A stretch of 64,000 nucleotides of DNA from Jiangella ureilytica (GTDB taxonomy: Bacteria; Actinomycetota; Actinomycetes; Jiangellales; Jiangellaceae), in the NCBI RefSeq assembly GCF_004348545.1, contig NZ_SMKL01000015.1:1-64000 (forward strand), given 5' to 3'. The position numbers were made by a program, and so were the translations under genes. Below the pieces are notes generated by a model. The model did not search any database. It was not told the origin of the DNA and worked only from the letters and a program-made list of their open reading frames with translations. Shown in pieces: positions 1 through 64,000 of the stretch; the stretch's first letter is position 1; the number at the start of each line of letters is the position of its first letter.

Positions 1-15
1 GCGGGTGGGGAGGGC

Positions 16-1212
16 TCAGGAGCCAAGGTGGGCGTCCACCGCCTCGGCGGAGAACACGTGGTCGACCACCATGATGCGGGCGCCCTCGATGGCGGCGCGG
101 TCCTGCAGGGCCGACGCGGTGATGGTGAGGTCGCGGGTGGCCAGCGGCACCGTCCGTTCGTACAGCGACTCGCGCACCCCGATGAGGAAGTGCTCGTGCG
201 TCAGCGCCATCGAGCCGCCGATGACCAGCACCCCGGGGTTGAGCAGCGCCACCGCCGTCGCCAGCACCTCGCCGAGCAGCTGCCCGGCCGTGCGGACCAG
301 CGCGATCGCGTCGGCGTTGCCGGCCTGCACCAGCCGGGCCACGTCGGCCGCCGTCTCGACGGCGATGCCGCGGTCGGCCAGCTGCCGGACCAGTGCGCCG
401 CCACTGGCGTGGGCGGCCAGGCAGCCGTTGGCGCCGCACGCGCACAGGGCCCCGGCGACGGGGTGGGCGATGCGGATGTGCCCGATGTCGCCGGCGCCAC
501 CGGCGATGCCGCGCTCCGGCCGGCCGTCGATGATCAGGCCCGCGCCGATGCCCGTCCCGACCTTGACGTAGAGCAGGCTCGGCACGTCCGGGTGGTAGCG
601 CCTGGCCTCGCCCAGCCCCATGAGGTTGGCGTCGTTGTCGACCAGGGTCGGCACCCCGAAACGGTCCTCGAACACCGTCGTCACCGGGTAGTCGTCCCAG
701 CCGGGCATGATCGGCGGCTGCTGCAGCCGCCGGGTCGCGACGTTCACCGGCCCGGGGACGCCGATGCCGATGCCGCACAGCCGTTCCCGGGCGGCGCCGT
801 CGCCGGCCGACGCGAGGAGCGCCGAGAACCCGTCCAGCACCGCCGACAGCACCGGGTCCGGTCCGTCCTGGATCCGGATCCGGCCGGTGCTCTCGGCCAG
901 GATCGCCCCGGCGGCGTCCTGCAGCGCGAGCCGGGCGTGCGTGGCGCCGAGGTCGGCCGTCAGCACGTACTTGTCGGAGTCGACGAACGACAGCGCCTTC
1001 GCCGGCCGGCCCGCCACCCCGGAGTGCATCGCCGCGGCCTCGCTCAGGTACCCGGCGGCCGTCAGCATGGCCAGCCGCTGCGTCAGCGTCGACCGCGACA
1101 GGCCGGTCTGCTCCTGCAGCTCGCGCCGCGTGCTGACCTCGCCGGAGCGGACCAGCTCGAGGATCTGCCCCGCCGTCGCCGTCAGGACGGTGCGCGCGCC
1201 GGCCGCCGTCAT
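16..1212 (-). CDS. ROK-family transcriptional regulator
   Basis: Probable repressor of the sugar-import genes that precede it in the operon. Of 398 residues, about 10-60 form a winged helix-turn-helix (GLSRSTLTQRL), and the rest is a ROK sugar-kinase fold with the phosphate-binding loop DLGATHARL, the VDNDAN segment and the zinc motif CACGANGC. The Glu that follows that motif in active ROK kinases is Ala here, so it probably senses sugar without phosphorylating it. The ATG overlaps the upstream permease stop as ATGA, so it is translated with the transporter. ROK regulators often control adjacent ABC sugar operons; the ligand is not evident. Confidence 0.9.
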   Translation of the reverse strand: MTAAGARTVLTATAGQILELVRSGEVSTRRELQEQTGLSRSTLTQRLAMLTAAGYLSEAAAMHSGVAGRPAKALSFVDSDKYVLTADLGATHARLALQDAAGAILAESTGRIRIQDGPDPVLSAVLDGFSALLASAGDGAARERLCGIGIGVPGPVNVATRRLQQPPIMPGWDDYPVTTVFEDRFGVPTLVDNDANLMGLGEARRYHPDVPSLLYVKVGTGIGAGLIIDGRPERGIAGGAGDIGHIRIAHPVAGALCACGANGCLAAHASGGALVRQLADRGIAVETAADVARLVQAGNADAIALVRTAGQLLGEVLATAVALLNPGVLVIGGSMALTHEHFLIGVRESLYERTVPLATRDLTITASALQDRAAIEGARIMVVDHVFSAEAVDAHLGS

Positions 1213-2144
1213 CCCTTCTCCGCGCCGCTGGTCAGCCCCTCGACGAGCATCCGCTCGGCCAGGAAGAACAGCGCGATGATCGGCACGGTCAGCACCACCG
1301 AGCCGGCCATGAGCACCGTCGTCGGCACCTCGATGGAACCCGACAGCCGCGACAGCGCGAGGCTGACGGTCCAGTTGTCGCGCCGCTCGACCAGGAACAG
1401 CAGCGCGAACAGGAACTCGTTCCACGCGATCATGAACACGTAGAGACCGGTCGCGATGAGCGACGGCATCGACAGCGGCAGGCTGATGCGCCGGATGACG
1501 CCGAAGCGCGTGCACCCGTCGATCAGCGCCGCCTCCTCGAGCGACACCGGGATGGTCGCGAAGTAGTTGCGCAGCATGTAGATCGCCACCGGCACAGTCT
1601 GCGCCACGTACACGACCGCCAGCGCCAGGAGGTTGCCCCGGAGGCTGAGCTGCGAGAACAGCACGAACAGCGGGATCGCCAGCAGGATCGGCGGGAACAG
1701 GTAGACCATCAGGAACAGGTAGCCCGAAGCTCCGCGGCCGCGGAAGTCCAGCCGGCTGACGGCGTACGCGCCCAGGACCGACGCGATCAGCGTCACGATG
1801 ACGGTGACGGTGGCGATCAGCGCGCTGTTGCCCATGTAGCCGAGGAAGCCCTGGCCACCGTCGTCGACCGGTGTGAGCACCTCGCGGTAGGTGTCGGTGG
1901 TGATCTCCGACGGCGACACCCACAGCCGGCCCGGCTCGAGCAGCACCTCGGCGATCGGGCGCACCGAGAGCACCAGCATGTAGACGAACGGCACGATGGT
2001 GACGAACGCCAGCACGACGATCGTGAGGACCCGCAGCGTCCCCCACGCCCGCTCCTCCCGGCTGCGCGGGTACGACCGGCCGCGGCCCGACGGCGGACGC
2101 GGCGACTCTGCGGGTGGTGCGGCGGCGACGGTGTCCACGCTCAC
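1209..2144 (-). CDS. sugar ABC transporter permease (MalG type)
   Basis: Inner-membrane channel subunit of a CUT1-type carbohydrate importer, 311 residues with about six membrane helices. The ATPase-docking EAA loop is visible as EEAALIDGCTRFGVIRR near residue 210. The roughly 35-residue N-terminal cytoplasmic leader is rich in Pro and Arg, as in many actinobacterial MalG proteins. I chose the GTG at 2144 because it overlaps the preceding permease stop as GTGA. It pairs with the permease at 2141-3082. No ATPase gene is in the operon, so a shared ATPase encoded elsewhere (MsiK-like) probably drives it. Confidence 0.93.
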   Translation of the reverse strand: MSVDTVAAAPPAESPRPPSGRGRSYPRSREERAWGTLRVLTIVVLAFVTIVPFVYMLVLSVRPIAEVLLEPGRLWVSPSEITTDTYREVLTPVDDGGQGFLGYMGNSALIATVTVIVTLIASVLGAYAVSRLDFRGRGASGYLFLMVYLFPPILLAIPLFVLFSQLSLRGNLLALAVVYVAQTVPVAIYMLRNYFATIPVSLEEAALIDGCTRFGVIRRISLPLSMPSLIATGLYVFMIAWNEFLFALLFLVERRDNWTVSLALSRLSGSIEVPTTVLMAGSVVLTVPIIALFFLAERMLVEGLTSGAEKG

Positions 2145-3082
2145 GACGTCTCCCCTCGGGCCGCGGCCGTCCGCATGTAGATCGCGATGAAGACGGTCAG
2201 CACGCCGGCCAGCACCAGCGACTGGGCGGCCGCCGCCCCGATGTCCGTGCGGGCGGTCAGGAACTCGTACACCCGGATCGACACCACCTCGGTGCCGGCC
2301 CCGCCGCCGGTCAGCAGATAGATGTCGTCGAACTTGTTGAACGTGAAGATGAACCGCAGGATCGTCAGCAGCGCGATGACGGGCATCAGCTGCGGCAGCG
2401 TGATGTAGCGGAACCGCTGCCAGATCGACGTCCCGTCGACCACGGCGGCCTCGTCCAGCTCGCCGGGCAGCGCCTGCAGCCGGGCGATGATGAACAGGAA
2501 CGCGAACGGGAAGTACCGCCAGGCCTCGAACGCGATGACCGTCAGCAGCGCCAGCGGCACCGTCACGTCCACCCCGAACAGCCCCACCGCGTAGTCGCGC
2601 TGCGACAGGAACGGCACCGGCTCGTCCCAGCCCAGGAACCGGGTGCCCCAGTCGTTGACGATGCCGAACTGCGGGTTCAGCGCGACGGTCCACACGAAGG
2701 TCGCGGCGACGACGGGCGCGACGTACGGCAGCAGCATCGCCGCCCGCAGCACGCCGCGCCCGCGGAACGGCTTGCGCAGCGCCAGCGCGGCGATCAGCCC
2801 GATGACGATCGAGCCGAGCGTCGCGCCGACGGTGTACACGACGGTGGTCCACAGCGACGACCAGAACCCGGACGAGCCGAACACCGTCGCGAAGTTGTCG
2901 ACGTCGTACTCACCGAAGAACCCGGCGTCGCGCAGGTTGATCAGGCGAACGTCCTGGAAGGCCAGCGAGATGGTCCAGACGACCGGCAGCACCACGACGA
3001 CGACCACGATGAGCAGCGTCGGCGAGATGAGCCGGTACGCGAGCCGGGCCTCCTGGCGGGTCAGCGTGTCGGTGCGGGGCAC
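2141..3082 (-). CDS. sugar ABC transporter permease (MalF/UgpA type)
   Basis: First channel subunit of the CUT1 importer, 313 residues. A long hydrophobic helix (LLIVVVVVVLPVVW) begins near residue 23, and further helices and an EAA loop (ELDEAAVVDGTSIWQRF) follow. The start is a GTG four bases after the stop of the binding-protein gene. It forms the heterodimeric membrane channel with the downstream permease. Family assignment is firm; the sugar carried is unknown. Confidence 0.93.
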   Translation of the reverse strand: MPRTDTLTRQEARLAYRLISPTLLIVVVVVVLPVVWTISLAFQDVRLINLRDAGFFGEYDVDNFATVFGSSGFWSSLWTTVVYTVGATLGSIVIGLIAALALRKPFRGRGVLRAAMLLPYVAPVVAATFVWTVALNPQFGIVNDWGTRFLGWDEPVPFLSQRDYAVGLFGVDVTVPLALLTVIAFEAWRYFPFAFLFIIARLQALPGELDEAAVVDGTSIWQRFRYITLPQLMPVIALLTILRFIFTFNKFDDIYLLTGGGAGTEVVSIRVYEFLTARTDIGAAAAQSLVLAGVLTVFIAIYMRTAAARGETS

Positions 3083-3086
3083 CGCG

Positions 3087-4490
3087 TCACTCCAGGCTCT
3101 GCTGGATCTCGGACACGGCGGCTTGCGCCTGCTGGGCGGCCTCCTCGCCCGTGCCGCTGCCGCTGACCAGCTCGTTCAGCGCGGCCGCGACGGGCAGTTC
3201 ACCGAGCGTGGCGCCGACCAGCTGGCCCTCGCCCTGCTCGAACCCCCAGCGCTGGATCGTCTCGGCGCTGGAGCGCACCGTCTCGAGCGTCTCGGCGTCG
3301 TAGAAGTCCGAGAGCGGCGCCAGGGTGTCGACGCCGGCGTCGAGGCCCTCCCACGCCGTGACGTACTCCTCGGGGTCCTCCGCGCTGCCCTGGCGGGTCG
3401 GGATCTTGCCCTCGGGGGCGACGGCGAGCCAGTCGACGTAACCGTCGGACAGCATGTACCGGACGAACTCCGAGGACGGCTCGGTCGCCGAGTCGGCGGT
3501 CAGCACCCACGACGTGATCTCGCCGTACGACGCCGCCTCGTCGCCGCTGGGGCCCTCGACCGCCGTGACGACGCCGCTGTTCTGCGCCAGGAACGTGGGG
3601 TCGGCCCGGCACTCGGGGCAGGTGGGCAGCGCGTCGTTGCGCAACCCGGCCAGCTCGTCGAGGATGAACGACGACCACACGACCATGGCCGCCTGCCCTG
3701 CGAAGTAGGTGGCCCGCGTGGTGTCGACGTCCTGGTTGCCGGCCACGGAGTAGTTGCGCACGAGGTCGGCGTAGAAGTCGAAGGTCTCGGCGCACTCCGG
3801 CGAGTCCAGCGTGACGGTGCCCTCGTCGTCGACCAGCTCGCAGCCGTTGCCCAGGGCGAAGTACTCGAAGCTCTGCTGGGTGAACGCGTCGCCCGGGATG
3901 GTCGGCGCGGCGATGCCGGCCACCGCCTCGCTGTCCAGCGCCTCGGCGGCGGCGGTGATGGCGTCGAACGTCGTCGGCGGCTCCAGCCCAGCCGCCTCGA
4001 ACAGGTCCTTGCGGTAGACCATGAGCTGCGGCCAGCCGTCGCTGGGCACCGACAGCTGGGCGTCGCCGTCGCGGGTAAGCTCGAGCGCGGCCTGAGCGAA
4101 GGTGTCCTCGCCGAGCTCGTCGACGATGGTGGCAGGCGTCTCGGTGTCGAGCAGCTCGTTGACCGCCATGGACTGCACGCCGGCCAGTCCCACGGCGCCG
4201 ATGACGTCGGGCAGGTCGCCGGCGGCCGCCGACGACGTGATGAGCTGGTCGAAGTCGTTCTCGGCCACCGACACCAGCTCGACCTCGACGCCCGAGGACT
4301 GGCTGAAGGCGTCGGCGATGGCCTCGATGGCAGTGACGCGGTCGGCGATGTCCTCGACGACCCACACGGTGATGCTGTCGGCATCCTGCGACCCGCCGCT
4401 GTCGTCGTCGTCGCCACCGCCGCACGCGGCGAGCACGACGGACCCGGCCAGGACGGCGGCGGCCCGGCGGCCGATGCTGGTTGCTCTCAT
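3087..4490 (-). CDS. extracellular sugar-binding lipoprotein (ABC importer)
   Basis: Solute receptor of the importer, lipid-anchored outside the membrane. The 467 residues begin with a signal peptide ending in the lipobox LAAC, followed by a Gly/Asp-rich linker (GGGDDDD) and a family 1 solute-binding fold. A GAGAGG ribosome site precedes the ATG. It is the first gene of a minus-strand operon: binding protein, two permeases, ROK regulator. The regulatory region is shared with the dehydrogenase transcribed the other way. Family 1 proteins bind mono- or oligosaccharides; the ligand cannot be read from sequence alone. Confidence 0.93.
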   Translation of the reverse strand: MRATSIGRRAAAVLAGSVVLAACGGGDDDDSGGSQDADSITVWVVEDIADRVTAIEAIADAFSQSSGVEVELVSVAENDFDQLITSSAAAGDLPDVIGAVGLAGVQSMAVNELLDTETPATIVDELGEDTFAQAALELTRDGDAQLSVPSDGWPQLMVYRKDLFEAAGLEPPTTFDAITAAAEALDSEAVAGIAAPTIPGDAFTQQSFEYFALGNGCELVDDEGTVTLDSPECAETFDFYADLVRNYSVAGNQDVDTTRATYFAGQAAMVVWSSFILDELAGLRNDALPTCPECRADPTFLAQNSGVVTAVEGPSGDEAASYGEITSWVLTADSATEPSSEFVRYMLSDGYVDWLAVAPEGKIPTRQGSAEDPEEYVTAWEGLDAGVDTLAPLSDFYDAETLETVRSSAETIQRWGFEQGEGQLVGATLGELPVAAALNELVSGSGTGEEAAQQAQAAVSEIQQSLE

Positions 4491-4639
4491 GCGAACCTCT
4501 CATCGTCGAGAGTGCCAAACTCTTGGGTGACAGCCTCTTGGGTTAGGGTCATGAAACACCCAATAATGTCCGATGACAAGACATAATCCGTCGATTGATG
4601 GACGAAATCTGGGCGTCGACGAAGTGAGAGGTGTCGCTG
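4491..4639. promoter_or_regulatory. divergent control region with nested repeats
   Basis: This 149-base, locally AT-richer gap separates two divergent genes. CTCTTGGGT occurs twice as a direct repeat (4520-4528 and 4535-4543). TTGGGTG at 4523-4529 is mirrored by CACCCAA at 4557-4563. A small palindrome TGTC-CGAT-GACA lies at 4568-4579, flanked by ATGTC and GACAT. CATAAT at 4582-4587 matches a -10 box for the plus strand in five of six positions. These are plausible operators for the ROK repressor of the operon, which is inference. Confidence 0.55.
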
Positions 4640-5695
4640 ATGGCGCTGGTCGTGCAGTTCACCGGACCCCGTCGGGTCGACGTGGCCGAGGAGGCCCCGT
4701 CGCCGCTGGGCGCCGGCCAGGTCCGCGTCGCCACCTGGTACTCCGGCATCTCCGCCGGCACCGAGCTGACCGCCTACCGCGGCTCGAACCCGTACCTGAC
4801 GAAGACGTGGGACGCGGCGTCGCGGCTGTTCACCGACGGCGCGCCGGCGTTCTCCTACCCGGTGTCCGGCTGGGGCTACCAAGAGGTCGGGCAGGTGGTC
4901 GAGGCGGCGCCGGACGTCACGGCGCCACGCGTCGGCGACGTGGTCTACGGCATCTGGGGGCACCGCGCCGAGACGGTGGTGCCCGCGGCCATCGCGGCGC
5001 GGCGGCTGCTCCCGGCCGGCGTCGACCCGGTGCACGGAGTCTTCGCCCGGGTCGGTGCCATCGCGCTGAACGCCGTCCTGGCTGCCGACGTGCACCTCGG
5101 CGAGCACGTCGTCGTCTTCGGGCAGGGCGTCATCGGGCTGCTGGCCACCCGGCTGGCCGAGCTCAACGGCGCCTCCGTGGTGGCCGTCGACGGGCTGGCC
5201 GACCGGGTCGCACTCGCGTCGCGGTTCGGCGCGGCGCACACCGTCAGGGCCGACGTGCCGGGCGGCGCGGCGGTGACGGTGCGCTCGGTGACCGGCGGCG
5301 CGGGTGCGGACACCGCCATCGAGCTGAGCGGCAACTACCGCGCACTGCACGAGGCGATCCGGTCGGTGCGGCCGGCGGGGCGGGTGGTGGCGGCGGGCTT
5401 CTACCAGGGCGAGGCGGGTGGGCTGCTGCTGGGCGAGGAGTTCCACCACAACCGGGTCGAGATCGTGGCCAGCCAGATCGGCGGCACGCCGAGGGCGCTC
5501 GGCGACCGGTGGAACCACGACCGGCTGCTGCAGGTCTTCATGGACCTGGTCGCGACCGGCCGGGTCGACGTCGCTCCGCTGGTGTCGCACGTGGTCCCGG
5601 TGACGGAGGTGGCGAGCGCGTTCGAGCTGATCGACCGGCGTCCGGCCGAGGCGCTGCAGGTGGTGCTGGGCTTCCCAGCCGCCCAGGTCAGCTGA
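4640..5695 (+). CDS. medium-chain dehydrogenase, zinc ligands not canonical
   Basis: Probable NAD(P)-dependent sugar or polyol oxidoreductase of 351 residues. The N-terminal GroES-like domain carries SGISAGTEL where zinc enzymes have their first cysteine, and GWGYQEVG replaces the usual GHE motif, so catalytic zinc is probably absent, as in BchC-like members. A Rossmann loop (VVVFGQGVIGLLATRLAE) lies near residue 155. The ATG at 4640 has GAGAGG nine bases upstream; the in-frame GTG at 4631 sits directly on that site and is less likely. It diverges from the sugar-import operon, so it may oxidise the imported compound. Confidence 0.85.
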   Translation: MALVVQFTGPRRVDVAEEAPSPLGAGQVRVATWYSGISAGTELTAYRGSNPYLTKTWDAASRLFTDGAPAFSYPVSGWGYQEVGQVVEAAPDVTAPRVGDVVYGIWGHRAETVVPAAIAARRLLPAGVDPVHGVFARVGAIALNAVLAADVHLGEHVVVFGQGVIGLLATRLAELNGASVVAVDGLADRVALASRFGAAHTVRADVPGGAAVTVRSVTGGAGADTAIELSGNYRALHEAIRSVRPAGRVVAAGFYQGEAGGLLLGEEFHHNRVEIVASQIGGTPRALGDRWNHDRLLQVFMDLVATGRVDVAPLVSHVVPVTEVASAFELIDRRPAEALQVVLGFPAAQVS

Positions 5696-6581
5696 CGGCG
5701 GCCGCCGTCAGCAGGGCGGCGTCGCGGCTGGGCGGGACGCCGAACTGGCGTCGGTACTCGCGGCTGAACTGCGACGGGCTGTCATAACCGACGCGGTGGC
5801 CGACGCCGGTGACGTCGCCCGGGTGGGTGGCGAGCAGCAGCCGCGCCTCCTGGAGCCGGATCTGCTTCTGGAACTGGATCGGGCTCATCGCGGTGACGGC
5901 CTGGAAGTTGCGGTGGAAGGCCGAGACGCTCATGCCCGACACCCGGGCCACGTCCTCGACCCGGAACGACTCGCGGTAGTGGTCGCGGATCCACCGCACC
6001 GCCCGCGCGACGTGGCTGAGGCTGCTGTCGGCGAGACCGAGCTGACGGACCAGAGCGCCCTGCTCGCCGGTGACGAGCCGCCAGAGCAGCTCGCGCTGGA
6101 CCAGCGGCGCGAGCACGGCGCGGTCGCGCGGGTGGTCGAGCAGACGCAGCAGCCGGACGACGGCGTCGAGCAGCTCGGCGGGCGCGTCGCTGACGGCGAT
6201 GGCCGACGGTGTGGCCGGCCCGCCGCGCGGGAGGTCGCCCGGGCCGGCCTGCAGCAGCACCTCGGCGACGGCGGCCGGATGCAGGATCAGCCCGAACCCC
6301 AGGGCCGGCCGCTCCGGTGTGGCCCCGACGAAGTGCCCGGTGACCGGCAGGTCGATCGAGGCGACGAGGTACTGGCCGGCGCGGTAGTCGTAGACCCGCT
6401 CGCCCAGCGCCAGCCGCTTCTCGCCTTGGGTGACGAGCGCCAGCACCGTGCCGGTCATCGAGGCCGACGGCGCCTCGGAGCGGTCGGCCTTCGAGACCAG
6501 AACGCCGTCGATCGCCGTGGTGCCGTCGGGCCGGGCGTGACGCTCGATCAGCGCCCGGAGCTCCTCGAGCCGGTCGTCCAT
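5688..6581 (-). CDS. AraC-family regulator with AraC_N cupin domain
   Basis: Transcription factor of 297 residues. The N-terminal half is an AraC_N-type sensory cupin (GTVLALVTQGEKRLALGE near residues 45-60). The C-terminal 100 residues hold two helix-turn-helix units, with VARVSGMSVSAFHRNFQAVT and the signature GYDSPSQFSREYRRQFG. Its start faces the short-chain dehydrogenase at 6709, a common pairing in which the AraC protein controls the divergent SDR. Its last 8 bases overlap the end of the convergent dehydrogenase gene. Confidence 0.9.
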   Translation of the reverse strand: MDDRLEELRALIERHARPDGTTAIDGVLVSKADRSEAPSASMTGTVLALVTQGEKRLALGERVYDYRAGQYLVASIDLPVTGHFVGATPERPALGFGLILHPAAVAEVLLQAGPGDLPRGGPATPSAIAVSDAPAELLDAVVRLLRLLDHPRDRAVLAPLVQRELLWRLVTGEQGALVRQLGLADSSLSHVARAVRWIRDHYRESFRVEDVARVSGMSVSAFHRNFQAVTAMSPIQFQKQIRLQEARLLLATHPGDVTGVGHRVGYDSPSQFSREYRRQFGVPPSRDAALLTAAAVS

Positions 6582-6708
6582 GTGCCGATTCTCGCCGCCA
6601 CGAGAGGATCGTGCAAGTGATCGAGAGGATCGATCTACCCCGCATGCCGGTTGAGCTGGTCTGATGAACAGGTCAGCCACCATCGCGAATCGAACAGGCA
6701 GGTCATTC

Positions 6709-7467
6709 ATGCGAGTCGCCATCGTCACCGGCGCCAGCTCGGGCATCGGGCAGAGCGCGGCCGTCCAGCTCGCCGCGCGCGGCGCCGGCGTCGTCCTCAC
6801 CTACCACCGCAACGAGGCGGGCGCGCTCGACACCGTCGCGCGCATCGAGAAGGACGGCGGCACGGCTGTCGCGCTGCCCCTGGACGTCGCCGACGCCACC
6901 GCGTTCCCGGCGTTCCGCGACGCCGTCGCCGCCGCCCTGCGCGAGCGGTGGGACCGCGACACTGTCGACGCCCTGGTCAACAACGCCGGCTTCGCCGAGG
7001 CCGTGCCCTTCCCGGACATGACGCCGGACCGGTTCGACCGCCTCGTCCACGGCCTGTTCAAGGGACCGTACTTCCTCACCCAGACCCTGCTGCCGCTGCT
7101 GGCCGACGGCGCCGCCGTCGTCAACGTCACCAGCAACTCAGCACTGTCCACCCAGGTCGAGCCGGGCTACTCCGTCTACGCCGCGGCCAAGGGCGCCCTC
7201 GCCGTCGCCACGCGCTACCTCGCCAAGGAGCTGAGCCCGCGCGGCATCCGGGTCAACGCCGTCGCGCCCGGACCCACCCGCACGCGCCTCGCCGACGACG
7301 CCTTCGAGCGGTTCCCGGAGGTCATCGCGCCGATCGCCGCGCGGACCGCACTCGGCCGCGTCGGCGAGCCCGACGACATCGGCATGGTCGTCGCGATGCT
7401 GGCCGGCGACGAGGGCCGCTGGATCACCGCCCAGCACCTCGAGGTCGCCGGCGGCTACGGGCTCTGA
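6709..7467 (+). CDS. short-chain dehydrogenase/reductase
   Basis: Classical SDR of 252 residues, NAD(P)-dependent. The cofactor loop TGASSGIG starts at residue 6, the structural motif NNAG is at about 90, and the catalytic Ser, YSVYAAAK Tyr and Lys are all in place. The ATG at 6709 has AGGCAGG just upstream; an ATG at 6664 would add 15 unconserved residues. It diverges from the AraC regulator, which probably controls it. The substrate is unknown. Confidence 0.9.
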   Translation: MRVAIVTGASSGIGQSAAVQLAARGAGVVLTYHRNEAGALDTVARIEKDGGTAVALPLDVADATAFPAFRDAVAAALRERWDRDTVDALVNNAGFAEAVPFPDMTPDRFDRLVHGLFKGPYFLTQTLLPLLADGAAVVNVTSNSALSTQVEPGYSVYAAAKGALAVATRYLAKELSPRGIRVNAVAPGPTRTRLADDAFERFPEVIAPIAARTALGRVGEPDDIGMVVAMLAGDEGRWITAQHLEVAGGYGL

Positions 7468-8576
7468 GTCGCCTCGGCCGGCTGGTAGTCGATGGTCTGC
7501 TGCTCGGGCACGCTGACCCGGGCGACGGCGTCGACGACGGTGAACGTCGCCGCCCGGCAGGTGGCGGTGGGCAGTGTCGACACGACGTACGGGTCGGCCT
7601 CGGTGCCCGCGCCCGAGGCCACGACGACGGCGATCCGCGCACTCGCGGGGTCGGCCTGGCACGCCTCGAGGTCCAGCTGGCGCCAGAGCTCCTGGCCGGC
7701 GGCGCCGTCGGACCGGACCAGCTCGCCGATGGCCGGCGGCGAGGCCGACCCGCCGCCGTCGCCGTCGTCCGGGTCGGGCGCGGCCAGCAGCAGCTGATAG
7801 CCGATGCCGCCGCCGGCGGCGAGGATGCCGGCGACGAGCATGACGGTGCCGCCGCGGTTCAGGCCGCGGTCCGGCGCCCAGTAGCCGGCGCGGTCGAGCA
7901 GGCTCTCGCGCACCGTGCTGTAGACGCCGAGCGCTTTCTGCACCGACTCGCGGCGGACTGTGGCGCGGTCGAGCTCGCGCTCCGCGGCGGCGACGGCCGC
8001 CGGGTCGGGCGGGGTGGCCTTCTCCGCGGCCGCAAGCGCCCGCTCGCCCACGGCCACGTCGCCCGCCGACCGGGTCGCCTGCACCCGCAGCGCCCGGAGC
8101 TTCGCGAGATATCCCTCGAGGGTGTCGGCGTCGGACGGCAGGTAGAACCTGGGGTTCGCGTCGATCTCGGCGACGTACTTCTCCGGCAGGTTGCCGAGCT
8201 CGAACGCCGTCGGGCGCAGCAGCTGCACCGCCTGATAGATCAGCAGACCCACCCCGACCACTCCGGCCGCGCCCACCAGCCAGGCGAACACGAGCTGCCA
8301 GGTGTCGTCGGCCCAGCTGAGCGTCGGCGTGGTGACGAAGCCCTTCGCGAACATGGCCGCGCCCACCGCGGCGAACGCGGCCACCATCCACTTGACCGTC
8401 GCCCGGAGGTCGGCGGCGGCGGCGTCCCAGCCCGGCGCCGCGGGCTCGGCCGGACCGCCGGCCGCGCCGGACGCGGTGGCCGCGGGCTCGGGCGCCTTCG
8501 GCTTCAGCTCGGCGGTGAGCTGCCAGGCGCCCCCGTCGCCGGCTGGTACGCCGCCCGGGGTCTCGCCCGCGGTCAT
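7455..8576 (-). CDS. unknown three-helix membrane protein
   Basis: I do not recognise a family. The 373 residues begin with a Pro/Ala/Glu-rich segment (to about 50), then two close membrane helices (about 62-82 and 93-115), a charged stretch with coiled-coil character (about 130-215), a third helix (about 235-255, VMLVAGILAAGGGIGYQLLL), an acidic Gly/Asp linker and a C-terminal domain with two cysteines (EACQAD, ATCRAATF) that may lie outside. It follows the 47-residue ORF with an ATGA overlap, so the two are coupled. Its end overlaps the SDR gene by 13 bases. Confidence 0.75.
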   Translation of the reverse strand: MTAGETPGGVPAGDGGAWQLTAELKPKAPEPAATASGAAGGPAEPAAPGWDAAAADLRATVKWMVAAFAAVGAAMFAKGFVTTPTLSWADDTWQLVFAWLVGAAGVVGVGLLIYQAVQLLRPTAFELGNLPEKYVAEIDANPRFYLPSDADTLEGYLAKLRALRVQATRSAGDVAVGERALAAAEKATPPDPAAVAAAERELDRATVRRESVQKALGVYSTVRESLLDRAGYWAPDRGLNRGGTVMLVAGILAAGGGIGYQLLLAAPDPDDGDGGGSASPPAIGELVRSDGAAGQELWRQLDLEACQADPASARIAVVVASGAGTEADPYVVSTLPTATCRAATFTVVDAVARVSVPEQQTIDYQPAEATQSP

Positions 8577-8716
8577 GCTCCGGCGCCGGGGACGTCGTCC
8601 TCGGCCGGGCGCAGCAGCGGACCCTCGGGCGTGGCGATGGCCCAGGTGCCCGGCGGGTCCTGAAAGGTCCAGGTCAGGCCGTCCTCGATCTTGACGTCAC
8701 CGTGCTTCGGACTCAT
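8573..8716 (-). CDS. 47-residue ORF coupled to membrane protein
   Basis: A small ORF starts MSPKHGDVKIEDGLTW and ends DDVPGAGA. It is acidic, has no signal peptide or membrane helix, and contains repeated aromatic and Pro-Gly turns (TWTFQDPPGTWAIA). A run of six G residues ending in GGGGA lies about five bases before the ATG, a strong ribosome site. Its TGA overlaps the ATG of the membrane-protein gene as ATGA. Site strength, coupling and codon use argue that it is real. No function is known. Confidence 0.7.
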   Translation of the reverse strand: MSPKHGDVKIEDGLTWTFQDPPGTWAIATPEGPLLRPAEDDVPGAGA

Positions 8717-8838
8717 GACTTCCCCCCAGAAGTGTGATCGCGTCGTCCGAGTATGGCCGGGAAGCGGCCGGTGCGCACCAGTCGAACGGACCCGATACCG
8801 GGTGGCGCCGGCCCGGGGCCGTGGTGTGTGCTCGGGTC

Positions 8839-9600
8839 ATGACCCGACCTGAGAACCCTGTCGCCATCGTGACCGGTGGCGCACGTGGCATCGGTGCCGC
8901 CGTCGCCGCCCGGCTGTCCCGCGAGGGGCACACCGTCGCCGTCCTCGATCTCGACGAACAGGCCGCGACCCTCACCACCGCCGCCATCGAGCGGACCGGC
9001 GGCCGCGCGCTCGCCGTCGGTTGCGACGTCGCCGACGAGGCCTCGGTCACCGCCGCGACGGACCGCGTCGTCGCGGAGCTCGGCCCGCCGGCCGTGCTGG
9101 TCAACAACGCCGGCGTCGGCCCGGTGGCGGGCATCACCGAGATGACCGTCGAGCAGTGGGACCACATGCTCGGCATCAACCTGCGCGGCCACTTCCTGGT
9201 GACGCGCGCCGTCGTCGGGCACCTCGTCGACGCCGGCTGGGGGCGCATCGTCAACATCTCCAGCATCTCCGCGCTCGGCGACGACGGCCGGTCGCACTAC
9301 TCCAGTGCCAAGGCCGGGCTGCTCGGCTTCACCAAGTCGCTGGCGCTCGAGCTCGCACCGCACGGCATCACCGTCAACGCGATCGGGCCCGGGTTCATCG
9401 CCACCGACATGACGGCGGCCAGTGCGCGGCGAGTGGGCCGGAGCGTCGAGGAGCACCAGCGCGCCGCCGCGGGGTCCATCCCGGTGGGCCGGGTCGGCCG
9501 GCCCGAGGACATCGCACACACCGCGTCGTACCTCATCAGTCCGGACGCCGGGTTCGTCACCGGCCAGGTGATCTACGTGGCGGGCGGGCCGGTCGGCTGA
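8839..9600 (+). CDS. FabG-like short-chain dehydrogenase/reductase
   Basis: Classical SDR of 253 residues resembling 3-oxoacyl-ACP reductase and sugar-alcohol dehydrogenases. It has TGGARGIG at residue 12, NNAGVGPV at about 90, and the catalytic motif HYSSAKAGLLGF. I chose the ATG at 8839 because the family N-terminus begins there; upstream in-frame starts add unconserved residues. It stands between the divergent 47-residue ORF and the sugar-import operon at 9710. FabG itself belongs to fatty-acid synthesis, but isolated copies such as this usually act on sugars or other alcohols. Confidence 0.88.
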   Translation: MTRPENPVAIVTGGARGIGAAVAARLSREGHTVAVLDLDEQAATLTTAAIERTGGRALAVGCDVADEASVTAATDRVVAELGPPAVLVNNAGVGPVAGITEMTVEQWDHMLGINLRGHFLVTRAVVGHLVDAGWGRIVNISSISALGDDGRSHYSSAKAGLLGFTKSLALELAPHGITVNAIGPGFIATDMTAASARRVGRSVEEHQRAAAGSIPVGRVGRPEDIAHTASYLISPDAGFVTGQVIYVAGGPVG

Positions 9601-9640
9601 CCCCGCCGGACCCGTGAAGCGCCTGGTGCAGATAGGCCCA

Positions 9641-9670
9641 TTGACGGGATATGGGATATCTGACTAGTCT
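9641..9670 (+). promoter_or_regulatory. promoter with palindrome in the spacer
   Basis: TTGACG (9641-9646) and TAGTCT (9665-9670) are separated by 18 bases, a good match to a housekeeping-sigma promoter. The spacer holds a perfect inverted repeat GATAT-GGG-ATATC (9648-9660), a likely repressor site for the alpha-galactoside operon. The first gene starts 40 bases later. Confidence 0.65.
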
Positions 9671-9709
9671 CCTCGCCTGAGGCGCGATTCGTGGACACAG
9701 GGAGGTGTC

Positions 9710-10984
9710 ATGGGTACGACAGGCGGGCGATCGGTGGCCGCGTGGACGGCACGCGCGGCGGGGGTCCTCGCCGCTGCCGCGCTGCTCACCGCGTGCGGCA
9801 GCGGCTCCGACGACGAGACCAGCGGCGACGGCGACGGCGGCTCGACGACGCTGTCGCTGTGGCACTACTACGGGACGCCCGACACCCCGACCGGGGCTGC
9901 GTTGCAGGGCCTGCTCGACCGGTACGAGGAGGAGCACGACGGCGTCACCATCGAGGCGCGGCACATCCCGTTCGGCGACTTCACGCGAACGCTGCTGCAG
10001 TCCGCGGCCGGCGGCGACCTCCCCGACATCGCCCTGATCAACGGCTTCACCACGCAGGCGCTGGCCGACGCCGGCGTCATCCAGGACCTCAGCGACCGCG
10101 TCGAGGAGTGGGGCGAGTCCGACGCCTACTTCGAGACCGGCTGGGAGACCACGCAGGTCGACGGCGCCACCTACGCGATCCCGCACGTGGCCGACGCGTA
10201 CGCCGTCTACTACAACGAGACCATGCTGGCCGAGGCCGGCCTCGAGCCCCCGGCCACGTGGGCGGAGATGCAAGAGCACGCCACCGCGCTGTCCGACGGC
10301 GAGCGCTACGGCCTCGCCTTCAGCGGCATCGAGGGCGACGAGGGCGCGACGGCGCTGGTCATCAGGCTGCTCGCGGCCGGCGGCGACCCGGCCGAGATCG
10401 ACTCCGAGGCCGGCGTCACGGCGCTGACCCAGTTCGCGGACATGATCGCCGGCGGCGCGGTCTCCACCGGCGTGCTCACCTGGAACGAGGAGGACGTCAA
10501 GAACCAGTTCGCCAACGGCCAGGCCGCCATGATGATCAACTCCGCGACCTACCTGAGCGTCCTGACGGAGGAGAACCCCGAGCTGCAGTGGAACGTCGCG
10601 CTGCTGCCCACCGACGCGCAGGCGTCGACGTTCCTCAGCCAGGAGAACCTCGCCATCAGCACGTCGACGGAGAATGCCGACGCCGCGTGGGACGTCATCG
10701 CCTGGATGCAGCGGCCCGAGGTGCTCGCGGAGTACCTGCCGGAGCGCAACAAGCTGGCCGCGCGCGACGACGTCGACACCGGCGACGACCCGGTCCGGGC
10801 GATCTTCGCCGAGCAGCTGCAGCAGGCCTGGGCGCCCGAGGGCGACCTCGCCGCGGCGTCCTCGGAGGTGCTGACCCGCATCCAGGGCGCGCTGCAGGCC
10901 GCGGCGGGCGGCGGGGCGAGTGTCGAGGACGCGCTGGCCGAGGCCCAGGGCCAGATCGACGAGGCGCTGGCGAACGTCGAGTGA
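9710..10984 (+). CDS. extracellular sugar-binding lipoprotein
   Basis: Receptor of a second carbohydrate ABC importer, 424 residues. The signal peptide ends at the lipobox LTAC near residue 27, and an acidic linker and family 1 solute-binding fold follow (TLSLWHYYG at the start of the mature domain, DLPDIALINGFTT further in). GGGAGG precedes the ATG. It leads an operon with two permeases, an aldolase and an alpha-galactosidase, so the ligand may be an alpha-galactoside or a sugar-acid-containing oligosaccharide. That substrate is inference from context. Confidence 0.92.
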   Translation: MGTTGGRSVAAWTARAAGVLAAAALLTACGSGSDDETSGDGDGGSTTLSLWHYYGTPDTPTGAALQGLLDRYEEEHDGVTIEARHIPFGDFTRTLLQSAAGGDLPDIALINGFTTQALADAGVIQDLSDRVEEWGESDAYFETGWETTQVDGATYAIPHVADAYAVYYNETMLAEAGLEPPATWAEMQEHATALSDGERYGLAFSGIEGDEGATALVIRLLAAGGDPAEIDSEAGVTALTQFADMIAGGAVSTGVLTWNEEDVKNQFANGQAAMMINSATYLSVLTEENPELQWNVALLPTDAQASTFLSQENLAISTSTENADAAWDVIAWMQRPEVLAEYLPERNKLAARDDVDTGDDPVRAIFAEQLQQAWAPEGDLAAASSEVLTRIQGALQAAAGGGASVEDALAEAQGQIDEALANVE

Positions 10985-11922
10985 CCACGACCGTCACCGA
11001 GCCGGGAACGGCGAACGGGACCACTCCGGTCCGGGCCCCGCAGCGGGCCCGGCACTGGGGCGAGCACCTGTTCGTCGTTCCCGCGGTCGTCTTCGTCCTG
11101 GCGACCGTGCTGTACCCGCTGGTCTTCAACGTCGATCTGAGCTTCCGCGACGTCGGCGTCGCGCAGATCGTCACCGGCGGGGCCGAGTGGGTCGGCTGGG
11201 AGAACTACGCCGACCAGCTGGGGCGCGACGAGTTCTGGCACGCGCTGGTGATCTCGCTGCTCTACACCGGCCTGGCGGTCGTGGTCGCGTTCGCGCTGGG
11301 CATGGCGCTGGCGGTCTACTTCAACCAGCGCTTCCCCGGCCGCAACGTCATGCGCTCGCTGCTGCTGCTGGCCTGGATCCTGCCGACGGTGGTCAGCGCG
11401 AACGTGTGGCGGTGGATGCTCGACGGCAGCTACGGGCTGGTCAACGCGCTGCTCGAGGCCGTGGGGCTGGTCGACGGCGACCTGTTCTGGCTGGCCCGTC
11501 CGGTGCCGGCGCTGTTCGCCGTGGTCATCGCGACGGCGTGGTCGTTCACCCCGTTCATCATGATCCTGCTGCTGGCCGGGCTGCAGGGCATCCCGGACAC
11601 GCTCTACGAGGCCGCGAAGATCGACGGCGCCGGCGCCTGGCGGCGGTTCACCAGCGTGACGATGCCGCTGCTGAAGCCGGTCAACCTGACGGCGCTGCTG
11701 CTCTGCTTCATCTCCACGTTCAAGACCTTCGACACGGTGTTCCTGATGACCCGCGGCGGTCCGGGCGAGGCCACGATGATCCTGCCGATCTACGCCTACA
11801 ACGAGGCGTTCGAGTTCTTCCGGTTCGACACCGGCGCCGTCGCGACCACCCTGATGCTGGTGGTGCCGCTCGGCCTGTCGGTCTTCTACTTCCGCTCGCT
11901 GCGCCGTGAGGAGGCGGCATGA
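10981..11922 (+). CDS. sugar ABC transporter permease (UgpA/MalF type)
   Basis: Channel subunit of 313 residues and about six membrane helices. An EAA loop is visible as TLYEAAKIDGAGAWRRF near residue 205. The GTG start overlaps the binding-protein stop as GTGA. It pairs with the next gene to form the channel. Confidence 0.93.
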   Translation: MTTTVTEPGTANGTTPVRAPQRARHWGEHLFVVPAVVFVLATVLYPLVFNVDLSFRDVGVAQIVTGGAEWVGWENYADQLGRDEFWHALVISLLYTGLAVVVAFALGMALAVYFNQRFPGRNVMRSLLLLAWILPTVVSANVWRWMLDGSYGLVNALLEAVGLVDGDLFWLARPVPALFAVVIATAWSFTPFIMILLLAGLQGIPDTLYEAAKIDGAGAWRRFTSVTMPLLKPVNLTALLLCFISTFKTFDTVFLMTRGGPGEATMILPIYAYNEAFEFFRFDTGAVATTLMLVVPLGLSVFYFRSLRREEAA

Positions 11923-12761
11923 GCGCGGCGACGGCGTCGGTTCGGCGGCGCCGCCGGCTCACCGCCGGCGGCGTGCTCATCACGGCCCTCTACCTGCTGC
12001 CGGTGTACTGGATGCTGGCGACGTCGCTGAAGGAGTCCTCGGACATCTTCGCCACGCCGCCGCAGCTGTTCCCGTCGCCGATCAGCCTGACGTCCTACAC
12101 CGAGACGGTCGTCAACCACGCCGGCATCGGCCGCGGCCTGCTCAACAGCACGGTCATCGCCGCGGGGACGACGGTGGTGACGCTGGCGGTCGCGGTGCCG
12201 GCGGCGTACGCGCTCGCCCGGCTGCGAGTGCGGTTCGTGGCGCTGCTGATCCTGCTGTTCCTGGTCGTGCAGATGGTCCCGGCGGTCAACCTGGCGCTGC
12301 CGATGTTCGTGATCTTCAGCCGGGCCGACCTGGTCAACTCCTATGCGGGGCTGATCCTGGCGAACTGCTCATTGGCGATCCCGCTGGCCATCACGATCCT
12401 GCGGCCGTACTTCCTGTCGGTGCCCGGTGAGGTGATCGAGGCGGCCAAGATCGACGGCTGCACGACGTGGACGGCGTTCCTGCGGGTCGCGCTGCCGGTC
12501 TCGGTGCCGGGGCTGATCACCGTCGCCGTCATCAGCTTCCTCGGCGCGTGGGGCGAGTTCGTGTTCGGGCTGGCGCTGGCGTCGGACGAGGGCATGCAGC
12601 CGATCACCGTCGTGCTGGCCGGGCTGACGAACTCGTTCGGGACCCGCTGGAACGACCTGATGGCGGTCTCCGTCGTGGTCGCGCTGCCGATCATCGTCGT
12701 CTTCGTCTTCCTGCAGCGCTACATCGTCGGCGGCCTCACCGCCGGTGCCACCAAGAGTTGA
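11919..12761 (+). CDS. sugar ABC transporter permease (UgpE/MalG type)
   Basis: Second channel subunit, 280 residues. An Arg-rich N-terminus (RRRRR near residue 10) is followed by six predicted helices and the EAA loop EVIEAAKIDGCTTWTAF. The ATG overlaps the preceding stop as ATGA. As in the first importer of this window, no ATPase gene follows, which suggests a shared ATPase. Confidence 0.93.
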   Translation: MSAATASVRRRRRLTAGGVLITALYLLPVYWMLATSLKESSDIFATPPQLFPSPISLTSYTETVVNHAGIGRGLLNSTVIAAGTTVVTLAVAVPAAYALARLRVRFVALLILLFLVVQMVPAVNLALPMFVIFSRADLVNSYAGLILANCSLAIPLAITILRPYFLSVPGEVIEAAKIDGCTTWTAFLRVALPVSVPGLITVAVISFLGAWGEFVFGLALASDEGMQPITVVLAGLTNSFGTRWNDLMAVSVVVALPIIVVFVFLQRYIVGGLTAGATKS

Positions 12762-12774
12762 TGAGGAGCAGTGC

Positions 12775-13683
12775 ATGAGCACAGACACCGCTGAGGCGTT
12801 CGAGCTCTGGGCGGCCACGCCGACCCCGTTCCGGCCCGACGAGAGCCTGGCGCCGGAGGTGGTCCCGGCCCAGGCCGCGCACCTGGCCGCGCTGGGCATC
12901 GACGGCGCGTTCGTGGGCGGCACCACGGGCGAGTCGATGGCACTGACGGTCGACGAGCGGGCCGAGCTGATCAGCGCCTGGGCCGAGCACCGCGGCGACG
13001 GGCTGCTGCTCGGCGCGCACGTGGGCGACCTCAGCCTGGTCGACGCCCGGCGGCTGGCCCGGCACGCCGCCGACGCCGGCGTCGACCTCATCGCGGCCGT
13101 CGCGCCGTTCTACGGCGAGCCGCCGTCGGTCACGGCGATCGTCGACTACCTGGCCGAGATCGCGGCGGCTGCGCCCGACGTCCCGCTGTGCTACTACCAC
13201 ATCCCCTCGATGACGGGGCTGCGCGCGGCGCCGTCGGCCGTGGTCGAGCAGGCGGCGGCGCGGGTGCCGAGCCTGCGCGCCGTCAAGTTCACCGACGGCG
13301 ACCTGCTCGAGTTCATCCGCACGCGCGAGGCCGCCGACGGCGTCCGGGTCTACTTCGGCAAGGACGAGCTGCTGCCGGCCGGCGTGGCCTGCGGCGCGAC
13401 CGGCGCCATCGGCAGCCTGTACAACGTGCTCGCCCCGGTGGCGCGCGAGGTCCGGTCGCGGATCCTGGCCGGCGAGGTCGAGTCGGCGCTGGCCCTGCAC
13501 CGCCCGTTCCGCGACATCGCCGCCGTCGCCGACCGGTTCGGCTCGATCCCCGTCGTCAAGGAGCTGATCAACCGGTTCGGCCCCGACGCGGGCTCGGCGC
13601 GGGCGCCGTGGGGCCGGCTGAACGCCGACGCCGTCGCCGCCGTCGACGGGCTGGTGCAGGACTTGAAGGCGGTCGTGTCCTGA
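12775..13683 (+). CDS. DHDPS/N-acetylneuraminate lyase family aldolase
   Basis: Class I aldolase of 302 residues, probably cleaving a sugar acid to pyruvate and an aldehyde. The family signature GTTGES is near residue 50, the catalytic Tyr lies in YYHIPSMTG near 140, and the Schiff-base Lys is in VKFTDGD near 171. The Ile-Pro turn and Gly after Tyr recall N-acetylneuraminate lyase more than dapA, and true dapA normally sits near dapB or in lysine clusters. A GAGGAG site precedes the ATG. Being inside a sugar-import operon argues for catabolism of a sialic- or keto-deoxy-type acid, which is inference. Confidence 0.85.
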   Translation: MSTDTAEAFELWAATPTPFRPDESLAPEVVPAQAAHLAALGIDGAFVGGTTGESMALTVDERAELISAWAEHRGDGLLLGAHVGDLSLVDARRLARHAADAGVDLIAAVAPFYGEPPSVTAIVDYLAEIAAAAPDVPLCYYHIPSMTGLRAAPSAVVEQAAARVPSLRAVKFTDGDLLEFIRTREAADGVRVYFGKDELLPAGVACGATGAIGSLYNVLAPVAREVRSRILAGEVESALALHRPFRDIAAVADRFGSIPVVKELINRFGPDAGSARAPWGRLNADAVAAVDGLVQDLKAVVS

Positions 13684-13742
13684 CGCCCGCGGGCGGTCTG
13701 ACAGGCTGACCCGGACGTTTCGCTGTCACGAGGGGATCGCCG

Positions 13743-15863
13743 ATGGACTCGTCGCTGGTGGTGCTGGCCCGGGCCGGGGCCGGGCTGGTGCTCGACCTGG
13801 ACACGCCGGGCCTGCCGCGGGTGCTGCACTGGGGCGCCGACCTGGGCCCGGGTGTCGACGGCGCCGCCTTCCGCTCGGTGGCGGTCCCGGGCCGGCGAGG
13901 CGGTGCACCGCCCGAGCCGGCCACGCCGACGCTGCTGCCGGCCCAGGTCGACGGCTGGGTCGGCCGGCCGGCGGTGTCGGGCGACCGCGACCGTGCCTAC
14001 CCGCACCTGCGGCTGGTGCCGTCATCGGTGTCGGTGGCGCCGGACGGCGGCGGCGTCGAGGTCGCATCGCGCGACGACGCCGCAGGTGTCGCCGTCGTCA
14101 GCTCCCTGGTCCTGGACGAGGCCGGCGTGCTGCGGGTGCGGCACACGCTGACCAACGAGGGAGCCGGTGCGTGGACGGTGGGAGGGCTGCGCGCCGTCCT
14201 GCCGGTGCCCGACCACGCGGCCGAGCTGCTGCACTTCAGCGGCCGGTGGGGGCTGGAGAAGATCCCGCAGCGCGAGCGGTTCCTGCCCGGCATCCGGTCG
14301 CTGGAGACACGGCGTGGGCGCACCGGGCACTCGCACACCGGGCTGCTGGTCGCCGGCACGACCGGCTTCGGCTTCGGCTCGGGCGAGGTGTGGGGCGTGC
14401 ACGCCGGCTGGAGCGGCTGGACGGTGCACGACGCGGAGCGGCTGGCCGAGGGCTGGTCGACGCTGGGCGCCGGCGAGCTGCTGGCCGCGGGCGAGGTGGT
14501 GCTGGCGCCGGGGGAGTCCTACGCGACACCGGACGTGTACTTCGTCCACTCCGACGCGGGGCTGGACGGGCTGTCGGCGCGGCTGCACACGTCGCTGCGG
14601 GCCCGTGCGGCGCATCCGACGACGCCCCGGCCGCTGGTGCTCAACACCTGGGAGGCGGTCTACTTCGACCACGACCTCGACCGGATGCGCGGGCTGGCCG
14701 ATCGTGCCGCGGCCGTCGGCGTCGAGCGGTTCGTCGTCGACGACGGCTGGTTCCTGGGCCGCCGCAACGACCTCGGCGGCCTCGGCGACTGGTTCGTCGA
14801 CCCCGGCCTCTGGCCGAAGGGGCTGCACCCGCTGGTCGAGCACGTGCGCTCGCTGGGCATGCAGTTCGGGCTCTGGGTCGAGCCGGAGATGGCCAACCCG
14901 CGGTCGCGGCTGGTCGAGGAGCACCCCGACTGGCTGCTCAGCGACCCCGACCGGCTGCCCCGCCCGTGGCGCCACCAGCACACCGTCGACGTCGCCAACC
15001 CGTCGGTCTACGCGTACCTGCTGGAGCGGCTGGACGCGCTGGTCAGCGAGTACGCCATCGACTACCTCAAGTGGGACCACAACCGCGACCTGCTCGAGGC
15101 CGTCCACGACGGCCACGCCGGCGTCCACGAGCAAACCGCCGCGGTCTACCGGCTGCTGGACGAGCTGCGGTCACGGCACCCGTCGCTGGAGATCGAGTCC
15201 TGCTCCTCGGGCGGCGCGCGGGTCGACCTGGGGATCATCCAGCGCACCGACCGGGTCTGGGCATCGGACAGCAACGACCCGCTGGACCGTCAGGCCATCC
15301 AGCGCTGGACGTCGCTGCTGCTGCCGCCGGAGCTGATCGGCGCGCACGTGGGGCCGGGCCGCACGCACGTCTCGGGGCGGGTCACCGAGCTGCAGCTGCG
15401 GTGCGCGACGGCGCTCTTCGGCCATGCGGGCATCGAGTGGGACATCACCCAGTGCTCGCCGTCGGAGCTGGAGCTGCTGACCGAGTGGGCGGCGACGTAC
15501 AAGCGGCTGCGCCCCCTGCTCCACACCGGCCGCGTCGTCCGCGCCGACACCGACGACGCCCACGTGCTGCACGGCGTGGTGGGGGACGGCCAGGCGGTGT
15601 TCAGCTACGTGGCCCTGGCGACGATGACGGCGGACATCCCGCCGCGGCTGCGCTTCCCCGGCCTCGAGCCCGACGTGACCTACCGAGTCGCTCCGGTGCC
15701 GGGACTGAGCAGCGCGCTGCCGCGCTGGGCCCGGGCCGCGGCCTGGCTGGAGTCCGGCGGGGTGGAGCTGCCGGGGCGGGTGCTGTCGCTGGTCGGTGTG
15801 CAGGCGCCGACGCTGAACCCCGCCCAGGTCCTCACCCTGGAGCTCACCGCGATCGCCCCATGA
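13743..15863 (+). CDS. GH36 alpha-galactosidase
   Basis: Cytoplasmic glycosidase of 706 residues, the usual length for GH36, without a signal peptide. It has an N-terminal beta-sandwich (to about 300) and a catalytic barrel. The nucleophile Asp is in KWDHNRDL near residue 444, the substrate-binding SCSSGGARVDLGI is near 486, and the acid/base Asp is in ASDSND near 508. GAGGGG precedes the ATG. As the last gene of the importer operon it would hydrolyse alpha-galactosides after uptake. Some GH36 members are alpha-N-acetylgalactosaminidases, which I cannot exclude. Confidence 0.92.
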   Translation: MDSSLVVLARAGAGLVLDLDTPGLPRVLHWGADLGPGVDGAAFRSVAVPGRRGGAPPEPATPTLLPAQVDGWVGRPAVSGDRDRAYPHLRLVPSSVSVAPDGGGVEVASRDDAAGVAVVSSLVLDEAGVLRVRHTLTNEGAGAWTVGGLRAVLPVPDHAAELLHFSGRWGLEKIPQRERFLPGIRSLETRRGRTGHSHTGLLVAGTTGFGFGSGEVWGVHAGWSGWTVHDAERLAEGWSTLGAGELLAAGEVVLAPGESYATPDVYFVHSDAGLDGLSARLHTSLRARAAHPTTPRPLVLNTWEAVYFDHDLDRMRGLADRAAAVGVERFVVDDGWFLGRRNDLGGLGDWFVDPGLWPKGLHPLVEHVRSLGMQFGLWVEPEMANPRSRLVEEHPDWLLSDPDRLPRPWRHQHTVDVANPSVYAYLLERLDALVSEYAIDYLKWDHNRDLLEAVHDGHAGVHEQTAAVYRLLDELRSRHPSLEIESCSSGGARVDLGIIQRTDRVWASDSNDPLDRQAIQRWTSLLLPPELIGAHVGPGRTHVSGRVTELQLRCATALFGHAGIEWDITQCSPSELELLTEWAATYKRLRPLLHTGRVVRADTDDAHVLHGVVGDGQAVFSYVALATMTADIPPRLRFPGLEPDVTYRVAPVPGLSSALPRWARAAAWLESGGVELPGRVLSLVGVQAPTLNPAQVLTLELTAIAP

Positions 15864-15914
15864 TCGTCAACCTTCTGTGCTGTCCTGACGACACGAAAAA
15901 GTGATGATCATGGG
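15857..15914. terminator. inverted repeat across a convergent gene junction
   Basis: CCCATGATC (15857-15865) and GATCATGGG (15906-15914) are perfect 9-base complements. They enclose the stop codons of both convergent genes (alpha-galactosidase and MocR). A run of five A at 15896-15900 would read as U on the minus strand. It may act as a two-way terminator, but the 40-base loop is long. Confidence 0.35.
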
Positions 15915-17338
15915 AGGCAGGTGCGGAGACGAGTGAGGCCGGCGGCGATGCTGTCCTCGGCGATCGCACCGTAGCCGAGGGCGAACCCCTGGACCGGATG
16001 CGCGACCGCCATGGGCGAGAGCGGCAGCACCTCGACCCCGGCCGCGCGGGCGCGGGCGGCGGCCTCGACGTCGTCAGCGCCGGCGCCGGTGAGCAGCGCC
16101 GTCACGTGCAGGCCGACCAGCGACGGGACCGGCTCGAGCAGGCCGGCGAAGTCGCGGCCGAGCAGCGAGGTCACCAGGTGGTGGCGCCGCGAGTACACCC
16201 GGCGCATCCCACGGACGTGGCGGGCGAGCTGACCCTCGTCGATCAGTTCGGCCAGTGCGGCCTGGGCGGGCACGGCCGTGTGCCAGTCGAGCACCTGCTT
16301 GGCCTTGTGCATCGCGTCGCGCAGCGAGCGCGGGGCGACGACGAAGCCGAGCCGCAGGGTGGGCAGCAGGGTCTTCGAGAACGAGCCCACGTAGGCGACG
16401 TGGCCACCGGCGCCCATCCCCGGGCTCAGCCCGGCGAGCGGCTCGAACGGGCGGCCGGCGAAGCGGAACTCGCTGTCGTAGTCGTCCTCGACGATGAGCG
16501 CGCCGGTCCGCCGGGCCCAGTCGAGCAGCGCCAGCCGCCGGGCCAGCGACATCGAGATGCCCAGCGGGAACTGGTGCGACGGCGTCACGTAGACCAGCCG
16601 CGCGGCGTCCGGCAGCGCGTCGACCACCAGGCCCTCGTCGTCGACGGGGACGGGGACGACGGTGCAGCCCGACGACGTGAGCAGCTTGCGGGGAAGCGGG
16701 TAGCCGGGGTCCTCGACCGCGACCACGTCACCCGGGGCGAGCAGCACCCGGGCGACGAGGTCGACGGCCTGCTGACTGCCGTTGGTGACGATGACGTCGT
16801 CGGCGCCGGCCGGGACGCCGCGGGCGACGGCGACGTGCCGGGCGATCGCGGCACGCAGCGACGGCAGGCCCGCGGCCGCGATGTGCGCGCCGGCGCCCAC
16901 CGCCGTCGACCGCAGCTGCCGCGCCGTCACGCGCCGCCAGGCCGCGTACGGGAACAGCGACGCGTCGGGGATGCCGGGCCGGAAGTCGAACTCGGCGGCG
17001 GCCGCCGAGAGGTCGGTCGCCTCGGTCAGCGTCGCCCAGACCGGGCGTGCGGCCAGAGCGCCCTGGTCGCCGTCGTCGCCCGCGGGCCGGTCCTGCGCGA
17101 GACCGTCGGCCACGAACGTGCCGACGCCGGTGCGGGCGGTGAGGAAGCCCTCGGCGACCAGCCGGTCGTAGGCCATGCTGACCGTGTTGCGGGCGACGCC
17201 GAGGTCGCCGGCCAGCTCCCGCGTCGGCGGCAGCGGCCGGCCCGCGGGGAGCAGCCCGGCCAGGATCGCCGTCCGGACCTGCCGGTAGATCTGGCCGGAC
17301 AGGTCGCCCCGCCCGTCCAGCCGCACGTGCAGGTCCAT
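15908..17338 (-). CDS. MocR/GabR-type PLP-dependent regulator
   Basis: Fusion of a GntR winged helix (residues 1-75, LPPTRELAGDLGVARNTVS) and an aminotransferase fold type I domain, 476 residues. The PLP lysine is K322 in GSFSKTLLP, and VEDDYDSEFR near 285 holds the cofactor-ring Asp. MocR proteins sense PLP or an amino compound and usually control a divergent neighbour, here the secreted SnoaL-like protein at 17490. It converges on the alpha-galactosidase and is probably unrelated to sugar use. Confidence 0.93.
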   Translation of the reverse strand: MDLHVRLDGRGDLSGQIYRQVRTAILAGLLPAGRPLPPTRELAGDLGVARNTVSMAYDRLVAEGFLTARTGVGTFVADGLAQDRPAGDDGDQGALAARPVWATLTEATDLSAAAAEFDFRPGIPDASLFPYAAWRRVTARQLRSTAVGAGAHIAAAGLPSLRAAIARHVAVARGVPAGADDVIVTNGSQQAVDLVARVLLAPGDVVAVEDPGYPLPRKLLTSSGCTVVPVPVDDEGLVVDALPDAARLVYVTPSHQFPLGISMSLARRLALLDWARRTGALIVEDDYDSEFRFAGRPFEPLAGLSPGMGAGGHVAYVGSFSKTLLPTLRLGFVVAPRSLRDAMHKAKQVLDWHTAVPAQAALAELIDEGQLARHVRGMRRVYSRRHHLVTSLLGRDFAGLLEPVPSLVGLHVTALLTGAGADDVEAAARARAAGVEVLPLSPMAVAHPVQGFALGYGAIAEDSIAAGLTRLRTCLP

Positions 17339-17390
17339 GTCTCCGGAGCTTAGGACCGCTGCGTGCCCGGCATGTCACCCGGCCGTGATC

Positions 17391-17449
17391 GGCCCAGTGC
17401 AGAACCCCGTCCTGTGGCCCAGAGCGCGCGCCCGGACCGTGGCTAGCGT
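17391..17449 (+). promoter_or_regulatory. GGCCCAG direct repeat and -10 box
   Basis: GGCCCAG occurs at 17391-17397 and 17416-17422, a 25-base period compatible with the direct repeats that MocR proteins bind. TAGCGT at 17444-17449 is a fair -10 box, 40 bases before the start of the secreted protein gene. Binding by the adjacent MocR is inference. Confidence 0.4.
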
Positions 17450-17489
17450 GGCGAACGGCTCAGGGACACACAGGTCAGGAGGGTTCGCC

Positions 17490-17975
17490 ATGCGCAAGAA
17501 CACGTTCCGGGCGATCGTAGGGGTGCTGGCCGCCGGAGCGGTCGCGCTGCCCGGCATCGCGGCGGCCGGTGCCGACGGAGACCGCAGCGAGCACCGAGGC
17601 TGCGCGGCGCGGTTCGACGAGGCCCAGCGGATCGACATGGAGTCGTTCCGCGACTTCGACGCCGAGGCCTGGCGCGACATCCACCACGAGGACGCCGTCA
17701 GCGTCTACGCCAGCGGCCACCGCTTCTCCGGCATCGACGCGATCATGCAGGCCCAGGCCAGCCACTTCGAGAACCGCGAGGCCATCTGGACGTGGACCGA
17801 GATCGACCGGCACGTCTTCGGCTGCAAGACCGCCGTCATCGAGTACGACGCCACCTACGAGCTGCCGAGCATCGGGTTCAAGTCGCGCGCGCTCACCGTC
17901 GTGACCTACACGTTCGAGCGCGGCCGCTGGCTCGCGGTGTACGACCAGGGCACCGCGTTCCCGGCGGGGTCGTGA
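17490..17975 (+). CDS. secreted SnoaL/NTF2-like protein
   Basis: Exported protein of 161 residues. A Sec signal peptide (MRKNTFRAIVGVLAAG to about residue 28) precedes a single NTF2-like domain with the usual layout: RFRDF-type helix, HHEDAVSVYASGHRFSG, a central helix and TYTFERGRWLAVYDQGT at the end. Cys35 and Cys111 could form a disulfide. An AGGAGGG site fixes the ATG. SnoaL-like folds include ketosteroid-isomerase types, but no catalytic Asp/His pair can be assigned. It diverges from the MocR regulator. Confidence 0.75.
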   Translation: MRKNTFRAIVGVLAAGAVALPGIAAAGADGDRSEHRGCAARFDEAQRIDMESFRDFDAEAWRDIHHEDAVSVYASGHRFSGIDAIMQAQASHFENREAIWTWTEIDRHVFGCKTAVIEYDATYELPSIGFKSRALTVVTYTFERGRWLAVYDQGTAFPAGS

Positions 17976-18286
17976 CGATCGAGCGCGACATCGAGGTCGA
18001 CGCCCCGCCGCACGTGGTCTTCGACGTCCTCAGCCGGGCCGAGCACCTGTGGGACTGGTGGTTCGGCGACGCCGCGTCCGGGCCGGTCGCCTTCACCGTC
18101 GTCGCCGCCGACCCGCCCACGCGGTTCGCGTTCCGGTGGCGCGGCGACGGCGGCGGCCCCGGTTCCGGGCCCGCCGGCGTCCGGCCCGATCCGCTCGTCA
18201 CCTTCGATCTGGTCCCGGCCGCCGCCGGCACCCGCGTCCACCTGACGGTGGCGACGGCCGAGGATCAGGACTCGACGATGCGGTAG
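17972..18286 (+). pseudogene. truncated SRPBCC (AHSA1-like) gene
   Basis: The frame starts with GTG overlapping the previous stop as GTGA and encodes an AHSA1-type SRPBCC N-terminus (VDAPPHVVFDVLSRAEHLWDW, FRWRGDG, VTFDLVPAAAGTRVHL). Family members run to about 140 residues and end with a long C-terminal helix. This frame stops at 104 residues, and its last dozen (ATAEDQDSTMR) are the antisense of the neighbouring small gene. The C-terminal helix that closes the fold is missing, so it is probably a broken gene at a rearrangement junction. Confidence 0.65.
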
Positions 18287-18438
18287 CCGGCCTCGGCGAG
18301 CGCGCGGGCCATGTGGGCGGAGTACCACTGCGGCCACTGCTCGTCGTCCGTGCCGCCGAGGACGTCGGCCTCGTACTCGCCGTGCGCCGCGGCCGCCTGC
18401 CGGAGGAGGTCGAGGATGATCTCCTGGGTTCGGTCCAT
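18265..18438 (-). CDS. small conserved protein with WPQWY motif
   Basis: A 57-residue protein with a GAGGAG ribosome site before its ATG. It matches, from memory, a small actinobacterial family with the pattern HGxYE then EQWPxWYxxHM. Both are present (AHGEYEADVLGG, DEQWPQWYSAHMARAL). Such genes often follow glyoxalase-like genes, and the remnant of one lies just upstream on the same strand. Function is unknown. Its last 22 bases overlap the truncated SRPBCC frame. Confidence 0.7.
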   Translation of the reverse strand: MDRTQEIILDLLRQAAAAHGEYEADVLGGTDDEQWPQWYSAHMARALAEAGYRIVES

Positions 18439-18464
18439 GGTCTGCTCCTCGTCGACGGCGCCGG

Positions 18465-18643
18465 TCAGCGGCCGGGCAGCCGGGTCGTGACCTCCTGGAC
18501 GGTCCAGCCGTGGCCCTCGGTGTCCTGGAAGGACCGTAGCCGGCCCGCTGCGGGTGCGGTCCGGGGATGCGGTCGGCGGTGCCGGCGCGGTGGAACACCC
18601 CGGTCGCATCGTGCCAGACCTCGCTGACGGCGGCACCGTGCGC
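18465..18643 (-). pseudogene. remnant of a VOC/glyoxalase-family gene
   Basis: Only the last 55 or so residues remain. One frame gives AAVSEVWHDATGVFHRAG then IPGPHP; a second frame, shifted by one base near 18535-18545, gives SFQDTEGHGWTVQEVT and ends TTRLPGR at a stop. Together they match the C-terminus of the actinobacterial VOC proteins ending SDPDGNGW..LQEVTTRLPGR. The N-terminal half is gone and the frame is broken, so it is non-functional. Confidence 0.7.
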
Positions 18644-18737
18644 GGTAGGCGGCCGCCTTCATCCGGTTGCCGCAGGTGTCCATGGCGCACCACTCGCGCC
18701 TGCCGCCGCGCGAGTCATGCCAACCGCAGGCTGACAC
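18627..18737 (-). pseudogene. remnant of a CGNR zinc-finger (ABATE) gene
   Basis: The frame reads ACGWHDSRGGRREWCAMD then TCGNRMKAAAYRAR, which is the C-terminal CGNR zinc finger found at the end of ABATE-domain regulators. The stretch between the first Cys-Gly-Trp and the next Asp is shorter than usual, and the 130 or so upstream residues are absent, replaced by the end of the TetR gene. It runs straight into the glyoxalase remnant. Recognition rests on the CGNR motif and is fairly sure; the gene is dead. Confidence 0.7.
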
Positions 18738-19461
18738 CGTCGAGCAGCAGCTCCAGCGAGACGCGCATGGCCGCCAGCGGATCGCCGGCCTCGACCGCCT
18801 CGCCCGTGGCGGTGCCGACCCGCTCGGCCAGCGGGAAGCGCCGCGCGCCCATCGCGCGCGTGAGGACCGGGCTCACCGTCGCCCACCAGTCGAGGTCGCC
18901 GCTGCCGGCCGCCCGCACCCGGTCGAGCCCGACCTGCTGCCGCGCCGTCGCCTCGACCAGCGCCAGGACGCCGCAGAGCACCTGGTCCATCTCGAGATCG
19001 CCGAGTCCGATGCCGTCGAGCGGCGCGAGCTCGGCCTCGTACTTGGCCGAGATGCCCGGGCCGAGCACGGGGCGGCCGGGCACCATCTCGACGGTCCACG
19101 AGTGGCGCAGGTGGTGGCGCCAGTTGCGCTCGGCGACGTGCCGCACTCCGTCGCGCCAGGTCGGCTGGTCGCCCGGCAGGGCGCCGTCGGCGTACACCTC
19201 GCCGGCCACGGCGTCGAGCATCAGCTCGACGAGCTCGGGCTTGCCCGGGACGTGCGTGTAGAGCGTCATGGCGCCCACGCCGAGGCGATCGGCGACCCGG
19301 CGCATGGTCAGCGCGCCGAGCCCTTCGGTGTCGGCGATGGCGATCGCGTTCTCGACGACGGCCCGCGTGGTGAGGCCCGTGCGGCCGGCCCGGTCGGACG
19401 GTTCCCAGAGCAGTGAGACCAGCCGGGCGGGGTCGGAGGCGCGCGGTGCGTTCGAAGGCAC
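18715..19461 (-). CDS. TetR-family regulator of the DrrAB/UvrA-like cassette
   Basis: Repressor of 248 residues. The N-terminal helix-turn-helix (MRRVADRLGVGAMTLYTHV, about 52-70) is canonical, and the C-terminal half is a TetR_C-type ligand domain. The start is a GTG with GAGAGG upstream. It diverges from an ABC exporter and UvrA-like gene, with a tandem palindromic operator between them, the standard layout for drug-induced export. The last codons overlap the CGNR remnant. Confidence 0.92.
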   Translation of the reverse strand: MPSNAPRASDPARLVSLLWEPSDRAGRTGLTTRAVVENAIAIADTEGLGALTMRRVADRLGVGAMTLYTHVPGKPELVELMLDAVAGEVYADGALPGDQPTWRDGVRHVAERNWRHHLRHSWTVEMVPGRPVLGPGISAKYEAELAPLDGIGLGDLEMDQVLCGVLALVEATARQQVGLDRVRAAGSGDLDWWATVSPVLTRAMGARRFPLAERVGTATGEAVEAGDPLAAMRVSLELLLDGVSLRLA

Positions 19462-19481
19462 GGGAACATCCTCTCACCCGC

Positions 19482-19506
19482 CGTACGTTGTACCGTACAT
19501 TGTACG
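19482..19506. promoter_or_regulatory. tandem TetR operator
   Basis: Two palindromes GTACGTTGTAC (19483-19493) and GTACATTGTAC (19495-19505) lie one base apart in the 64-base gap between the TetR and exporter genes. TACAAT on the minus strand (19499-19504) is a near-perfect -10 box inside the second copy. Two repressor dimers could sit here and shut off both directions. Confidence 0.8.
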
Positions 19507-19525
19507 ACCAACGTGAGGAGGACGT

Positions 19526-20479
19526 GTGGAGACGGCCATCGAGGCGCGGTCGGTGCGCAAGCACTACCGCGGAGCGGAACGCCCGGCGCTGGACGGGTTC
19601 GACCTGCGGGTCGCGGCCGGGTCGGTGTGCGCGCTGCTGGGCCGCAACGGCGCGGGCAAGACGACGGCGGTGCGGATCCTGACGACGCTGCTGGCCATGG
19701 ACGACGGGACGGCGACGGTGGCCGGGCACGACGTGCGCGCCGACGGCGACGGGGTGCGGCGGGCCATCGGGCTGGTCGGGCAGAACGCCGCGGTCGACGA
19801 GATCCTGGGCGGCCGGGCGAACCTGGTGCTGTTCGGCCGCCTGCGGGGGCTGTCGAAGGCGGCGGCGCGGGCCCGGGCCGCCGAGCTGATCACGCGGTTC
19901 GGGCTCGACGACGCGGCCGACCGCGCCGTCGGCACCTACTCCGGCGGCATGCGGCGACGGCTCGACCTCGCCGCGAGCCTGGTGCTGGCGCCGTCGGTCC
20001 TGTTCGTCGACGAGCCGACGACCGGGCTGGACCCGGACGCCCGCCGAGAGGTCTGGGGCACCGTCCGGCGGCTGGTCGACGACGGTGTCACGGTGCTGCT
20101 CACCACGCAGTACCTGGAAGAGGCCGAGGAGCTGGCCGGCCACGTCGCCATGCTCCGCGACGGCCGGGTCGTGCTCGAGGGCAGCCCGGCCGAGCTGACG
20201 TCGCTGGTCGGCGACACCCGCGTGGAGGCGACGTTCGAGCCGGCGGCGGCTGACGTCGCGGGTGCCGCCGCCCGTGTGGCGGAGCCGTACGCCGTCGGGC
20301 CGGTCGCGGTCTCGAGGTCGACCGTCGCGGTGCCGGTGGCCGACGCCGTCGCCGCCACCCGGGTCTGCGGCGCCTGGGCCCGCGAAGGCCTCGAACCGCA
20401 CGACGTCGCCGTCCGCCGGCCCACGCTCGACGACGTGTTCATGCACGTCAACCGCACTGTTTCGGAGGAGGCCCGATGA
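19526..20479 (+). CDS. ABC exporter ATPase, DrrA type
   Basis: ATPase of a daunorubicin-resistance-type exporter, 317 residues. Walker A is GRNGAGKTT near residue 40, the signature is YSGGMRRRLDL near 137 and Walker B LFVDEPTTG near 158, followed by the DrrA-type C-terminal domain ending in VRRPTLDDVFMHV. The GTG start has a GAGGAGG site. It overlaps the permease gene as ATGA and is controlled by the divergent TetR. Confidence 0.93.
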   Translation: METAIEARSVRKHYRGAERPALDGFDLRVAAGSVCALLGRNGAGKTTAVRILTTLLAMDDGTATVAGHDVRADGDGVRRAIGLVGQNAAVDEILGGRANLVLFGRLRGLSKAAARARAAELITRFGLDDAADRAVGTYSGGMRRRLDLAASLVLAPSVLFVDEPTTGLDPDARREVWGTVRRLVDDGVTVLLTTQYLEEAEELAGHVAMLRDGRVVLEGSPAELTSLVGDTRVEATFEPAAADVAGAAARVAEPYAVGPVAVSRSTVAVPVADAVAATRVCGAWAREGLEPHDVAVRRPTLDDVFMHVNRTVSEEAR

Positions 20480-21255
20480 ACTCGCTCGCACACGACGCCA
20501 TGGTGCTGGCCGGCCGCACGGTCGGGCACTGGCGCGCCCAGCCGGTGCCGTTCCTGGTGACGCTGCTGTTCCCGGTGCTGGTGGTGCTGATGATGGGCGG
20601 CCTGTTCGGGGGCGCCATCGCCGGCAGTGCCGGTGACTACGTGCCGTTCGTGGTTCCCGGCGTCCTGGCGCTGACGATGCTGTTCGGGCTCGAGACCACC
20701 ATGGCGGCGATCACGACCGACGCGGCGCGGGGTGTGACCGACCGGTTCCGGTCGCTGCCGATGCACAGCGGCGCGGTGCTGGCCGGGCGCTGCCTGGCCG
20801 ACCTCGCCGCGTCGGTCGCCGGGCTGGCCGCCATGACGTTGGCCGGGTTCGCGCTGGGCTGGCGGTGGTCCGGCGGCGTGGACGGCGTGGTCGCGGCGTA
20901 CGGGCTGCTGCTCCTGCTGCGGTTCGGGCTGCTCTGGGTCGGCGTCTACCTGGGGCTGAAGGCGCCCGGGCCCGAGGCCGTCGCCGCCATCCAGATCCTG
21001 GTCTGGCCGGTCGGCTTCCTGTCGACGGTGTTCCTCGATCCGGCGACCATGCCGTCCTGGCTGGGGGCGGTCGCCGAGTGGAACCCGCTGTCGGCGACGG
21101 CCGACGCGGTGCGCGAGCTGTTCGGCAACCCGGGCGTCGCCGGCGGGAGCTGGCCGGCGGATCACGGACAGTTGTTGTCAGTGATGTGGCCGATCCTGAT
21201 GGTGGTGGTGTTCGCACCGCTGTCCGCTGCCGCCTACCGGAGGTCGAACCGATGA
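20476..21255 (+). CDS. ABC exporter permease, DrrB type
   Basis: ABC-2 membrane subunit of 259 residues with six predicted helices. It has family features such as the FLVTLLFPVLVVLMMGG first helix and a GVTDRFRSLPMHSGAVLAGR loop near residue 90. It pairs with the ATPase upstream to export a hydrophobic compound. It is coupled on both sides by ATGA overlaps. Confidence 0.92.
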   Translation: MNSLAHDAMVLAGRTVGHWRAQPVPFLVTLLFPVLVVLMMGGLFGGAIAGSAGDYVPFVVPGVLALTMLFGLETTMAAITTDAARGVTDRFRSLPMHSGAVLAGRCLADLAASVAGLAAMTLAGFALGWRWSGGVDGVVAAYGLLLLLRFGLLWVGVYLGLKAPGPEAVAAIQILVWPVGFLSTVFLDPATMPSWLGAVAEWNPLSATADAVRELFGNPGVAGGSWPADHGQLLSVMWPILMVVVFAPLSAAAYRRSNR

Positions 21256-23519
21256 TCCAGGCCGACTACGGATCCATCGAGGTCCGTGGCGCCCGTGAGC
21301 ACACGCTGAACGACATCGACGTCGACATCCCGAAACGCCGGCTGACGGTGGTCACCGGCGTCTCGGGGTCGGGCAAGTCGTCGCTGGTCTTCGACACCCT
21401 GGCGGCGGAGTCGCAGCGCCAGCTCAACGCGACGTTCAGCGCGTTCGCGCAGAACCGGCTGCCCAGTTACGGCCAGCCCGACGTCGACCGCCTGTCGCAC
21501 CTGTGCGCCGTCACCGTCGTCGACCAGAAGCGGCTCGGCGGCGGCGCGCGGTCCACCGTCGGCACCGCCACAGACATCGGGGCGCGGCTGCGGCTGATCT
21601 TCTCCCGCGCCGGCAGGCCGTCCGCCGGGTACTCCCACGCGTTCTCGTTCAACGACCCGCAGGGCATGTGCCCGCGCTGCCAGGGCCTGGGCGTGGTCAG
21701 CGTGGTCGACGAGACGCAGCTGGTGGACCGCGACCGGTCATTGGACGACGGCGCGCTGACCTTCCCGGCGTTCGGGGTCGGGCAGTGGTTCTGGCGGTCC
21801 TACGCCAGGAGCGGGTTCTTCGACCCGTCGGTGCCGCTGCGCGAGTACAGCGACGAGCAGTGGCGCATCCTCATGTACGCCGAGCAGGGCGAGCTGAAGG
21901 CGCCGAACCCCGACGTCACCAGCTACGAAGGGGTCATCGCCCGGTTCAACCGGCTCTACCTGCACAAGGAGGCCGACGCCTTCAAGGACAAGACGCGCGA
22001 GGCGTTCGAGCGCATCGTCACGCGCGGCACCTGCCCCGACTGCGGCGGCACCCGGCTGGCCGAGGCGGCGCGCTCGTCGCTGATCAACGGGCGGTCCATC
22101 GCCGACCTCAACGCGATGCAGGCCGACGACCTCGTCGACGCGATCCGGGCCATCGACGACCCCAGCGTCGCGCCGCTCGTGAAGGACGCCGCGGAGCAGG
22201 TCGAGCGGCTGGGCGTCCTCGGCCTGGGCTACCTCAGCCTCGACCGCGCGACGTCGACGCTGTCCGGTGGCGAGTCGCAGCGGGTGAAGATGGTCCGGCA
22301 CCTCGGCAGCAGCCTGTCCGACCTGCTGTACGTGTTCGACGAGCCGACGGTCGGGCTGCACCCGCGCGACGTCCACCGGCTCGGCGAACTGCTGCTCGAA
22401 CTGCGCGACAAGGGCAACACGGTGGTCGTCGTGGAACACGATCCGGAGATCATGGTGATCGCCGACCACTGCATCGACATGGGGCCGGGGGCAGGACGGG
22501 CGGGCGGCACCGTCACGTACGAAGGGCCCTACGACGGGCTGGTGAAGTCCGAGACGCGGACCGGACACGGGCTGCGGGCGCCGCGGGTCTCGCGCGACGG
22601 CGACGCCGTGCGGACGCCGTCGGGGCACATCCGCATCGAGCAGGCGTCGACGCACAACCTCCGCGACGTCACCGTCGACTTGCCGCTCGGCGGGCTGACG
22701 GTGGTCACCGGGGTGGCGGGCTCGGGGAAGAGCAGCCTGATCCGCGGCCACCTGCCAGCTGTGCGGCCCGACGTCGTCATGCTCGACCAGAGCCCGGTCC
22801 GCGGGTCGCGGCGCTCCACTCCGGCGACGTTCACCGGCATGCTCGACCCGATCCGGACGCTGTTCGCCCGCGCGACGGGGGCGCCGGCGGCGTTGTTCAG
22901 CCCCAACTCCGACGGCGCGTGCCCGGAGTGCCAGGGCGCCGGGGTGATCTTCACCGACCTCGCGTTCATGGACGGCGTCACCACCGTGTGCGAGGTCTGC
23001 CGCGGGCGCCGCTTCAAGGACGAGGCGCAGCAGTACCTCGTCCGCGGCCGCTCCATCGCCGACGTGTTCGAGATGAGCGTCGCCGAGGCGCTGGAGTTCT
23101 TCACGGAGAAGCCGATCCGCGCGGTGCTGATGCGTCTGAGCGACGTCGGGCTCGACTACCTCACGCTCGGCCAGACCCTCACCACCCTCTCCGGCGGCGA
23201 GCGGCAGCGGCTCAAGCTGGCCGGCGAACTGGTCGCCGGCGGCCGCTTCTACGTGCTCGACGAGCCCACCACCGGCCTGCACCTGGCCGACGTCGACCAC
23301 CTGATCGCGCTGCTGCACCGGCTGGTCGACGAGGGCAACACGCTCGTGGTCATCGAGCACAACCTCGACGTGGTCGCGGCGGCCGACTGGATCATCGACC
23401 TCGGCCCCGGCGCCGGCCACGACGGCGGCAAGGTCGTGTTCGAGGGCACCCCCGCCGCCCTGGCCGCCGACGGGTCCACCCACACAGGCGCGTACCTGGC
23501 CCGCTACCTCACCGGCTGA
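21252..23519 (+). CDS. UvrA-like ABC protein (DrrC type)
   Basis: Double ABC ATPase of 755 residues, against about 940-1000 for housekeeping UvrA. Walker A motifs GVSGSGKSS (near 37) and GVAGSGKSS (near 485), signatures LSGGESQRVKM (near 336) and LSGGERQRLKL (near 647), and Cys pairs CPRCQG, CPDCGG, CPECQG and CEVCRG are all present. The shorter length fits UvrA2/DrrC paralogs that lack the UvrB-binding part and give resistance to DNA-binding drugs. It is last in an ATGA-coupled operon with DrrA and DrrB, which supports DNA protection against the exported compound. Confidence 0.9.
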   Translation: MIQADYGSIEVRGAREHTLNDIDVDIPKRRLTVVTGVSGSGKSSLVFDTLAAESQRQLNATFSAFAQNRLPSYGQPDVDRLSHLCAVTVVDQKRLGGGARSTVGTATDIGARLRLIFSRAGRPSAGYSHAFSFNDPQGMCPRCQGLGVVSVVDETQLVDRDRSLDDGALTFPAFGVGQWFWRSYARSGFFDPSVPLREYSDEQWRILMYAEQGELKAPNPDVTSYEGVIARFNRLYLHKEADAFKDKTREAFERIVTRGTCPDCGGTRLAEAARSSLINGRSIADLNAMQADDLVDAIRAIDDPSVAPLVKDAAEQVERLGVLGLGYLSLDRATSTLSGGESQRVKMVRHLGSSLSDLLYVFDEPTVGLHPRDVHRLGELLLELRDKGNTVVVVEHDPEIMVIADHCIDMGPGAGRAGGTVTYEGPYDGLVKSETRTGHGLRAPRVSRDGDAVRTPSGHIRIEQASTHNLRDVTVDLPLGGLTVVTGVAGSGKSSLIRGHLPAVRPDVVMLDQSPVRGSRRSTPATFTGMLDPIRTLFARATGAPAALFSPNSDGACPECQGAGVIFTDLAFMDGVTTVCEVCRGRRFKDEAQQYLVRGRSIADVFEMSVAEALEFFTEKPIRAVLMRLSDVGLDYLTLGQTLTTLSGGERQRLKLAGELVAGGRFYVLDEPTTGLHLADVDHLIALLHRLVDEGNTLVVIEHNLDVVAAADWIIDLGPGAGHDGGKVVFEGTPAALAADGSTHTGAYLARYLTG

Positions 23520-23564
23520 GGGGCGGTCACCTGCCCCACAGCGGGCCGCCACGTTCTCGACGAA

Positions 23565-23578
23565 CGGGGTTCACCCCG
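23565..23578 (+). terminator. weak hairpin after the UvrA-like gene
   Basis: CGGGG-TTCA-CCCCG forms a five-base stem with a tetraloop, 45 bases after the UvrA-like stop and 20 before the next start. No T run follows. It could be a terminator or chance pairing in GC-rich DNA. Confidence 0.3.
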
Positions 23579-23598
23579 GTCTGCGACCCTGACCCTCC

Positions 23599-24912
23599 AT
23601 GACGAAGCCGACCATTCCCCCGTCGTCCGCACACTCCGTCAGCCGCCGCACCCTGCTCGCCGCCGGTGCCGGAGCGGCCGCCGCGGCCCTCGCGGTGCCC
23701 TCCGCCGCCGCGGCCGCGGGCACCGCCGGTCAGGGCGTCCGCGCCCGGCACGTGGTGCTGATCGGGTGGGACGGCTTCGACCCCGCCTATCTCGACCTGG
23801 TCGAGACGCCGAACCTGGACGCCCTGACCCGTCGCGGCGTCATCGGCACCACGACCGGCGCCTTCCCATCCATCACGAACACGTCGTGGGCGAGCGTCGC
23901 CACGGGCGCCTGGCCGCGCACTCACCTCAACACGCCGTACTTCCTCGACCCGGCCACCGGGCGGGCGGTGAGCCAGAGCCGGACCCTGCAGGCGCAGAGC
24001 ATCGCCGAGGCCGTGACGGCCGCCGGTGGCACCGTCGCCTCGGTGCAGTTCTTCATCATCCAGAACCACGGCGTCGTCTTCGGCGACCCGCGGGCGCTGT
24101 ACGTGCAGCCCGGTGGCCCCGGCCCGTCGCGGATGGACCTGGCCATCGACATCCTGCACGGCCGGCCGGTGCGCTCGGGCTCGGTGACGGTCACCGTCGA
24201 GGAGCCGCCGACCCTGCTCGCCGTCTACGCCGATGACCTCGACGCGCTCGGCCACACCGAGGGTGCGGAGTCGCCCGGAATGGCCGGACGGCTGGCCGGC
24301 CTCGACGCCGCCCTCGGCCGGCTCGTGCAGGCGACGAAGGATGTGGGCATCTACGGCAGCACCGCGTTCGTGCTGCTCGGCGACCACGGTATGACGACCT
24401 TCACCCGCGGGTTCGGCGGCCTCGTCATCACCGCGCTGACCGAGGCCGGGTTCCACCCCGAGTTCGTCTCGCCCGGCGCCGCGCCGGCGGCGACCACCGA
24501 CGTGGCGATGGTCGTCGGTGGTGTCGCCAGCGTCCACCTGCTCGGTGCCGCCCGCACCGCCGACGGCATCGCGCGAGTCCGCGCCGCGCTGGAGTCGGTC
24601 GAGCCCGTGGAGCGGGTCTACGACCGCGCCGACCTGGACGCGTTCGGGTCCAGCCCGTTGCTCGGCGAGCTGGTGGCCGAGCCGGCCGCCGGCTGGTCCT
24701 TCGGGATGACCGATCCCGACGGCCCGCGCGGCTACCACGGGCGCACCGGTGAGCGGGAGGCCGCGCTGCTGGTCGCGGGGCGAGGCGTGAGTCCGCGGGC
24801 CCGGCTCGACGGGGCGCGGCACATCGACATCGCTCCGACGATCGCCGCGCTGCTCGGCATCGCCGCACCGGCGCAGTCCGAGGGACGGGTGCTCACCGAA
24901 GCACTGCAGTAG
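23599..24912 (+). CDS. secreted alkaline-phosphatase-superfamily phosphodiesterase
   Basis: Exported hydrolase of 437 residues of the type I phosphodiesterase/nucleotide pyrophosphatase family. A twin-arginine signal (SRRTLLAAG) and Ala-rich hydrophobic stretch end near residue 45. The mature domain opens with VVLIGWDGFDPAY (metal Asp), the nucleophile Thr is probably in FPSITNTSWASVATG, and later metal ligands are in LLGDHGMTTF and YHGRTGER. It lies alone between the UvrA-like gene and the kinase-like gene. The substrate is unknown. Confidence 0.85.
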   Translation: MTKPTIPPSSAHSVSRRTLLAAGAGAAAAALAVPSAAAAAGTAGQGVRARHVVLIGWDGFDPAYLDLVETPNLDALTRRGVIGTTTGAFPSITNTSWASVATGAWPRTHLNTPYFLDPATGRAVSQSRTLQAQSIAEAVTAAGGTVASVQFFIIQNHGVVFGDPRALYVQPGGPGPSRMDLAIDILHGRPVRSGSVTVTVEEPPTLLAVYADDLDALGHTEGAESPGMAGRLAGLDAALGRLVQATKDVGIYGSTAFVLLGDHGMTTFTRGFGGLVITALTEAGFHPEFVSPGAAPAATTDVAMVVGGVASVHLLGAARTADGIARVRAALESVEPVERVYDRADLDAFGSSPLLGELVAEPAAGWSFGMTDPDGPRGYHGRTGEREAALLVAGRGVSPRARLDGARHIDIAPTIAALLGIAAPAQSEGRVLTEALQ

Positions 24913-24919
24913 CGCCACC

Positions 24920-24925
24920 TACGAT
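24920..24925 (+). promoter_or_regulatory. -10 box for a leaderless transcript
   Basis: TACGAT lies six bases before the GTG of the kinase-like gene, with no ribosome site between them. Transcription would then start at or beside the start codon. Confidence 0.5.
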
Positions 24926-24931
24926 GCCGGC

Positions 24932-25843
24932 GTGATCATCGACGATGCGCCGGCGGCGCTCGTCGCGTCGTACGGGCGCGATGAGCCCGGCCGGGCCTGG
25001 CTGGCGCGGTTGCCGCGCCTGCTCGACGAGGTGCTGGAACGGTGGGGACTGCGTCCCGACGGCCCGGCCGGTAACGGCATGGCGGCGCTGGTCGTCCCGG
25101 TCGTGCGGGCCGACGGCGGTCGCGCGGTCGTGCGGCTGCAACCGGCCGGGAAGGAGAGCTCGGCAGCCGTGCTCGGGCTGCGCACGTGGGACGGCGACGG
25201 CATCGTGCGGCTGCTCGACGACGATCCCGGCTCCGGCGCGATGCTGCTGGAGCGGCTCGACGGCGCCCGGCCGCTCGGGTCGCTGGGTGACGACGACGCC
25301 GTCATGACCGTGCTCGGGGAGTTGCTGGCCCGGCTGGTCGCGATGCCCGCGCCGGCCGGGCTGCCGCGGCTGGCGGACGTCGCGGCCGCGATGGTGGCGG
25401 CGGCGCCGGCTGCGGTTCCGCGACTGAGCGACGCTGCCGAACGCGGGATGGTCGGGAGGTGCGCGGACGCCGTCGCCGAAGTGCTGCCCGACGCCGGTGA
25501 TCGGCTGCTGCACTGGGACCTGCACGACGAGAACGTGCTGGCCGGTGACCGCGAGCCGTGGCTGGCGATCGACCCGGTGCCGCTGGCCGGCGACCCCGGG
25601 TTCGACCTCTGGCCGGCGCTGAACAGCCGCTGGTCCGCCGTCGTCGCCGGTGATGTCGAGCGGGTCGTGCTGCGCCGGTTCGACCTGCTCACCGAGGTCG
25701 TGGGCGTCGACCGGGGCGCTGCCGTGGGATGGACGCTGGGCCGGGTCCTGCAGAACGCGCTGTGGGAGGTCGAGGACGGCAAGACCGCCCTCGACCCCGC
25801 CGACGTCGCGCTCGCGACGGTGTTGCTGCGGCATCGGGCGTGA
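24932..25843 (+). CDS. aminoglycoside/hydroxyurea phosphotransferase-like kinase
   Basis: APH-fold kinase of 303 residues resembling streptomycin 6-phosphotransferase and hydroxyurea kinase (APH_6_hur). The catalytic loop LHWDLHDENVLAG near residue 193 and the metal-binding Asp in AIDPVPLAGDPGFDLWPAL are intact. The nucleotide-binding Lys is not clear; VVRLQPAGKE near 65 is the best candidate. The order and spacing fit an active enzyme, but many chromosomal members have no known resistance role. Its GTG appears leaderless. Confidence 0.82.
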   Translation: MIIDDAPAALVASYGRDEPGRAWLARLPRLLDEVLERWGLRPDGPAGNGMAALVVPVVRADGGRAVVRLQPAGKESSAAVLGLRTWDGDGIVRLLDDDPGSGAMLLERLDGARPLGSLGDDDAVMTVLGELLARLVAMPAPAGLPRLADVAAAMVAAAPAAVPRLSDAAERGMVGRCADAVAEVLPDAGDRLLHWDLHDENVLAGDREPWLAIDPVPLAGDPGFDLWPALNSRWSAVVAGDVERVVLRRFDLLTEVVGVDRGAAVGWTLGRVLQNALWEVEDGKTALDPADVALATVLLRHRA

Positions 25844-25869
25844 TCCACGGTCCCGTCGGCGCGCGCCGG

Positions 25870-25875
25870 TAAGGT
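25870..25875 (+). promoter_or_regulatory. -10-like box upstream of RNase H gene
   Basis: TAAGGT sits 37 bases ahead of the chosen GTG, leaving room for a short leader with a GGGAG ribosome site at 25900-25904. No good -35 is visible. Confidence 0.35.
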
Positions 25876-25912
25876 GCCGGAAGTCAGTCGTTCGGTGAAG
25901 GGAGAGGTGCCC

Positions 25913-26584
25913 GTGCTCGCGAGGTTCGCCGGCCGGTGTGGAACGTGCGGTGGAGACATCCGGGTCGGCGAAGAGATCGAGAGCGCGGGTGGCAGTCGCA
26001 GCCGCACTTGGGTGCATGCCGCCTGCGCAGGTGCTCCCGCGCTGATCGACCTGCCCGAAGGCGCCGAGCAGCCCGAGCTCATCGCCGCCGCGCCGGCTGC
26101 TGCCGTCGCAGGCAAGGCCCGCGGCAAGCGGCCGCGCCCGCCGGCCATGGCCGCGCCCGAGGGAGCGGTCGAGGTCTACACCGACGGAGCCTGCTCGGGC
26201 ACGCCCGGCCCGGGCGGCTGGGCCTGGGCCATCGACCGCGACCGGTTCGCCTCCGGGTCCGCTCCCAGCACCACCAACCAGCGCATGGAGATCATGGCCG
26301 CGCTCGAGGCGGTCCGGTCGCTCGACGGCCCGCTGGTCGTCGTCAGCGACTCCGCCTACGTGGTCAACTGCTTCCGCGACGGCTGGTGGCGCAACTGGCT
26401 GGCCCGGGGCTGGGTCACGTCCACCAAGTCGCCGGTCGCCAACCGCGACCTCTGGGAGCCCCTGGTCGACCTGGTCGACGAACGCGGCGACGTCGTCTTC
26501 CACTGGGTCAAGGGCCACTCCGGGCATCCCATGAACGACTTCGTCGACGAGCTCGCGGTGGCCGCCAAGGTCGCCCAGTCCTGA
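25913..26584 (+). CDS. RNase HI with N-terminal zinc-finger-like segment
   Basis: Ribonuclease H of 223 residues that would cut RNA in RNA-DNA hybrids. The catalytic set is complete: D91 in YTDGACSG, E126 in NQRMEIMAALEAV, D146 in VSDSAYV and D212 in NDFVDELA, plus the GHSGH loop. The first 40 residues carry C9-x2-C12 and H35-x2-C38, a possible treble-clef zinc site, joined by an Ala/Pro/Lys-rich linker. I chose the GTG at 25913 from the GGGAG site eight bases upstream; in-frame GTGs at 25874, 25895 and 25907 are possible. Confidence 0.88.
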   Translation: MLARFAGRCGTCGGDIRVGEEIESAGGSRSRTWVHAACAGAPALIDLPEGAEQPELIAAAPAAAVAGKARGKRPRPPAMAAPEGAVEVYTDGACSGTPGPGGWAWAIDRDRFASGSAPSTTNQRMEIMAALEAVRSLDGPLVVVSDSAYVVNCFRDGWWRNWLARGWVTSTKSPVANRDLWEPLVDLVDERGDVVFHWVKGHSGHPMNDFVDELAVAAKVAQS

Positions 26585-26601
26585 CGAGGGCGAATGAGGC
26601 G

Positions 26602-26607
26602 TACTCT
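26602..26607 (+). promoter_or_regulatory. -10-like box upstream of small basic protein
   Basis: TACTCT lies 46 bases before the ATG of the 43-residue protein gene, inside the gap after the RNase H gene. It suggests the small gene has its own promoter. Confidence 0.4.
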
Positions 26608-26652
26608 GGCAACTACAAGGGGCTGACCAGGCTCCCCGATCAGGGAGCAGCC

Positions 26653-26784
26653 ATGGCCGACAAGTCGCCGCGACAACACCTGTCCAAGAAGGCAGGCAAG
26701 TCGCTCAAGGAGAAGCGCGCCGACAAGGCCGCCAAGGCGGACGCGAAGTCCAAGATCGAGATCGTGCCCACGAAGAAGCGCTGA
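26653..26784 (+). CDS. small basic protein, 43 residues
   Basis: Very Lys-rich protein (KKAGKSLKEKRADKAAKADA) with no membrane segment. A GGGAG site precedes the ATG. Similar short Lys/Ala proteins are common in actinobacterial genomes without a known role; the charge suggests nucleic-acid contact. It converges on the polysaccharide lyase gene. Confidence 0.8.
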   Translation: MADKSPRQHLSKKAGKSLKEKRADKAAKADAKSKIEIVPTKKR

Positions 26785-26811
26785 GCCTGCGCCTCGGTCT
26801 CCGGTGACGTC

Positions 26812-26827
26812 GCGCGGTCAGCCGCGC
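26812..26827. terminator. hairpin between convergent genes
   Basis: GCGCGG-TCAG-CCGCGC gives a six-base stem whose loop contains the lyase stop codon, 28 bases after the small basic protein. It could end transcription from either side, though no U run is present. Confidence 0.35.
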
Positions 26828-29295
26828 AGCGTCACCGAGAACGACCGGCCGTAGGCGTGGTGCGTGTCGGCGCGGAGCAACGTGTCGCCGGCCGTGTGCC
26901 GGACGGTGACGGCGCGGTCGCCGGCCACTCTCGTCAGAGTGCGGCCGGGCAGCAGGACCTCGATCACGTCGCGGCCCATCGTCGGATCCGAGACCGCGAC
27001 GGTGGTGAGCCGGCCGGCGCGGGTCTGCGCCAGCACCGACGCCGGCCCGTCGACCGACAGGCCGCCCGCCTCGTGCGCGCCCGGAGTGAAGGTGTTGACG
27101 CCGGTCAGTCCCAGCCCGGTATGGCGCACCGCCTGGACGGCGACGGTGTTGGCGAGCACCTCGAGCGGGCCGCCCGCGTACGCCGTCAACGACGCCTCCG
27201 TCGCGTGCGGCACCAGCGCCCAGGCATACGACGACGGCGGCGCGCCGGCCGGGTGGTCGGCCGTCACGGCGAAGACCCGCTTGGTGACGGCGGTGTCCGG
27301 GTTCGCGCTGCGGACGACGCGGCGGCTGCGGGTGACGGTGTCCAGCCCGACCCGCACCGGCGGCGCCGACAGGAACACGTAGCCGACGGCGGCGTCCTGC
27401 GCCGGGTTCGCGTAGCGCAGCCAGGCGAGGTCGGCGATGCCCGGGCCCGTCCACGCACCGCCGGCCCGGAGCGCTCCGGTCGCCGTCACCGGGTCCGCCG
27501 CGGGCGCGATGCGGGCGTCGACGGTGGTGGTCGCGGCCCGGCCGGCGTCGCCCCCGACCCCGGCGCCGAGCACGACGATCTCGTCGTCGAAGAGGAACCA
27601 CGACTTCGTGGCCGTCGCGTTGCGATAGACGATGAAGTCGTCCGGCAGGATCCCGTCCTGCTTCGCCGCCCACGCGGCGTCGCTCGACTGCACCAGTGCG
27701 GCGGTCCCGTAGGCGCCCAGCGTCGCGCCGCCGGAGTGCCCGTTGGTGCCGCGCGGGAAGTAGACGTAGGTGTTCTGCGACTCCGACGACGACGTGAAGT
27801 TCAGTGGGTGACCGGGGTTCTCGTAGTACGGCGTGCCGTAGAGCTGCGGGATCGTCCGACGCTCCTCGACCGGCGCGGTGACCCCGGCGAGGCCGTACGG
27901 CGACACCGTCGTGAAGTAGTCGACGCCGAAGGCCTGGCTCTGGTCCGTGCCCGCGAGATACAGGTAGTGGGCGCCGTCGCCCTGGAACCAGGGCATGAGG
28001 TTCTCGTTGTTCATGTACTCGTACTTGCTGATCCGGTCCGAGCTGCGAGCCAGCGCGAACGCGTAGCCGGGCCTGCGGTGCACGGTCTTGTCCATGGCGT
28101 TGAACGCGACGCAGCGGGCGGCCGGGTTGAGGTCGGCGGGCTCGACGGTGTCGTCGTCGACCAGGTCGGCGTAGGCGGCGGCGCTGACCGGCGAGACGAA
28201 CGTCGCCGGGTTCAGCGCCGCCCGCGAGGTGGCGCGGATGGCCTTCACGTAGCCGCGCAGCGGGGCCGGTGACGGGGCGTACTCGGCGAGGTCGACGACG
28301 GCCTCGACCACCGTCGCGACGTCGGTGTACCCGGTCGCGGTCCGCGAGACCGCGCGGCCCTTGACGACCTCCATCATCCAGCCCTCGAAGATCAGCGGCG
28401 CGAACCCGTCGGTCACCCAGCGCTGCACGACGGGAACCAGGACGGCGCCGTCGGCGAACCCCGTCCCGTCGAGGATCTTCAGCGTCTGGACCACGCGCGT
28501 GAGGAGGGCGCGGCCGTACGAGCCGGTGTAGGCGACCGAGTGGTGCTGGATGAACGAGCCGTCCGCGTAGTAGCCGTCGGTGTTGCCGTGACGCAGCGCG
28601 TAAGGGTCGATGGTCGCGAAGACGGTGAGCTGGTCCTCGATCGCCTTGCGGATGCGCGCCTCGTCGCCGAGCAGGGCGCCCTGGATCATCCGGTTGGTCG
28701 TGATGTCGGCGAGGTTCGCGCCGGTGTGGAAGCGGGAGTCGAGGTTCACGTCGCCGTCGATGCCGTTGCGCAGGTAGGCGTCCATCGAGGCGACGTAGGT
28801 GGTGACGAGCTCGCCGGTCTCACCGAGCAGTGCGAGCGTCTTGCCGACGTGCGTGGAGATGCCGATCTCCCAGGTGAACCAGTTGCCGTAGTAGCCGGCG
28901 CTCTGATCGCCGTAGTAGTGGTCATGCAGCCAGGCGAGGCCGTCGCGGACCTGCTGGCGTGCGGCGTCGTCGCCGTGCAGGGCGCAGCCGGGGGTCGCGG
29001 TGGCGAGCGCGATCTCGTAGAGGTGCTGGTAGCTGGCGTTGAGGTTCGGGTCCCTGGTGCCGAGCGGCAGGCCGGCGAACAGTTCGCCGTCGCCGGCGTC
29101 GGCGAGGGCCGTGCGCCAGGTGCGTGCGGTGGTGTCGACGGCGGTGAGCTTGGCGGCGACGGCCGGATGGGTGTTCACCGCGGGGGTCCCGGCGAAGATC
29201 GTGACGGTGTTGGCGAGCAGCCGTTCGGTGCCGGGCGTCGGTGCTCGGCCGGCGGCGGACAGGATCGACAGCACGCGGCGGCGGCTCAGCTCCAC
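26818..29295 (-). CDS. polysaccharide lyase family 8 (hyaluronate/chondroitin/xanthan lyase-like)
   Basis: Secreted lyase of 825 residues that would break uronic-acid polysaccharides by beta-elimination. A short N-terminus with a twin-arginine-like SRRRVLS leads into the alpha-toroid. NWFTWEIG is at 138-145; likely catalytic residues are N194 (TGANLADIT), H251 and Y260 in SFIQHHSVAYTGSYG. The C-terminal half is the beta-sandwich region. The hydrophobic part of the signal is unusually short, so export is not certain. The GTG start has a GAGGAGG site. Two palindromes upstream suggest repressor control. PL8 includes hyaluronate, chondroitin and xanthan lyases; which one is unclear. Confidence 0.9.
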   Translation of the reverse strand: MELSRRRVLSILSAAGRAPTPGTERLLANTVTIFAGTPAVNTHPAVAAKLTAVDTTARTWRTALADAGDGELFAGLPLGTRDPNLNASYQHLYEIALATATPGCALHGDDAARQQVRDGLAWLHDHYYGDQSAGYYGNWFTWEIGISTHVGKTLALLGETGELVTTYVASMDAYLRNGIDGDVNLDSRFHTGANLADITTNRMIQGALLGDEARIRKAIEDQLTVFATIDPYALRHGNTDGYYADGSFIQHHSVAYTGSYGRALLTRVVQTLKILDGTGFADGAVLVPVVQRWVTDGFAPLIFEGWMMEVVKGRAVSRTATGYTDVATVVEAVVDLAEYAPSPAPLRGYVKAIRATSRAALNPATFVSPVSAAAYADLVDDDTVEPADLNPAARCVAFNAMDKTVHRRPGYAFALARSSDRISKYEYMNNENLMPWFQGDGAHYLYLAGTDQSQAFGVDYFTTVSPYGLAGVTAPVEERRTIPQLYGTPYYENPGHPLNFTSSSESQNTYVYFPRGTNGHSGGATLGAYGTAALVQSSDAAWAAKQDGILPDDFIVYRNATATKSWFLFDDEIVVLGAGVGGDAGRAATTTVDARIAPAADPVTATGALRAGGAWTGPGIADLAWLRYANPAQDAAVGYVFLSAPPVRVGLDTVTRSRRVVRSANPDTAVTKRVFAVTADHPAGAPPSSYAWALVPHATEASLTAYAGGPLEVLANTVAVQAVRHTGLGLTGVNTFTPGAHEAGGLSVDGPASVLAQTRAGRLTTVAVSDPTMGRDVIEVLLPGRTLTRVAGDRAVTVRHTAGDTLLRADTHHAYGRSFSVTLRG

Positions 29296-29311
29296 GGGTC
29301 CTCCTCGGGAG

Positions 29312-29371
29312 AGGTCTAGACCTTATGGGCGGGAGTCAAACACGCGAGAGTGTCGCTGGCAAGCGCTTGCC
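29312..29371 (-). promoter_or_regulatory. two palindromic operator candidates before the lyase
   Basis: AGGTCTAGACCT (29312-29323) and GGCAAGCGCTTGCC (29358-29371) are both perfect palindromes within 80 bases of the lyase start. The second matches the LacI-family core with a central CG (AAGCGCTT). The first has a GGT/ACC layout loosely like GntR sites. No LacI gene is in the window, so that regulator would act from elsewhere. Confidence 0.6.
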
Positions 29372-29496
29372 GTGAGTTCAGCCGGGTCGGAGCTCACACT
29401 CTCACCCGGGCGGCGCGCCGCTCTGGGTGCGTCCGTCCGGACCGTGGCCGACTCACGCCGGCTCTGCTGCCGGGTGAGGCTGTCGGTGGCGGCGGC

Positions 29497-29502
29497 TAGC
29501 GT
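29497..29502 (+). promoter_or_regulatory. -10 box for a leaderless transcript
   Basis: TAGCGT lies seven bases before the GTG of the methyltransferase gene and no ribosome site is present. Confidence 0.5.
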
Positions 29503-29509
29503 CGGGCGG

Positions 29510-30160
29510 GTGAGCGACGCCGGGTACCTCGATGCCATCAGCACGTCCTACGACACCGTTGCCGACACCTATGCCGAGCGGTTCCCCGCCGCCCGGCTCG
29601 GCCCGGTCGGGCACGCCATGCTGCGGGCGTTCGCCGAGGTCGTGCTGGCCGAGAGCAAGGGCCCGGTCGTCGATCTCGGGTGCGGTCCGGGCGCGGTGAC
29701 GGCGGTGCTGGCCGGTCACGGTCTCCAGGTGTCCGGCGTCGACCTGTCGCCGCGCATGATCGAGCTCGCCACGGCGGCGTATCCGGAGCTGGAGTTCGGC
29801 GTCGGCTCCATCACGGCGCTCGACCTGCCCGACGGCGAGCTGGGCGGCGCCCTGGCGCACTTCTCCACCCACCACCTGCCGCCCGAACAGCTGCCCACGG
29901 TGTTCCGTGAGTTCCACCGCGTTCTCGCGCCCGGCGGTCACCTGCTGCTCGGCACCCACCTCGGCGCCGACGAGCACCTGCGGCCCACCGAGGCCTACGG
30001 CGGCCACCCCGTCTCGTACGAGTGGTTCCTGCTGCCGGCCGAGCTCATCGAGTCGTTGCTCACCGGCGCAGGGCTGACCATCACCGCGCGCCTCGACCAG
30101 CCCAACCCCAGCGCGCCCGGCCGGTCGTTCGCCTACTTCCTGGCGCGCAAGGAGGGCTGA
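29510..30160 (+). CDS. class I SAM-dependent methyltransferase
   Basis: Methyltransferase of 216 residues. Motif I is VVDLGCGPGAVTAVLAGHG near residue 54, the acidic residue ending motif II is in VSGVDLSPRM, and motif post-I follows (VGSITALDLPDGE). The segment LAPGGHLLLGTHLG matches the usual strand 5. The substrate cannot be told. The GTG start seems leaderless. It converges on the lipoprotein gene. Confidence 0.88.
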   Translation: MSDAGYLDAISTSYDTVADTYAERFPAARLGPVGHAMLRAFAEVVLAESKGPVVDLGCGPGAVTAVLAGHGLQVSGVDLSPRMIELATAAYPELEFGVGSITALDLPDGELGGALAHFSTHHLPPEQLPTVFREFHRVLAPGGHLLLGTHLGADEHLRPTEAYGGHPVSYEWFLLPAELIESLLTGAGLTITARLDQPNPSAPGRSFAYFLARKEG

Positions 30161-30172
30161 GAAGGCCCATGT

Positions 30173-30250
30173 CGGCGCGACGAGTCGAACTCAGGAGGGT
30201 CCGCCGTACTGACCGCCTGCGCCTGCGGCCGGTCAGGTCAGGTCGCGCCG
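30173..30250. terminator. long inverted repeat between convergent genes
   Basis: CGGCGCGAC (30173-30181) pairs with GTCGCGCCG (30242-30250), with a smaller GACCG/CGGTC hairpin inside. It fills the gap between the convergent methyltransferase and lipoprotein genes and may end transcription both ways. Confidence 0.35.
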
Positions 30251-30880
30251 TCAGTCGACGATGAACCAGTCGCCGTCCTGGTAGGCGAGGACGGCGTCGC
30301 CGAGTTCGTCGGCGGTGAAGGTGGCGTCGGCGACGATGGCCTCCACCGGGACGATGACCTGGCCGGGGGTGCTGTCGTCGACCAGTTCGGGGTCGACGGT
30401 GGCGGTCTGCAGGGCCGCCGACTGCTCGGCCGACGGCATGCCGGCCATCATCGCCATGGTGGCCTCGCACGGCCCGAAGCCGTCCGCCTCCGCCTGGGCG
30501 GCAGCGGGTCCCGCGATCGCGCACATGGTCGGGACGTCGCCGGCACCCAGGGCGTGGAGGAAGGTCTCGAACCGGGCGATCGCCGCCGCGGTGGTCTCGG
30601 GTGAGCCGCCCGCGGGGTCCGGCGGCGGGGCGGGGGTCTCCGACGGCGTCGACGGCGGTTCCGTGGGCTCCGCGGTCAGCTCCTCGGTCGGCTCCTCGGT
30701 GGGCGCGTCCGCCGGCGAGCCTGTCGCCGACTCCGTCCCGGCAGCGGACGGATCGTCGTCGGAGCCGCAGCCGATCACGACCAGGGCGAGTGTCACCGAC
30801 GCAGCGAGGGCGGCGGCGCGGCGGGCGAGCGACAGCGACGCAGCGAGGGCGGCGGCGCGGCGGGCGAGCGACAGCGACAT
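30251..30880 (-). CDS. lipoprotein of unknown function, duplicated signal
   Basis: A 209-residue lipid-anchored protein. The signal peptide contains a 13-residue unit LSLARRAAALAAS twice in tandem, then VTLALVVIGC as lipobox. A Glu/Thr/Pro-rich stalk (TEEPTEELTAEPTEPP) joins it to a small C-terminal domain (about 95-209) with two cysteines (TMCAIAG, GPCEATM) and a W-F end typical of NTF2-like or DUF4878-type domains. The doubled signal places two positive clusters ahead of the hydrophobic core. Function is not recognised. Confidence 0.75.
   Translation of the reverse strand: MSLSLARRAAALAASLSLARRAAALAASVTLALVVIGCGSDDDPSAAGTESATGSPADAPTEEPTEELTAEPTEPPSTPSETPAPPPDPAGGSPETTAAAIARFETFLHALGAGDVPTMCAIAGPAAAQAEADGFGPCEATMAMMAGMPSAEQSAALQTATVDPELVDDSTPGQVIVPVEAIVADATFTADELGDAVLAYQDGDWFIVD
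30798..30875. repeat. 39-bp perfect tandem duplication in a signal peptide
   Basis: The 39-base unit beginning GACGCAGCGAGGGCGGCGGC occurs at 30798-30836 and again, identical, at 30837-30875. It keeps frame (13 codons). Perfect identity suggests a recent slippage or recombination event. Confidence 0.95.
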
Positions 30881-31030
30881 GAGCGACGTCCCGAAGGGCA
30901 GAGGGCGATGGACCGCGCCGCACGCTAGCACGCGCCGGCAACGACTCAGGGGACGATCGCCGAACAGCGAAGGGAGGCCCATGACATGGAACGACGGCGG
31001 GTGCTGGAGTAGGTCGCGACGACCCGGGTC

Positions 31031-31045
31031 CGCCCCGCCGGGGCG
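31031..31045 (-). terminator. hairpin after the beta-helix gene
   Basis: CGCCCC-GCC-GGGGCG lies six bases after the beta-helix stop on the minus strand. A six-base stem and three-base loop without a U run, so a moderate candidate. Confidence 0.35.
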
Positions 31046-31050
31046 AGCGC

Positions 31051-32868
31051 TCAGCCCTGTCCGCCCACCACCACGCCGTCGGTGTCGGACGTGAACCGCG
31101 ATCCCTTGATGCGCAGCAGGCCGGCGCCGTCGGCGTGCAGGGCACCGCCGCCGAGCGGGACCAGGTTCGCCCCACCTGCCGCGAGCCCGGTGTTCCCGAA
31201 CGCCGCGCTGGCGTAGAGGCTGGCGCCGTCGAAGGTCACGGTGGCGCCGGCCTCGAACGTGTTCATGGTCGCCACGACGGAGGCCTCGGCCGTGACCACC
31301 ACCCGGCCCGCCCCCGTCCCCGCCACGTGGTTCCCGGTGAACACGTTGCCGGGTCCCTCGAACCGCCCGGCGAACGGCCCGGCTGGGGTGCGGAAGTGGT
31401 TCCCCGCGACCTGCGCCTGCTCGCCCTTGATCCGGAACGCCGCGCCGGCCGCGGACACGAGCGTGGAGTCGGTGAGCTTGAGCCGGACGCCCGCGGGCGG
31501 CGCGTTGAGCACGTACTGCGACGCGCACTCGGCCACGTGCAGGCCGGTGATCGTGGCGTCGGCGCCGGCGACCAGCACGGCCTCCAACGCGGCCGCGTTG
31601 CCGTGCCGGAACGACACGTCGTCGAGACGGATGCGGGTGCCGCCGATCCGGACGGCGCGGCCGTCGGTGCCGGCCCCGGTCGTGGACCCGAAGCGCAGGT
31701 CCGCGAACGTGCACGAGTCGGCCTGCTCGCCGATCTCGAGGAACCGGCGCGCCGTGTTGCCGCCGCGCACGCCGCGGACGTGGCTGTCCCAGACCTTGCG
31801 GGTGAAGATGACGAACGACCCGGCGCCGGCGGTGTCGCCGAGCGCGAGGCCGTCGAACCGGACCCGGTGCGCGTTGGAGACGACGACGTAGTTGTAGCCG
31901 GTCGAGTGGCAGGTGATGTCACTGAAGGCGATGTCGTGGACGTCGGCGCCGCCGAGGTCGGCCGTGCTGGTGGTGCCGCCCGGGTAGTACGAGAGGTCGA
32001 CTCCGGCGGTCTGGCCCTCGATGCTGATGACGGCGAACGTCGACCGGGGCTCGGTGGCCGCCTCGTACACCGTCACGTCGCGGCAGCGGATGTTCGAGCA
32101 GTGGTACTGGAACGTCAGCGCCTTGCGCCCGATGCGGGAGAAGTAGAGGTTGTCGACCTGCACGTCGCGGCAGAACGAGCCGCCGAGGCCGTTGTCGTTC
32201 GACGCGTTGCTGGTGTCGAGGTGCAGCCCGCTCACCCGGACGCCCTGCACGTAGCGCTGCGGTGGCCCGTCCGGCGTCGACGGCGCCGAACCGTGGATGC
32301 CCAGCAGCTCGCCCGCCCCGCGGGGTCCCGACACCAGCGTGATCCTCGAGCGCAGTCCGTCACCGAACCAGTGGGTGCCGTCGACCAGCAGGCTGATGGA
32401 GTCCGTCGTCAGGTAGGCGCCGTCGACCCCCGGCACGTACACCGTCCCGCCCAGGCGCGCCGCCGCCTGCAGCGCGAGCGTGTCGTCGGTCCCGGTTCCC
32501 GCGGCGACGTCGTAGTCGCCGACCGCGCCCAGCGCTCGCACCGACACCACGTCCTCGGCCAGCTCCCACCAGGCGCCGTCGCGGGTGCGCAGGTGCCAGC
32601 GGTCCGGCTCGGCCGGCGCCGCGTCGAGCCGCCGGTAGAGCGCGCCGCCGCCGTCGCCCGCCTCGGCGTACCCGCAGGTCCGCAGGGCCCGCACCCGGCC
32701 GTTGACGATCCGCTGCTCCGCGGCCGCCCGCGACGGCACCGTCTCGGCCTCCGCACCCGAAGGATCGGCGGCGACGGCGACAGGCGCACCAGCCGCCGCC
32801 ACCGCCCCCGCTGCTCCCACTCCGGCTGCTCCCAGCAACGAACGTCGGGTCAGCGGCGACACGGTCAT
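31051..32868 (-). CDS. secreted right-handed beta-helix protein (pectate-lyase-3-like)
   Basis: Exported 605-residue protein. A twin-arginine signal (LTRRSLLGAAGVGAAG) ends near residue 33. After a short N-terminal domain, VRALGAVGDYDVAAGTGTDD and ALQAAARLGGTVYVPG are the typical opening of pectate-lyase-3/tail-spike beta-helices, and the rest is repeated short strands with Asn ladders (NVFTGNHVAG). Polysaccharide binding or lysis is likely; catalytic residues cannot be assigned. The GntR regulator gene lies directly upstream on the same strand, and the PL8 lyase gene is 1.8 kb away. Confidence 0.8.
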   Translation of the reverse strand: MTVSPLTRRSLLGAAGVGAAGAVAAAGAPVAVAADPSGAEAETVPSRAAAEQRIVNGRVRALRTCGYAEAGDGGGALYRRLDAAPAEPDRWHLRTRDGAWWELAEDVVSVRALGAVGDYDVAAGTGTDDTLALQAAARLGGTVYVPGVDGAYLTTDSISLLVDGTHWFGDGLRSRITLVSGPRGAGELLGIHGSAPSTPDGPPQRYVQGVRVSGLHLDTSNASNDNGLGGSFCRDVQVDNLYFSRIGRKALTFQYHCSNIRCRDVTVYEAATEPRSTFAVISIEGQTAGVDLSYYPGGTTSTADLGGADVHDIAFSDITCHSTGYNYVVVSNAHRVRFDGLALGDTAGAGSFVIFTRKVWDSHVRGVRGGNTARRFLEIGEQADSCTFADLRFGSTTGAGTDGRAVRIGGTRIRLDDVSFRHGNAAALEAVLVAGADATITGLHVAECASQYVLNAPPAGVRLKLTDSTLVSAAGAAFRIKGEQAQVAGNHFRTPAGPFAGRFEGPGNVFTGNHVAGTGAGRVVVTAEASVVATMNTFEAGATVTFDGASLYASAAFGNTGLAAGGANLVPLGGGALHADGAGLLRIKGSRFTSDTDGVVVGGQG

Positions 32869-32969
32869 GGCGACTCCTCGAAGGCGGCGATGCGAACGGG
32901 AAGAGAGCAGGACGAAGCAGAGCGCGGGCCAGAGAACGGCCCGCCCCCGAACGGTGCGAGTGACGAGAC

Positions 32970-33695
32970 CTACAGCGGCCCGGTGCGATCCAGCCGGGTG
33001 AGAATGGGGGCGTAGTGGTCGGACAGGGCGTCCTGGACGGCGGCGGCGTCGCCCCCGAGCGCCGCCCGGTAGATGGCGTCGTGCTGGCGGTAGGTGTCGG
33101 ACGGCCGGTCGTCGGCGATCTCGGCGCGCTGCTCGACGGCGCGGCTCATGGTCAGCCAGAACGCGTCGAGGAGCTTGAGGGCGACGGCGTTGCCGGCGTC
33201 GGCGAACATGGTGCGGTGGAAGCGGCGGTCCTCGTCGAGGACGTCCTCGCCGCGGTCGGCCTTCTCCTTCATCTCACTGAGGATCTGCTCGAGCTCGGAC
33301 CGGGTGCGGTCGGTCATGTTGCGCACCGCGCGCTCGATGAGGTCGTTCTCGACCGCGCGGCGCACCTCCAGCAGGTCGGCCAGCTCGCTGGAGTCGAACA
33401 GCAGGTTGAACGGGAGGTTGTCGATCAGCAGAGACAGCGAGAAGTCCTTGACGAACACACCGCTGCCGCGCCGGGTCTCGAGGATGCCGAGGGACACCAG
33501 GCCCTTGACCGCCTCGCGGACGGAGTTGCGGCTGACGCCGAGCTGCTGGGCCAGCGCGCCTTCGGCGGGCAGGCCGTCGCCGGCGCGCAGGCCGTTGGTG
33601 AGGATGTAGTCGCGCAGTGCCGTCTGCACCGACTCGTGCAGACTCGGCGGCCGCGGCAGCGCCGTCAGTCGCGTGAGTTGGTCCCCCTGGGCCAC
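32970..33695 (-). CDS. GntR-family regulator (FadR/FCD subfamily)
   Basis: Regulator of 241 residues. The winged helix covers about 18-80 (LPAEGALAQQLGVSRNSVREA, RRGSGVFV), and the all-helical FCD domain has the metal-site pattern with D in DLLEVRRAVENDLIERA, and His in DRRFHRTMFADAGN and ALSDHYAPI. The GTG at 33695 has GGGAGGAG upstream; earlier in-frame starts would include unconserved residues. FCD members often sense organic acids such as uronates, which would suit the adjacent beta-helix protein and nearby lyase (inference). Confidence 0.9.
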   Translation of the reverse strand: MAQGDQLTRLTALPRPPSLHESVQTALRDYILTNGLRAGDGLPAEGALAQQLGVSRNSVREAVKGLVSLGILETRRGSGVFVKDFSLSLLIDNLPFNLLFDSSELADLLEVRRAVENDLIERAVRNMTDRTRSELEQILSEMKEKADRGEDVLDEDRRFHRTMFADAGNAVALKLLDAFWLTMSRAVEQRAEIADDRPSDTYRQHDAIYRAALGGDAAAVQDALSDHYAPILTRLDRTGPL

Positions 33696-33779
33696 GTGCA
33701 CTCCTCCCGGCATGGCAACGATTTGTAGGATAACCGAGCAATGTCCGGTGCCACAAGCGCTGAACGCCCGACACACAGC

Positions 33780-33813
33780 GACGCTGCAGGCGGACGGTGC
33801 CACCTGCAGCGTC
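33780..33813 (-). terminator. strong hairpin after ptsH
   Basis: GACGCTGCAGG (33780-33790) and CCTGCAGCGTC (33803-33813) form a perfect 11-base stem with inner GG/CC pairing in the 12-base loop, 21 bases after the HPr stop on the minus strand. It should separate ptsH from the GntR gene. Confidence 0.7.
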
Positions 33814-33834
33814 CTGCGCGCGAACGGCGCGCTG

Positions 33835-34101
33835 CTATTCGTCCAGGTCGCGCTCCAGCAGTGCGACGAGGGAGTCGAGGGCCTGGTCGGCCTTGTCGCC
33901 CTCGGCGGACAGGATGACCTGGTCGCCCTGTTCGACGCCGAGGGTCATGATCGACAGGATGCTGGAGGCGTCGACCGGCTCGCCGTCGGGCTTGCGGATC
34001 GAGACCTTCGTGGGCTGTTCCCCGGCGGCCTTGACGAAGACAGCGGCGGGCCGGGCGTGCAGCCCGGCCTTGCTTGCGACGACTGCGGTGCGCTCGGGCA
34101 C
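33835..34101 (-). CDS. ptsH: phosphocarrier protein HPr
   Basis: PTS phosphocarrier of 88 residues. The active-site His is H15 in KAGLHARPA and the regulatory Ser is S46 in DASSILSIMTLG, both exactly at family positions. The GTG start has an AGGAGA site. Enzyme I (ptsI) and sugar-specific PTS proteins are not in the window. It diverges from the aldolase gene fba, so a glycolytic link is natural. Confidence 0.95.
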   Translation of the reverse strand: MPERTAVVASKAGLHARPAAVFVKAAGEQPTKVSIRKPDGEPVDASSILSIMTLGVEQGDQVILSAEGDKADQALDSLVALLERDLDE

Positions 34102-34307
34102 GGCGTCTCCTCTGCTGAGGTCGTGTGTGGTGCGGACCAAGCCTATCCGCCGCCGCCCGGGACGACCCTGATCAGGCGGCCGGGGCGGACGGTTTCGCAT
34201 TACCGGGCCGCGACGGTGAATACTGGGCCTGACATGCGTGCCCCCCGTCGACGTGGGGCGTGAGCCCGGACGGCCGGGGACTGCCGTCCGACCCGAACGG
34301 AGCGTCT

Positions 34308-35329
<1,022 letters not shown>

Positions 35330-35330
<1 letters not shown>

Positions 35331-35749
35331 TGCCGGGCGAGAACCTGCTGCCGGGCCCGCCCGAGACGTTCCTGCCCGACGACCCCACGGCCCGCGAGGC
35401 GCTGGCGTCGGGCATCGACCCCGCCACCGTGGCGGCGGCCCACCCGGCGTTCTCGCCGGCGTGGGCCGACCTGGCCGACCGCGCGTTCGCGGCGGGCGAC
35501 CCGGTCACGTCGTACGCGTTCGCCCGCACCGGCTACCACCGCGGGCTGGACCAGCTGCGCCGAGCCGGGTGGCGGGGCAGCGGCCCCATCCCGTGGGCGC
35601 ACGAGCCGAACCGCGGCTTCCTGCGCTCGCTGAACGCGCTCGGCCGCGCCGCCGAGGCCATCGGCGAGACCGACGAGGCCACCCGGTGCGCCCAGTTCCT
35701 CCGCGACTCCAGCGAGGAAGCCGCCGCCGCGCTCAGCGCCTCGGAGTAG
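35330..35749 (+). CDS. DUF3151 family protein
   Basis: Conserved actinobacterial protein of 139 residues, nearly always found next to fba. No membrane segment. Features include LLPGPPETFLP at the start and the helical block SYAFARTGYHRGLDQLRR. Function is unknown, though the one-base overlap with fba suggests translation in step with the aldolase. Confidence 0.9.
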
Positions 35750-37064
<1,315 letters not shown>

Positions 37065-37069
37065 AGCGG

Positions 37070-37663
37070 TCAGGACGTCGGGCGGCCCATGGTGCGGCCG
37101 CCCGGCGTCTCGCGCAGCGTCGTGAACCCCAGGTGCTCGTAGAACGCGATGGCCCGGGCGTTCGCCGCGCCCACGCCCAGGTGCACGCCGGGCGCCCCGG
37201 CCTCGCGCAGCGCGTCGAGCAGCCGCTGCATCAGCGCCCGCCCCATGCCGCGGCCCTGCGTGCGGGGGAGCAGGTCGATGTGCAGGTGGGCGGGGTAGTC
37301 GGCGACGATCGCCGGGTCGGCCGCGTGCGGCCGGTGCAGGACCTCGACGTAGTGGGCGTCGCGAGTCCCGTCCGGGAACGTGCCGATCGGGTACCGCGCG
37401 CGCAGCGGCGGCCACCACTCACGCTCGCACTCGCGCTCGAACGCCGGGGTGTCGCGGGCGCCCAGCACGTAACCGGCCGGCTCGCCGTCGTCGACCACGA
37501 ACGCCAGCGACGGCTCGAACCGCAGGTACGGGCCGACGAAGATCTCACCGAGCAGCCGCGGGTCGGCGAACTGGCCGGTCGCGTCGGCACCGCTGTCGCC
37601 GGTGCGCAGGCAGACGTCGTAGAGCGCGTCCTCGTCGCCGGGCGCGTACGGTCGGATGATCAC
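37070..37663 (-). CDS. GNAT-family N-acetyltransferase
   Basis: Acetyltransferase of 197 residues. The acetyl-CoA loop RTQGRGMGRALM is near residue 135, followed by NARAIAFYEHLGF. The N-terminus (RPYAPGDEDALYDVCLRTGD) recalls the GNAT domains attached to O-GlcNAcase-like enzymes. The GTG overlaps the stop of the TetR gene as GTGA, so both are made together. The substrate is unknown. Confidence 0.88.
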   Translation of the reverse strand: MIIRPYAPGDEDALYDVCLRTGDSGADATGQFADPRLLGEIFVGPYLRFEPSLAFVVDDGEPAGYVLGARDTPAFERECEREWWPPLRARYPIGTFPDGTRDAHYVEVLHRPHAADPAIVADYPAHLHIDLLPRTQGRGMGRALMQRLLDALREAGAPGVHLGVGAANARAIAFYEHLGFTTLRETPGGRTMGRPTS

Positions 37664-38265
37664 GAAGCGATTCCCTCTCCGGTCAGGCCGCGCAGCGTCA
37701 CGTCGATGACGCGGTCGACGGCGGCTCCGTACGTCTCGGAGGCGACCGTGGCCAGCGGGCCGTCGAGCGCCAGCCGGGCGATGCCGTGCACGGCCGCCCA
37801 GGCGGCGATCTCGGCCATGGGCCGGCGCTGCGCCGGAAGCCGGCCGGCCGCGACGAGCTCGTCCATGACCCGCGCGACCAGCGCGAGCGGAGCCGGCAGG
37901 TCGTCGAACGGCAGCGCGCCCTTCTCGCAGAACGCGACCCGGAACAGCCCCGGCTCGCGCAGCGCGAAGTCGACGTAGGCCCGGCCGAGCGCCTCGAGCC
38001 GGTCGCCGGGGTCCTGAACGGCGGCGACCCGCTCGCGCATCGCCTCGTCCAACGCCTGGAACGCGCGGTCCTTCACGCCCGCCAGGAGGTACTCGGCGTT
38101 CTCGAAGTGCCGGTAGGCCGCGGTGGGGCTGACGCCCACGATGCGCGAGGCCGCGCGGACACCGACGGCGTCGGGCCCGCCCTCCTCGGCCAGCCGGGCG
38201 CCGGCCGCCAGCAGGGCGTTGCGGAGGTCGCCGTGGTGATACCTCGGTCGCGTCGGCTCGGCCAC
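37660..38265 (-). CDS. TetR-family regulator of the MMPL exporter
   Basis: Regulator of 201 residues, with a helix-turn-helix containing ASRIVGVSPTAAYRHFEN (about 35-55) and a TetR_C_33-like ligand domain. The GTG at 38265 has a weak GGGAAA site and begins at the family N-terminus (PRYHHGDLR). It diverges from the MMPL gene and overlaps the GNAT gene. An operator-like palindrome lies between. Confidence 0.9.
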   Translation of the reverse strand: MAEPTRPRYHHGDLRNALLAAGARLAEEGGPDAVGVRAASRIVGVSPTAAYRHFENAEYLLAGVKDRAFQALDEAMRERVAAVQDPGDRLEALGRAYVDFALREPGLFRVAFCEKGALPFDDLPAPLALVARVMDELVAAGRLPAQRRPMAEIAAWAAVHGIARLALDGPLATVASETYGAAVDRVIDVTLRGLTGEGIAS

Positions 38266-38333
38266 AGGTTTCCCTTGCCTCGTGGGACTCGCCGCCGCGT
38301 GGGACCTCGCGGTCGGCGCCAGACCTTGTGATG

Positions 38334-38374
38334 TTGACACCCACCCACATCGATGGCAAGTTAACACCTGTCAA
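38334..38374. promoter_or_regulatory. operator candidates between TetR and MMPL genes
   Basis: TTAACACCTGTCAA (38361-38374) is a 14-base imperfect palindrome with one mismatch per arm, flanked by AAG and GTT that extend the symmetry. A related half, GTTGACACC, begins at 38333, and its TTGACA also resembles a -35 box. The gap is AT-richer than its surroundings. Confidence 0.6.
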
Positions 38375-38407
38375 GTTTACGGCTGCCCACATCTGTGAGG
38401 AACGCAC

Positions 38408-40510
38408 ATGCTGGACCAACTCGCGGCCTTCGTCGTGCGCCATGCCCGGGCGGTCCTGGCCGTCGCCGTCGTCGTGCTCGCCGGCGCGGGGGTCGTCGGC
38501 GCCGGCGCGTTCGGCCAGCTGCGGTCCGAGGGCTTCACCGACCCCGAGGCCGAGTCCGTCGCGGCGGCCGAGCTGATCGACGCGGCCGGCGGGCAGGCCG
38601 ACCTGGTGCTGCTGGCCACCGCCGGATCCGGCACCGTCGACGACGCCGCGGCCGCCGGCACCGCGCTGACTGAGCGGATCGCCGCCGACCCGGCGGTGAC
38701 CGGTGCGCGGTCGTACTGGACCACGGGCGCGCCGACGCTGCGCTCCGAGGACGGCACCCAGGCGCTGGTCCTGGTGACACTGGCCGATCCGGACTCCGAC
38801 GCCGCGGCCGCCGTCGTCGACTCCTTCCGCACCGGCGACGCCGGCGACCAGGAGGGCCTGACCGTGGTCGCCGGTGGGCCGGCGGTGGTCCAGGACGACG
38901 TCGTCGAGCAGGTGGCCGCCGACCTGCTGGTGGCCGAGGCGATCGCCGTCCCGCTGATCCTCGTGCTGCTGGTGTTCGCGTTCGGGAGTCTCGTCGCGGC
39001 GCTGCTACCGCTGGCCATCGGCGCGATCGCGATCGTCGGGACGTTCGCCGAGCTGGCGATCCTGGCCGCGAACACCGACGTCTCCGTCTTCTCGATCAAC
39101 CTGACGACGGCGCTCGGCCTGGGTCTGGCCATCGACTACGCACTCCTGGTGGTCGGCCGGTTCCGCGAGGAGCTCGCGCACGACGGCGACGTGCCGGCCG
39201 CCGTCGTGCGGACGGTGCGCACGGCCGGACGGGCGGTCGTGTTCAGCGGCCTGGCGGTCGCGGCGGCGCTGGCCGCTCTGCTGGTCTTCCCGCTGTACTT
39301 CCTGCGCTCGTTCGCCTACGCCGGCATCGGGGTCGTCGCGATCTCCGTCGTCGCCGTGCTGACGGTGCTGCCGGCCCTGCTCACCGTGCTCGGCCACCGG
39401 GTCGACGCGGGCCGGGTGCCGTGGACCCGTGGCGCCCGCAGCGCCGAGGCGCCGTTCTGGGGCCGGCTCGCCCGCGGGGTCATGCGCCGGCCCGCGCTCG
39501 CGGTGCTGCCGGTGGCCGGCGTGCTGCTGGCGCTGGCCGCACCGGTGCTCGACATCACCTTCGGCATGCCCGACGACCGCGTGCTGCCGACGTCGGCAGA
39601 GAGCCGCCAGGTCGGCGACGCGCTGCGCGACGACTTCCCGGCCGGCGAGGCCAACGCGCTCGACGTGGTCACGACCGGGCCGGTCGACGAGGCCGCGCTC
39701 GCGGCCTACACCGACCGTCTGGCCGGGCTCCCCGGGGTGGAGGTCGTGGAGGTCCAGTCGTCGGCCCCCGGGCACGAGCTGATCTCCGTCGTCACCGCCG
39801 CCGACCCGACCTCCGGCGCGGCCCGCGACCTGGTCCGCGACGTTCGCGCGGTGCCACCGCCCGACGGGACGGACGCGCTGGTCGGCGGCTCGAGCGCACA
39901 GCTGGTGGACACCCTGGACGCCGTCGGCGCCGGGCTGCCGGTGGCCGCCGCGATGATCGCCCTGACGACGTTCGTGATCCTGTTCCTCTTCACCGGCAGC
40001 GTCGTGCAGCCGGTCCGGGCACTGCTGTCGAACGTGCTGGTGCTCGCCGCGACGTTCGGCGTGCTGGTCATGGTCTTCCAGGACGGCGCCCTGTCGTCCG
40101 TGCTCGGCTTCACACTGGCGCCGCTGAACACCGCGATGCTCCTGCTGGTGTTCTGCATCGTCTTCGGGCTCTCGATGGACTACGAGGTGTTCGTCATGAG
40201 CCGGATCCGCGAGCAGCTCGACGCGGGCGCGAGCATCCACGACGCCACCGTCGCCGGCCTCGCCCGCACCGGGCGCATCGTGACGACGGCGGCGGCGCTG
40301 CTCGCGGTCTCGTTCTTCGCGTTCATCACCGGGCAGGTGAGCTTCCTGCAGCTGTTCGGGCTCGGCTGCGGGCTGGCGATCCTGCTCGACGCGACGGTGG
40401 TCCGCGGGGTCCTGGTGCCGGCGTCGATGCGGCTGCTCGGCCGGCACGCCTGGTACGCGCCGCGAGCGCTGCGCCGGCTGCACGCCCGGGTCGGCCTCAG
40501 CGAGGCATAG
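38408..40510 (+). CDS. MMPL-family exporter
   Basis: RND-superfamily membrane transporter of 700 residues with about twelve helices in two repeats and two extracytoplasmic loops. Typical segments are IDYALLVVGRFREEL near residue 240 and the matching SMDYEVFVMSRIREQL near 590. MMPL proteins export lipids or drugs using the proton gradient. The divergent TetR regulator points to an inducible efflux role. Confidence 0.93.
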   Translation: MLDQLAAFVVRHARAVLAVAVVVLAGAGVVGAGAFGQLRSEGFTDPEAESVAAAELIDAAGGQADLVLLATAGSGTVDDAAAAGTALTERIAADPAVTGARSYWTTGAPTLRSEDGTQALVLVTLADPDSDAAAAVVDSFRTGDAGDQEGLTVVAGGPAVVQDDVVEQVAADLLVAEAIAVPLILVLLVFAFGSLVAALLPLAIGAIAIVGTFAELAILAANTDVSVFSINLTTALGLGLAIDYALLVVGRFREELAHDGDVPAAVVRTVRTAGRAVVFSGLAVAAALAALLVFPLYFLRSFAYAGIGVVAISVVAVLTVLPALLTVLGHRVDAGRVPWTRGARSAEAPFWGRLARGVMRRPALAVLPVAGVLLALAAPVLDITFGMPDDRVLPTSAESRQVGDALRDDFPAGEANALDVVTTGPVDEAALAAYTDRLAGLPGVEVVEVQSSAPGHELISVVTAADPTSGAARDLVRDVRAVPPPDGTDALVGGSSAQLVDTLDAVGAGLPVAAAMIALTTFVILFLFTGSVVQPVRALLSNVLVLAATFGVLVMVFQDGALSSVLGFTLAPLNTAMLLLVFCIVFGLSMDYEVFVMSRIREQLDAGASIHDATVAGLARTGRIVTTAAALLAVSFFAFITGQVSFLQLFGLGCGLAILLDATVVRGVLVPASMRLLGRHAWYAPRALRRLHARVGLSEA

Positions 40511-40512
40511 GA

Positions 40513-40518
40513 CAAGAT
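40513..40518 (+). promoter_or_regulatory. possible -10 box, leaderless GNAT gene
   Basis: CAAGAT lies six bases before the GTG of the GNAT gene, which lacks a ribosome site. It matches only the A at position 2, A at 5 and final T of the consensus, so read-through from the MMPL gene is an alternative. Confidence 0.3.
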
Positions 40519-40524
40519 GGACCG

Positions 40525-41130
40525 GTGATCGTCGCCGTTCCCCTGGTGAACCCCTGGATCGAGCTGGAACCGTTGACGGTGGCGCATCGGGGTGAGCTCG
40601 AGGCCGCCGTCTCGGAGCCGGACGAGCTGTTCCGCTGGGTGTTCACCTGGCGGCCGGACCCGGACGGCGGGCTGGCCGGGCCGCTGCGGCAGTCGCTGGA
40701 CAAGGCCGCGCGCGGCGAGGTCGCGGCCTGGGCGATCCGTCGCCGCGCCGACGGCCGGGTCGTCGGGTCCACGTCCTACCTCGACATCGACGCGGCCAAC
40801 CGGCGGGTCGAGGTGGGGTCGACGTGGATCGGCCCGGCGTGGTGGCGCACCGAGGTCAACACGGCGACGAAGCTGCTGGTCATCGGGCACGCGTTCGAGA
40901 CGCTCGGGCTCGAGCGGGTGGCACTGAAGACCGACCACCGCAACGAGCGGTCGCAGCGGGCCATCGAGCGGCTGGGCGCGCGGCGCGAGGGCGTGCTGCG
41001 CCACCACATGCGCCGCCCCGACGGCAGCTGGCGCGACACCGTCTACTACTCGATCCTGAGCGCGGAGTGGCCGGCTGTCAGGGAGCGGCTGCTCGCGGCC
41101 CTCGGGTCAGCCGACCAGGTGGGCCCGTAG
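40525..41130 (+). CDS. RimJ/RimL-type GNAT acetyltransferase
   Basis: Acetyltransferase of 201 residues. WRTEVNTATKLLVIGHAFE takes the place of the acetyl-CoA loop, followed by LGLERVALKTDHRNERSQRA and the RLGARREGVLR motif of ribosomal-protein acetyltransferase-like members. Such proteins often modify antibiotics, peptides or small amines. The start is a GTG 15 bases after the MMPL stop. It converges on and overlaps the phosphatase gene by 24 bases. Confidence 0.87.
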   Translation: MIVAVPLVNPWIELEPLTVAHRGELEAAVSEPDELFRWVFTWRPDPDGGLAGPLRQSLDKAARGEVAAWAIRRRADGRVVGSTSYLDIDAANRRVEVGSTWIGPAWWRTEVNTATKLLVIGHAFETLGLERVALKTDHRNERSQRAIERLGARREGVLRHHMRRPDGSWRDTVYYSILSAEWPAVRERLLAALGSADQVGP

Positions 41131-41877
41131 CGCGGCGGTGTCGTCGGCGGTCCAGCCGTGCAGCCCGAGCCAGCGGTCGGCGCTGCCGAACTCGGTCTCG
41201 ATGAAGTCGAGGAAGGCGTGCATCGACTCCGCACGCGGCAGGTTCTCGTGGTGGGGCCGGCCCTCGAGGTCGGCGGCATAGGTGGCCGTCGCCTTGAGCC
41301 GGCTCATGATGGCGTCGATGCGCTCGCCGGTCTGCACGTAGTCGTCGACGATGGCCTGCCGGTCGACGCCGGCGACGGACAGCGCCAGGGCGCACACCAC
41401 ACCGGTGCGGTCCTTGCCGGCCGCGCAGTGCACCAGCGTGGCGCCGTCGGACGCCGTCATCGTGCGCAGCGCCGCCACGACGTTTCCGGGCCGGTTGCGC
41501 AGGTAGTTGGTGTAGTAGACGCCGGTGTCGACCCAGATGGCGTCGTTGCCGCCGGACCACGGCAGCACGCTGTCGGCCTCGACGTCGGTGGTGGTGCCGA
41601 CCTCGGGATAGAGCGACAGGTGGTGGACGGTGACCTCGGGCACCCGGGTCAGCGGGCCCGGCCCCTCGGACGTGACCTCGAAGGTCGTGCGCAGGTCGAC
41701 GACGTCGCGCAGGCCGTGCTCACCGGTGAGCACGCGGACGTCGTCGTCGATGAGGTCCTGCAGGTTGTCGGAGCGCAGGACCCGGCCGAACCGGGTGGCG
41801 CCGCCGTCAGTCGTGGGCAGCCCGCCGAGGTCGCGGACGTTGACCGCGCCGACGAGGTCGATCCATCGTTCGCTCAT
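41107..41877 (-). CDS. tyrosine phosphatase (Y_phosphatase3 type)
   Basis: Protein-tyrosine or phosphoinositide phosphatase of 256 residues, like mycobacterial PtpB. The catalytic loop is [10 protein letters not shown] with nucleophile C151 and R157. The N-terminus [14 protein letters not shown] and the RSDNLQ box are typical. There is no signal peptide, so secretion through Sec is unlikely. Its ATG appears leaderless. Confidence 0.92.
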
Positions 41878-41885
41878 CACCGTCC

Positions 41886-41891
41886 ACCGTA
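41886..41891 (-). promoter_or_regulatory. -10 box for the phosphatase gene
   Basis: On the minus strand this reads TACGGT, eight bases before the ATG and without a ribosome site between, as expected for a leaderless transcript. Confidence 0.45.
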
Positions 41892-41918
41892 ATGGATGGT
41901 GTCGCCGGGCCCGCCCGA

Positions 41919-41924
41919 TAGGGT
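41919..41924 (+). promoter_or_regulatory. -10 box for purD
   Basis: TAGGGT lies eight bases before the purD GTG with no ribosome site. The two promoters for purD and the phosphatase are only about 30 bases apart and divergent. Confidence 0.5.
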
Positions 41925-41932
41925 CGGCGTCC

Positions 41933-43174
41933 GTGAAGGTACTCGTCATCGGTTCCGGCGCGCGAGAGCACGCCCTGGTCCGCTGCCTGCTGCGCGACCC
42001 CGAGGTCTCCGAGCTGCACGCGGCGCCGGGCAACGCGGGCATCGCCGCCGACGTCGCCGTCCACTCGGTCGTGGCGGACCAGCCCGAGGCGGTCGCCGAC
42101 CTGGCCGCGCGGCTGGGGGTCGACCTCGTCGTCGTCGGGCCCGAGGGTCCGCTGGTCGCGGGCGTCACCGACGCCGTCAAGGCGCGCGGCATCGCCTGCT
42201 TCGGGCCGTCGGCGCGCGCGGCGAAGCTCGAGGGGTCGAAGGCCTTCGCGAAGGAGATCATGGCCGCGGCCGGCGTGCCGACGGCCATGGCGGTGGTCTG
42301 CGAGACCCGCGCCGAGATCGAGGCCGCACTGGACCGCTTCGGCGCGCCGTACGTCGTGAAGGACGACGGCCTGGCCGCCGGCAAGGGCGTCGTCGTCACC
42401 GACGACCGCGAGGCCGCCATCGCACACGCCGAGGCCTGCGGCCGCGTGGTCATCGAGGAGTACCTCGACGGCCCCGAGGTCTCGCTGTTCTGCGTCACCG
42501 ACGGCCGGGTGGCGGTGCCGCTCACGCCGGCCCAGGACTTCAAGCGCGCCCACGACGGCGACGAGGGCCCCAACACCGGCGGCATGGGCGCCTACACGCC
42601 GCTTCCGTGGGCGCCGGACGACCTGGTCGCCGACGTCATGGAGCGCGTCGTCCAGCCGACCATCGACGAGATGCTGCGCCGCGGCACGCCGTTCGCCGGA
42701 CTGCTCTACACGGGCCTGGCGCTCACGTCGCGCGGCGTGCGCGTCGTCGAGTTCAACGCCCGGTTCGGCGACCCCGAGACGCAGGCCGTGCTGATCCGGC
42801 TGCGCTCCGGCCTCGGCGGGCTGCTGCGCTCCGCCGCGACGGGGACGCTCGCCCAGCACCCGGAGCCGGTGTGGCAGGACGGCTCCGCCGTCACCGTCGT
42901 CGTCGCCGCCCACGGCTACCCGGCGGCGCCGCGCACCGGCGACCGCATCGAGGGCCTGGCCGAGGCGGCCGCCGTCAAGGGCGTCGAGGTGCTGCACGCC
43001 GGCACCCGGCTCGACGCCGACGGTGCCGTGGTGTCCAGCGGCGGCCGGGTGCTCTCGGTCACCGGCGTGGGCGAGGACCTCGACGAGGCCCGCGCCCGCG
43101 CCTACGAGGCCGTCGGGCTGATCTCGCTCGAGGGCAGCCACCACCGCACCGACATCGCGCTGCAGCGCGGATGA
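41933..43174 (+). CDS. purD: phosphoribosylamine-glycine ligase
   Basis: Second step of purine synthesis (GAR synthetase), 413 residues. It has the N-terminal [13 protein letters not shown], the ATP-grasp segments [16 protein letters not shown] and [22 protein letters not shown] near 217 and [13 protein letters not shown] near 282. The GTG is probably leaderless. The stop overlaps the folP start as ATGA. Confidence 0.97.
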
Positions 43175-44049
43175 ACGCTGCGGCGCCGACGAGCACCGGC
43201 CGGCCGGTGCGCTACGTCGCGGGGCTCCCGCAGCCGCCGCGCGCGCTCGTCATGGGCGTCGTGAACGTGACGCCCGACTCCTTCTCCGACGGCGGGTTCT
43301 GGTACGAGCCCGGCGACGCCATCGAGCACGGGCTGCAGCTGGTCTCGCAGGGTGCGGACCTGGTCGACGTCGGCGGCGAGTCCACCCGCCCGGGCGCGGA
43401 GCGGCCGACGCCCGACGAGGAACGACGGCGCGTGCTTCCGGTCATCCGCGAGCTGGCCGCGGCCGGCGCCGTCGTCTCCGTCGACACCATGCGGGCCGAG
43501 GTCGCGGCACCCGCGCTCGAGGCCGGGGCCCGGCTGGTCAACGACGTGTCCGGCGGGCTGGCCGACCCGGACATGCTGCGCGTCGTGGCCGAGGCGGGCG
43601 TCCCCATCGTGCTGATGCACTGGCGCGGGCACTCCGACCACATGCAGGAGCAGGCGGTGTACGGCGACGTCGTCGCGGACGTGCTGGCCGAGCTGCGGCC
43701 GCGGGTCGACGCCGCTTTGGCCGCCGGCATCCGGCCCGAGCACATCGCCGTCGACCCGGGGCTCGGTTTCGCCAAGACCTGGGACCACAACTGGACGCTG
43801 CTGGCCCGGCTGGCCGAGCTGCACGCGCTGGAGCTGCCGCTGCTGGTCGCGGCGTCGCGCAAGACGTTCCTGGGCGAGCTGCTGGCCGACCCGGCGACCG
43901 GCGAACGCCGTCCGCCGGCCGGCCGCGACGCCGCCACCGACGCGCTGTCGACGACGATCGCGCTGGCCGGCGCCTGGTGCGTCCGGGTGCACACCGTGCC
44001 CGCCACGCTCGACGCCGTCCGGGTCGCGGCCCGCCTGGCGCGGGGATGA
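43171..44049 (+). CDS. folP: dihydropteroate synthase
   Basis: Joins pterin pyrophosphate to p-aminobenzoate; target of sulfonamides. The 292 residues carry [16 protein letters not shown] near residue 25, the loop [20 protein letters not shown] near 64, NDVSGG near 124 and SRKTFLGEL near 229. The ATGA overlap with purD couples the two. About 195 bases of structured leader separate it from folB. Confidence 0.96.
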
Positions 44050-44099
44050 GCCGGACCGTGGCCGATCGCACCTCCGACCGGGGCGCCGTGACCAGGGCT

Positions 44100-44117
44100 G
44101 GGCGACTAGGGTCGCCC
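44100..44117 (+). other. hairpin just after folP
   Basis: GGGCGAC-TAGG-GTCGCCC is a perfect seven-base stem with a tetraloop, 50 bases after the folP stop. It is either a weak terminator without U run or the first helix of the folB leader. Confidence 0.5.
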
Positions 44118-44122
44118 GTGGG

Positions 44123-44224
44123 GGGCCGTGCACACCGGCGTCGGCCGGGGGCCGAAGGCTCCCCGCGAGTCGTCGGTCCAGGACGGTCGAACGTCGGAGT
44201 GGGCGAGCGTGGCGTGCACGGCCC
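44123..44224 (+). ncRNA. candidate structured leader of folB-folK
   Basis: GGGCCGTGCAC (44123-44133) and GTGCACGGCCC (44214-44224) are perfect 11-base complements that would close an 80-base loop. Inside it, GGGGGCC-GAA-GGCTCCCC (44147-44164) forms a hairpin with one bulged T. The closing arm ends only seven bases before the GAGGAG ribosome site of folB. This is the layout of a cis-regulatory RNA. I did not recognise a known riboswitch class. Confidence 0.5.
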
Positions 44225-44244
44225 GAACCGTGAGGAGAAGTCGA

Positions 44245-44607
44245 GTGCCTGACCGCATCGAGCTGCACGGCCTGACCGCCCGCGGACGCCATGGCTGGTT
44301 CGACCACGAACGGGAGAACGGCCAGACCTTCGTCGTCGACGTCGCACTCGACGTCGACGTGCGCGCGGCGGCTGAGACCGACGACCTGACCGACACCGTC
44401 GACTATGGCAGTCTTGCGGAGCGGGTGGTCGGCCTCGTCTCGGGGGAGCCGGTCCGACTGGTCGAGACGCTCGCCCAGCGCATCGCCGACCTCTGCCTGG
44501 AAGACCCCAGGATAGAGGCCGCGGAAGTGACCGTGCACAAGCCGGAGGCGCCGCTGACGGTGCCGTTCGGCGACGTGACCGTGACGATTCGAAGGGCCAG
44601 AACGTGA
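44245..44607 (+). CDS. folB: dihydroneopterin aldolase
   Basis: Cleaves dihydroneopterin in folate synthesis, 120 residues. The opening ELHGLTARGRHGWFDHE holds the active-site Glu/Tyr region (here Trp follows the Gly), TVDYGSLAE is near 51, LVETLAQRIAD holds the substrate Glu, and the catalytic Lys is in VHKPEAPL. The GTG start has a GAGGAG site; its stop overlaps folK as GTGA. Confidence 0.95.
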   Translation: MPDRIELHGLTARGRHGWFDHERENGQTFVVDVALDVDVRAAAETDDLTDTVDYGSLAERVVGLVSGEPVRLVETLAQRIADLCLEDPRIEAAEVTVHKPEAPLTVPFGDVTVTIRRART

Positions 44608-45170
44608 CCAATGTCCCCAACCCCAACGTCGTCGACGCCGACACCCTGACCGGTGATCTGCGTCCGCTGCGGCGCACGGCGTTCGCGCTGGGCAGCAACC
44701 TGGGCGACCGCATCGAGTTCCTGCAGGCGGCCGTCGACACGCTGACCGACTCCTCGGAGATCGTGCCGGTGGCGGTGTCGCCGGTGTACGAGTCCGAGGC
44801 GGTGGACGCCCCGGCCGACTCCCCGAAGTTCCTCAACGCCGTCCTCGTCGTCGACACCACCCTGTCGCCGCGCTCGCTCATGGAACGGGCGCAGTCCACC
44901 GAGGCCGCCTACGGCCGCACCCGCGGCGTGCCGAACGCGCCGCGCACCCTCGACATCGACGTGCTGGCGGTCGGCGACGTCACCTCCGACGACGACGACC
45001 TGCGGGTGCCGCACCCGAGGCTGGCCGAACGCGCCTTCGTGCTCGTCCCGTGGGCCGACGTCGACCCCGAGTTCACCGTTCCCGGCCTCGGCCGCGTCGT
45101 CGAGCTCAGCTCCGCCGTCGACGCCACCGGCGTGCGCCGGCTGGACGAGACGCTCGAGATCCCGGCCTGA
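44604..45170 (+). CDS. folK: 2-amino-4-hydroxy-6-hydroxymethyldihydropteridine pyrophosphokinase
   Basis: Transfers pyrophosphate from ATP to the pterin. The 188 residues show ALGSNLGDR near 28, KFLNAVLVV near 73, RGVPNAPRTLDIDVL near 111 with the two magnesium Asp, and VPHPRLAERAFVLVPW near 134. An insertion or divergent stretch (DAPADSPKF) replaces the common QPDF. The stop shares CTGA with the likely start of the DUF3180 gene. Confidence 0.95.
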   Translation: MTNVPNPNVVDADTLTGDLRPLRRTAFALGSNLGDRIEFLQAAVDTLTDSSEIVPVAVSPVYESEAVDAPADSPKFLNAVLVVDTTLSPRSLMERAQSTEAAYGRTRGVPNAPRTLDIDVLAVGDVTSDDDDLRVPHPRLAERAFVLVPWADVDPEFTVPGLGRVVELSSAVDATGVRRLDETLEIPA

Positions 45171-45652
45171 CGGCCACCGTGCAGCGGACGAAGATCGGCT
45201 CGCTGATCTGGGTCGCCCTCGTGGCGGTCCCGATCGGCTGGTCGATCGGCCGGGTGGTCGACGCCATGTCCGGCGCGCTCCCGCCCGTGCCCTGGGTGCT
45301 GCCGCTGCTGCTGATCTTCCTCGCGATCGCGATGTTCGCCGGCGCCCGCGCGGTGACCGGCTGGATCACCGAGCGCCGCTTCGACCGGCGCATCGACGCC
45401 CTGCGCGTGGCCCGCTCGGTCGCCCTCGCCAAGGCGTCGGAGTACTTCGGCGCGGTCCTCGTGGGCATCTACACCGGTCTCGGGCTGCTCGCCCTCGACG
45501 CACTCGACTCCCCGATGGGCCGCAACCGCGCCGTCCTGTCCGCCGCCGTCGTGGTGGCCGCCGTGGTCCTGACGGTGGCAGCGGTGCGGCTGGAGCGGGC
45601 CGGCGAGGTCCCGCCGCCGTCCGACGAGGACAACGGCGCTCACCCGGCCTGA
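45167..45652 (+). CDS. DUF3180 membrane protein
   Basis: Conserved actinobacterial membrane protein that typically follows folK; function unknown. About 158-162 residues with four helices (IGSLIWVALVAVPIGWSI, a second near 40-60, and a pair near 95-135). No ATG is near: the frame opens either at CTG 45167, overlapping the folK stop as CTGA, or at GTG 45179. The first mimics the overlaps elsewhere in the operon. The end overlaps the convergent hydrolase gene by 13 bases. Confidence 0.85.
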   Translation: MTATVQRTKIGSLIWVALVAVPIGWSIGRVVDAMSGALPPVPWVLPLLLIFLAIAMFAGARAVTGWITERRFDRRIDALRVARSVALAKASEYFGAVLVGIYTGLGLLALDALDSPMGRNRAVLSAAVVVAAVVLTVAAVRLERAGEVPPPSDEDNGAHPA

Positions 45653-46506
45653 GTGGGCTTCCCCAGGAACTCCGTCAGCAGCGCCGTCACCTCGGCCGGC
45701 CGCTCGATGGAGGGCAGGTGCCCGGTGTCGTCCAGGTCGACCCGCTTCGCGCCGGGGATCCCCTCGCTGAGCAGGCCGGACACCTCCTGGACGTACGACA
45801 GGTCCGCGAGCCCGTTGACCACCAGCGTGGGGGCGGCGATCTCGTGCAGCCGGCCCTTCGCCGGCGGCCGCGCGCCCAGCTCGGTGGACGCCGGTCCGCC
45901 CCACTCGCGCTCGAACACGAGCCGGCACATGCGCATCGCCTGCTCCCAGACGCAGGGGTCGAGGTCGGAGGGCTCCCGGTCCGGCCCTACGGCCATGAGC
46001 CGCAGCTGCGCCTCCGCCATCGCGTCGACGTCGGCCGGGTCGATCTGCTCGGCCGTGCGGTCGCGGTAGCGCTGCAGCCGTTCGGCCGGCACCGCGGCGA
46101 GGATGCGATCGCGGGCGAGCTCCAGCATCGCCGCCGGCCACTCGTGCCCGGACAGCCCGGACGCGATGAGCGCCAGCGACCTCACCCGCTCCGGCGCCGC
46201 CAGCGCGACGTCGACGGCGTAGGCGCCGCCGTAGGAGTTGCCGGCCAGCGCGGCCCGCTCGATGCCGAGGGCGTCCATGAGCGCCAGCAGGTCGGCGTGG
46301 TGGGCGAACTCCCCGGCGGCGTCGCCTGACTCGCCGTACCCGCGCCAGTCGTACCGGACCACGCGGTACCCGGTGGCGGCCAGGGCGGTGAACTGGTGGT
46401 CCCACATGCGGCGATCGCCCAGCGCCCCGTGGACGAGAATCACGACCGGGCCGTACCCGGCATCGTCGTAGGCGAGATCGGCTCCGTTGACGTGCACCTT
46501 CGGCAT
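45640..46506 (-). CDS. alpha/beta hydrolase
   Basis: Cytoplasmic hydrolase of 288 residues. The oxyanion turn is VHGALGDRRMWDHQF near 26, the nucleophile Ser is in GNSYGG near 91, and the catalytic His is in DDTGHLPSIERP near 263. VNGLADLSY precedes the acid Asp region. Resembles 3-oxoadipate enol-lactonase-like and related esterases; the substrate is unknown. The ATG seems leaderless. Confidence 0.88.
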   Translation of the reverse strand: MPKVHVNGADLAYDDAGYGPVVILVHGALGDRRMWDHQFTALAATGYRVVRYDWRGYGESGDAAGEFAHHADLLALMDALGIERAALAGNSYGGAYAVDVALAAPERVRSLALIASGLSGHEWPAAMLELARDRILAAVPAERLQRYRDRTAEQIDPADVDAMAEAQLRLMAVGPDREPSDLDPCVWEQAMRMCRLVFEREWGGPASTELGARPPAKGRLHEIAAPTLVVNGLADLSYVQEVSGLLSEGIPGAKRVDLDDTGHLPSIERPAEVTALLTEFLGKPTQAG

Positions 46507-46513
46507 GGCGAGC

Positions 46514-46519
46514 ACCGTA
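46514..46519 (-). promoter_or_regulatory. -10 box for the hydrolase gene
   Basis: On the minus strand this reads TACGGT, seven bases before the ATG and without a ribosome site. Confidence 0.45.
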
Positions 46520-46541
46520 ACCCGCTCACGCGCGCGAGCCT

Positions 46542-46570
46542 TCTCCGCTCTGCCACGAGCAGAGCGGAGA
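46542..46570. repeat. 12-base perfect inverted repeat between divergent genes
   Basis: TCTCCGCTCTGC and GCAGAGCGGAGA surround a five-base spacer (CACGA). It lies 36 bases from the hydrolase start and 112 bases from the divergent gene, so it is not placed as a terminator. It could be an operator or a small RNA hairpin. A smaller repeat CCGTAC-N6-GTACGG at 46665-46682 touches the next start. Confidence 0.7.
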
Positions 46571-46681
46571 CCCGGATGACAGCCCGTAGACCTCGGCCCG
46601 GGAGCGCTGGTGAATGCGGGACGGAAGTTCCTGGTGTGGCCCGGCGTGTGAAGTCCGATTCGCGCCGTACAAGAAGGTACG

Positions 46682-47275
46682 GTGACGCCCATGGCCTCCG
46701 TCCGTCACCGCCGCCGACTCACCGCTGTCCGCCTGCTCGCCGTCGCCGCACCGGCGGCGGCCATCGCGCTGACAGCTGCCGCCCTGGTCATCGACGGGCC
46801 GTGGCCTCGCATCGCCGCCGCCGCCGGCGCCGTTGCGGCCACCGTCCTGGGTGCCTTCGTGCTGCGTCTCGAGCGCAAGCTGCGCGTCGAGGTGGCAACG
46901 GTGCGAGCCGAGCAGGCCGCCGAGTACTCCGAGGCGCACGCCCGGTACTCCGAGGAGCACCGCGAGTTCACCGACCACATGGTCGGCCTGCTCGACGTCG
47001 CGTCTGAGCGCATCGACGTCATGCGGGGCAAGCTGGACATGCTCGAGGCCGAGATCGCGGCCGCCCGCAGCGCCCGCCCCGGCGCGTCGACGCCCAGCGT
47101 CGAACTGGCCCGGCTGGCCGAGGGTGCGGAGTGGAACGACCTGTGGCCCGACCTCTCCGAGGCCCCGACGGTGGTCGACCTCATCAAGTGGGAGGACAAG
47201 AACACCGAGCTGCTCCCTGAGGTCGACCTCAAGAAGAGCTCCGCCCCGGTCGAGCGCCAGGAGCGCAGCGCCTGA
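46682..47275 (+). CDS. unknown membrane-anchored coiled-coil protein
   Basis: A 197-residue protein with a basic N-terminus, two adjacent membrane helices (about 15-60), then a long Glu/Ala/Arg helix with coiled-coil character (LRVEVATVRAEQAAEYSEAH to about 135) and an acidic C-terminal tail (EWNDLWPDLSEAPTVVDLIK). I do not recognise it. The GTG at 46682 has AAGAAGG at the right distance; ATG at 46691 is the alternative. Confidence 0.7.
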   Translation: MTPMASVRHRRRLTAVRLLAVAAPAAAIALTAAALVIDGPWPRIAAAAGAVAATVLGAFVLRLERKLRVEVATVRAEQAAEYSEAHARYSEEHREFTDHMVGLLDVASERIDVMRGKLDMLEAEIAAARSARPGASTPSVELARLAEGAEWNDLWPDLSEAPTVVDLIKWEDKNTELLPEVDLKKSSAPVERQERSA

Positions 47276-47317
47276 CGGCTGCCCGGCCGGCCGCACGAAC
47301 CGCCTGACGGAGGCCCC

Positions 47318-48475
47318 TCAGGCGTTCTGCACCGACTCGAGCACCACCTCGGCCCGGGCGACGTCCTTCGCGTCGGCCTCGACCGACCGGCGCAGGGCCG
47401 CGTGCAGCGTCGACGGTGTCAGCACGCCCAGGTAGCGGTCGTCGTCGGGGTCGAGGACGGCGATCCAGCCGGCGTTCCACTGCAGCATCTCGGCGAAGGC
47501 CACCTTGAGGGTGTCGTCGAGCCGCACCCACGCCTCCATGCGCCGGGCCCGCTCGCCCACCGAGCCGGATCCCGTCAGCATGTCGCGACCCACCCACCCG
47601 GCGAGCCCGCCGTCGCCGTCGAGCACGACCGCCCACCGCTCGTCGCCCAGCGCCGCGAGGGCCGCGGTGACGTCGTCGTCGGCACGGACGACGGTGGGGT
47701 GCTCGAGGTCGGCCGGGGTGATGGACGTGACGGAGAGCCGCTTGAGACCGCGGTCGGCGCCCACGAAGTCGGCGACGAACTCCGTGGCCGGCGCGCCGAG
47801 GATGGCGGCCGGGGTGTCGAACTGCTCGAGGAGCCCGCCCTGCTTGAACACCGCGATGCGGTCGCCGAGCCGGACCGCCTCCTCGATGTCGTGCGTGACG
47901 AACAGGATGGTCTTGCGGACGTCGCCCTGCAGCCGCAGGAACTCGTCCTGCAGCTGCGAGCGGACGACGGGGTCGACGGCGCTGAACGGCTCGTCCATGA
48001 GCAGGACGGGCGGGTCGACGGCGAGCGCGCGGGCCACGCCGACGCGCTGGCGCTGGCCGCCGGAGAGTTCGTGCGGGTACCGCCGGCCGTGCACCGCGGG
48101 GTCGAGGCCGACCAGTTCCATCAGCTCGCGCGCCCGCTCGTTCCGGCGCTTGCGCGGCCAGCCGACCAGCTGGGGGACGACGGCGATGTTCTCCTCGATG
48201 GTGCGGTGCGGGAACAGCCCGACGTTCTGGATGACGTAGCCGATGCCGCGGCGCAGGGCGACGGGGTCGGCGTCGGTGACGTCGGTGCCGTCGACGACGA
48301 TGCGGCCGCCGGTGGGCTCGACCAGGCGGTTGACCATCTTCATGGTCGTGGTCTTGCCGCAGCCCGATGGGCCGACCAGCACGACCAGCTCGCCGCGCTG
48401 CACCTCGAGGGTGAGTTCCTGCACCGCCACAGTGCCGTCGGGGTATTTCTTGGACACGCGGTCGAGACGAATCAT
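47318..48475 (-). CDS. glycine betaine/proline ABC transporter ATPase (OpuCA/ProV type)
   Basis: Energy subunit of an osmoprotectant importer, 385 residues. Walker A is GPSGCGKTTTMKM near 35, the signature is LSGGQRQRVGVARAL near 136 and Walker B LLMDEPFSAVDP near 157. The C-terminus has two CBS-like repeats (VVRADDDVTAALAALGD, VRLDDTLKVAFAEML) that sense ionic strength in OpuA-type transporters. The ATG at 48475 leaves 24 bases before the divergent permease gene; an in-frame ATG at 48523 with a GAGGG site would overlap it. Confidence 0.92.
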   Translation of the reverse strand: MIRLDRVSKKYPDGTVAVQELTLEVQRGELVVLVGPSGCGKTTTMKMVNRLVEPTGGRIVVDGTDVTDADPVALRRGIGYVIQNVGLFPHRTIEENIAVVPQLVGWPRKRRNERARELMELVGLDPAVHGRRYPHELSGGQRQRVGVARALAVDPPVLLMDEPFSAVDPVVRSQLQDEFLRLQGDVRKTILFVTHDIEEAVRLGDRIAVFKQGGLLEQFDTPAAILGAPATEFVADFVGADRGLKRLSVTSITPADLEHPTVVRADDDVTAALAALGDERWAVVLDGDGGLAGWVGRDMLTGSGSVGERARRMEAWVRLDDTLKVAFAEMLQWNAGWIAVLDPDDDRYLGVLTPSTLHAALRRSVEADAKDVARAEVVLESVQNA

Positions 48476-48499
48476 CGGCTGTTCGGTAGCGTCACGGGA

Positions 48500-49204
48500 A
48501 TGGCGCTCTTCGGGCCCGCTCATGACGCAACCCTCGCCGACAACTGCCTCGTGCGCAACGACTGGGTGTGTGGCGAGTACGTCCGCACCCGCCGCGACGA
48601 CATCACCGAGGCGCTCGGCCAGCACGTCACCATCACCGTGCTCTCCGTGGTCATCGGCTTCGCCGTGGCCCTGGTGCTGGCGGTGCTCGCCCGCCGGGTC
48701 GGCTGGCTGCGCGGCGCGATCCTCGGCACGTCGACGGCGCTGTACACCCTGCCGTCGCTGGCGATGTTCTCGCTGCTGCTGCCCTTCACCGGAATCTCCG
48801 CCACCACGGTCGTCATCGGGTTGGTGCTGTACTCGCTGACCATCCTGGTCAGGGGCATCCTGGCCGGCCTCGACGCCGTACCCGGCGACGTCCGCGAGGC
48901 GGCCGTAGGCATGGGATACGACGGCTTCCGGCTGCTGCGCAAGGTCGAGCTGCCGCTGGCCGTGCCGGCGATCTTCGCCTCGCTCCGGGTGGCGACGGTG
49001 TCGACCATCGCGCTGACGACGGTCGGCATGATCGTCAACCACGGCGGGCTGGGCAACCTCATCAACCGCGGCTTGAGCAGCAACTTCCACGCCGAGGTGC
49101 TGACGGCCTCGGTGCTCTGCGTGGTGCTGGCGCTGATCGCCGACGGACTGCTGCTCGGCCTGCAACGCGCGCTCACTCCCTGGCGACGGACGGTGACCGC
49201 ATGA
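48500..49204 (+). CDS. osmoprotectant ABC permease (OpuCB type)
   Basis: Membrane subunit of 234 residues with about six helices. The cytoplasmic loop (AVGMGYDGFRLLRKVELPLA) is the family EAA motif. The N-terminus NCLVRNDWVCGEYV before the first helix is typical of one OpuC subunit. The ATG at 48500 lies head to head with the ATPase gene. It overlaps the next permease as ATGA. Confidence 0.92.
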   Translation: MALFGPAHDATLADNCLVRNDWVCGEYVRTRRDDITEALGQHVTITVLSVVIGFAVALVLAVLARRVGWLRGAILGTSTALYTLPSLAMFSLLLPFTGISATTVVIGLVLYSLTILVRGILAGLDAVPGDVREAAVGMGYDGFRLLRKVELPLAVPAIFASLRVATVSTIALTTVGMIVNHGGLGNLINRGLSSNFHAEVLTASVLCVVLALIADGLLLGLQRALTPWRRTVTA

Positions 49205-49938
49205 ACGGGCTGCTGGACGGCCTGACCTGGCTGTTCGATCCGGACAACTGGTCCGGCCCCACGGGGGTGGCCACCCGGCTGGTCGAGCACTTGTGGATCA
49301 GCGGCGTGTCGGTGCTGCTCGCCTGCGCCGTCGCGCTGCCCGTCGGGCTCTGGCTCGGACACATGGGCCGGGGTGGGACGCTGGCCATCAACATCAGCAA
49401 CATCGGCCGCGCGGTGCCCACCTTCGCGATCCTGGCGATGCTCTACATGACGCCGCTGGGCCTCTCGAACTGGACGACCATCATCGCGCTGGTGCTGTTC
49501 GGCATCCCACCGATCCTCACCAACACCTACGTCGGCATGCGCGAGGTCGACCGCGACGCCGTCGAGGCCGCCCGTGGCATGGGCATGAACGGCACCCAGC
49601 TGCTGCGCGGCGTCGAGCTGCCCCTGGCGACCCCGCTGATCATGGGCGGGGTGCGGCTGGCGACGGTGCAGATCGTCGCGACGGCGACCCTGGCCGCGGT
49701 GATCTCCGGCCCGGGCCTGGGCCGCATCATCACCAGCGGCTTCGGCCGCCAGGACGTGCCGCAGATCATCGGCGGCGCGATCATCGTCTGCGTGCTGGCC
49801 CTGGTGGTCGAGGGTCTGATGGCGTGGCTGCAGCGGGCCGTCGACCCCATGCGCGGGGCGCGGCGGCGCCGGGGGCCCCTACCCGATCGTGACCGGGGAA
49901 TGCCGGTGATACGGGACGAGGTTGTCAGTGGCGCGTAG
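49201..49938 (+). CDS. osmoprotectant ABC permease (OpuCD type)
   Basis: Second membrane subunit, 245 residues, six helices. GPGLGRIITSGFGRQD and the loop AARGMGMNGTQLLRGVELP mark the OpuC family. A basic tail follows the last helix. It couples to the upstream permease through ATGA. A hairpin separates it from the binding-protein gene. Confidence 0.92.
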   Translation: MNGLLDGLTWLFDPDNWSGPTGVATRLVEHLWISGVSVLLACAVALPVGLWLGHMGRGGTLAINISNIGRAVPTFAILAMLYMTPLGLSNWTTIIALVLFGIPPILTNTYVGMREVDRDAVEAARGMGMNGTQLLRGVELPLATPLIMGGVRLATVQIVATATLAAVISGPGLGRIITSGFGRQDVPQIIGGAIIVCVLALVVEGLMAWLQRAVDPMRGARRRRGPLPDRDRGMPVIRDEVVSGA

Positions 49939-49985
49939 TTGAGTTGCTCTGAACGCGGGCGCTGTCCAGGTGCTCGCCGGACACG

Positions 49986-50010
49986 CGTGACGGCCGAAAG
50001 GGCCGTCACG
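49986..50010 (+). terminator. hairpin between permease and binding-protein genes
   Basis: CGTGACGGCC-GAAAG-GGCCGTCACG is a perfect ten-base stem with a five-base loop, 47 bases after the permease stop and 20 before the binding-protein start. No U run follows. It may partly stop transcription or protect an mRNA end, adjusting the dose of the binding protein. Confidence 0.55.
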
Positions 50011-50030
50011 GGACACAGAAGGTGACACCG

Positions 50031-51032
50031 GTGAATGTCATGACCATGAGCAGACGTGCGGCCGTGCTGGCCGCCACGGCCGGCCTGGCGCTGTCGCTGA
50101 CGGCGTGCGGCGGCGACGACGACCCGTTCGAAGAGGGCGAGGGCGGCGGCGACTCGACGGCCACTGAGGGCAGCGGAGGCGAGGGCGGCGGCGGTGAGCT
50201 CACCGTCGGCGGCGCCAACTTCACCGAAATGCTGATCATGCAGGAGATGTACGCGGCGCTGCTCGAGAACGCCGGGTACACCGTCGACATCCAGTCCGTC
50301 GACGCGCGCGAGATCTACGAGCCGGCGCTCGAGAGCGGCGAGATCGACGTCGTCCCCGAGTACCTCGCCACGTTCGCCGAGTTCCTCAACGGCGCCATCA
50401 ACGGTCCCGACGCGCCGTCCAGCGCGCCCGTCGCCACCTCCGACGCGCAGGAGACGGCCGACGCCGCCCGTCCGCTGGCCGAGCAGCGCGGGCTGACCCT
50501 CCTCGACCCGGCCGAGGCGGCCAGCCAGAACGCGTTCGCCGTCACCCGGCAGTTCGCCGACGAGAACGGCCTCACCACGCTGTCCGACCTCGGCGCGCTG
50601 GGCCAGCCCATCACGCTGGCCGCGGTCGAGGAGTGCCCCGACCGCCCGTTCTGCGAGCCGGGCCTCGAGTCGGTCTACGGCCTCGACATCGTCGACCCGC
50701 CGCTGGCCACCGGGTTCAGCACCAGCGAGACCAAGCAGGCGGTCCAGCGTGGCGACGCGCAGCTGGGTCTGGTCGGCACCACCGACGGCACGCTCGACCA
50801 GTTCGACCTGGTGACGCTCGAGGACGACCAGGGCCTGCAGGCGGCGGACAACCTCGTGCCGGTCGTCAACACCGAGACTGCGGGCGACCCCGCCATCGCC
50901 GAGGTGCTCAACCAGCTGGCCGACGTGCTCACCACCGAGGACCTCGCCACGATGAACGCGCAGGTCGACGCCGAGCGGCAGCAGGCCGCCGACGTCGCGC
51001 AGGCATACCTCGAGGAGAAGGGGCTGCTCTGA
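50031..51032 (+). CDS. osmoprotectant-binding lipoprotein (OpuCC type)
   Basis: Receptor for glycine betaine, choline or similar, 333 residues. The signal peptide ends with lipobox LTAC, then an acidic Gly-rich linker. The mature domain opens VGGANFTEMLIMQEMYAALL and includes GEIDVVPEYLATFAEFLN, a hallmark of OpuAC/OsmF proteins. The GTG at 50031 has GAAGG eight bases away; ATGs at 50040 and 50046 are alternatives. It completes the importer with the two permeases and the divergent ATPase. Confidence 0.92.
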   Translation: MNVMTMSRRAAVLAATAGLALSLTACGGDDDPFEEGEGGGDSTATEGSGGEGGGGELTVGGANFTEMLIMQEMYAALLENAGYTVDIQSVDAREIYEPALESGEIDVVPEYLATFAEFLNGAINGPDAPSSAPVATSDAQETADAARPLAEQRGLTLLDPAEAASQNAFAVTRQFADENGLTTLSDLGALGQPITLAAVEECPDRPFCEPGLESVYGLDIVDPPLATGFSTSETKQAVQRGDAQLGLVGTTDGTLDQFDLVTLEDDQGLQAADNLVPVVNTETAGDPAIAEVLNQLADVLTTEDLATMNAQVDAERQQAADVAQAYLEEKGLL

Positions 51033-51658
51033 CCCCGATCAGCGCGCTCGACGTCCTCGACTGGCGGCGCCGGGTCCACGCGCTCTACGCCCGCGTGCGG
51101 GCCGAGAGCGAGGCGGACCCGGCGCGCGCCCACGAGATCTGGGTCGCCGGCCGAGACGAGCTGGTCCGCAGCCATCCCGCGTCACCCGTCCCGCCCGAGG
51201 CGCGCGACGGGTACGCGGGGCTGCGGCACGCTCCCTACGATCCGAGCCTGCGGTTCGTGCTGCCGGTCGACCCCGACGTCGAGCCGCAGCGGCTCGAGGT
51301 CCCCACGGCCACCGACGGCGTGGTCCCGTTCGAGCTGGTCGGGCGGCTGCACCTGCCGCTGGGCGACCTCGACGTGTGGTGGCTCGACTCCTACGGCGGC
51401 GGGATCTTCGTGCCGATCAAGGACGCCTCCGCCGGCCGGGTGACGTACGGCGGCGGGCGCTACCTGCTCGACACCGTGAAGGGCGCCGACCTCGGCGGCT
51501 CGGTGCACGACGGCCTGGTCATCGATCTCAACTTCGCCTACAACCCGTCCTGCGCCTACGACCCCGCCTGGACCTGCCCGCTCGCCCCGCCCGGCAACAC
51601 CCTGGGCGTCGAGGTGGCGGCCGGCGAGTACGTGCCGCCCGGACATCCCGGCCACTGA
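51029..51658 (+). CDS. DUF1684 family protein
   Basis: About 209 residues. The family core is clear: FVPIKDASAGRVTYGGGRYL, VIDLNFAYNPSCAYDPAWTC and PLAPPGNTLGVEVAAGEY. The N-terminal LDWRRRVHALYARVR is also conserved, yet no ATG or GTG precedes it. The frame opens at CTG 51029, overlapping the binding-protein stop as CTGA. A GTG near 51096 would lose conserved residues. Function of DUF1684 is unknown; the coupling to the importer may be incidental. Confidence 0.85.
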   Translation: MTPISALDVLDWRRRVHALYARVRAESEADPARAHEIWVAGRDELVRSHPASPVPPEARDGYAGLRHAPYDPSLRFVLPVDPDVEPQRLEVPTATDGVVPFELVGRLHLPLGDLDVWWLDSYGGGIFVPIKDASAGRVTYGGGRYLLDTVKGADLGGSVHDGLVIDLNFAYNPSCAYDPAWTCPLAPPGNTLGVEVAAGEYVPPGHPGH

Positions 51659-51674
51659 TCGCAAGCGGCCCGGG

Positions 51675-51680
51675 TACGCT
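51675..51680 (+). promoter_or_regulatory. -10 box upstream of lipoprotein gene
   Basis: TACGCT lies 43 bases before the lipoprotein ATG at 51724. No clear -35. Confidence 0.35.
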
Positions 51681-51723
51681 CGGCGTCGCGGGCGCAAGGG
51701 ATCGTTCTGGCGAGGTGGGCGGC

Positions 51724-52356
51724 ATGCGAGTGCGAGCACTCGCCGCCGGTGTGGCGGTGTCGGTCCTGGCTGTGTCGATCGTGCTGGCGGGCTGCGAGGC
51801 GGGCGGCGGCGACGAGCCGGCCGGACTCGACGGCCCGGCGAACACCGCGACGGGCTCGGCACCGTCGGTTGACGACACGGCTCCGCCCGGGCCGTCGGGT
51901 GAGCCGACGGATCAGCCGGCCGAGGACTGGGCCGTCGAGGTCGGCGGCGAGCCGCCCGAGGCAGCGGCCGACCTCGCGGTCTACGAGGCCTACCTCCGCT
52001 ACTGGCGGGCCGACCTCGAGGCGCTGAGCATCCCCGACCCCGCCCACCAGCCGTTCCTCGACGCCACGATCGACCCGCAGCGCCAGCGCGTGGTGTCGGT
52101 GGCGCAGCAGCTGCTCGCCCAGGACCACCGCACCATCGGCACCCTGCGCATCGAGCCGTTCGTGGTCTCGGTCAGCGGCCCGGCCGCCGCGGTCCAGGAC
52201 TGCATGGACGGCCGCCAGACCTACGACGTCGACGCCGCGGGCGCCGAGGTGCCGGACAGCCGGGGCGACCTCATCCCGGTGCTGGTGCAGCTGGCGCAGG
52301 AAGGGGGCCGCTGGGTGGTCGCCGACGTCCAGCAAGCCGAGCACGACTGCGGTTGA
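51724..52356 (+). CDS. lipoprotein with NTF2-like C-terminal domain
   Basis: A 210-residue lipid-anchored protein. The signal ends with lipobox LAGC near residue 22, followed by a Pro/Thr/Gly/Asp stalk to about 80 and a domain with VYEAYLRYWRADLEALSIPDP, HRTIGTLRIEPFV and WVVADVQQAEHDC. The layout resembles the lipoprotein at 30251-30880. Two cysteines (C159, C209) may pair. Function is not recognised. Confidence 0.75.
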   Translation: MRVRALAAGVAVSVLAVSIVLAGCEAGGGDEPAGLDGPANTATGSAPSVDDTAPPGPSGEPTDQPAEDWAVEVGGEPPEAAADLAVYEAYLRYWRADLEALSIPDPAHQPFLDATIDPQRQRVVSVAQQLLAQDHRTIGTLRIEPFVVSVSGPAAAVQDCMDGRQTYDVDAAGAEVPDSRGDLIPVLVQLAQEGGRWVVADVQQAEHDCG

Positions 52357-52380
52357 CAGCAGCGTCGCCGGCAGCCACGG

Positions 52381-52386
52381 TACACT
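52381..52386 (+). promoter_or_regulatory. -10 box upstream of secreted protein gene
   Basis: TACACT is a good -10 match, 43 bases before the GTG at 52430. A TTGACA lies 22 bases further up, too far for a normal spacer. Confidence 0.35.
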
Positions 52387-52429
52387 CGACTCAGCAACGG
52401 GCACACGGGCGACACCTCAGGAGACGACG

Positions 52430-53473
52430 GTGCGACGCGTACCCACGCCTTTGCTCGCCGGCTTGGCGGCCGGCTCTCTGTGCCTTCTCGTCACGGTTCC
52501 CGCGCATGCCGGCGTCGGCGACGACCAGGTGGGCGGCGACGCCGGCGACGGCCAGCTGACCGCGGTGGCGGTCTCCCTCAGCGGCAACGGCCTGGGTGGC
52601 GGTGACGGCTCCGGCGGCAGCGGTGGCGGCGTCTCCGTCAGCGTCGAGGTACCGTCGCCGTGCTACTGGGAGGTCATGGAGTTCGCCACCGGCGAATGGG
52701 CCTACCAGAACTGGGCGCTCGAGTACGACGAGCTCGACGACCCGGTCGGGCCGGGTTACGACCAGACCTTCGTGTATCCGCCGCTCGAAGAGATCGAGGC
52801 GCACCGCGACGAGCCGGGGCACTGGGCGTTCGGCACGCTGCTCAACGTCGACGGCGACTTCGACGCCGCCGGCGAGTGCTTCGACCAGTTGGTCGCCGCC
52901 AACGGCGGCGCGCACACCGTCTGGGTGGCCGAGGGCACCACGCCGCCGCAGCCGCCGCCTCCGCCGGTCCCGCCGGAGATGCTGGCCGAGGTCGCGTTCG
53001 AGCATCTCGCGCTCCCGGCGCCCGACACCGTTCGCAGCCCGGTCGCCGACTCCTACGTCAACCTGCCCACCTGGTTCTGGGTGGCGCCCGGCGACGGTCC
53101 GCGCGACGGCTTCGTCCAGCTCGAGGTCACGGCCACGGCGGGCGACAACTCCGCCACCGTCGTCGCCGACCCCGACCGCCTTTCGGTGCGCTCGTCCGGC
53201 GGCCCGTCGGTGGGCTGCACCGCGGAACAGGCGCGCACGTCCTACGCGTCCGGCACCCCCGAGTCCGCCGGCTGCAGCATGACGCACCCGCGATCGTCGG
53301 CCCGGGCGCCAGGGCTCGCCTACACCGTCACCGCCACCGGCGCCTACGTCGCGTCCTGGTCCGGCCAGGAGGGCGGCACCCCGGTCGCGGGCGGTGCGCT
53401 GGGCACCGTGGTCTCGCCGGCGACGTCCATCGACCTGCCGGTCGCCGAGGTCCAGACCGTCGTCGTCCGCTGA
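52430..53473 (+). CDS. secreted protein of unknown function
   Basis: A 347-residue exported protein. The Sec signal (MRRVPTPLLAGLAAGSLCLL) is cut after AHA near 27. A Gly-rich stretch follows (GNGLGGGDGSGGSGGG), then a domain starting CYWEVMEFATGEWAYQNW, a short Pro linker (PPQPPPPPVPPEM) and a C-terminal domain with YVNLPTWFWVAPGDG. Proteins with the PTWFW motif occur beside secretion and sporulation genes in actinomycetes, often annotated only as hypothetical. The partner is not evident here. Confidence 0.75.
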   Translation: MRRVPTPLLAGLAAGSLCLLVTVPAHAGVGDDQVGGDAGDGQLTAVAVSLSGNGLGGGDGSGGSGGGVSVSVEVPSPCYWEVMEFATGEWAYQNWALEYDELDDPVGPGYDQTFVYPPLEEIEAHRDEPGHWAFGTLLNVDGDFDAAGECFDQLVAANGGAHTVWVAEGTTPPQPPPPPVPPEMLAEVAFEHLALPAPDTVRSPVADSYVNLPTWFWVAPGDGPRDGFVQLEVTATAGDNSATVVADPDRLSVRSSGGPSVGCTAEQARTSYASGTPESAGCSMTHPRSSARAPGLAYTVTATGAYVASWSGQEGGTPVAGGALGTVVSPATSIDLPVAEVQTVVVR

Positions 53474-53502
53474 GTCTCGCGGCCCGGCGCCCGGGCGCGA
53501 GG

Positions 53503-53508
53503 TAGCCT
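53503..53508 (+). promoter_or_regulatory. -10 box for the leaderless PH-domain operon
   Basis: TAGCCT lies seven bases before the GTG of the first PH-domain gene, with no ribosome site. Confidence 0.5.
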
Positions 53509-53515
53509 CGACGCC

Positions 53516-54010
53516 GTGGACCAGGACCAGCTCTTCGCGCCGCCCGGCGAGGCGTGGCAGCAGGTGTCGCGCAAGCTCGTGAGCCTGCGCCGGCTGGTGC
53601 TGCTGGTCTCGGTGACCGTGTGCACCGCCGTCGTCGCCGTCGTGCTCGGGCTGATCTTCGGGCTTCCTGCGGTGCTGATCGCCGTCGGCGCCGGGCTGGT
53701 CGCGCTGGTGTGGGGCCTGTGGCTCATTCCGCGCAACTGGCGGGCCTGGGGCTACGCCGAGCGGCTCGACGACCTGCTGGTCACCCACGGCGTCATGTTC
53801 CGGCGGCTGACGGTGGTGCCGTACGGCCGCATGCAGTTCGTCGACGTCGCCTCGGGGCCACTCGAGCGGCGGTACGGGCTGGCCACCGTCCAGCTGCACA
53901 CCGCGTCGCCGGCCACCGACGCGAAGATTCCCGGCCTTCCGGCCGCCGAGGCCGCGCGGCTGCGCGACCGGCTGTCGGCGCTCGGTGAGGCCCAGGCGGC
54001 CGGTCTGTGA
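53516..54010 (+). CDS. bacterial PH-domain membrane protein (YdbS-like)
   Basis: 164 residues with two membrane helices (about 27-70) followed by a bPH2 domain: VTHGVMFRRLTVVPYGRMQF then DVASGPLERRYGLATVQLHT. These proteins come in pairs with a longer YdbT-like partner, here coupled by GTGA. Their role is unclear. The pair sits between folate genes and panD in many Actinobacteria. Confidence 0.9.
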   Translation: MDQDQLFAPPGEAWQQVSRKLVSLRRLVLLVSVTVCTAVVAVVLGLIFGLPAVLIAVGAGLVALVWGLWLIPRNWRAWGYAERLDDLLVTHGVMFRRLTVVPYGRMQFVDVASGPLERRYGLATVQLHTASPATDAKIPGLPAAEAARLRDRLSALGEAQAAGL

Positions 54011-55452
54011 CCAGTGCGCCCGGGAGCGAGGCCGAGGGCGCCAAGGCCGCCCGGGTCGACCCCACTCCCGACCACTTCCGCCGGCTGCACCCGCTGACGC
54101 CCCTGCTGCGCGGCTGGGCGTTCCTGGCCGCGGCCATCGCGTTCGGCGGGCAGGATGCGCTGCGCTCGGGCGAGATGGGCCGGTTCGGGCTCACGGTGCT
54201 GGCCATCGCGATCATCGGCATGATCACCGGGCTGATGTCGTGGTGGTTCACCCGCTACGGCTTCGACGGCGGCGCGCTGCGCATCGACTCCGGGGTGCTG
54301 AACCGCCGGTCGCGCCGGGTCCGGCTGGACCGCCTGCAGGCCGTCGACATCAACCGCCCGCTGGCCGGCCGCCTGCTCGGCGTCTCGGAGCTGCGGCTCG
54401 AGGTGGCCGGCGGCGGCAAGGCCGAGGCGCCGCTGCAGTACCTCGCCGTCGACGACGCCGTCCGGCTGCGCGCCGAGCTGCTGGCCCGCGCCGCCGGCAT
54501 CGACGCCGACACCCCCGAGGCGCCGGAGCGGGTGGTCCACGAGGTGCCGCTGGACCGCCTGATCTGGTCGACGGTGCTGTCCGGCGCGTTCATCACCGGT
54601 GTGGTGTTCATCGTCGGCATCGCCATCGCGTTCCTCTTCTTCCGCGACAGCAACGTGACGTTCGGCGTGCTGTCGTCGATGGTGCCCGGCATCATCGCCA
54701 TCGGTGCGGCGCTGTGGGCGCAGCTCGGCCGCAACTTCGCCTTCGTCCTGGCCGAGTCGCCCGACGGCTACCGCATCCGCAAGGGCCTGCTCGACACCCA
54801 GCACCAGACCGTCCCGCCGGGCCGGGTGCAGGGAGTAGCCATGCGCCAGCCGTTGTTGTGGAGGGGGAAGGGCTGGGTGCGACTGGACGTGGACGTGGCG
54901 GGATACAGCGGCGAGTCGGGCGAGGACAGCCAGCGCACCTCCACACTGCTGCCGGTGGCGACCTACGACGAGGCGGCCGAGGTGCTGCGGCACGTGCTGC
55001 CCGGCACCGACCCGCTGTCGGTGCCGCTGAGCTACGCGCCACGACCGGCCCGCTGGCTGCGCCCGTTCGGCTGGAAGCGGCTGGCCTACGGCGTCGACGA
55101 GCACGTCGTCGTCGTGCGCGAGGGCGTGCTGAGCCGGGCCATCACCACCGTCCCGCACGCCAAGACGCAGAGCGTGCGGGTCGTGCAAGGACCGCTGCAA
55201 CGCCGGCTCGGCCTGGCCTCGGTGGCGGTCGACACCACCCCCGGCCCGGTCGACGCCGTCATCCGGCACCGGTACGCCGCCGAGGCCCGCACCATCGTCG
55301 AAGAGCAGGCCGAACGGGCTCGACTGGCACGCAAGGCCGATGTTCCAGAACAATGGATGGCGAGGTACCGGCAGCAGTCGGCACCCGCACCCGCAGGCGA
55401 CGCCGACGGTGACGGCCCACCGGCCGCATCGAGCGAGCGAGACCAGGAGTAG
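54007..55452 (+). CDS. PH-domain membrane protein (YdbT-like)
   Basis: Partner of the preceding protein, 481 residues with several membrane helices in pairs (about 35-75 and 185-245) and three bPH2 segments, each with the pattern [20 protein letters not shown], [18 protein letters not shown], and [20 protein letters not shown]. The GTG overlaps the upstream stop. The C-terminus is charged and disordered. Confidence 0.9.
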
Positions 55453-55456
55453 ACGC

Positions 55457-55927
55457 GTGTTCCGCACCATGATGAAGGGCAAGATCCACCGCGCCACCGT
55501 GACGCAGGCCGACCTCCACTATGTGGGATCGGTCACGGTCGACGAGGACCTCCTCGACGCCGCCGACCTCCTTCCCGGCGAGCAGGTCGACATCGTCGAC
55601 ATCACCAACGGCGCCCGGCTCACCACCTACGCCATCGCCGGCCCGCGCGGGTCCGGCGTCATCGGCATCAACGGCGCCGCCGCCCGGCTGGTCCAGCCCG
55701 GCGACCTCGTCATCCTCATCAGCTACGCGCTGGTCGACGACGCCGAGGCGCGCCGCCTGCGGCCGCGGGTGGTGCACGTCGACTCCGCCAACCGCATCGT
55801 CGGCACCGGCCACGACGCCGCCGAGCCGGTCCCGGGCGACCCCGCCCTGTTGCGCGGCGACACGGCCACATCGGAGACCGACGTCGAACCTCGCGGTCGT
55901 CGGCTGCCAACCGTCGCCGCCGGCTGA
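55457..55927 (+). CDS. panD: aspartate 1-decarboxylase
   Basis: Makes beta-alanine for pantothenate, a pyruvoyl enzyme. The self-cleavage site G24-S25 is in [14 protein letters not shown], with K9, H11 and Y22 conserved and [12 protein letters not shown] near 74. 156 residues, slightly longer than usual because of an acidic C-terminal tail. The GTG at 55457 gives the family start [14 protein letters not shown]. panC and panB are not in the window. Confidence 0.95.
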
Positions 55928-55974
55928 CGCGCCGGTCGCCCCGGGGGTGCCGCACGCGCCCGCGCGACGCGAGG

Positions 55975-55980
55975 CATGAT
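55975..55980 (+). promoter_or_regulatory. -10 box for a leaderless peptidase gene
   Basis: CATGAT lies six bases before the GTG at 55987 and no ribosome site is visible. Confidence 0.45.
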
Positions 55981-55986
55981 GGGCCG

Positions 55987-57672
55987 GTGCCCCACCACGA
56001 CGCCGACACCCCCCGCGCCATCGCCGACCGCTACGTCGAGACCATCGCCGACCTGGACCCGATCGTCGGCACGGCGCTGGGCATCAGGCCCGGCGCCGAC
56101 GCGATGCCCGACCTGTCGCCCGAGGGCCAGGGGGCCGTGGCCTCGGCAGCCCGGGCCACGCTGGCCGAGCTCGACGCCGCCGAGGCGGCCGCCGCGGGCA
56201 ACGGCGGTCTGCCGGCGCAGGAGCGACGGGCCGCCCGGCTGCTCCGTGAGCGGCTGACGGCGTCGCTGGCGGTGCACGACGCCGGTGAGGGGCTGCGCGA
56301 GCTCAGCAACATCCTCACCCCGGTGCAGTCGCTGCGGGCGATCTTCCAGATCATGCCGACCGAGACCGACGACGACTGGGCGGTCGTCGGGCGCCGGCTG
56401 CGCAACGTGCCCGGTGCCGCGCAGGGGTTCCGGGCCGCGCTCGAGGAGGGCGACCGGCAGGGGCAGTACGCCGCGCCGCGCCAGGTCGACGCCGTCGTCG
56501 AGCAGCTCGGCACCTGGCTGTCGTCGGACTGGTACACCGCGTTCGCCGGCCGGGGCCCAGAGGCGCAGCGCGCCGAGCTGACCGAGGCGGCCGCCGCGGC
56601 CACCGCCGGGGTGGCGGAGCTGCGCGACTATCTGGCCACGACCTACCGCCCGGCCAGCGAGGGCACGCCCGACGGCGTCGGGCGCGAGCGGTACGCGCTG
56701 CTGGCCCGCCGCTGGACCGGCGCCGACCTCGACCTCGAGGACGCCTACGCCTACGGCTGGTCCGAGTTCCACCGCATCGGCGACGAGATGAAGCGGGCCG
56801 CCGACGCCGTCCTGCCCGGCCACACGCCGCTGGCCGTCATGCGCCACCTCGACGAGCACGGCGAGGCGATCGAGGGCGTCGACGAGATCCGCGACTGGCT
56901 GCAGAACCTCATGAACGAGGCGATGACCGACCTCGACGGTACCCACGTCGACCTCGCGGAGCCGATCCGGCACGTCGAGGCGATGATCGCGCCGCCGGGC
57001 AGCGCCGCCGCGCCGTACTACACCCGTCCGTCGCTCGACTTCAGCCGGCCCGGCCGCACCTGGCTGCCGACGCTCGGCGAGACCCGGTTCCCGGTGTGGG
57101 GGCTGGTCAGCACCTGGTACCACGAGGGCGTCCCGGGCCACCACCTGCAGCTGGCCCAGTGGGTGCACGTGGCCGACCAGCTGTCGCGCTACCAGGTCAG
57201 CCTCGGCTCGGTGAGCGCGACCACCGAGGGCTGGGCGCTCTACGCCGAGCGGCTCATGGACGAGCTGGGCTACCTCACCGACCCGGCCTACCGGCTGGGC
57301 TACCTCGACGCGCAGATCATGCGGGCCATCCGGATCATCATCGACATCGGCATGCACCTGCGCCTGCGCATCCCCGGCGACGAGACGTTCCACCCCGGCG
57401 AGGTGTGGACGCCGGAGCTGGCCCGCGAGTTCTTCGGCGCGTTCAACGGCCGCGACCCCGCCTTCCTCGACTCCGAGATCATCCGCTACCTGGGCGTGCC
57501 CGGCCAGGCCATCAGCTACAAGCTGGGCGAGCGAGCCTGGCTGGCCGGCCGCGACGCCGCGCGGGCGAACCAGGGCGCCGGCTTCGACCTCAAGGCCTGG
57601 CACATGGCCGCGCTCTCGATGGGATCGCTCGGTCTCGACGACCTCACCGACGAGCTGGCCCGGCTGCCGTGA
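55987..57672 (+). CDS. DUF885 family metallopeptidase-like protein
   Basis: 561-residue cytoplasmic protein of the DUF885 family, related to M3/M32-type peptidases. The zinc-site pattern YHEGVPGHHLQ near residue 378 and the Glu in TTEGWALYAERLMDELG near 413 are both present, as is the final LGERAWLAGRDAA. There is no signal peptide. Probable peptide hydrolysis; the substrate is unknown. Confidence 0.9.
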   Translation: MPHHDADTPRAIADRYVETIADLDPIVGTALGIRPGADAMPDLSPEGQGAVASAARATLAELDAAEAAAAGNGGLPAQERRAARLLRERLTASLAVHDAGEGLRELSNILTPVQSLRAIFQIMPTETDDDWAVVGRRLRNVPGAAQGFRAALEEGDRQGQYAAPRQVDAVVEQLGTWLSSDWYTAFAGRGPEAQRAELTEAAAAATAGVAELRDYLATTYRPASEGTPDGVGRERYALLARRWTGADLDLEDAYAYGWSEFHRIGDEMKRAADAVLPGHTPLAVMRHLDEHGEAIEGVDEIRDWLQNLMNEAMTDLDGTHVDLAEPIRHVEAMIAPPGSAAAPYYTRPSLDFSRPGRTWLPTLGETRFPVWGLVSTWYHEGVPGHHLQLAQWVHVADQLSRYQVSLGSVSATTEGWALYAERLMDELGYLTDPAYRLGYLDAQIMRAIRIIIDIGMHLRLRIPGDETFHPGEVWTPELAREFFGAFNGRDPAFLDSEIIRYLGVPGQAISYKLGERAWLAGRDAARANQGAGFDLKAWHMAALSMGSLGLDDLTDELARLP

Positions 57673-57684
57673 CGGGCTGACGCC

Positions 57685-58050
57685 ATGGTTGCCGTCGTCG
57701 ACTGGGCCGTCATCGTCGCCTCGCTGGCCTACGCCGCGTGGGCGCTGGTGGCGGTCGTCCGCAACCAGGCGCCGCGCGAGCCGTACGTCATCGGCGCCGG
57801 CGTGGTGGAGCTGCTGATCCTGCTCCAGGTGGTGGTGGCGATCGTCCTCATGATCGGCGACGGTGCCCCCGACGAGACCGCGACGTTCATCGGCTACCTG
57901 CTGATGAACCTGATCATCGTGCCGCTCGGGCTGTTCTGGGCGCTGGCGGAGAAGTCGCGCTGGGGCACGTCGGTGCTCGTGGTCGCCGCGCTGGTGGTGC
58001 CGGTGCTGGTGGTGCGCATGCAGCAGATCTGGGACGCGGGCGCCGCATGA
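57685..58050 (+). CDS. small membrane protein, four helices
   Basis: 121 residues and nearly all membrane: VDWAVIVASLAYAAWALVAV, a second near 35-57 and two more to 112. It follows the peptidase gene by 12 bases and overlaps the next gene as ATGA. I recall it only as a hypothetical actinobacterial family. The two membrane genes look like one unit. Confidence 0.75.
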   Translation: MVAVVDWAVIVASLAYAAWALVAVVRNQAPREPYVIGAGVVELLILLQVVVAIVLMIGDGAPDETATFIGYLLMNLIIVPLGLFWALAEKSRWGTSVLVVAALVVPVLVVRMQQIWDAGAA

Positions 58051-58475
58051 GCGAGGCGCCCCGGCGGTCCAGCGGGCCGGGCCGGCTGCTCATCGCCGTC
58101 TACGCGGTGTTCGCGCTGTCGGCGACGGCCCGGGCCGCGGTGCAGATCGCGACCCGCTTCGACGAGGCGCCGCTGGCGTACCTGCTGTCGGCGTTCGCCG
58201 CCCTGGTGTACGTGGTCGCGACGGTGGCGCTGGCCCGGCCCGGCGCGACGTCCCGCCGGGTGGCGCTGGCCGCCGTCACCGTCGAGCTGATCGGCGTGCT
58301 GACCGTCGGCACCGTCACGGCGTTCGACCCCGGCGACTTCCCGGACGACACCGTGTGGTCGCTGTACGGGCGCGGCTACGGGTTCGTGCCGCTGGTGCTC
58401 CCGGTGCTCGGCCTGCTCTGGCTGCGCCGGACCCGTTCTGCCGAGCCGGACGTCAGCGAACCGCCGCGGCGGTGA
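58047..58475 (+). CDS. small membrane protein, four helices
   Basis: 142 residues with four predicted helices (about 15-35, 45-63, 70-92, 110-130) and a charged tail. Translationally coupled to the preceding membrane protein. Short polar loop AFDPGDFPDDTVWSLYG may be outside. Function is unknown. The end overlaps the convergent MFS gene by 23 bases. Confidence 0.75.
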   Translation: MSEAPRRSSGPGRLLIAVYAVFALSATARAAVQIATRFDEAPLAYLLSAFAALVYVVATVALARPGATSRRVALAAVTVELIGVLTVGTVTAFDPGDFPDDTVWSLYGRGYGFVPLVLPVLGLLWLRRTRSAEPDVSEPPRR

Positions 58476-59643
58476 GCCGATCCGGATCGGACAACCGCAG
58501 GCGCGAGGTGAGCAGGGCGGTGACGGCGATCGACAGCGCCGCCATCGTGGCCATGGCCAGCCCGACGGGCAGGACCTGCGCGACCAGACCGGCCAGCGTC
58601 GCGCCGGCCGCCTGCATCGCCTTCATGCCGGAGGCGTGCAGCCCCAGGGCCTGACCCCGTACCTCCTTGCCGGTCAGGGCGATCAGCCGCTCCTGCAGCA
58701 GCAGCGTCGACATGAAGCCGACGGACGCGACGGCGGCCGCGCCGGCGGCGACCGTCAGGTCCAGCGGGAACACGAACAGCAGGTACGGCACGGCGAGGGC
58801 GAAGCGCAGCGGCGTGATGTAGCGCTGCCGAGCCGCCGGCGACAGCAGCCGCCCGGCGGCCAGGTCGCCGAGCAGCATGCCCAGGGCGGCCGCGACGAAG
58901 AGGACGGCGGCGGCGTGCGGCGCGTAGGGGACGAACAGCGCCTCACAGCCCACGACCAGGCCGTTGGGCACCCACATCGCGAGGTAGACCGCCCGGCGGG
59001 CCGGCGACGAGAGCAGGCTCCGGTTGACCCTCCAGGTGATGGCGAGGGACGGACGGCCAGAGCCGCGGGCCGGCCGGGCGCTCAGCCCCAGCCGGACGAC
59101 CAGCAGCGAGCCGGCGGCCAGCGCCGCTCCCACGAGCAGCGCCGTCCTGGGCGGCACCACGGCGAGCAGGGCGCCGCCCAGCGCGAAGCCCGCCACCTGC
59201 ATCGCGCCGACCGACATGTTGAGCACCGACCGGCCCAGCACGTACCCCTCGGGCGGCAGGATCTCGTCGAGGAGCCCGTACAGCACCCCCGATCCGATCG
59301 ACGCCGTCAGGCCGAGCCCGAGGATCACCGCGAACATCGCCGCCAGCGGCAGGCCCGGAGCCGCCAGCACGAGGCAGCCCACCGTGGTGGCGAGCGCCAC
59401 CAGCGTCATCGCCGGCCGCGGCGGGACCCGGTCGGTCACCGAGAGCAGCGTGGTGGCGCCGACCACCGCGGCGAACGACGGCCCGAACATGCTCAGCGCC
59501 GACAGCAGCGGCGACTCCGTCTGGGCGTATACCAGCGTGGCGAGGGTGAGTCCGGTCAGCGTCGTCGCGGCGACCTGCGCGCACGACGCGAGGAACAGCG
59601 GAGCGAACTCCGGCGTGCCGAACAGTTCTCGGTAGGTGCGCAT
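58453..59643 (-). CDS. MFS transporter
   Basis: Membrane transporter of 396 residues with twelve predicted helices; probable drug or metabolite exporter. SVTDRVPPRPAM near residue 68 stands at the place of the MFS loop motif. The divergent winged-helix regulator next door suggests it is regulated by the compound it exports. No close subfamily can be named. Confidence 0.88.
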   Translation of the reverse strand: MRTYRELFGTPEFAPLFLASCAQVAATTLTGLTLATLVYAQTESPLLSALSMFGPSFAAVVGATTLLSVTDRVPPRPAMTLVALATTVGCLVLAAPGLPLAAMFAVILGLGLTASIGSGVLYGLLDEILPPEGYVLGRSVLNMSVGAMQVAGFALGGALLAVVPPRTALLVGAALAAGSLLVVRLGLSARPARGSGRPSLAITWRVNRSLLSSPARRAVYLAMWVPNGLVVGCEALFVPYAPHAAAVLFVAAALGMLLGDLAAGRLLSPAARQRYITPLRFALAVPYLLFVFPLDLTVAAGAAAVASVGFMSTLLLQERLIALTGKEVRGQALGLHASGMKAMQAAGATLAGLVAQVLPVGLAMATMAALSIAVTALLTSRLRLSDPDRLTAAAVR

Positions 59644-59677
59644 GGCGGCAGTCTGGGCACGGCCGTTCGAGGGTCGC

Positions 59678-59683
59678 TAGAGT
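59678..59683 (+). promoter_or_regulatory. -10 box for the winged-helix regulator
   Basis: TAGAGT lies 18 bases before the ATG, leaving a very short leader with a GGAGG ribosome site. Confidence 0.45.
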
Positions 59684-59701
59684 TTCGGGTGGAGGCGAAA
59701 C

Positions 59702-60667
59702 ATGGGCATCTGGCTGATCGACGCCGACGTCCTCGCCGGCGGCCGGTTCCGGGTGTCGGCACTGGCCGAGACCATCGCCGCCATCCGGGTCCTGACGGGG
59801 GAGCGGCCCAACCGCCCGGGCCAGCTGGTCCGCCCGGCCCAGTCGCGGGCGGCGTTCCAGGCCCGGATGGCCGCCGACCCCGTGGGCCGGGCGTTCGTGC
59901 GGGACGCGCTGCTGCCCACCTGGCTGGCCGACTTCCTCTGCGCGCCGCCACTCGACGACGAGCCCACGTTCGACGACGAGCTGCGGCGCATCCGCGCGAC
60001 CCCGGCCGCCGCGCTGCGGGCCGACCTGGACGGCGACGACCCGGTGCTGGACGTGCCGGACCTGCCGGACCGCATCGCCGCCGTGCTCGACTGGGTGTGG
60101 ACCGAGACGATCGAGCCGGACTGGCAGCGCCGGGAGCGGGCGTTCGAGGCCGACGCCATCGCGCGGACCCGCCGACTCAGCACCAGCGGCTGGGCGTCGG
60201 CACTGGACGACATGCGGCCGGGTATGCGCTGGCTCGGCGAGGGCCGGCTGCGGATCAATGCCTACGACTACCCTCCGCACGACCTGCATCAGGGGCAACT
60301 GTTGTTCATCCCGGTCACCGGGGCCCGCGGCTGGGTCGGCTGGCGCCGTCCGCACCGCTACTCGATCGTCTATCCGTGCGCCGGGCTGCTGGCCGAGGGC
60401 CGCTCGACCACGTCCGGCGCCCTCGCCCGGCTGATCGGGCCGGTCCGGGCGACGCTGCTGAGCCTGCTCGACGACCCGATGAGCACGACTCAGCTGGTCG
60501 CGGTGACCGGGTTCGCGCTCGGCTCCGTCGGCGGCCACCTCAAGGTGCTGCTGGACGCCCAGCTGGTCCGGCGCCGCCGGGCCGGTCGCTCCGTCCTCTA
60601 TTACCGCACGGCCGACGGCGACCGCCTGGTCCGCGCCACCGCCGACGGCGTCAGCGGACGACCTTGA
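59702..60667 (+). CDS. winged-helix (ArsR-like) regulator with DUF5937-type domain
   Basis: 321 residues. The N-terminal 230 or so match a DUF5937-like domain found only ahead of ArsR-type helices (IDADVLAGGRFRVSALAE at the start, WDHQGQLLFIPV-like pattern HDLHQGQLLFIPV near 197). The C-terminal 80 residues form the winged helix (STTQLVAVTGFALGSVGGHLK, RRRRAGRSVLYYRT). It diverges from the MFS gene, a frequent pairing. Confidence 0.87.
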   Translation: MGIWLIDADVLAGGRFRVSALAETIAAIRVLTGERPNRPGQLVRPAQSRAAFQARMAADPVGRAFVRDALLPTWLADFLCAPPLDDEPTFDDELRRIRATPAAALRADLDGDDPVLDVPDLPDRIAAVLDWVWTETIEPDWQRRERAFEADAIARTRRLSTSGWASALDDMRPGMRWLGEGRLRINAYDYPPHDLHQGQLLFIPVTGARGWVGWRRPHRYSIVYPCAGLLAEGRSTTSGALARLIGPVRATLLSLLDDPMSTTQLVAVTGFALGSVGGHLKVLLDAQLVRRRRAGRSVLYYRTADGDRLVRATADGVSGRP

Positions 60668-61331
60668 TGCTGAACCGGGCCGTGCCCAGCGCGCCCATCA
60701 GCCGCAGCCAGATCGGCAGGTACATCTCGACGCCGCGCGAGCTGCCGATGTCGCCGAGGTCGATGACGTCGGTATGTCCGAAGCTGGTGAGGACCTCGGT
60801 GACCAGCGCCTTCGCGTCCGCGTCGTCGCCGCACACGAAGATCGAGTGGTCGCCGCCGGCCAGCATCGCCGGGTGCGCCATGAGCGCGGCGTTGACGGTG
60901 TTCAGCGTCTTGACCACGCGGGCGCCCGGGAACGCGCGCTGGATCTGCTCACCGAGGGAGTCGTCGTCCTTGACGAACATCGTGGGCGGGCCGCCGGGTG
61001 CGAACACCAGCGGGTTGGAGATGTCGATCAGCACCTTGCCGTCGAGGTGCTCCGCGCCGGCGGCCTCGAGCACCCGCAGCGACACGGCGCCGGGCGTGGC
61101 GTTGACCACGAGCTCGCCGGCGGCCGCGGCCTCGGCGTACGTGGCCAGGCGGACGTCGGGGTGCTGGTCGTGCCAGGCCGGGAACGGCGGGTTGCCGAGC
61201 TGGTCGGGCTCGGTGCGGATCATCGTGGCGACGGGGTCCCTGGTGCCGACGTGCACCTCGTGGCCGAGCTCGTCGAACCGGCCGGCGATCGCCTGGCCGA
61301 CCATGCCGGTGCCGAGTACCGCTACGCGCAT
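60651..61331 (-). CDS. F420/NADP oxidoreductase-like protein
   Basis: 226-residue Rossmann protein resembling F420H2:NADP reductase (NpdG) and related NADP-binding proteins. The dinucleotide loop VLGTGMVGQAIAGRF begins at residue 5, with the NADP-selecting GTRDP at 29-33, and KTLNTVNAALM near 142. The end overlaps the regulator gene by 17 bases. F420 use is suggested by family, not proved. Confidence 0.85.
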   Translation of the reverse strand: MRVAVLGTGMVGQAIAGRFDELGHEVHVGTRDPVATMIRTEPDQLGNPPFPAWHDQHPDVRLATYAEAAAAGELVVNATPGAVSLRVLEAAGAEHLDGKVLIDISNPLVFAPGGPPTMFVKDDDSLGEQIQRAFPGARVVKTLNTVNAALMAHPAMLAGGDHSIFVCGDDADAKALVTEVLTSFGHTDVIDLGDIGSSRGVEMYLPIWLRLMGALGTARFSIKVVR

Positions 61332-61390
61332 GAGCATCCTCCCGTGGGTCCACCATGCTCGACGACGCAACGCTGCTCGAGGTTCCGAGC

Positions 61391-61396
61391 TAGCCT
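61391..61396 (+). promoter_or_regulatory. -10 box for the leaderless two-component operon
   Basis: TAGCCT lies seven bases before the GTG of the sensor kinase, without a ribosome site. Confidence 0.5.
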
Positions 61397-61403
61397 GCTC
61401 CCC

Positions 61404-62582
61404 GTGAGGCGCAGGGACCGGCTGTACGCATGGGTGCGCCGGCATCCCGTCGTGCCGGACGCCGTCATCGCGCTCGGGTTGCTGCTCACGCTGGTGCTGT
61501 TCTCGGCGGCCGCCTTCGACCCCGGCTGGGCACACTTCGTCCTCGGCGCCGTCATGTGCGCGGCACTGGTGTTCCGGCGGGTGCGGCCGATCGAGGCGTT
61601 CGGCGTGCTGGTCGCGTCCGGCCTGGTCCAGTGGGCCACCGGGCTGGAGCTGGCGCCGTACGACCTCGCGCTGCTCATCGGGCTCTACTCCGTCAGCGCG
61701 TACGGCCCGCGGTGGGCCAGCCGGGCCGGTCTCGCGGCCGGGTTCCTCGGCGTCGCGCTGGGCACCGTGCGCTACGTCCCGGCCGACGAGAACTCCCAGA
61801 CGTTCGTGGCCAGTGGCCTCGCGCTGGCCGCCTTCGTCGTCGGCGCCTGGGCCATGGGCGACGTGCGCCGGGTCCGGCAGGCCTACGTGGCCGAGCTGGT
61901 CGAGCGGGCGCACCAGGCCGAGCGCGAACGCGACCAGCGGGCGCAGCTGGCGGCCGCCGAGGAGCGGGCCCGCATCGCGCGCGAGATGCACGACGTCGTG
62001 GCGCACAACCTCTCCGTCATCGTCGTGCAGGCCGACGGCGGCCGGTACGCCGGCGACCAGGACCCGCAGGCCGCCCTCGACGCGCTGAAGACCATCGGCG
62101 ACACCGGCCGCGGCGCGCTCGCCGAGATGCGCCGGCTGCTCGGGGTGCTGCGGGCCACCGACGACGGCGACGGCGGCGCGGTCCGCCCGCAGCCCGGGCT
62201 GGGCAGCCTGCCGGAGCTGGTCACGTCGGTGCGGCAGGCCGGACTGCCGGTCGAGCTCGATGTCACCGGGGCGCCGCGGCCGCTGCGGCCGGGGCCCTCG
62301 CTGGCGGTGTACCGGGTGATCCAGGAGGCGCTGACCAACGCGCTCAAGCACGCCGGGCCGGCCGCGCGGGCGCGGGTGGCGCTGGTCTTCGCCGCCGACC
62401 GGCTGACCGCCCGGGTGAGCGACGACGGGCGGGGAGCCGCCGCCGTCGACGACGGACTGGGGCAGGGGCTCGCGGGCATGCGCGAGCGGATGACGATGTA
62501 CGGCGGCACGGTGACGGCGGGGCCGGCGACCGGTGGTGGCTGGCGGGTCGACCTCGACCTGCCGTACGGCGAAGGGGCGTGA
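61404..62582 (+). CDS. sensor histidine kinase (NarX/DesK-like)
   Basis: 392 residues. The N-terminal sensor has about four to five membrane helices (residues 18-155) with little outside the membrane. The HisKA_3 dimerisation helix carries phospho-acceptor H196 in REMHDVVAHNLSVI, and the ATPase domain has EALTNALKHAG near 306 and the DDGRG and GQGLAGMRERM boxes. It overlaps the response regulator gene as GTGA. Confidence 0.93.
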   Translation: MRRRDRLYAWVRRHPVVPDAVIALGLLLTLVLFSAAAFDPGWAHFVLGAVMCAALVFRRVRPIEAFGVLVASGLVQWATGLELAPYDLALLIGLYSVSAYGPRWASRAGLAAGFLGVALGTVRYVPADENSQTFVASGLALAAFVVGAWAMGDVRRVRQAYVAELVERAHQAERERDQRAQLAAAEERARIAREMHDVVAHNLSVIVVQADGGRYAGDQDPQAALDALKTIGDTGRGALAEMRRLLGVLRATDDGDGGAVRPQPGLGSLPELVTSVRQAGLPVELDVTGAPRPLRPGPSLAVYRVIQEALTNALKHAGPAARARVALVFAADRLTARVSDDGRGAAAVDDGLGQGLAGMRERMTMYGGTVTAGPATGGGWRVDLDLPYGEGA

Positions 62583-63253
62583 GCGTGCAGCCGGTCAAGG
62601 TCTTCCTGGTGGACGACCAGCAGCTGGTCCGGGCCGGGTTCCGGATGGTCATCGACTCCCAGCCCGACCTCGAGGTGGTCGGCGAGGCCGGCGACGGCGA
62701 CGCCGCGCTGCACGCGCTGACCGTCACCGCGGCCGACGTCGTGCTCATGGACGTTCGCATGCCGGTGCTCGACGGCGTCGAGGCCACCCGGCGGCTGCGC
62801 TCGCGCGATGACGCGCCGAAGGTGATCGTGCTGACCACGTTCGACCTCGACGAGTACGCGTTCGCCGCCATCAAGGCCGGCGCCAGCGGATTCCTGCTCA
62901 AGGACGCCCCGCCGCCGATGCTGCTCGACGCCGTCCGCGCCGTGCACTCCGGTGACGCCGTCGTCGCCCCCAGCACCACGAAGCGGCTGCTGGAGCGGTT
63001 CGCCGGTCACCTGCCCGAGGACGCGACGCCGCCCGACGCCGTCTGGTCCGGCCTCACCCAGCGCGAGCACGAGATCGTCCGCGAGGTCGTGCGCGGCCGC
63101 TCGAACGCCGAGATCGCCGCGGCCCTCTTCGTCACCGAGGCGACGGTGAAGACGCACATCGGCCGCGTGCTGGCGAAGGTCGGCCTGCGCGACCGCGTGC
63201 AGCTGGTGGTGCTGGCCTACGAGACCGGGCTGGTGCGGCCGGGCACCACCTGA
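62579..63253 (+). CDS. LuxR/NarL-type response regulator
   Basis: 224 residues. The receiver has acidic D12/D13, phospho-acceptor D58 in VLMDVRMP and the Lys in FLLKDAPP near 108. The C-terminal LuxR helix-turn-helix is LTQREHEIVREVVRGRSNAE through EATVKTHIGRVLAKVGLRDR. It is partnered by the kinase upstream. Targets are unknown. Confidence 0.94.
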   Translation: MSVQPVKVFLVDDQQLVRAGFRMVIDSQPDLEVVGEAGDGDAALHALTVTAADVVLMDVRMPVLDGVEATRRLRSRDDAPKVIVLTTFDLDEYAFAAIKAGASGFLLKDAPPPMLLDAVRAVHSGDAVVAPSTTKRLLERFAGHLPEDATPPDAVWSGLTQREHEIVREVVRGRSNAEIAAALFVTEATVKTHIGRVLAKVGLRDRVQLVVLAYETGLVRPGTT

Positions 63254-63263
63254 GCCCCGGCAC

Positions 63264-63269
63264 TACGCT
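63264..63269 (+). promoter_or_regulatory. -10 box for a leaderless glyoxalase gene
   Basis: TACGCT lies seven bases before the ATG at 63277 with no ribosome site. Confidence 0.45.
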
Positions 63270-63276
63270 GCCGCGC

Positions 63277-63681
63277 ATGCGCATGCTCCATCTCGGCCTG
63301 CGGGTCACCGACCTGGGCCGCTCGCTCGCCTTCTACACCGCTCTCGGCTATGCCGAGCGCGGCCGCGTCCCCGAGACCCCGTTCGGCAGCCTGACCATGC
63401 TGCAGCTGCCCGACGACCCGTTCGTCAGCCTCGAGCTCGTGCACGACCCGGACCGCCCGGTGACCGACACCGGCGCCGTCAACCACCTGGTCGTCCAGAC
63501 GAACGACCTCGCGGCCCTGGTCGCCGGTCTCGCGGACAGGGGCGTCACCGCCGAGCCGCCGTACGATCACGGCGAGGGCATGTGGACGACCTGGCTGACC
63601 GACCCCGACGGCTACCGGATCGAGCTCGTTCAGTGGCCGCCGGGGCACCCGGCCGGCATGACCGCCGCCGACTTCAGCTGA
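63277..63681 (+). CDS. VOC-family glyoxalase-like protein
   Basis: 134 residues, one complete VOC unit. MRMLHLGLRVTDLGRSLAFY supplies the first metal His and the tail RIELVQWPPGHP the last Glu, with LELVHD and NHLVVQTND between. It fits a lactoylglutathione-lyase-like enzyme. Unlike the dead copy at 18.5 kb this one is intact. It converges on and overlaps the MFS gene by 8 bases. Confidence 0.88.
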   Translation: MRMLHLGLRVTDLGRSLAFYTALGYAERGRVPETPFGSLTMLQLPDDPFVSLELVHDPDRPVTDTGAVNHLVVQTNDLAALVAGLADRGVTAEPPYDHGEGMWTTWLTDPDGYRIELVQWPPGHPAGMTAADFS

Positions 63682-64000
63682 CGCCGGCCTCGGCCGGCTT
63701 CTGCTCGCGCGCGGCGGGTGAGACCAGGCCCATGACGGTGGCGGCGACGGCGACGGCCAGCAGGGCATGCAGCACGCCCTCATGGTCGCCGACGTAGCCG
63801 AGGATGGGCGGGCCGGCGAGGAAGGCGGTGTAGCCGATGGACGCGACCACACTGACCCGGGCCGCGGCGCGACGGGGGTCGTCGGAGGCGGCGCTCATGC
63901 CGAGCGGGAAGCCCAGCGCCGCACCGAAGCCCCAGACGACGGTACCGATCAGCGCGACCGGCAGCGACCCGCCGAACACCACCAGCAGCACACCGGCCAC
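63674..64000 (-). CDS. MFS transporter, C-terminal part
   Basis: The last 108 residues of a membrane transporter whose start lies beyond the window. It includes VVWGFGAALGFPLGMSAASD and AFLAGPPILGYVGDHEGVLH, a pattern typical of helices 10-12 of sugar-transporter-like MFS proteins. The compound carried is unknown. Confidence 0.8.
   Translation of the reverse strand: MAGVLLVVFGGSLPVALIGTVVWGFGAALGFPLGMSAASDDPRRAAARVSVVASIGYTAFLAGPPILGYVGDHEGVLHALLAVAVAATVMGLVSPAAREQKPAEAGVS

Follow-up and report, generated by a model that had tools for sequence, protein, structure and literature searches.

The structured leader of folB in Jiangella ureilytica appears to be one copy of a dispersed, fold-conserved element

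Why does a structured leader stand between two folate genes in Jiangella ureilytica, and does its position mean that it senses a folate? The leader lies at 44050-44244 of the window, by which we mean the whole 64,000-nt stretch analyzed, and its neighborhood consists of folP, folB, and folK according to Pfam. The features needed here are the following.

43171-44049, + strand: folP (pterin-binding enzyme), gene upstream; PF00809, E 2.3e-79
44107-44112, + strand: -10 box TAGGGT of the native folB promoter, by sequence
44115-44244, + strand: 130-nt stretch missing in relatives, from locus comparison
44118-44237, + strand: structured element, type A; covariance-model match 44118-44236, 97.7 bits, E 2.0e-17
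44118-44252, + strand: open frame GTG...TGA through the element, with an 8-nt overlap with the folB start
44123-44133, + strand: P1 5' arm, GGGCCGTGCAC
44135-44142, + strand: P2 5' arm, CCGGCGTC
44147-44163, + strand: P3 hairpin, 44147-44153 with 44157-44163
44169-44176, + strand: P2 3' arm, GTCGTCGG
44214-44224, + strand: P1 3' arm, GTGCACGGCCC
44232-44237, + strand: Shine-Dalgarno sequence GAGGAG, within the stretch missing from relatives
44245-44607, + strand: folB (dihydroneopterin aldolase), GTG start; PF02152, E 3.2e-37

A preliminary description of this DNA had pointed to an 11-base perfect long-range helix (44123-44133 with 44214-44224), and this helix is present as described: the arms of P1 are perfect reverse complements over 11 bp, and they covary. 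The seven-pair hairpin placed inside it at 44147-44164 corresponds to P3, in which 44147-44153 pairs with 44157-44163 through seven pairs, including one G-U, around a GAA loop. We also confirmed that the long helix stops 7 nt short of the folB ribosome site GAGGAG (44232-44237). A hairpin in front of the helix, at 44100-44117, does form 7 bp (44100-44106 with 44111-44117), but it overlaps the -10 box and we rejected it as a part of the element, since pairing there is at chance level across 52 type-A copies (42.1% paired versus a shuffle mean of 39.4).

We then looked for related sequences, and found 8 further partial DNA matches to 44040-44250 in the same genome. The copies follow a common plan, with a 5' arm GTGGAGGGCC-TGCAC, a P2-P3 core, and a 3' arm GTGCA-GGCCC-GACAC, and in the aligned copies the GACAC of this arm is often followed by AGGAG and a start codon; most copies have 60 to 75% G+C. 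A first covariance model, built from eight copies, gave 38 matches at E≤10 and 28 at E≤0.01 in the source genome (G000) and, at E≤0.01, 18, 44, 9, 0, 6, 9, 55, 0, 58, 0, and 1 copies in the congeners G001 to G011 (G and L numbers denote genomes and loci), while three genomes from two other genera of the same family had 1, 4, and 2 copies. With this model, the element was found in 12 of 60 genomes searched, the source included, under stricter filters that lose weak matches. A second model, built from 102 copies, matched 13 of 296 genomes of the class, from 3 of 114 genera and a single family, and contributed one extra copy, in G008; at most 12 candidates were scored per genome in this search, so that it gives minimum copy numbers. 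In an exact pattern scan across 84,980 species, with a pattern fitted to types A and B and a collection that may omit the window's own genome, the 15 matching stretches all came from Jiangella aurantiaca and J. rhizosphaerae, and phage and plasmid collections returned no match with one type-A copy as the query. Judged by sequence, the folB leader thus belongs to a dispersed family of elements, each ∼120 nt long, that share a conserved fold.

Some copies have particular surroundings. Tandem pairs occur at L100 (442-558 and 566-682), where the second copy also lies directly 5' of the start codon, at L207 (1048-1167 and 1173-1292), and at positions 3737326 and 3737452 of G003:C1; on this last contig, 7 of the at least 11 matches in G003 fall within ∼0.26 Mb (3.74-3.99 Mb). 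Beyond the window, its own contig carries a second copy, of type C (G000:C66:76215-76333), which is present in G002 and absent in G001, G004, and G009. A copy at L047 (G020) sits directly 3' of an apparent tRNA 3' end, as judged by eye.

Folding energy is uninformative as a test in such G+C-rich sequence, and the support for the fold is comparative, drawn from the aligned copies. The z score was -0.10 for 44050-44244; for the element by itself (44118-44247), it was -1.74, and the fold of minimum energy there includes P1 but pairs the interior in a manner unlike the family fold. When 52 type-A copies were aligned with MAFFT without regard to structure, P1 was 95.1% paired with 51 double-sided changes, compared to a mean of 12.7 and a maximum of 23 double changes in 500 shuffles, and to 24 to 46% pairing with 1 to 12 double changes in slid controls. 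P2 had 3 double-sided changes versus a shuffle maximum of 2 in the same alignment. P3 was 97.1% paired versus a shuffle mean of 96.8 in these 52 copies and had no double-sided change, so that type A alone gives no test of P3. Across all subtypes (102 copies), 92.0% of the cells were paired, 26 of 31 pairs had double changes, and the covariation score was 0.354 versus 0.170 when shuffled and 0.040 to 0.084 when slid, in an alignment fitted to the covariance model and hence leaning towards it. A small fifth helix was unsupported (45% paired in the 102 copies), and GA was found on both strands just outside P1 in 81 of the 102 copies. The element, as read from these alignments, is a conserved fold in which a closing helix, P1, stands beside a tandem G-A/G-A step and encloses P2-P3. 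That the leader is structured and that its arms compensate for each other's changes is hence supported by copies at other genes. It had also been proposed to align the folP-folB gaps of relatives, but those gaps have no leader to align.

In all 11 congeners and in G012, from another genus, folB is preceded by TAGGGT or TAGTGT, 6 nt, and the start codon, without a leader, and the site was empty in every relative read. In G001, for instance, 4 nt (TGGC) separate TAGGGTCG from the GTG start codon, versus 130 nt in the window. These promoters predict leaderless folB transcripts in the relatives, and the Shine-Dalgarno sequence of folB in the window arrives with the inserted stretch and adjoins P1. 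A copy would have inserted in the source lineage between the -10 box and the folB start codon. As for the effects on folB, we infer that its mRNA would now start near the 5' end of the element and that its translation would proceed via the Shine-Dalgarno sequence of the element. We propose, with a probability of roughly 0.8, that the folB copy is one of many insertions of a mobile element, through which a leaderless start gained a structured leader and a Shine-Dalgarno sequence.

The location between folP and folB had suggested regulation by a folate-type signal, and a folate- or pterin-sensing riboswitch specific to folB would fit that location. The copies on unrelated genes and the absence of the element at folB in 11 of 11 congeners contradict it, and the Rfam search gave no match for the element. 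THF riboswitch models had no hit at gathering score on the window and none at E≤10 when eight copies and their flanking sequence were searched, and the preliminary description had recognized no THF-I or THF-II cores; on the same eight copies, Rfam at E≤10 returned six weak rows, all off the element. None of nine other type-A host genes scanned is a folate gene, and we consider a folB-specific riboswitch extremely improbable.

Type-A copies elsewhere gave a picture similar to that at folB. At nine further sites, we compared 30 orthologous loci from six relatives, matched across both flanks and without the element; these loci, like the 28 used below for the other subtypes, were chosen as spanning both flanks and are thus empty by choice. 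At L012, the element was absent in 4 relatives. Nine of the eleven type-A sites (L009, L010, L011, L012, L013, L015, L018, L021, and folB) are leaderless by sequence in relatives, and the two others compared (L016 and L017) lie at operon junctions. The filled copy at L010 no longer has its -10 box. Tests of placement, pairing (MAFFT), and target duplication used 52 of 54 copies, two of other subtypes being dropped. Among these 52, from five genomes, 38 start 3 to 10 nt after TAnnnT, compared to 91 of 23,520 other flank positions (0.4%), and 48 have a recognizable start just downstream, with an SD-like 4-mer upstream of the start in 32 of the 48. The nine other downstream genes that were scanned encode a metallophosphoesterase, an SDR, a HAD hydrolase, a histidine phosphatase, a DEAD/DEAH-box helicase, a histidine kinase, a TetR regulator, a LigD primase-polymerase domain, and a lysine-decarboxylase-family protein; these genes are unrelated and have no common pathway.

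Some relatives are filled at type-A sites (L011 in G007; L013 in G001 and G007) and at further sites (L022 in G002, L030 in G009, and L032 in G007). In G002, the gene of L010 carries a different type-A variant (L174); this copy has lost part of its interior, and it is flanked by an intact TAGGGT on one side and by TGATG on the other. Likewise, L124 (484-600) and L020/L282, from different species, carry different type-A variants at the same gene start. The same start therefore seems to have received an element, or to have undergone conversion, on more than one occasion. At L172 (G005), another sequence lies upstream of the gene, near a contig end; L158, L167, L172, and L176 gave no alignment from which an empty site could be read. 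Since some relatives are filled, single cases could be losses. The species tree was built from ∼3 kb of sequence and has one node at 0.245 support.

The placement of type A also bears on another explanation, that of a class of cis-regulatory leaders, riboswitch or protein bound, recruited before many genes and kept for regulating them. Its favorable points are the co-oriented start just downstream of 48 of the 52 copies, the 38 that begin near the expected transcription start, the conserved core with a covarying P1 and an adjoining Shine-Dalgarno sequence, and the different type-A variants that species carry at the same start (L010 and L174 in G002; L020/L282 versus L124). It is weakened by the lack of a pathway common to the downstream genes, by a copy number that ranges from 0 to 58 inside one genus, and by the absence of the element at orthologous genes in many relatives; further evidence came from the other subtypes and from shared sites, as follows.

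We surveyed the neighbors of 73 copies (30 in G000 and 43 in G009 and G007) with a simple gene finder, sorting them by eye. Type-B copies follow a co-oriented gene in 16 of 21 cases, the next gene downstream of a type-C copy is co-oriented in 17 of 21, and type-D copies end 2 to 5 nt before a start in 10 of 11, with an upstream ORF reading into 8 of the 11. One type-C copy, common to three species (L027, L239, and L238), lies 3' of an apparent EF-Tu gene, judged by eye, and has a compensating G-C to A-U change in P1. For ten of the 12 B, C, and D sites (L024 and L028 were left out), we found 28 orthologous loci without the element, matched across both flanks; split matches that may be filled (L029, L038, and L034 in G002; L032 in G001; L024 in G009) were also left out. 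The insertion is at TGATG at L023 and at an ATGA overlap at L032, and that at L022 is clean with no visible loss. At L026 (1501-1620), a type-C copy stands in frame within an ORF, to which it adds 123 nt, and is absent in four relatives; at L029, the copy is antisense to the neighboring genes. Because stop/start overlaps, an ORF interior, and an antisense position are all occupied, insertion is not bound to promoters alone. Type A is found at starts, type B mainly behind genes, and type D at stop/start overlaps, an association of subtype with site that exceeds what random insertion should produce and that could point to a selected function.

Copies also decay. Remnants or scars were found at L159 in G001, L262 in G002, and L130 in G009; among the 30 loci matched for type A, G009 keeps a 3' remnant of the element at L018, among the 28 for the other subtypes, G002 has a truncated copy left at L019, and at two sites deleted type-A copies left a scar that bears a Shine-Dalgarno sequence. 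In nine pairwise comparisons of shared type-A sites, which are partly non-independent, 12 P1 pairs differ, of which 8 are broken, 3 kept by one-sided changes, and 1 changed on both sides. With 8 of 12 changed pairs broken, the type-A fold is kept between copies and not clearly within sites. It looks as though the fold is kept mainly for propagation of the element, the resident type-A copies decaying and being deletable. Seven comparisons of shared B, C, and D sites gave 3 broken P1 pairs, 2 with one-sided changes, and 5 with both-sided changes, and compensating changes in place at shared C and D sites may indicate some local constraint. The loss of P1 pairs at shared type-A sites and the related subtypes found antisense (L029) or within an ORF (L026) add to the points against a cis-regulatory leader class, which we regard as quite unlikely.

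The open frame of the folB copy raises yet another possibility, namely, a MIRU-like mobile short ORF, leaderless from its first codon and translationally coupled to the gene. An ORF survey took 66 copies by a loose pattern, at least 2 of them not type A and one without a frame. The first codon is GTG in 50 of 65 copies and ATG in 3, the frame of the folB copy overlaps the start, and a 4-nt stop/start overlap occurs in 9 of 65. Frame 0, however, is open in 44 of 65 copies versus 48 for frame 2 and 32 for frame 1, and many copies have internal stops. The GTG...TGA frame of the folB copy is not conserved among copies, its translation being hypothetical, and we find a mobile short ORF improbable.

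In our best reading, the element is small, non-autonomous, and mobile, with a MIRU-like mode but held by its fold. Its mover was sought among known enzymes. Reverse transcriptase (RVT_1) was found in only 1 of 12 genus genomes (G006), with none in G000, G001, G002, G007, or G009, and Y1 transposase (Y1_Tnp) in 0 of the 12; neither is supported as the mover, the former being missing from high-copy genomes and the latter from the genus genomes searched. No autonomous copy of the element was seen. General target-site duplication received no support, the best offset being found in 4 of 52 copies and reached by 4 of 200 permutations.

These results also bear on a DNA-level MITE, in which the inverted repeats are transposase-binding ends and the folded strand has no role. 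Terminal inverted repeats, a size of ∼120 nt, and filled and empty sites are all in line with it, as are a few duplications seen by eye at single sites (CTGAC at L016, GTCG at folB, TTGA at L012, and TGTGCC at L225, compared with the flank of L091). It is harder to reconcile with the sense placement of type A, the lack of general duplication, and arms that vary but stay complementary, which a sequence-reading transposase does not need, and we hold it to be unlikely. That the arms differ yet stay complementary suggests instead that the folded strand is the thing recognized, and insertion would then occur by movement of this strand. A fold-recognized element could enter the melted strand of an open promoter or the 5' end of an mRNA. 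We put forward only tentatively that it represents a new kind of mobile element, recognized by its fold, targeting joint transcription and translation starts (leaderless promoters and stop/start overlaps), and switching genes from leaderless to Shine-Dalgarno initiation.

For a mobile, fold-held element of this sort, the genus offers a natural experiment on leaderless translation, in which a gene that is leaderless by sequence in one species has a Shine-Dalgarno-bearing, structured 5' untranslated region in its sister, with this contrast available at several loci at once. The genus is also suited to tracing how an element defined by its fold is gained, decays, and is deleted, and it raises the question of what enzyme moves an element whose fold is preserved while its sequence is not. 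The folB case cautions against taking every structured leader between genes of one pathway for a riboswitch.

How does the element compare with known systems? It resembles THF riboswitches in being placed ahead of a folate gene, folB, and differs from them in having no Rfam match and in its other host genes, which are not folate genes. REP/RAYT elements are palindromes dispersed through a genome and owe their form to folded single strands. The Jiangellaceae element is likewise dispersed and palindromic, with a folded single strand, but unlike REP/RAYT elements or IS200/IS605 derivatives, it comes with no Y1 transposase match among the 12 genus genomes, and unlike group II intron or retron derivatives, it has RVT_1 in just one of these. 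Its P1 arms as terminal inverted repeats and its filled and empty sites recall a generic MITE. According to one review (PMC2229807), RPE, ERIC/RU-1, Correia/NEMIS, RUP, and YPAL measure 100 to 200 bp, have no protein gene, and give transcripts that are long stem-loops; such small MITE-like repeats show filled and empty sites and some in-frame fusions, and most are A+T rich with TA ends and target duplications. Set against these repeats, our element is similar in size, folding, empty sites, and an in-frame case (L026), and it differs in its mostly 60 to 75% G+C, the lack of general duplication, its varying arms, and the position of type A at gene starts. A limited literature search found no account of such an element in Jiangella or Jiangellaceae, and we rate it as a new family among the small MITE-like repeats, undescribed as far as Rfam and this search show. 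MIRUs are small actinobacterial repeats, apparently mobile, that enter at start codons and affect the gene little, according to PMC12548453. They have an ORF coupled at -4 nt, whereas the Jiangellaceae element has no conserved ORF; lacking this coupled ORF and being compared by features alone, it is not filed here as a MIRU. It shares with MIRUs its insertion at start codons or stop/start overlaps (types A and D and one B site; L023 and L032), and it is set apart from them by a covarying P1 and by leaderless promoters as a main site.
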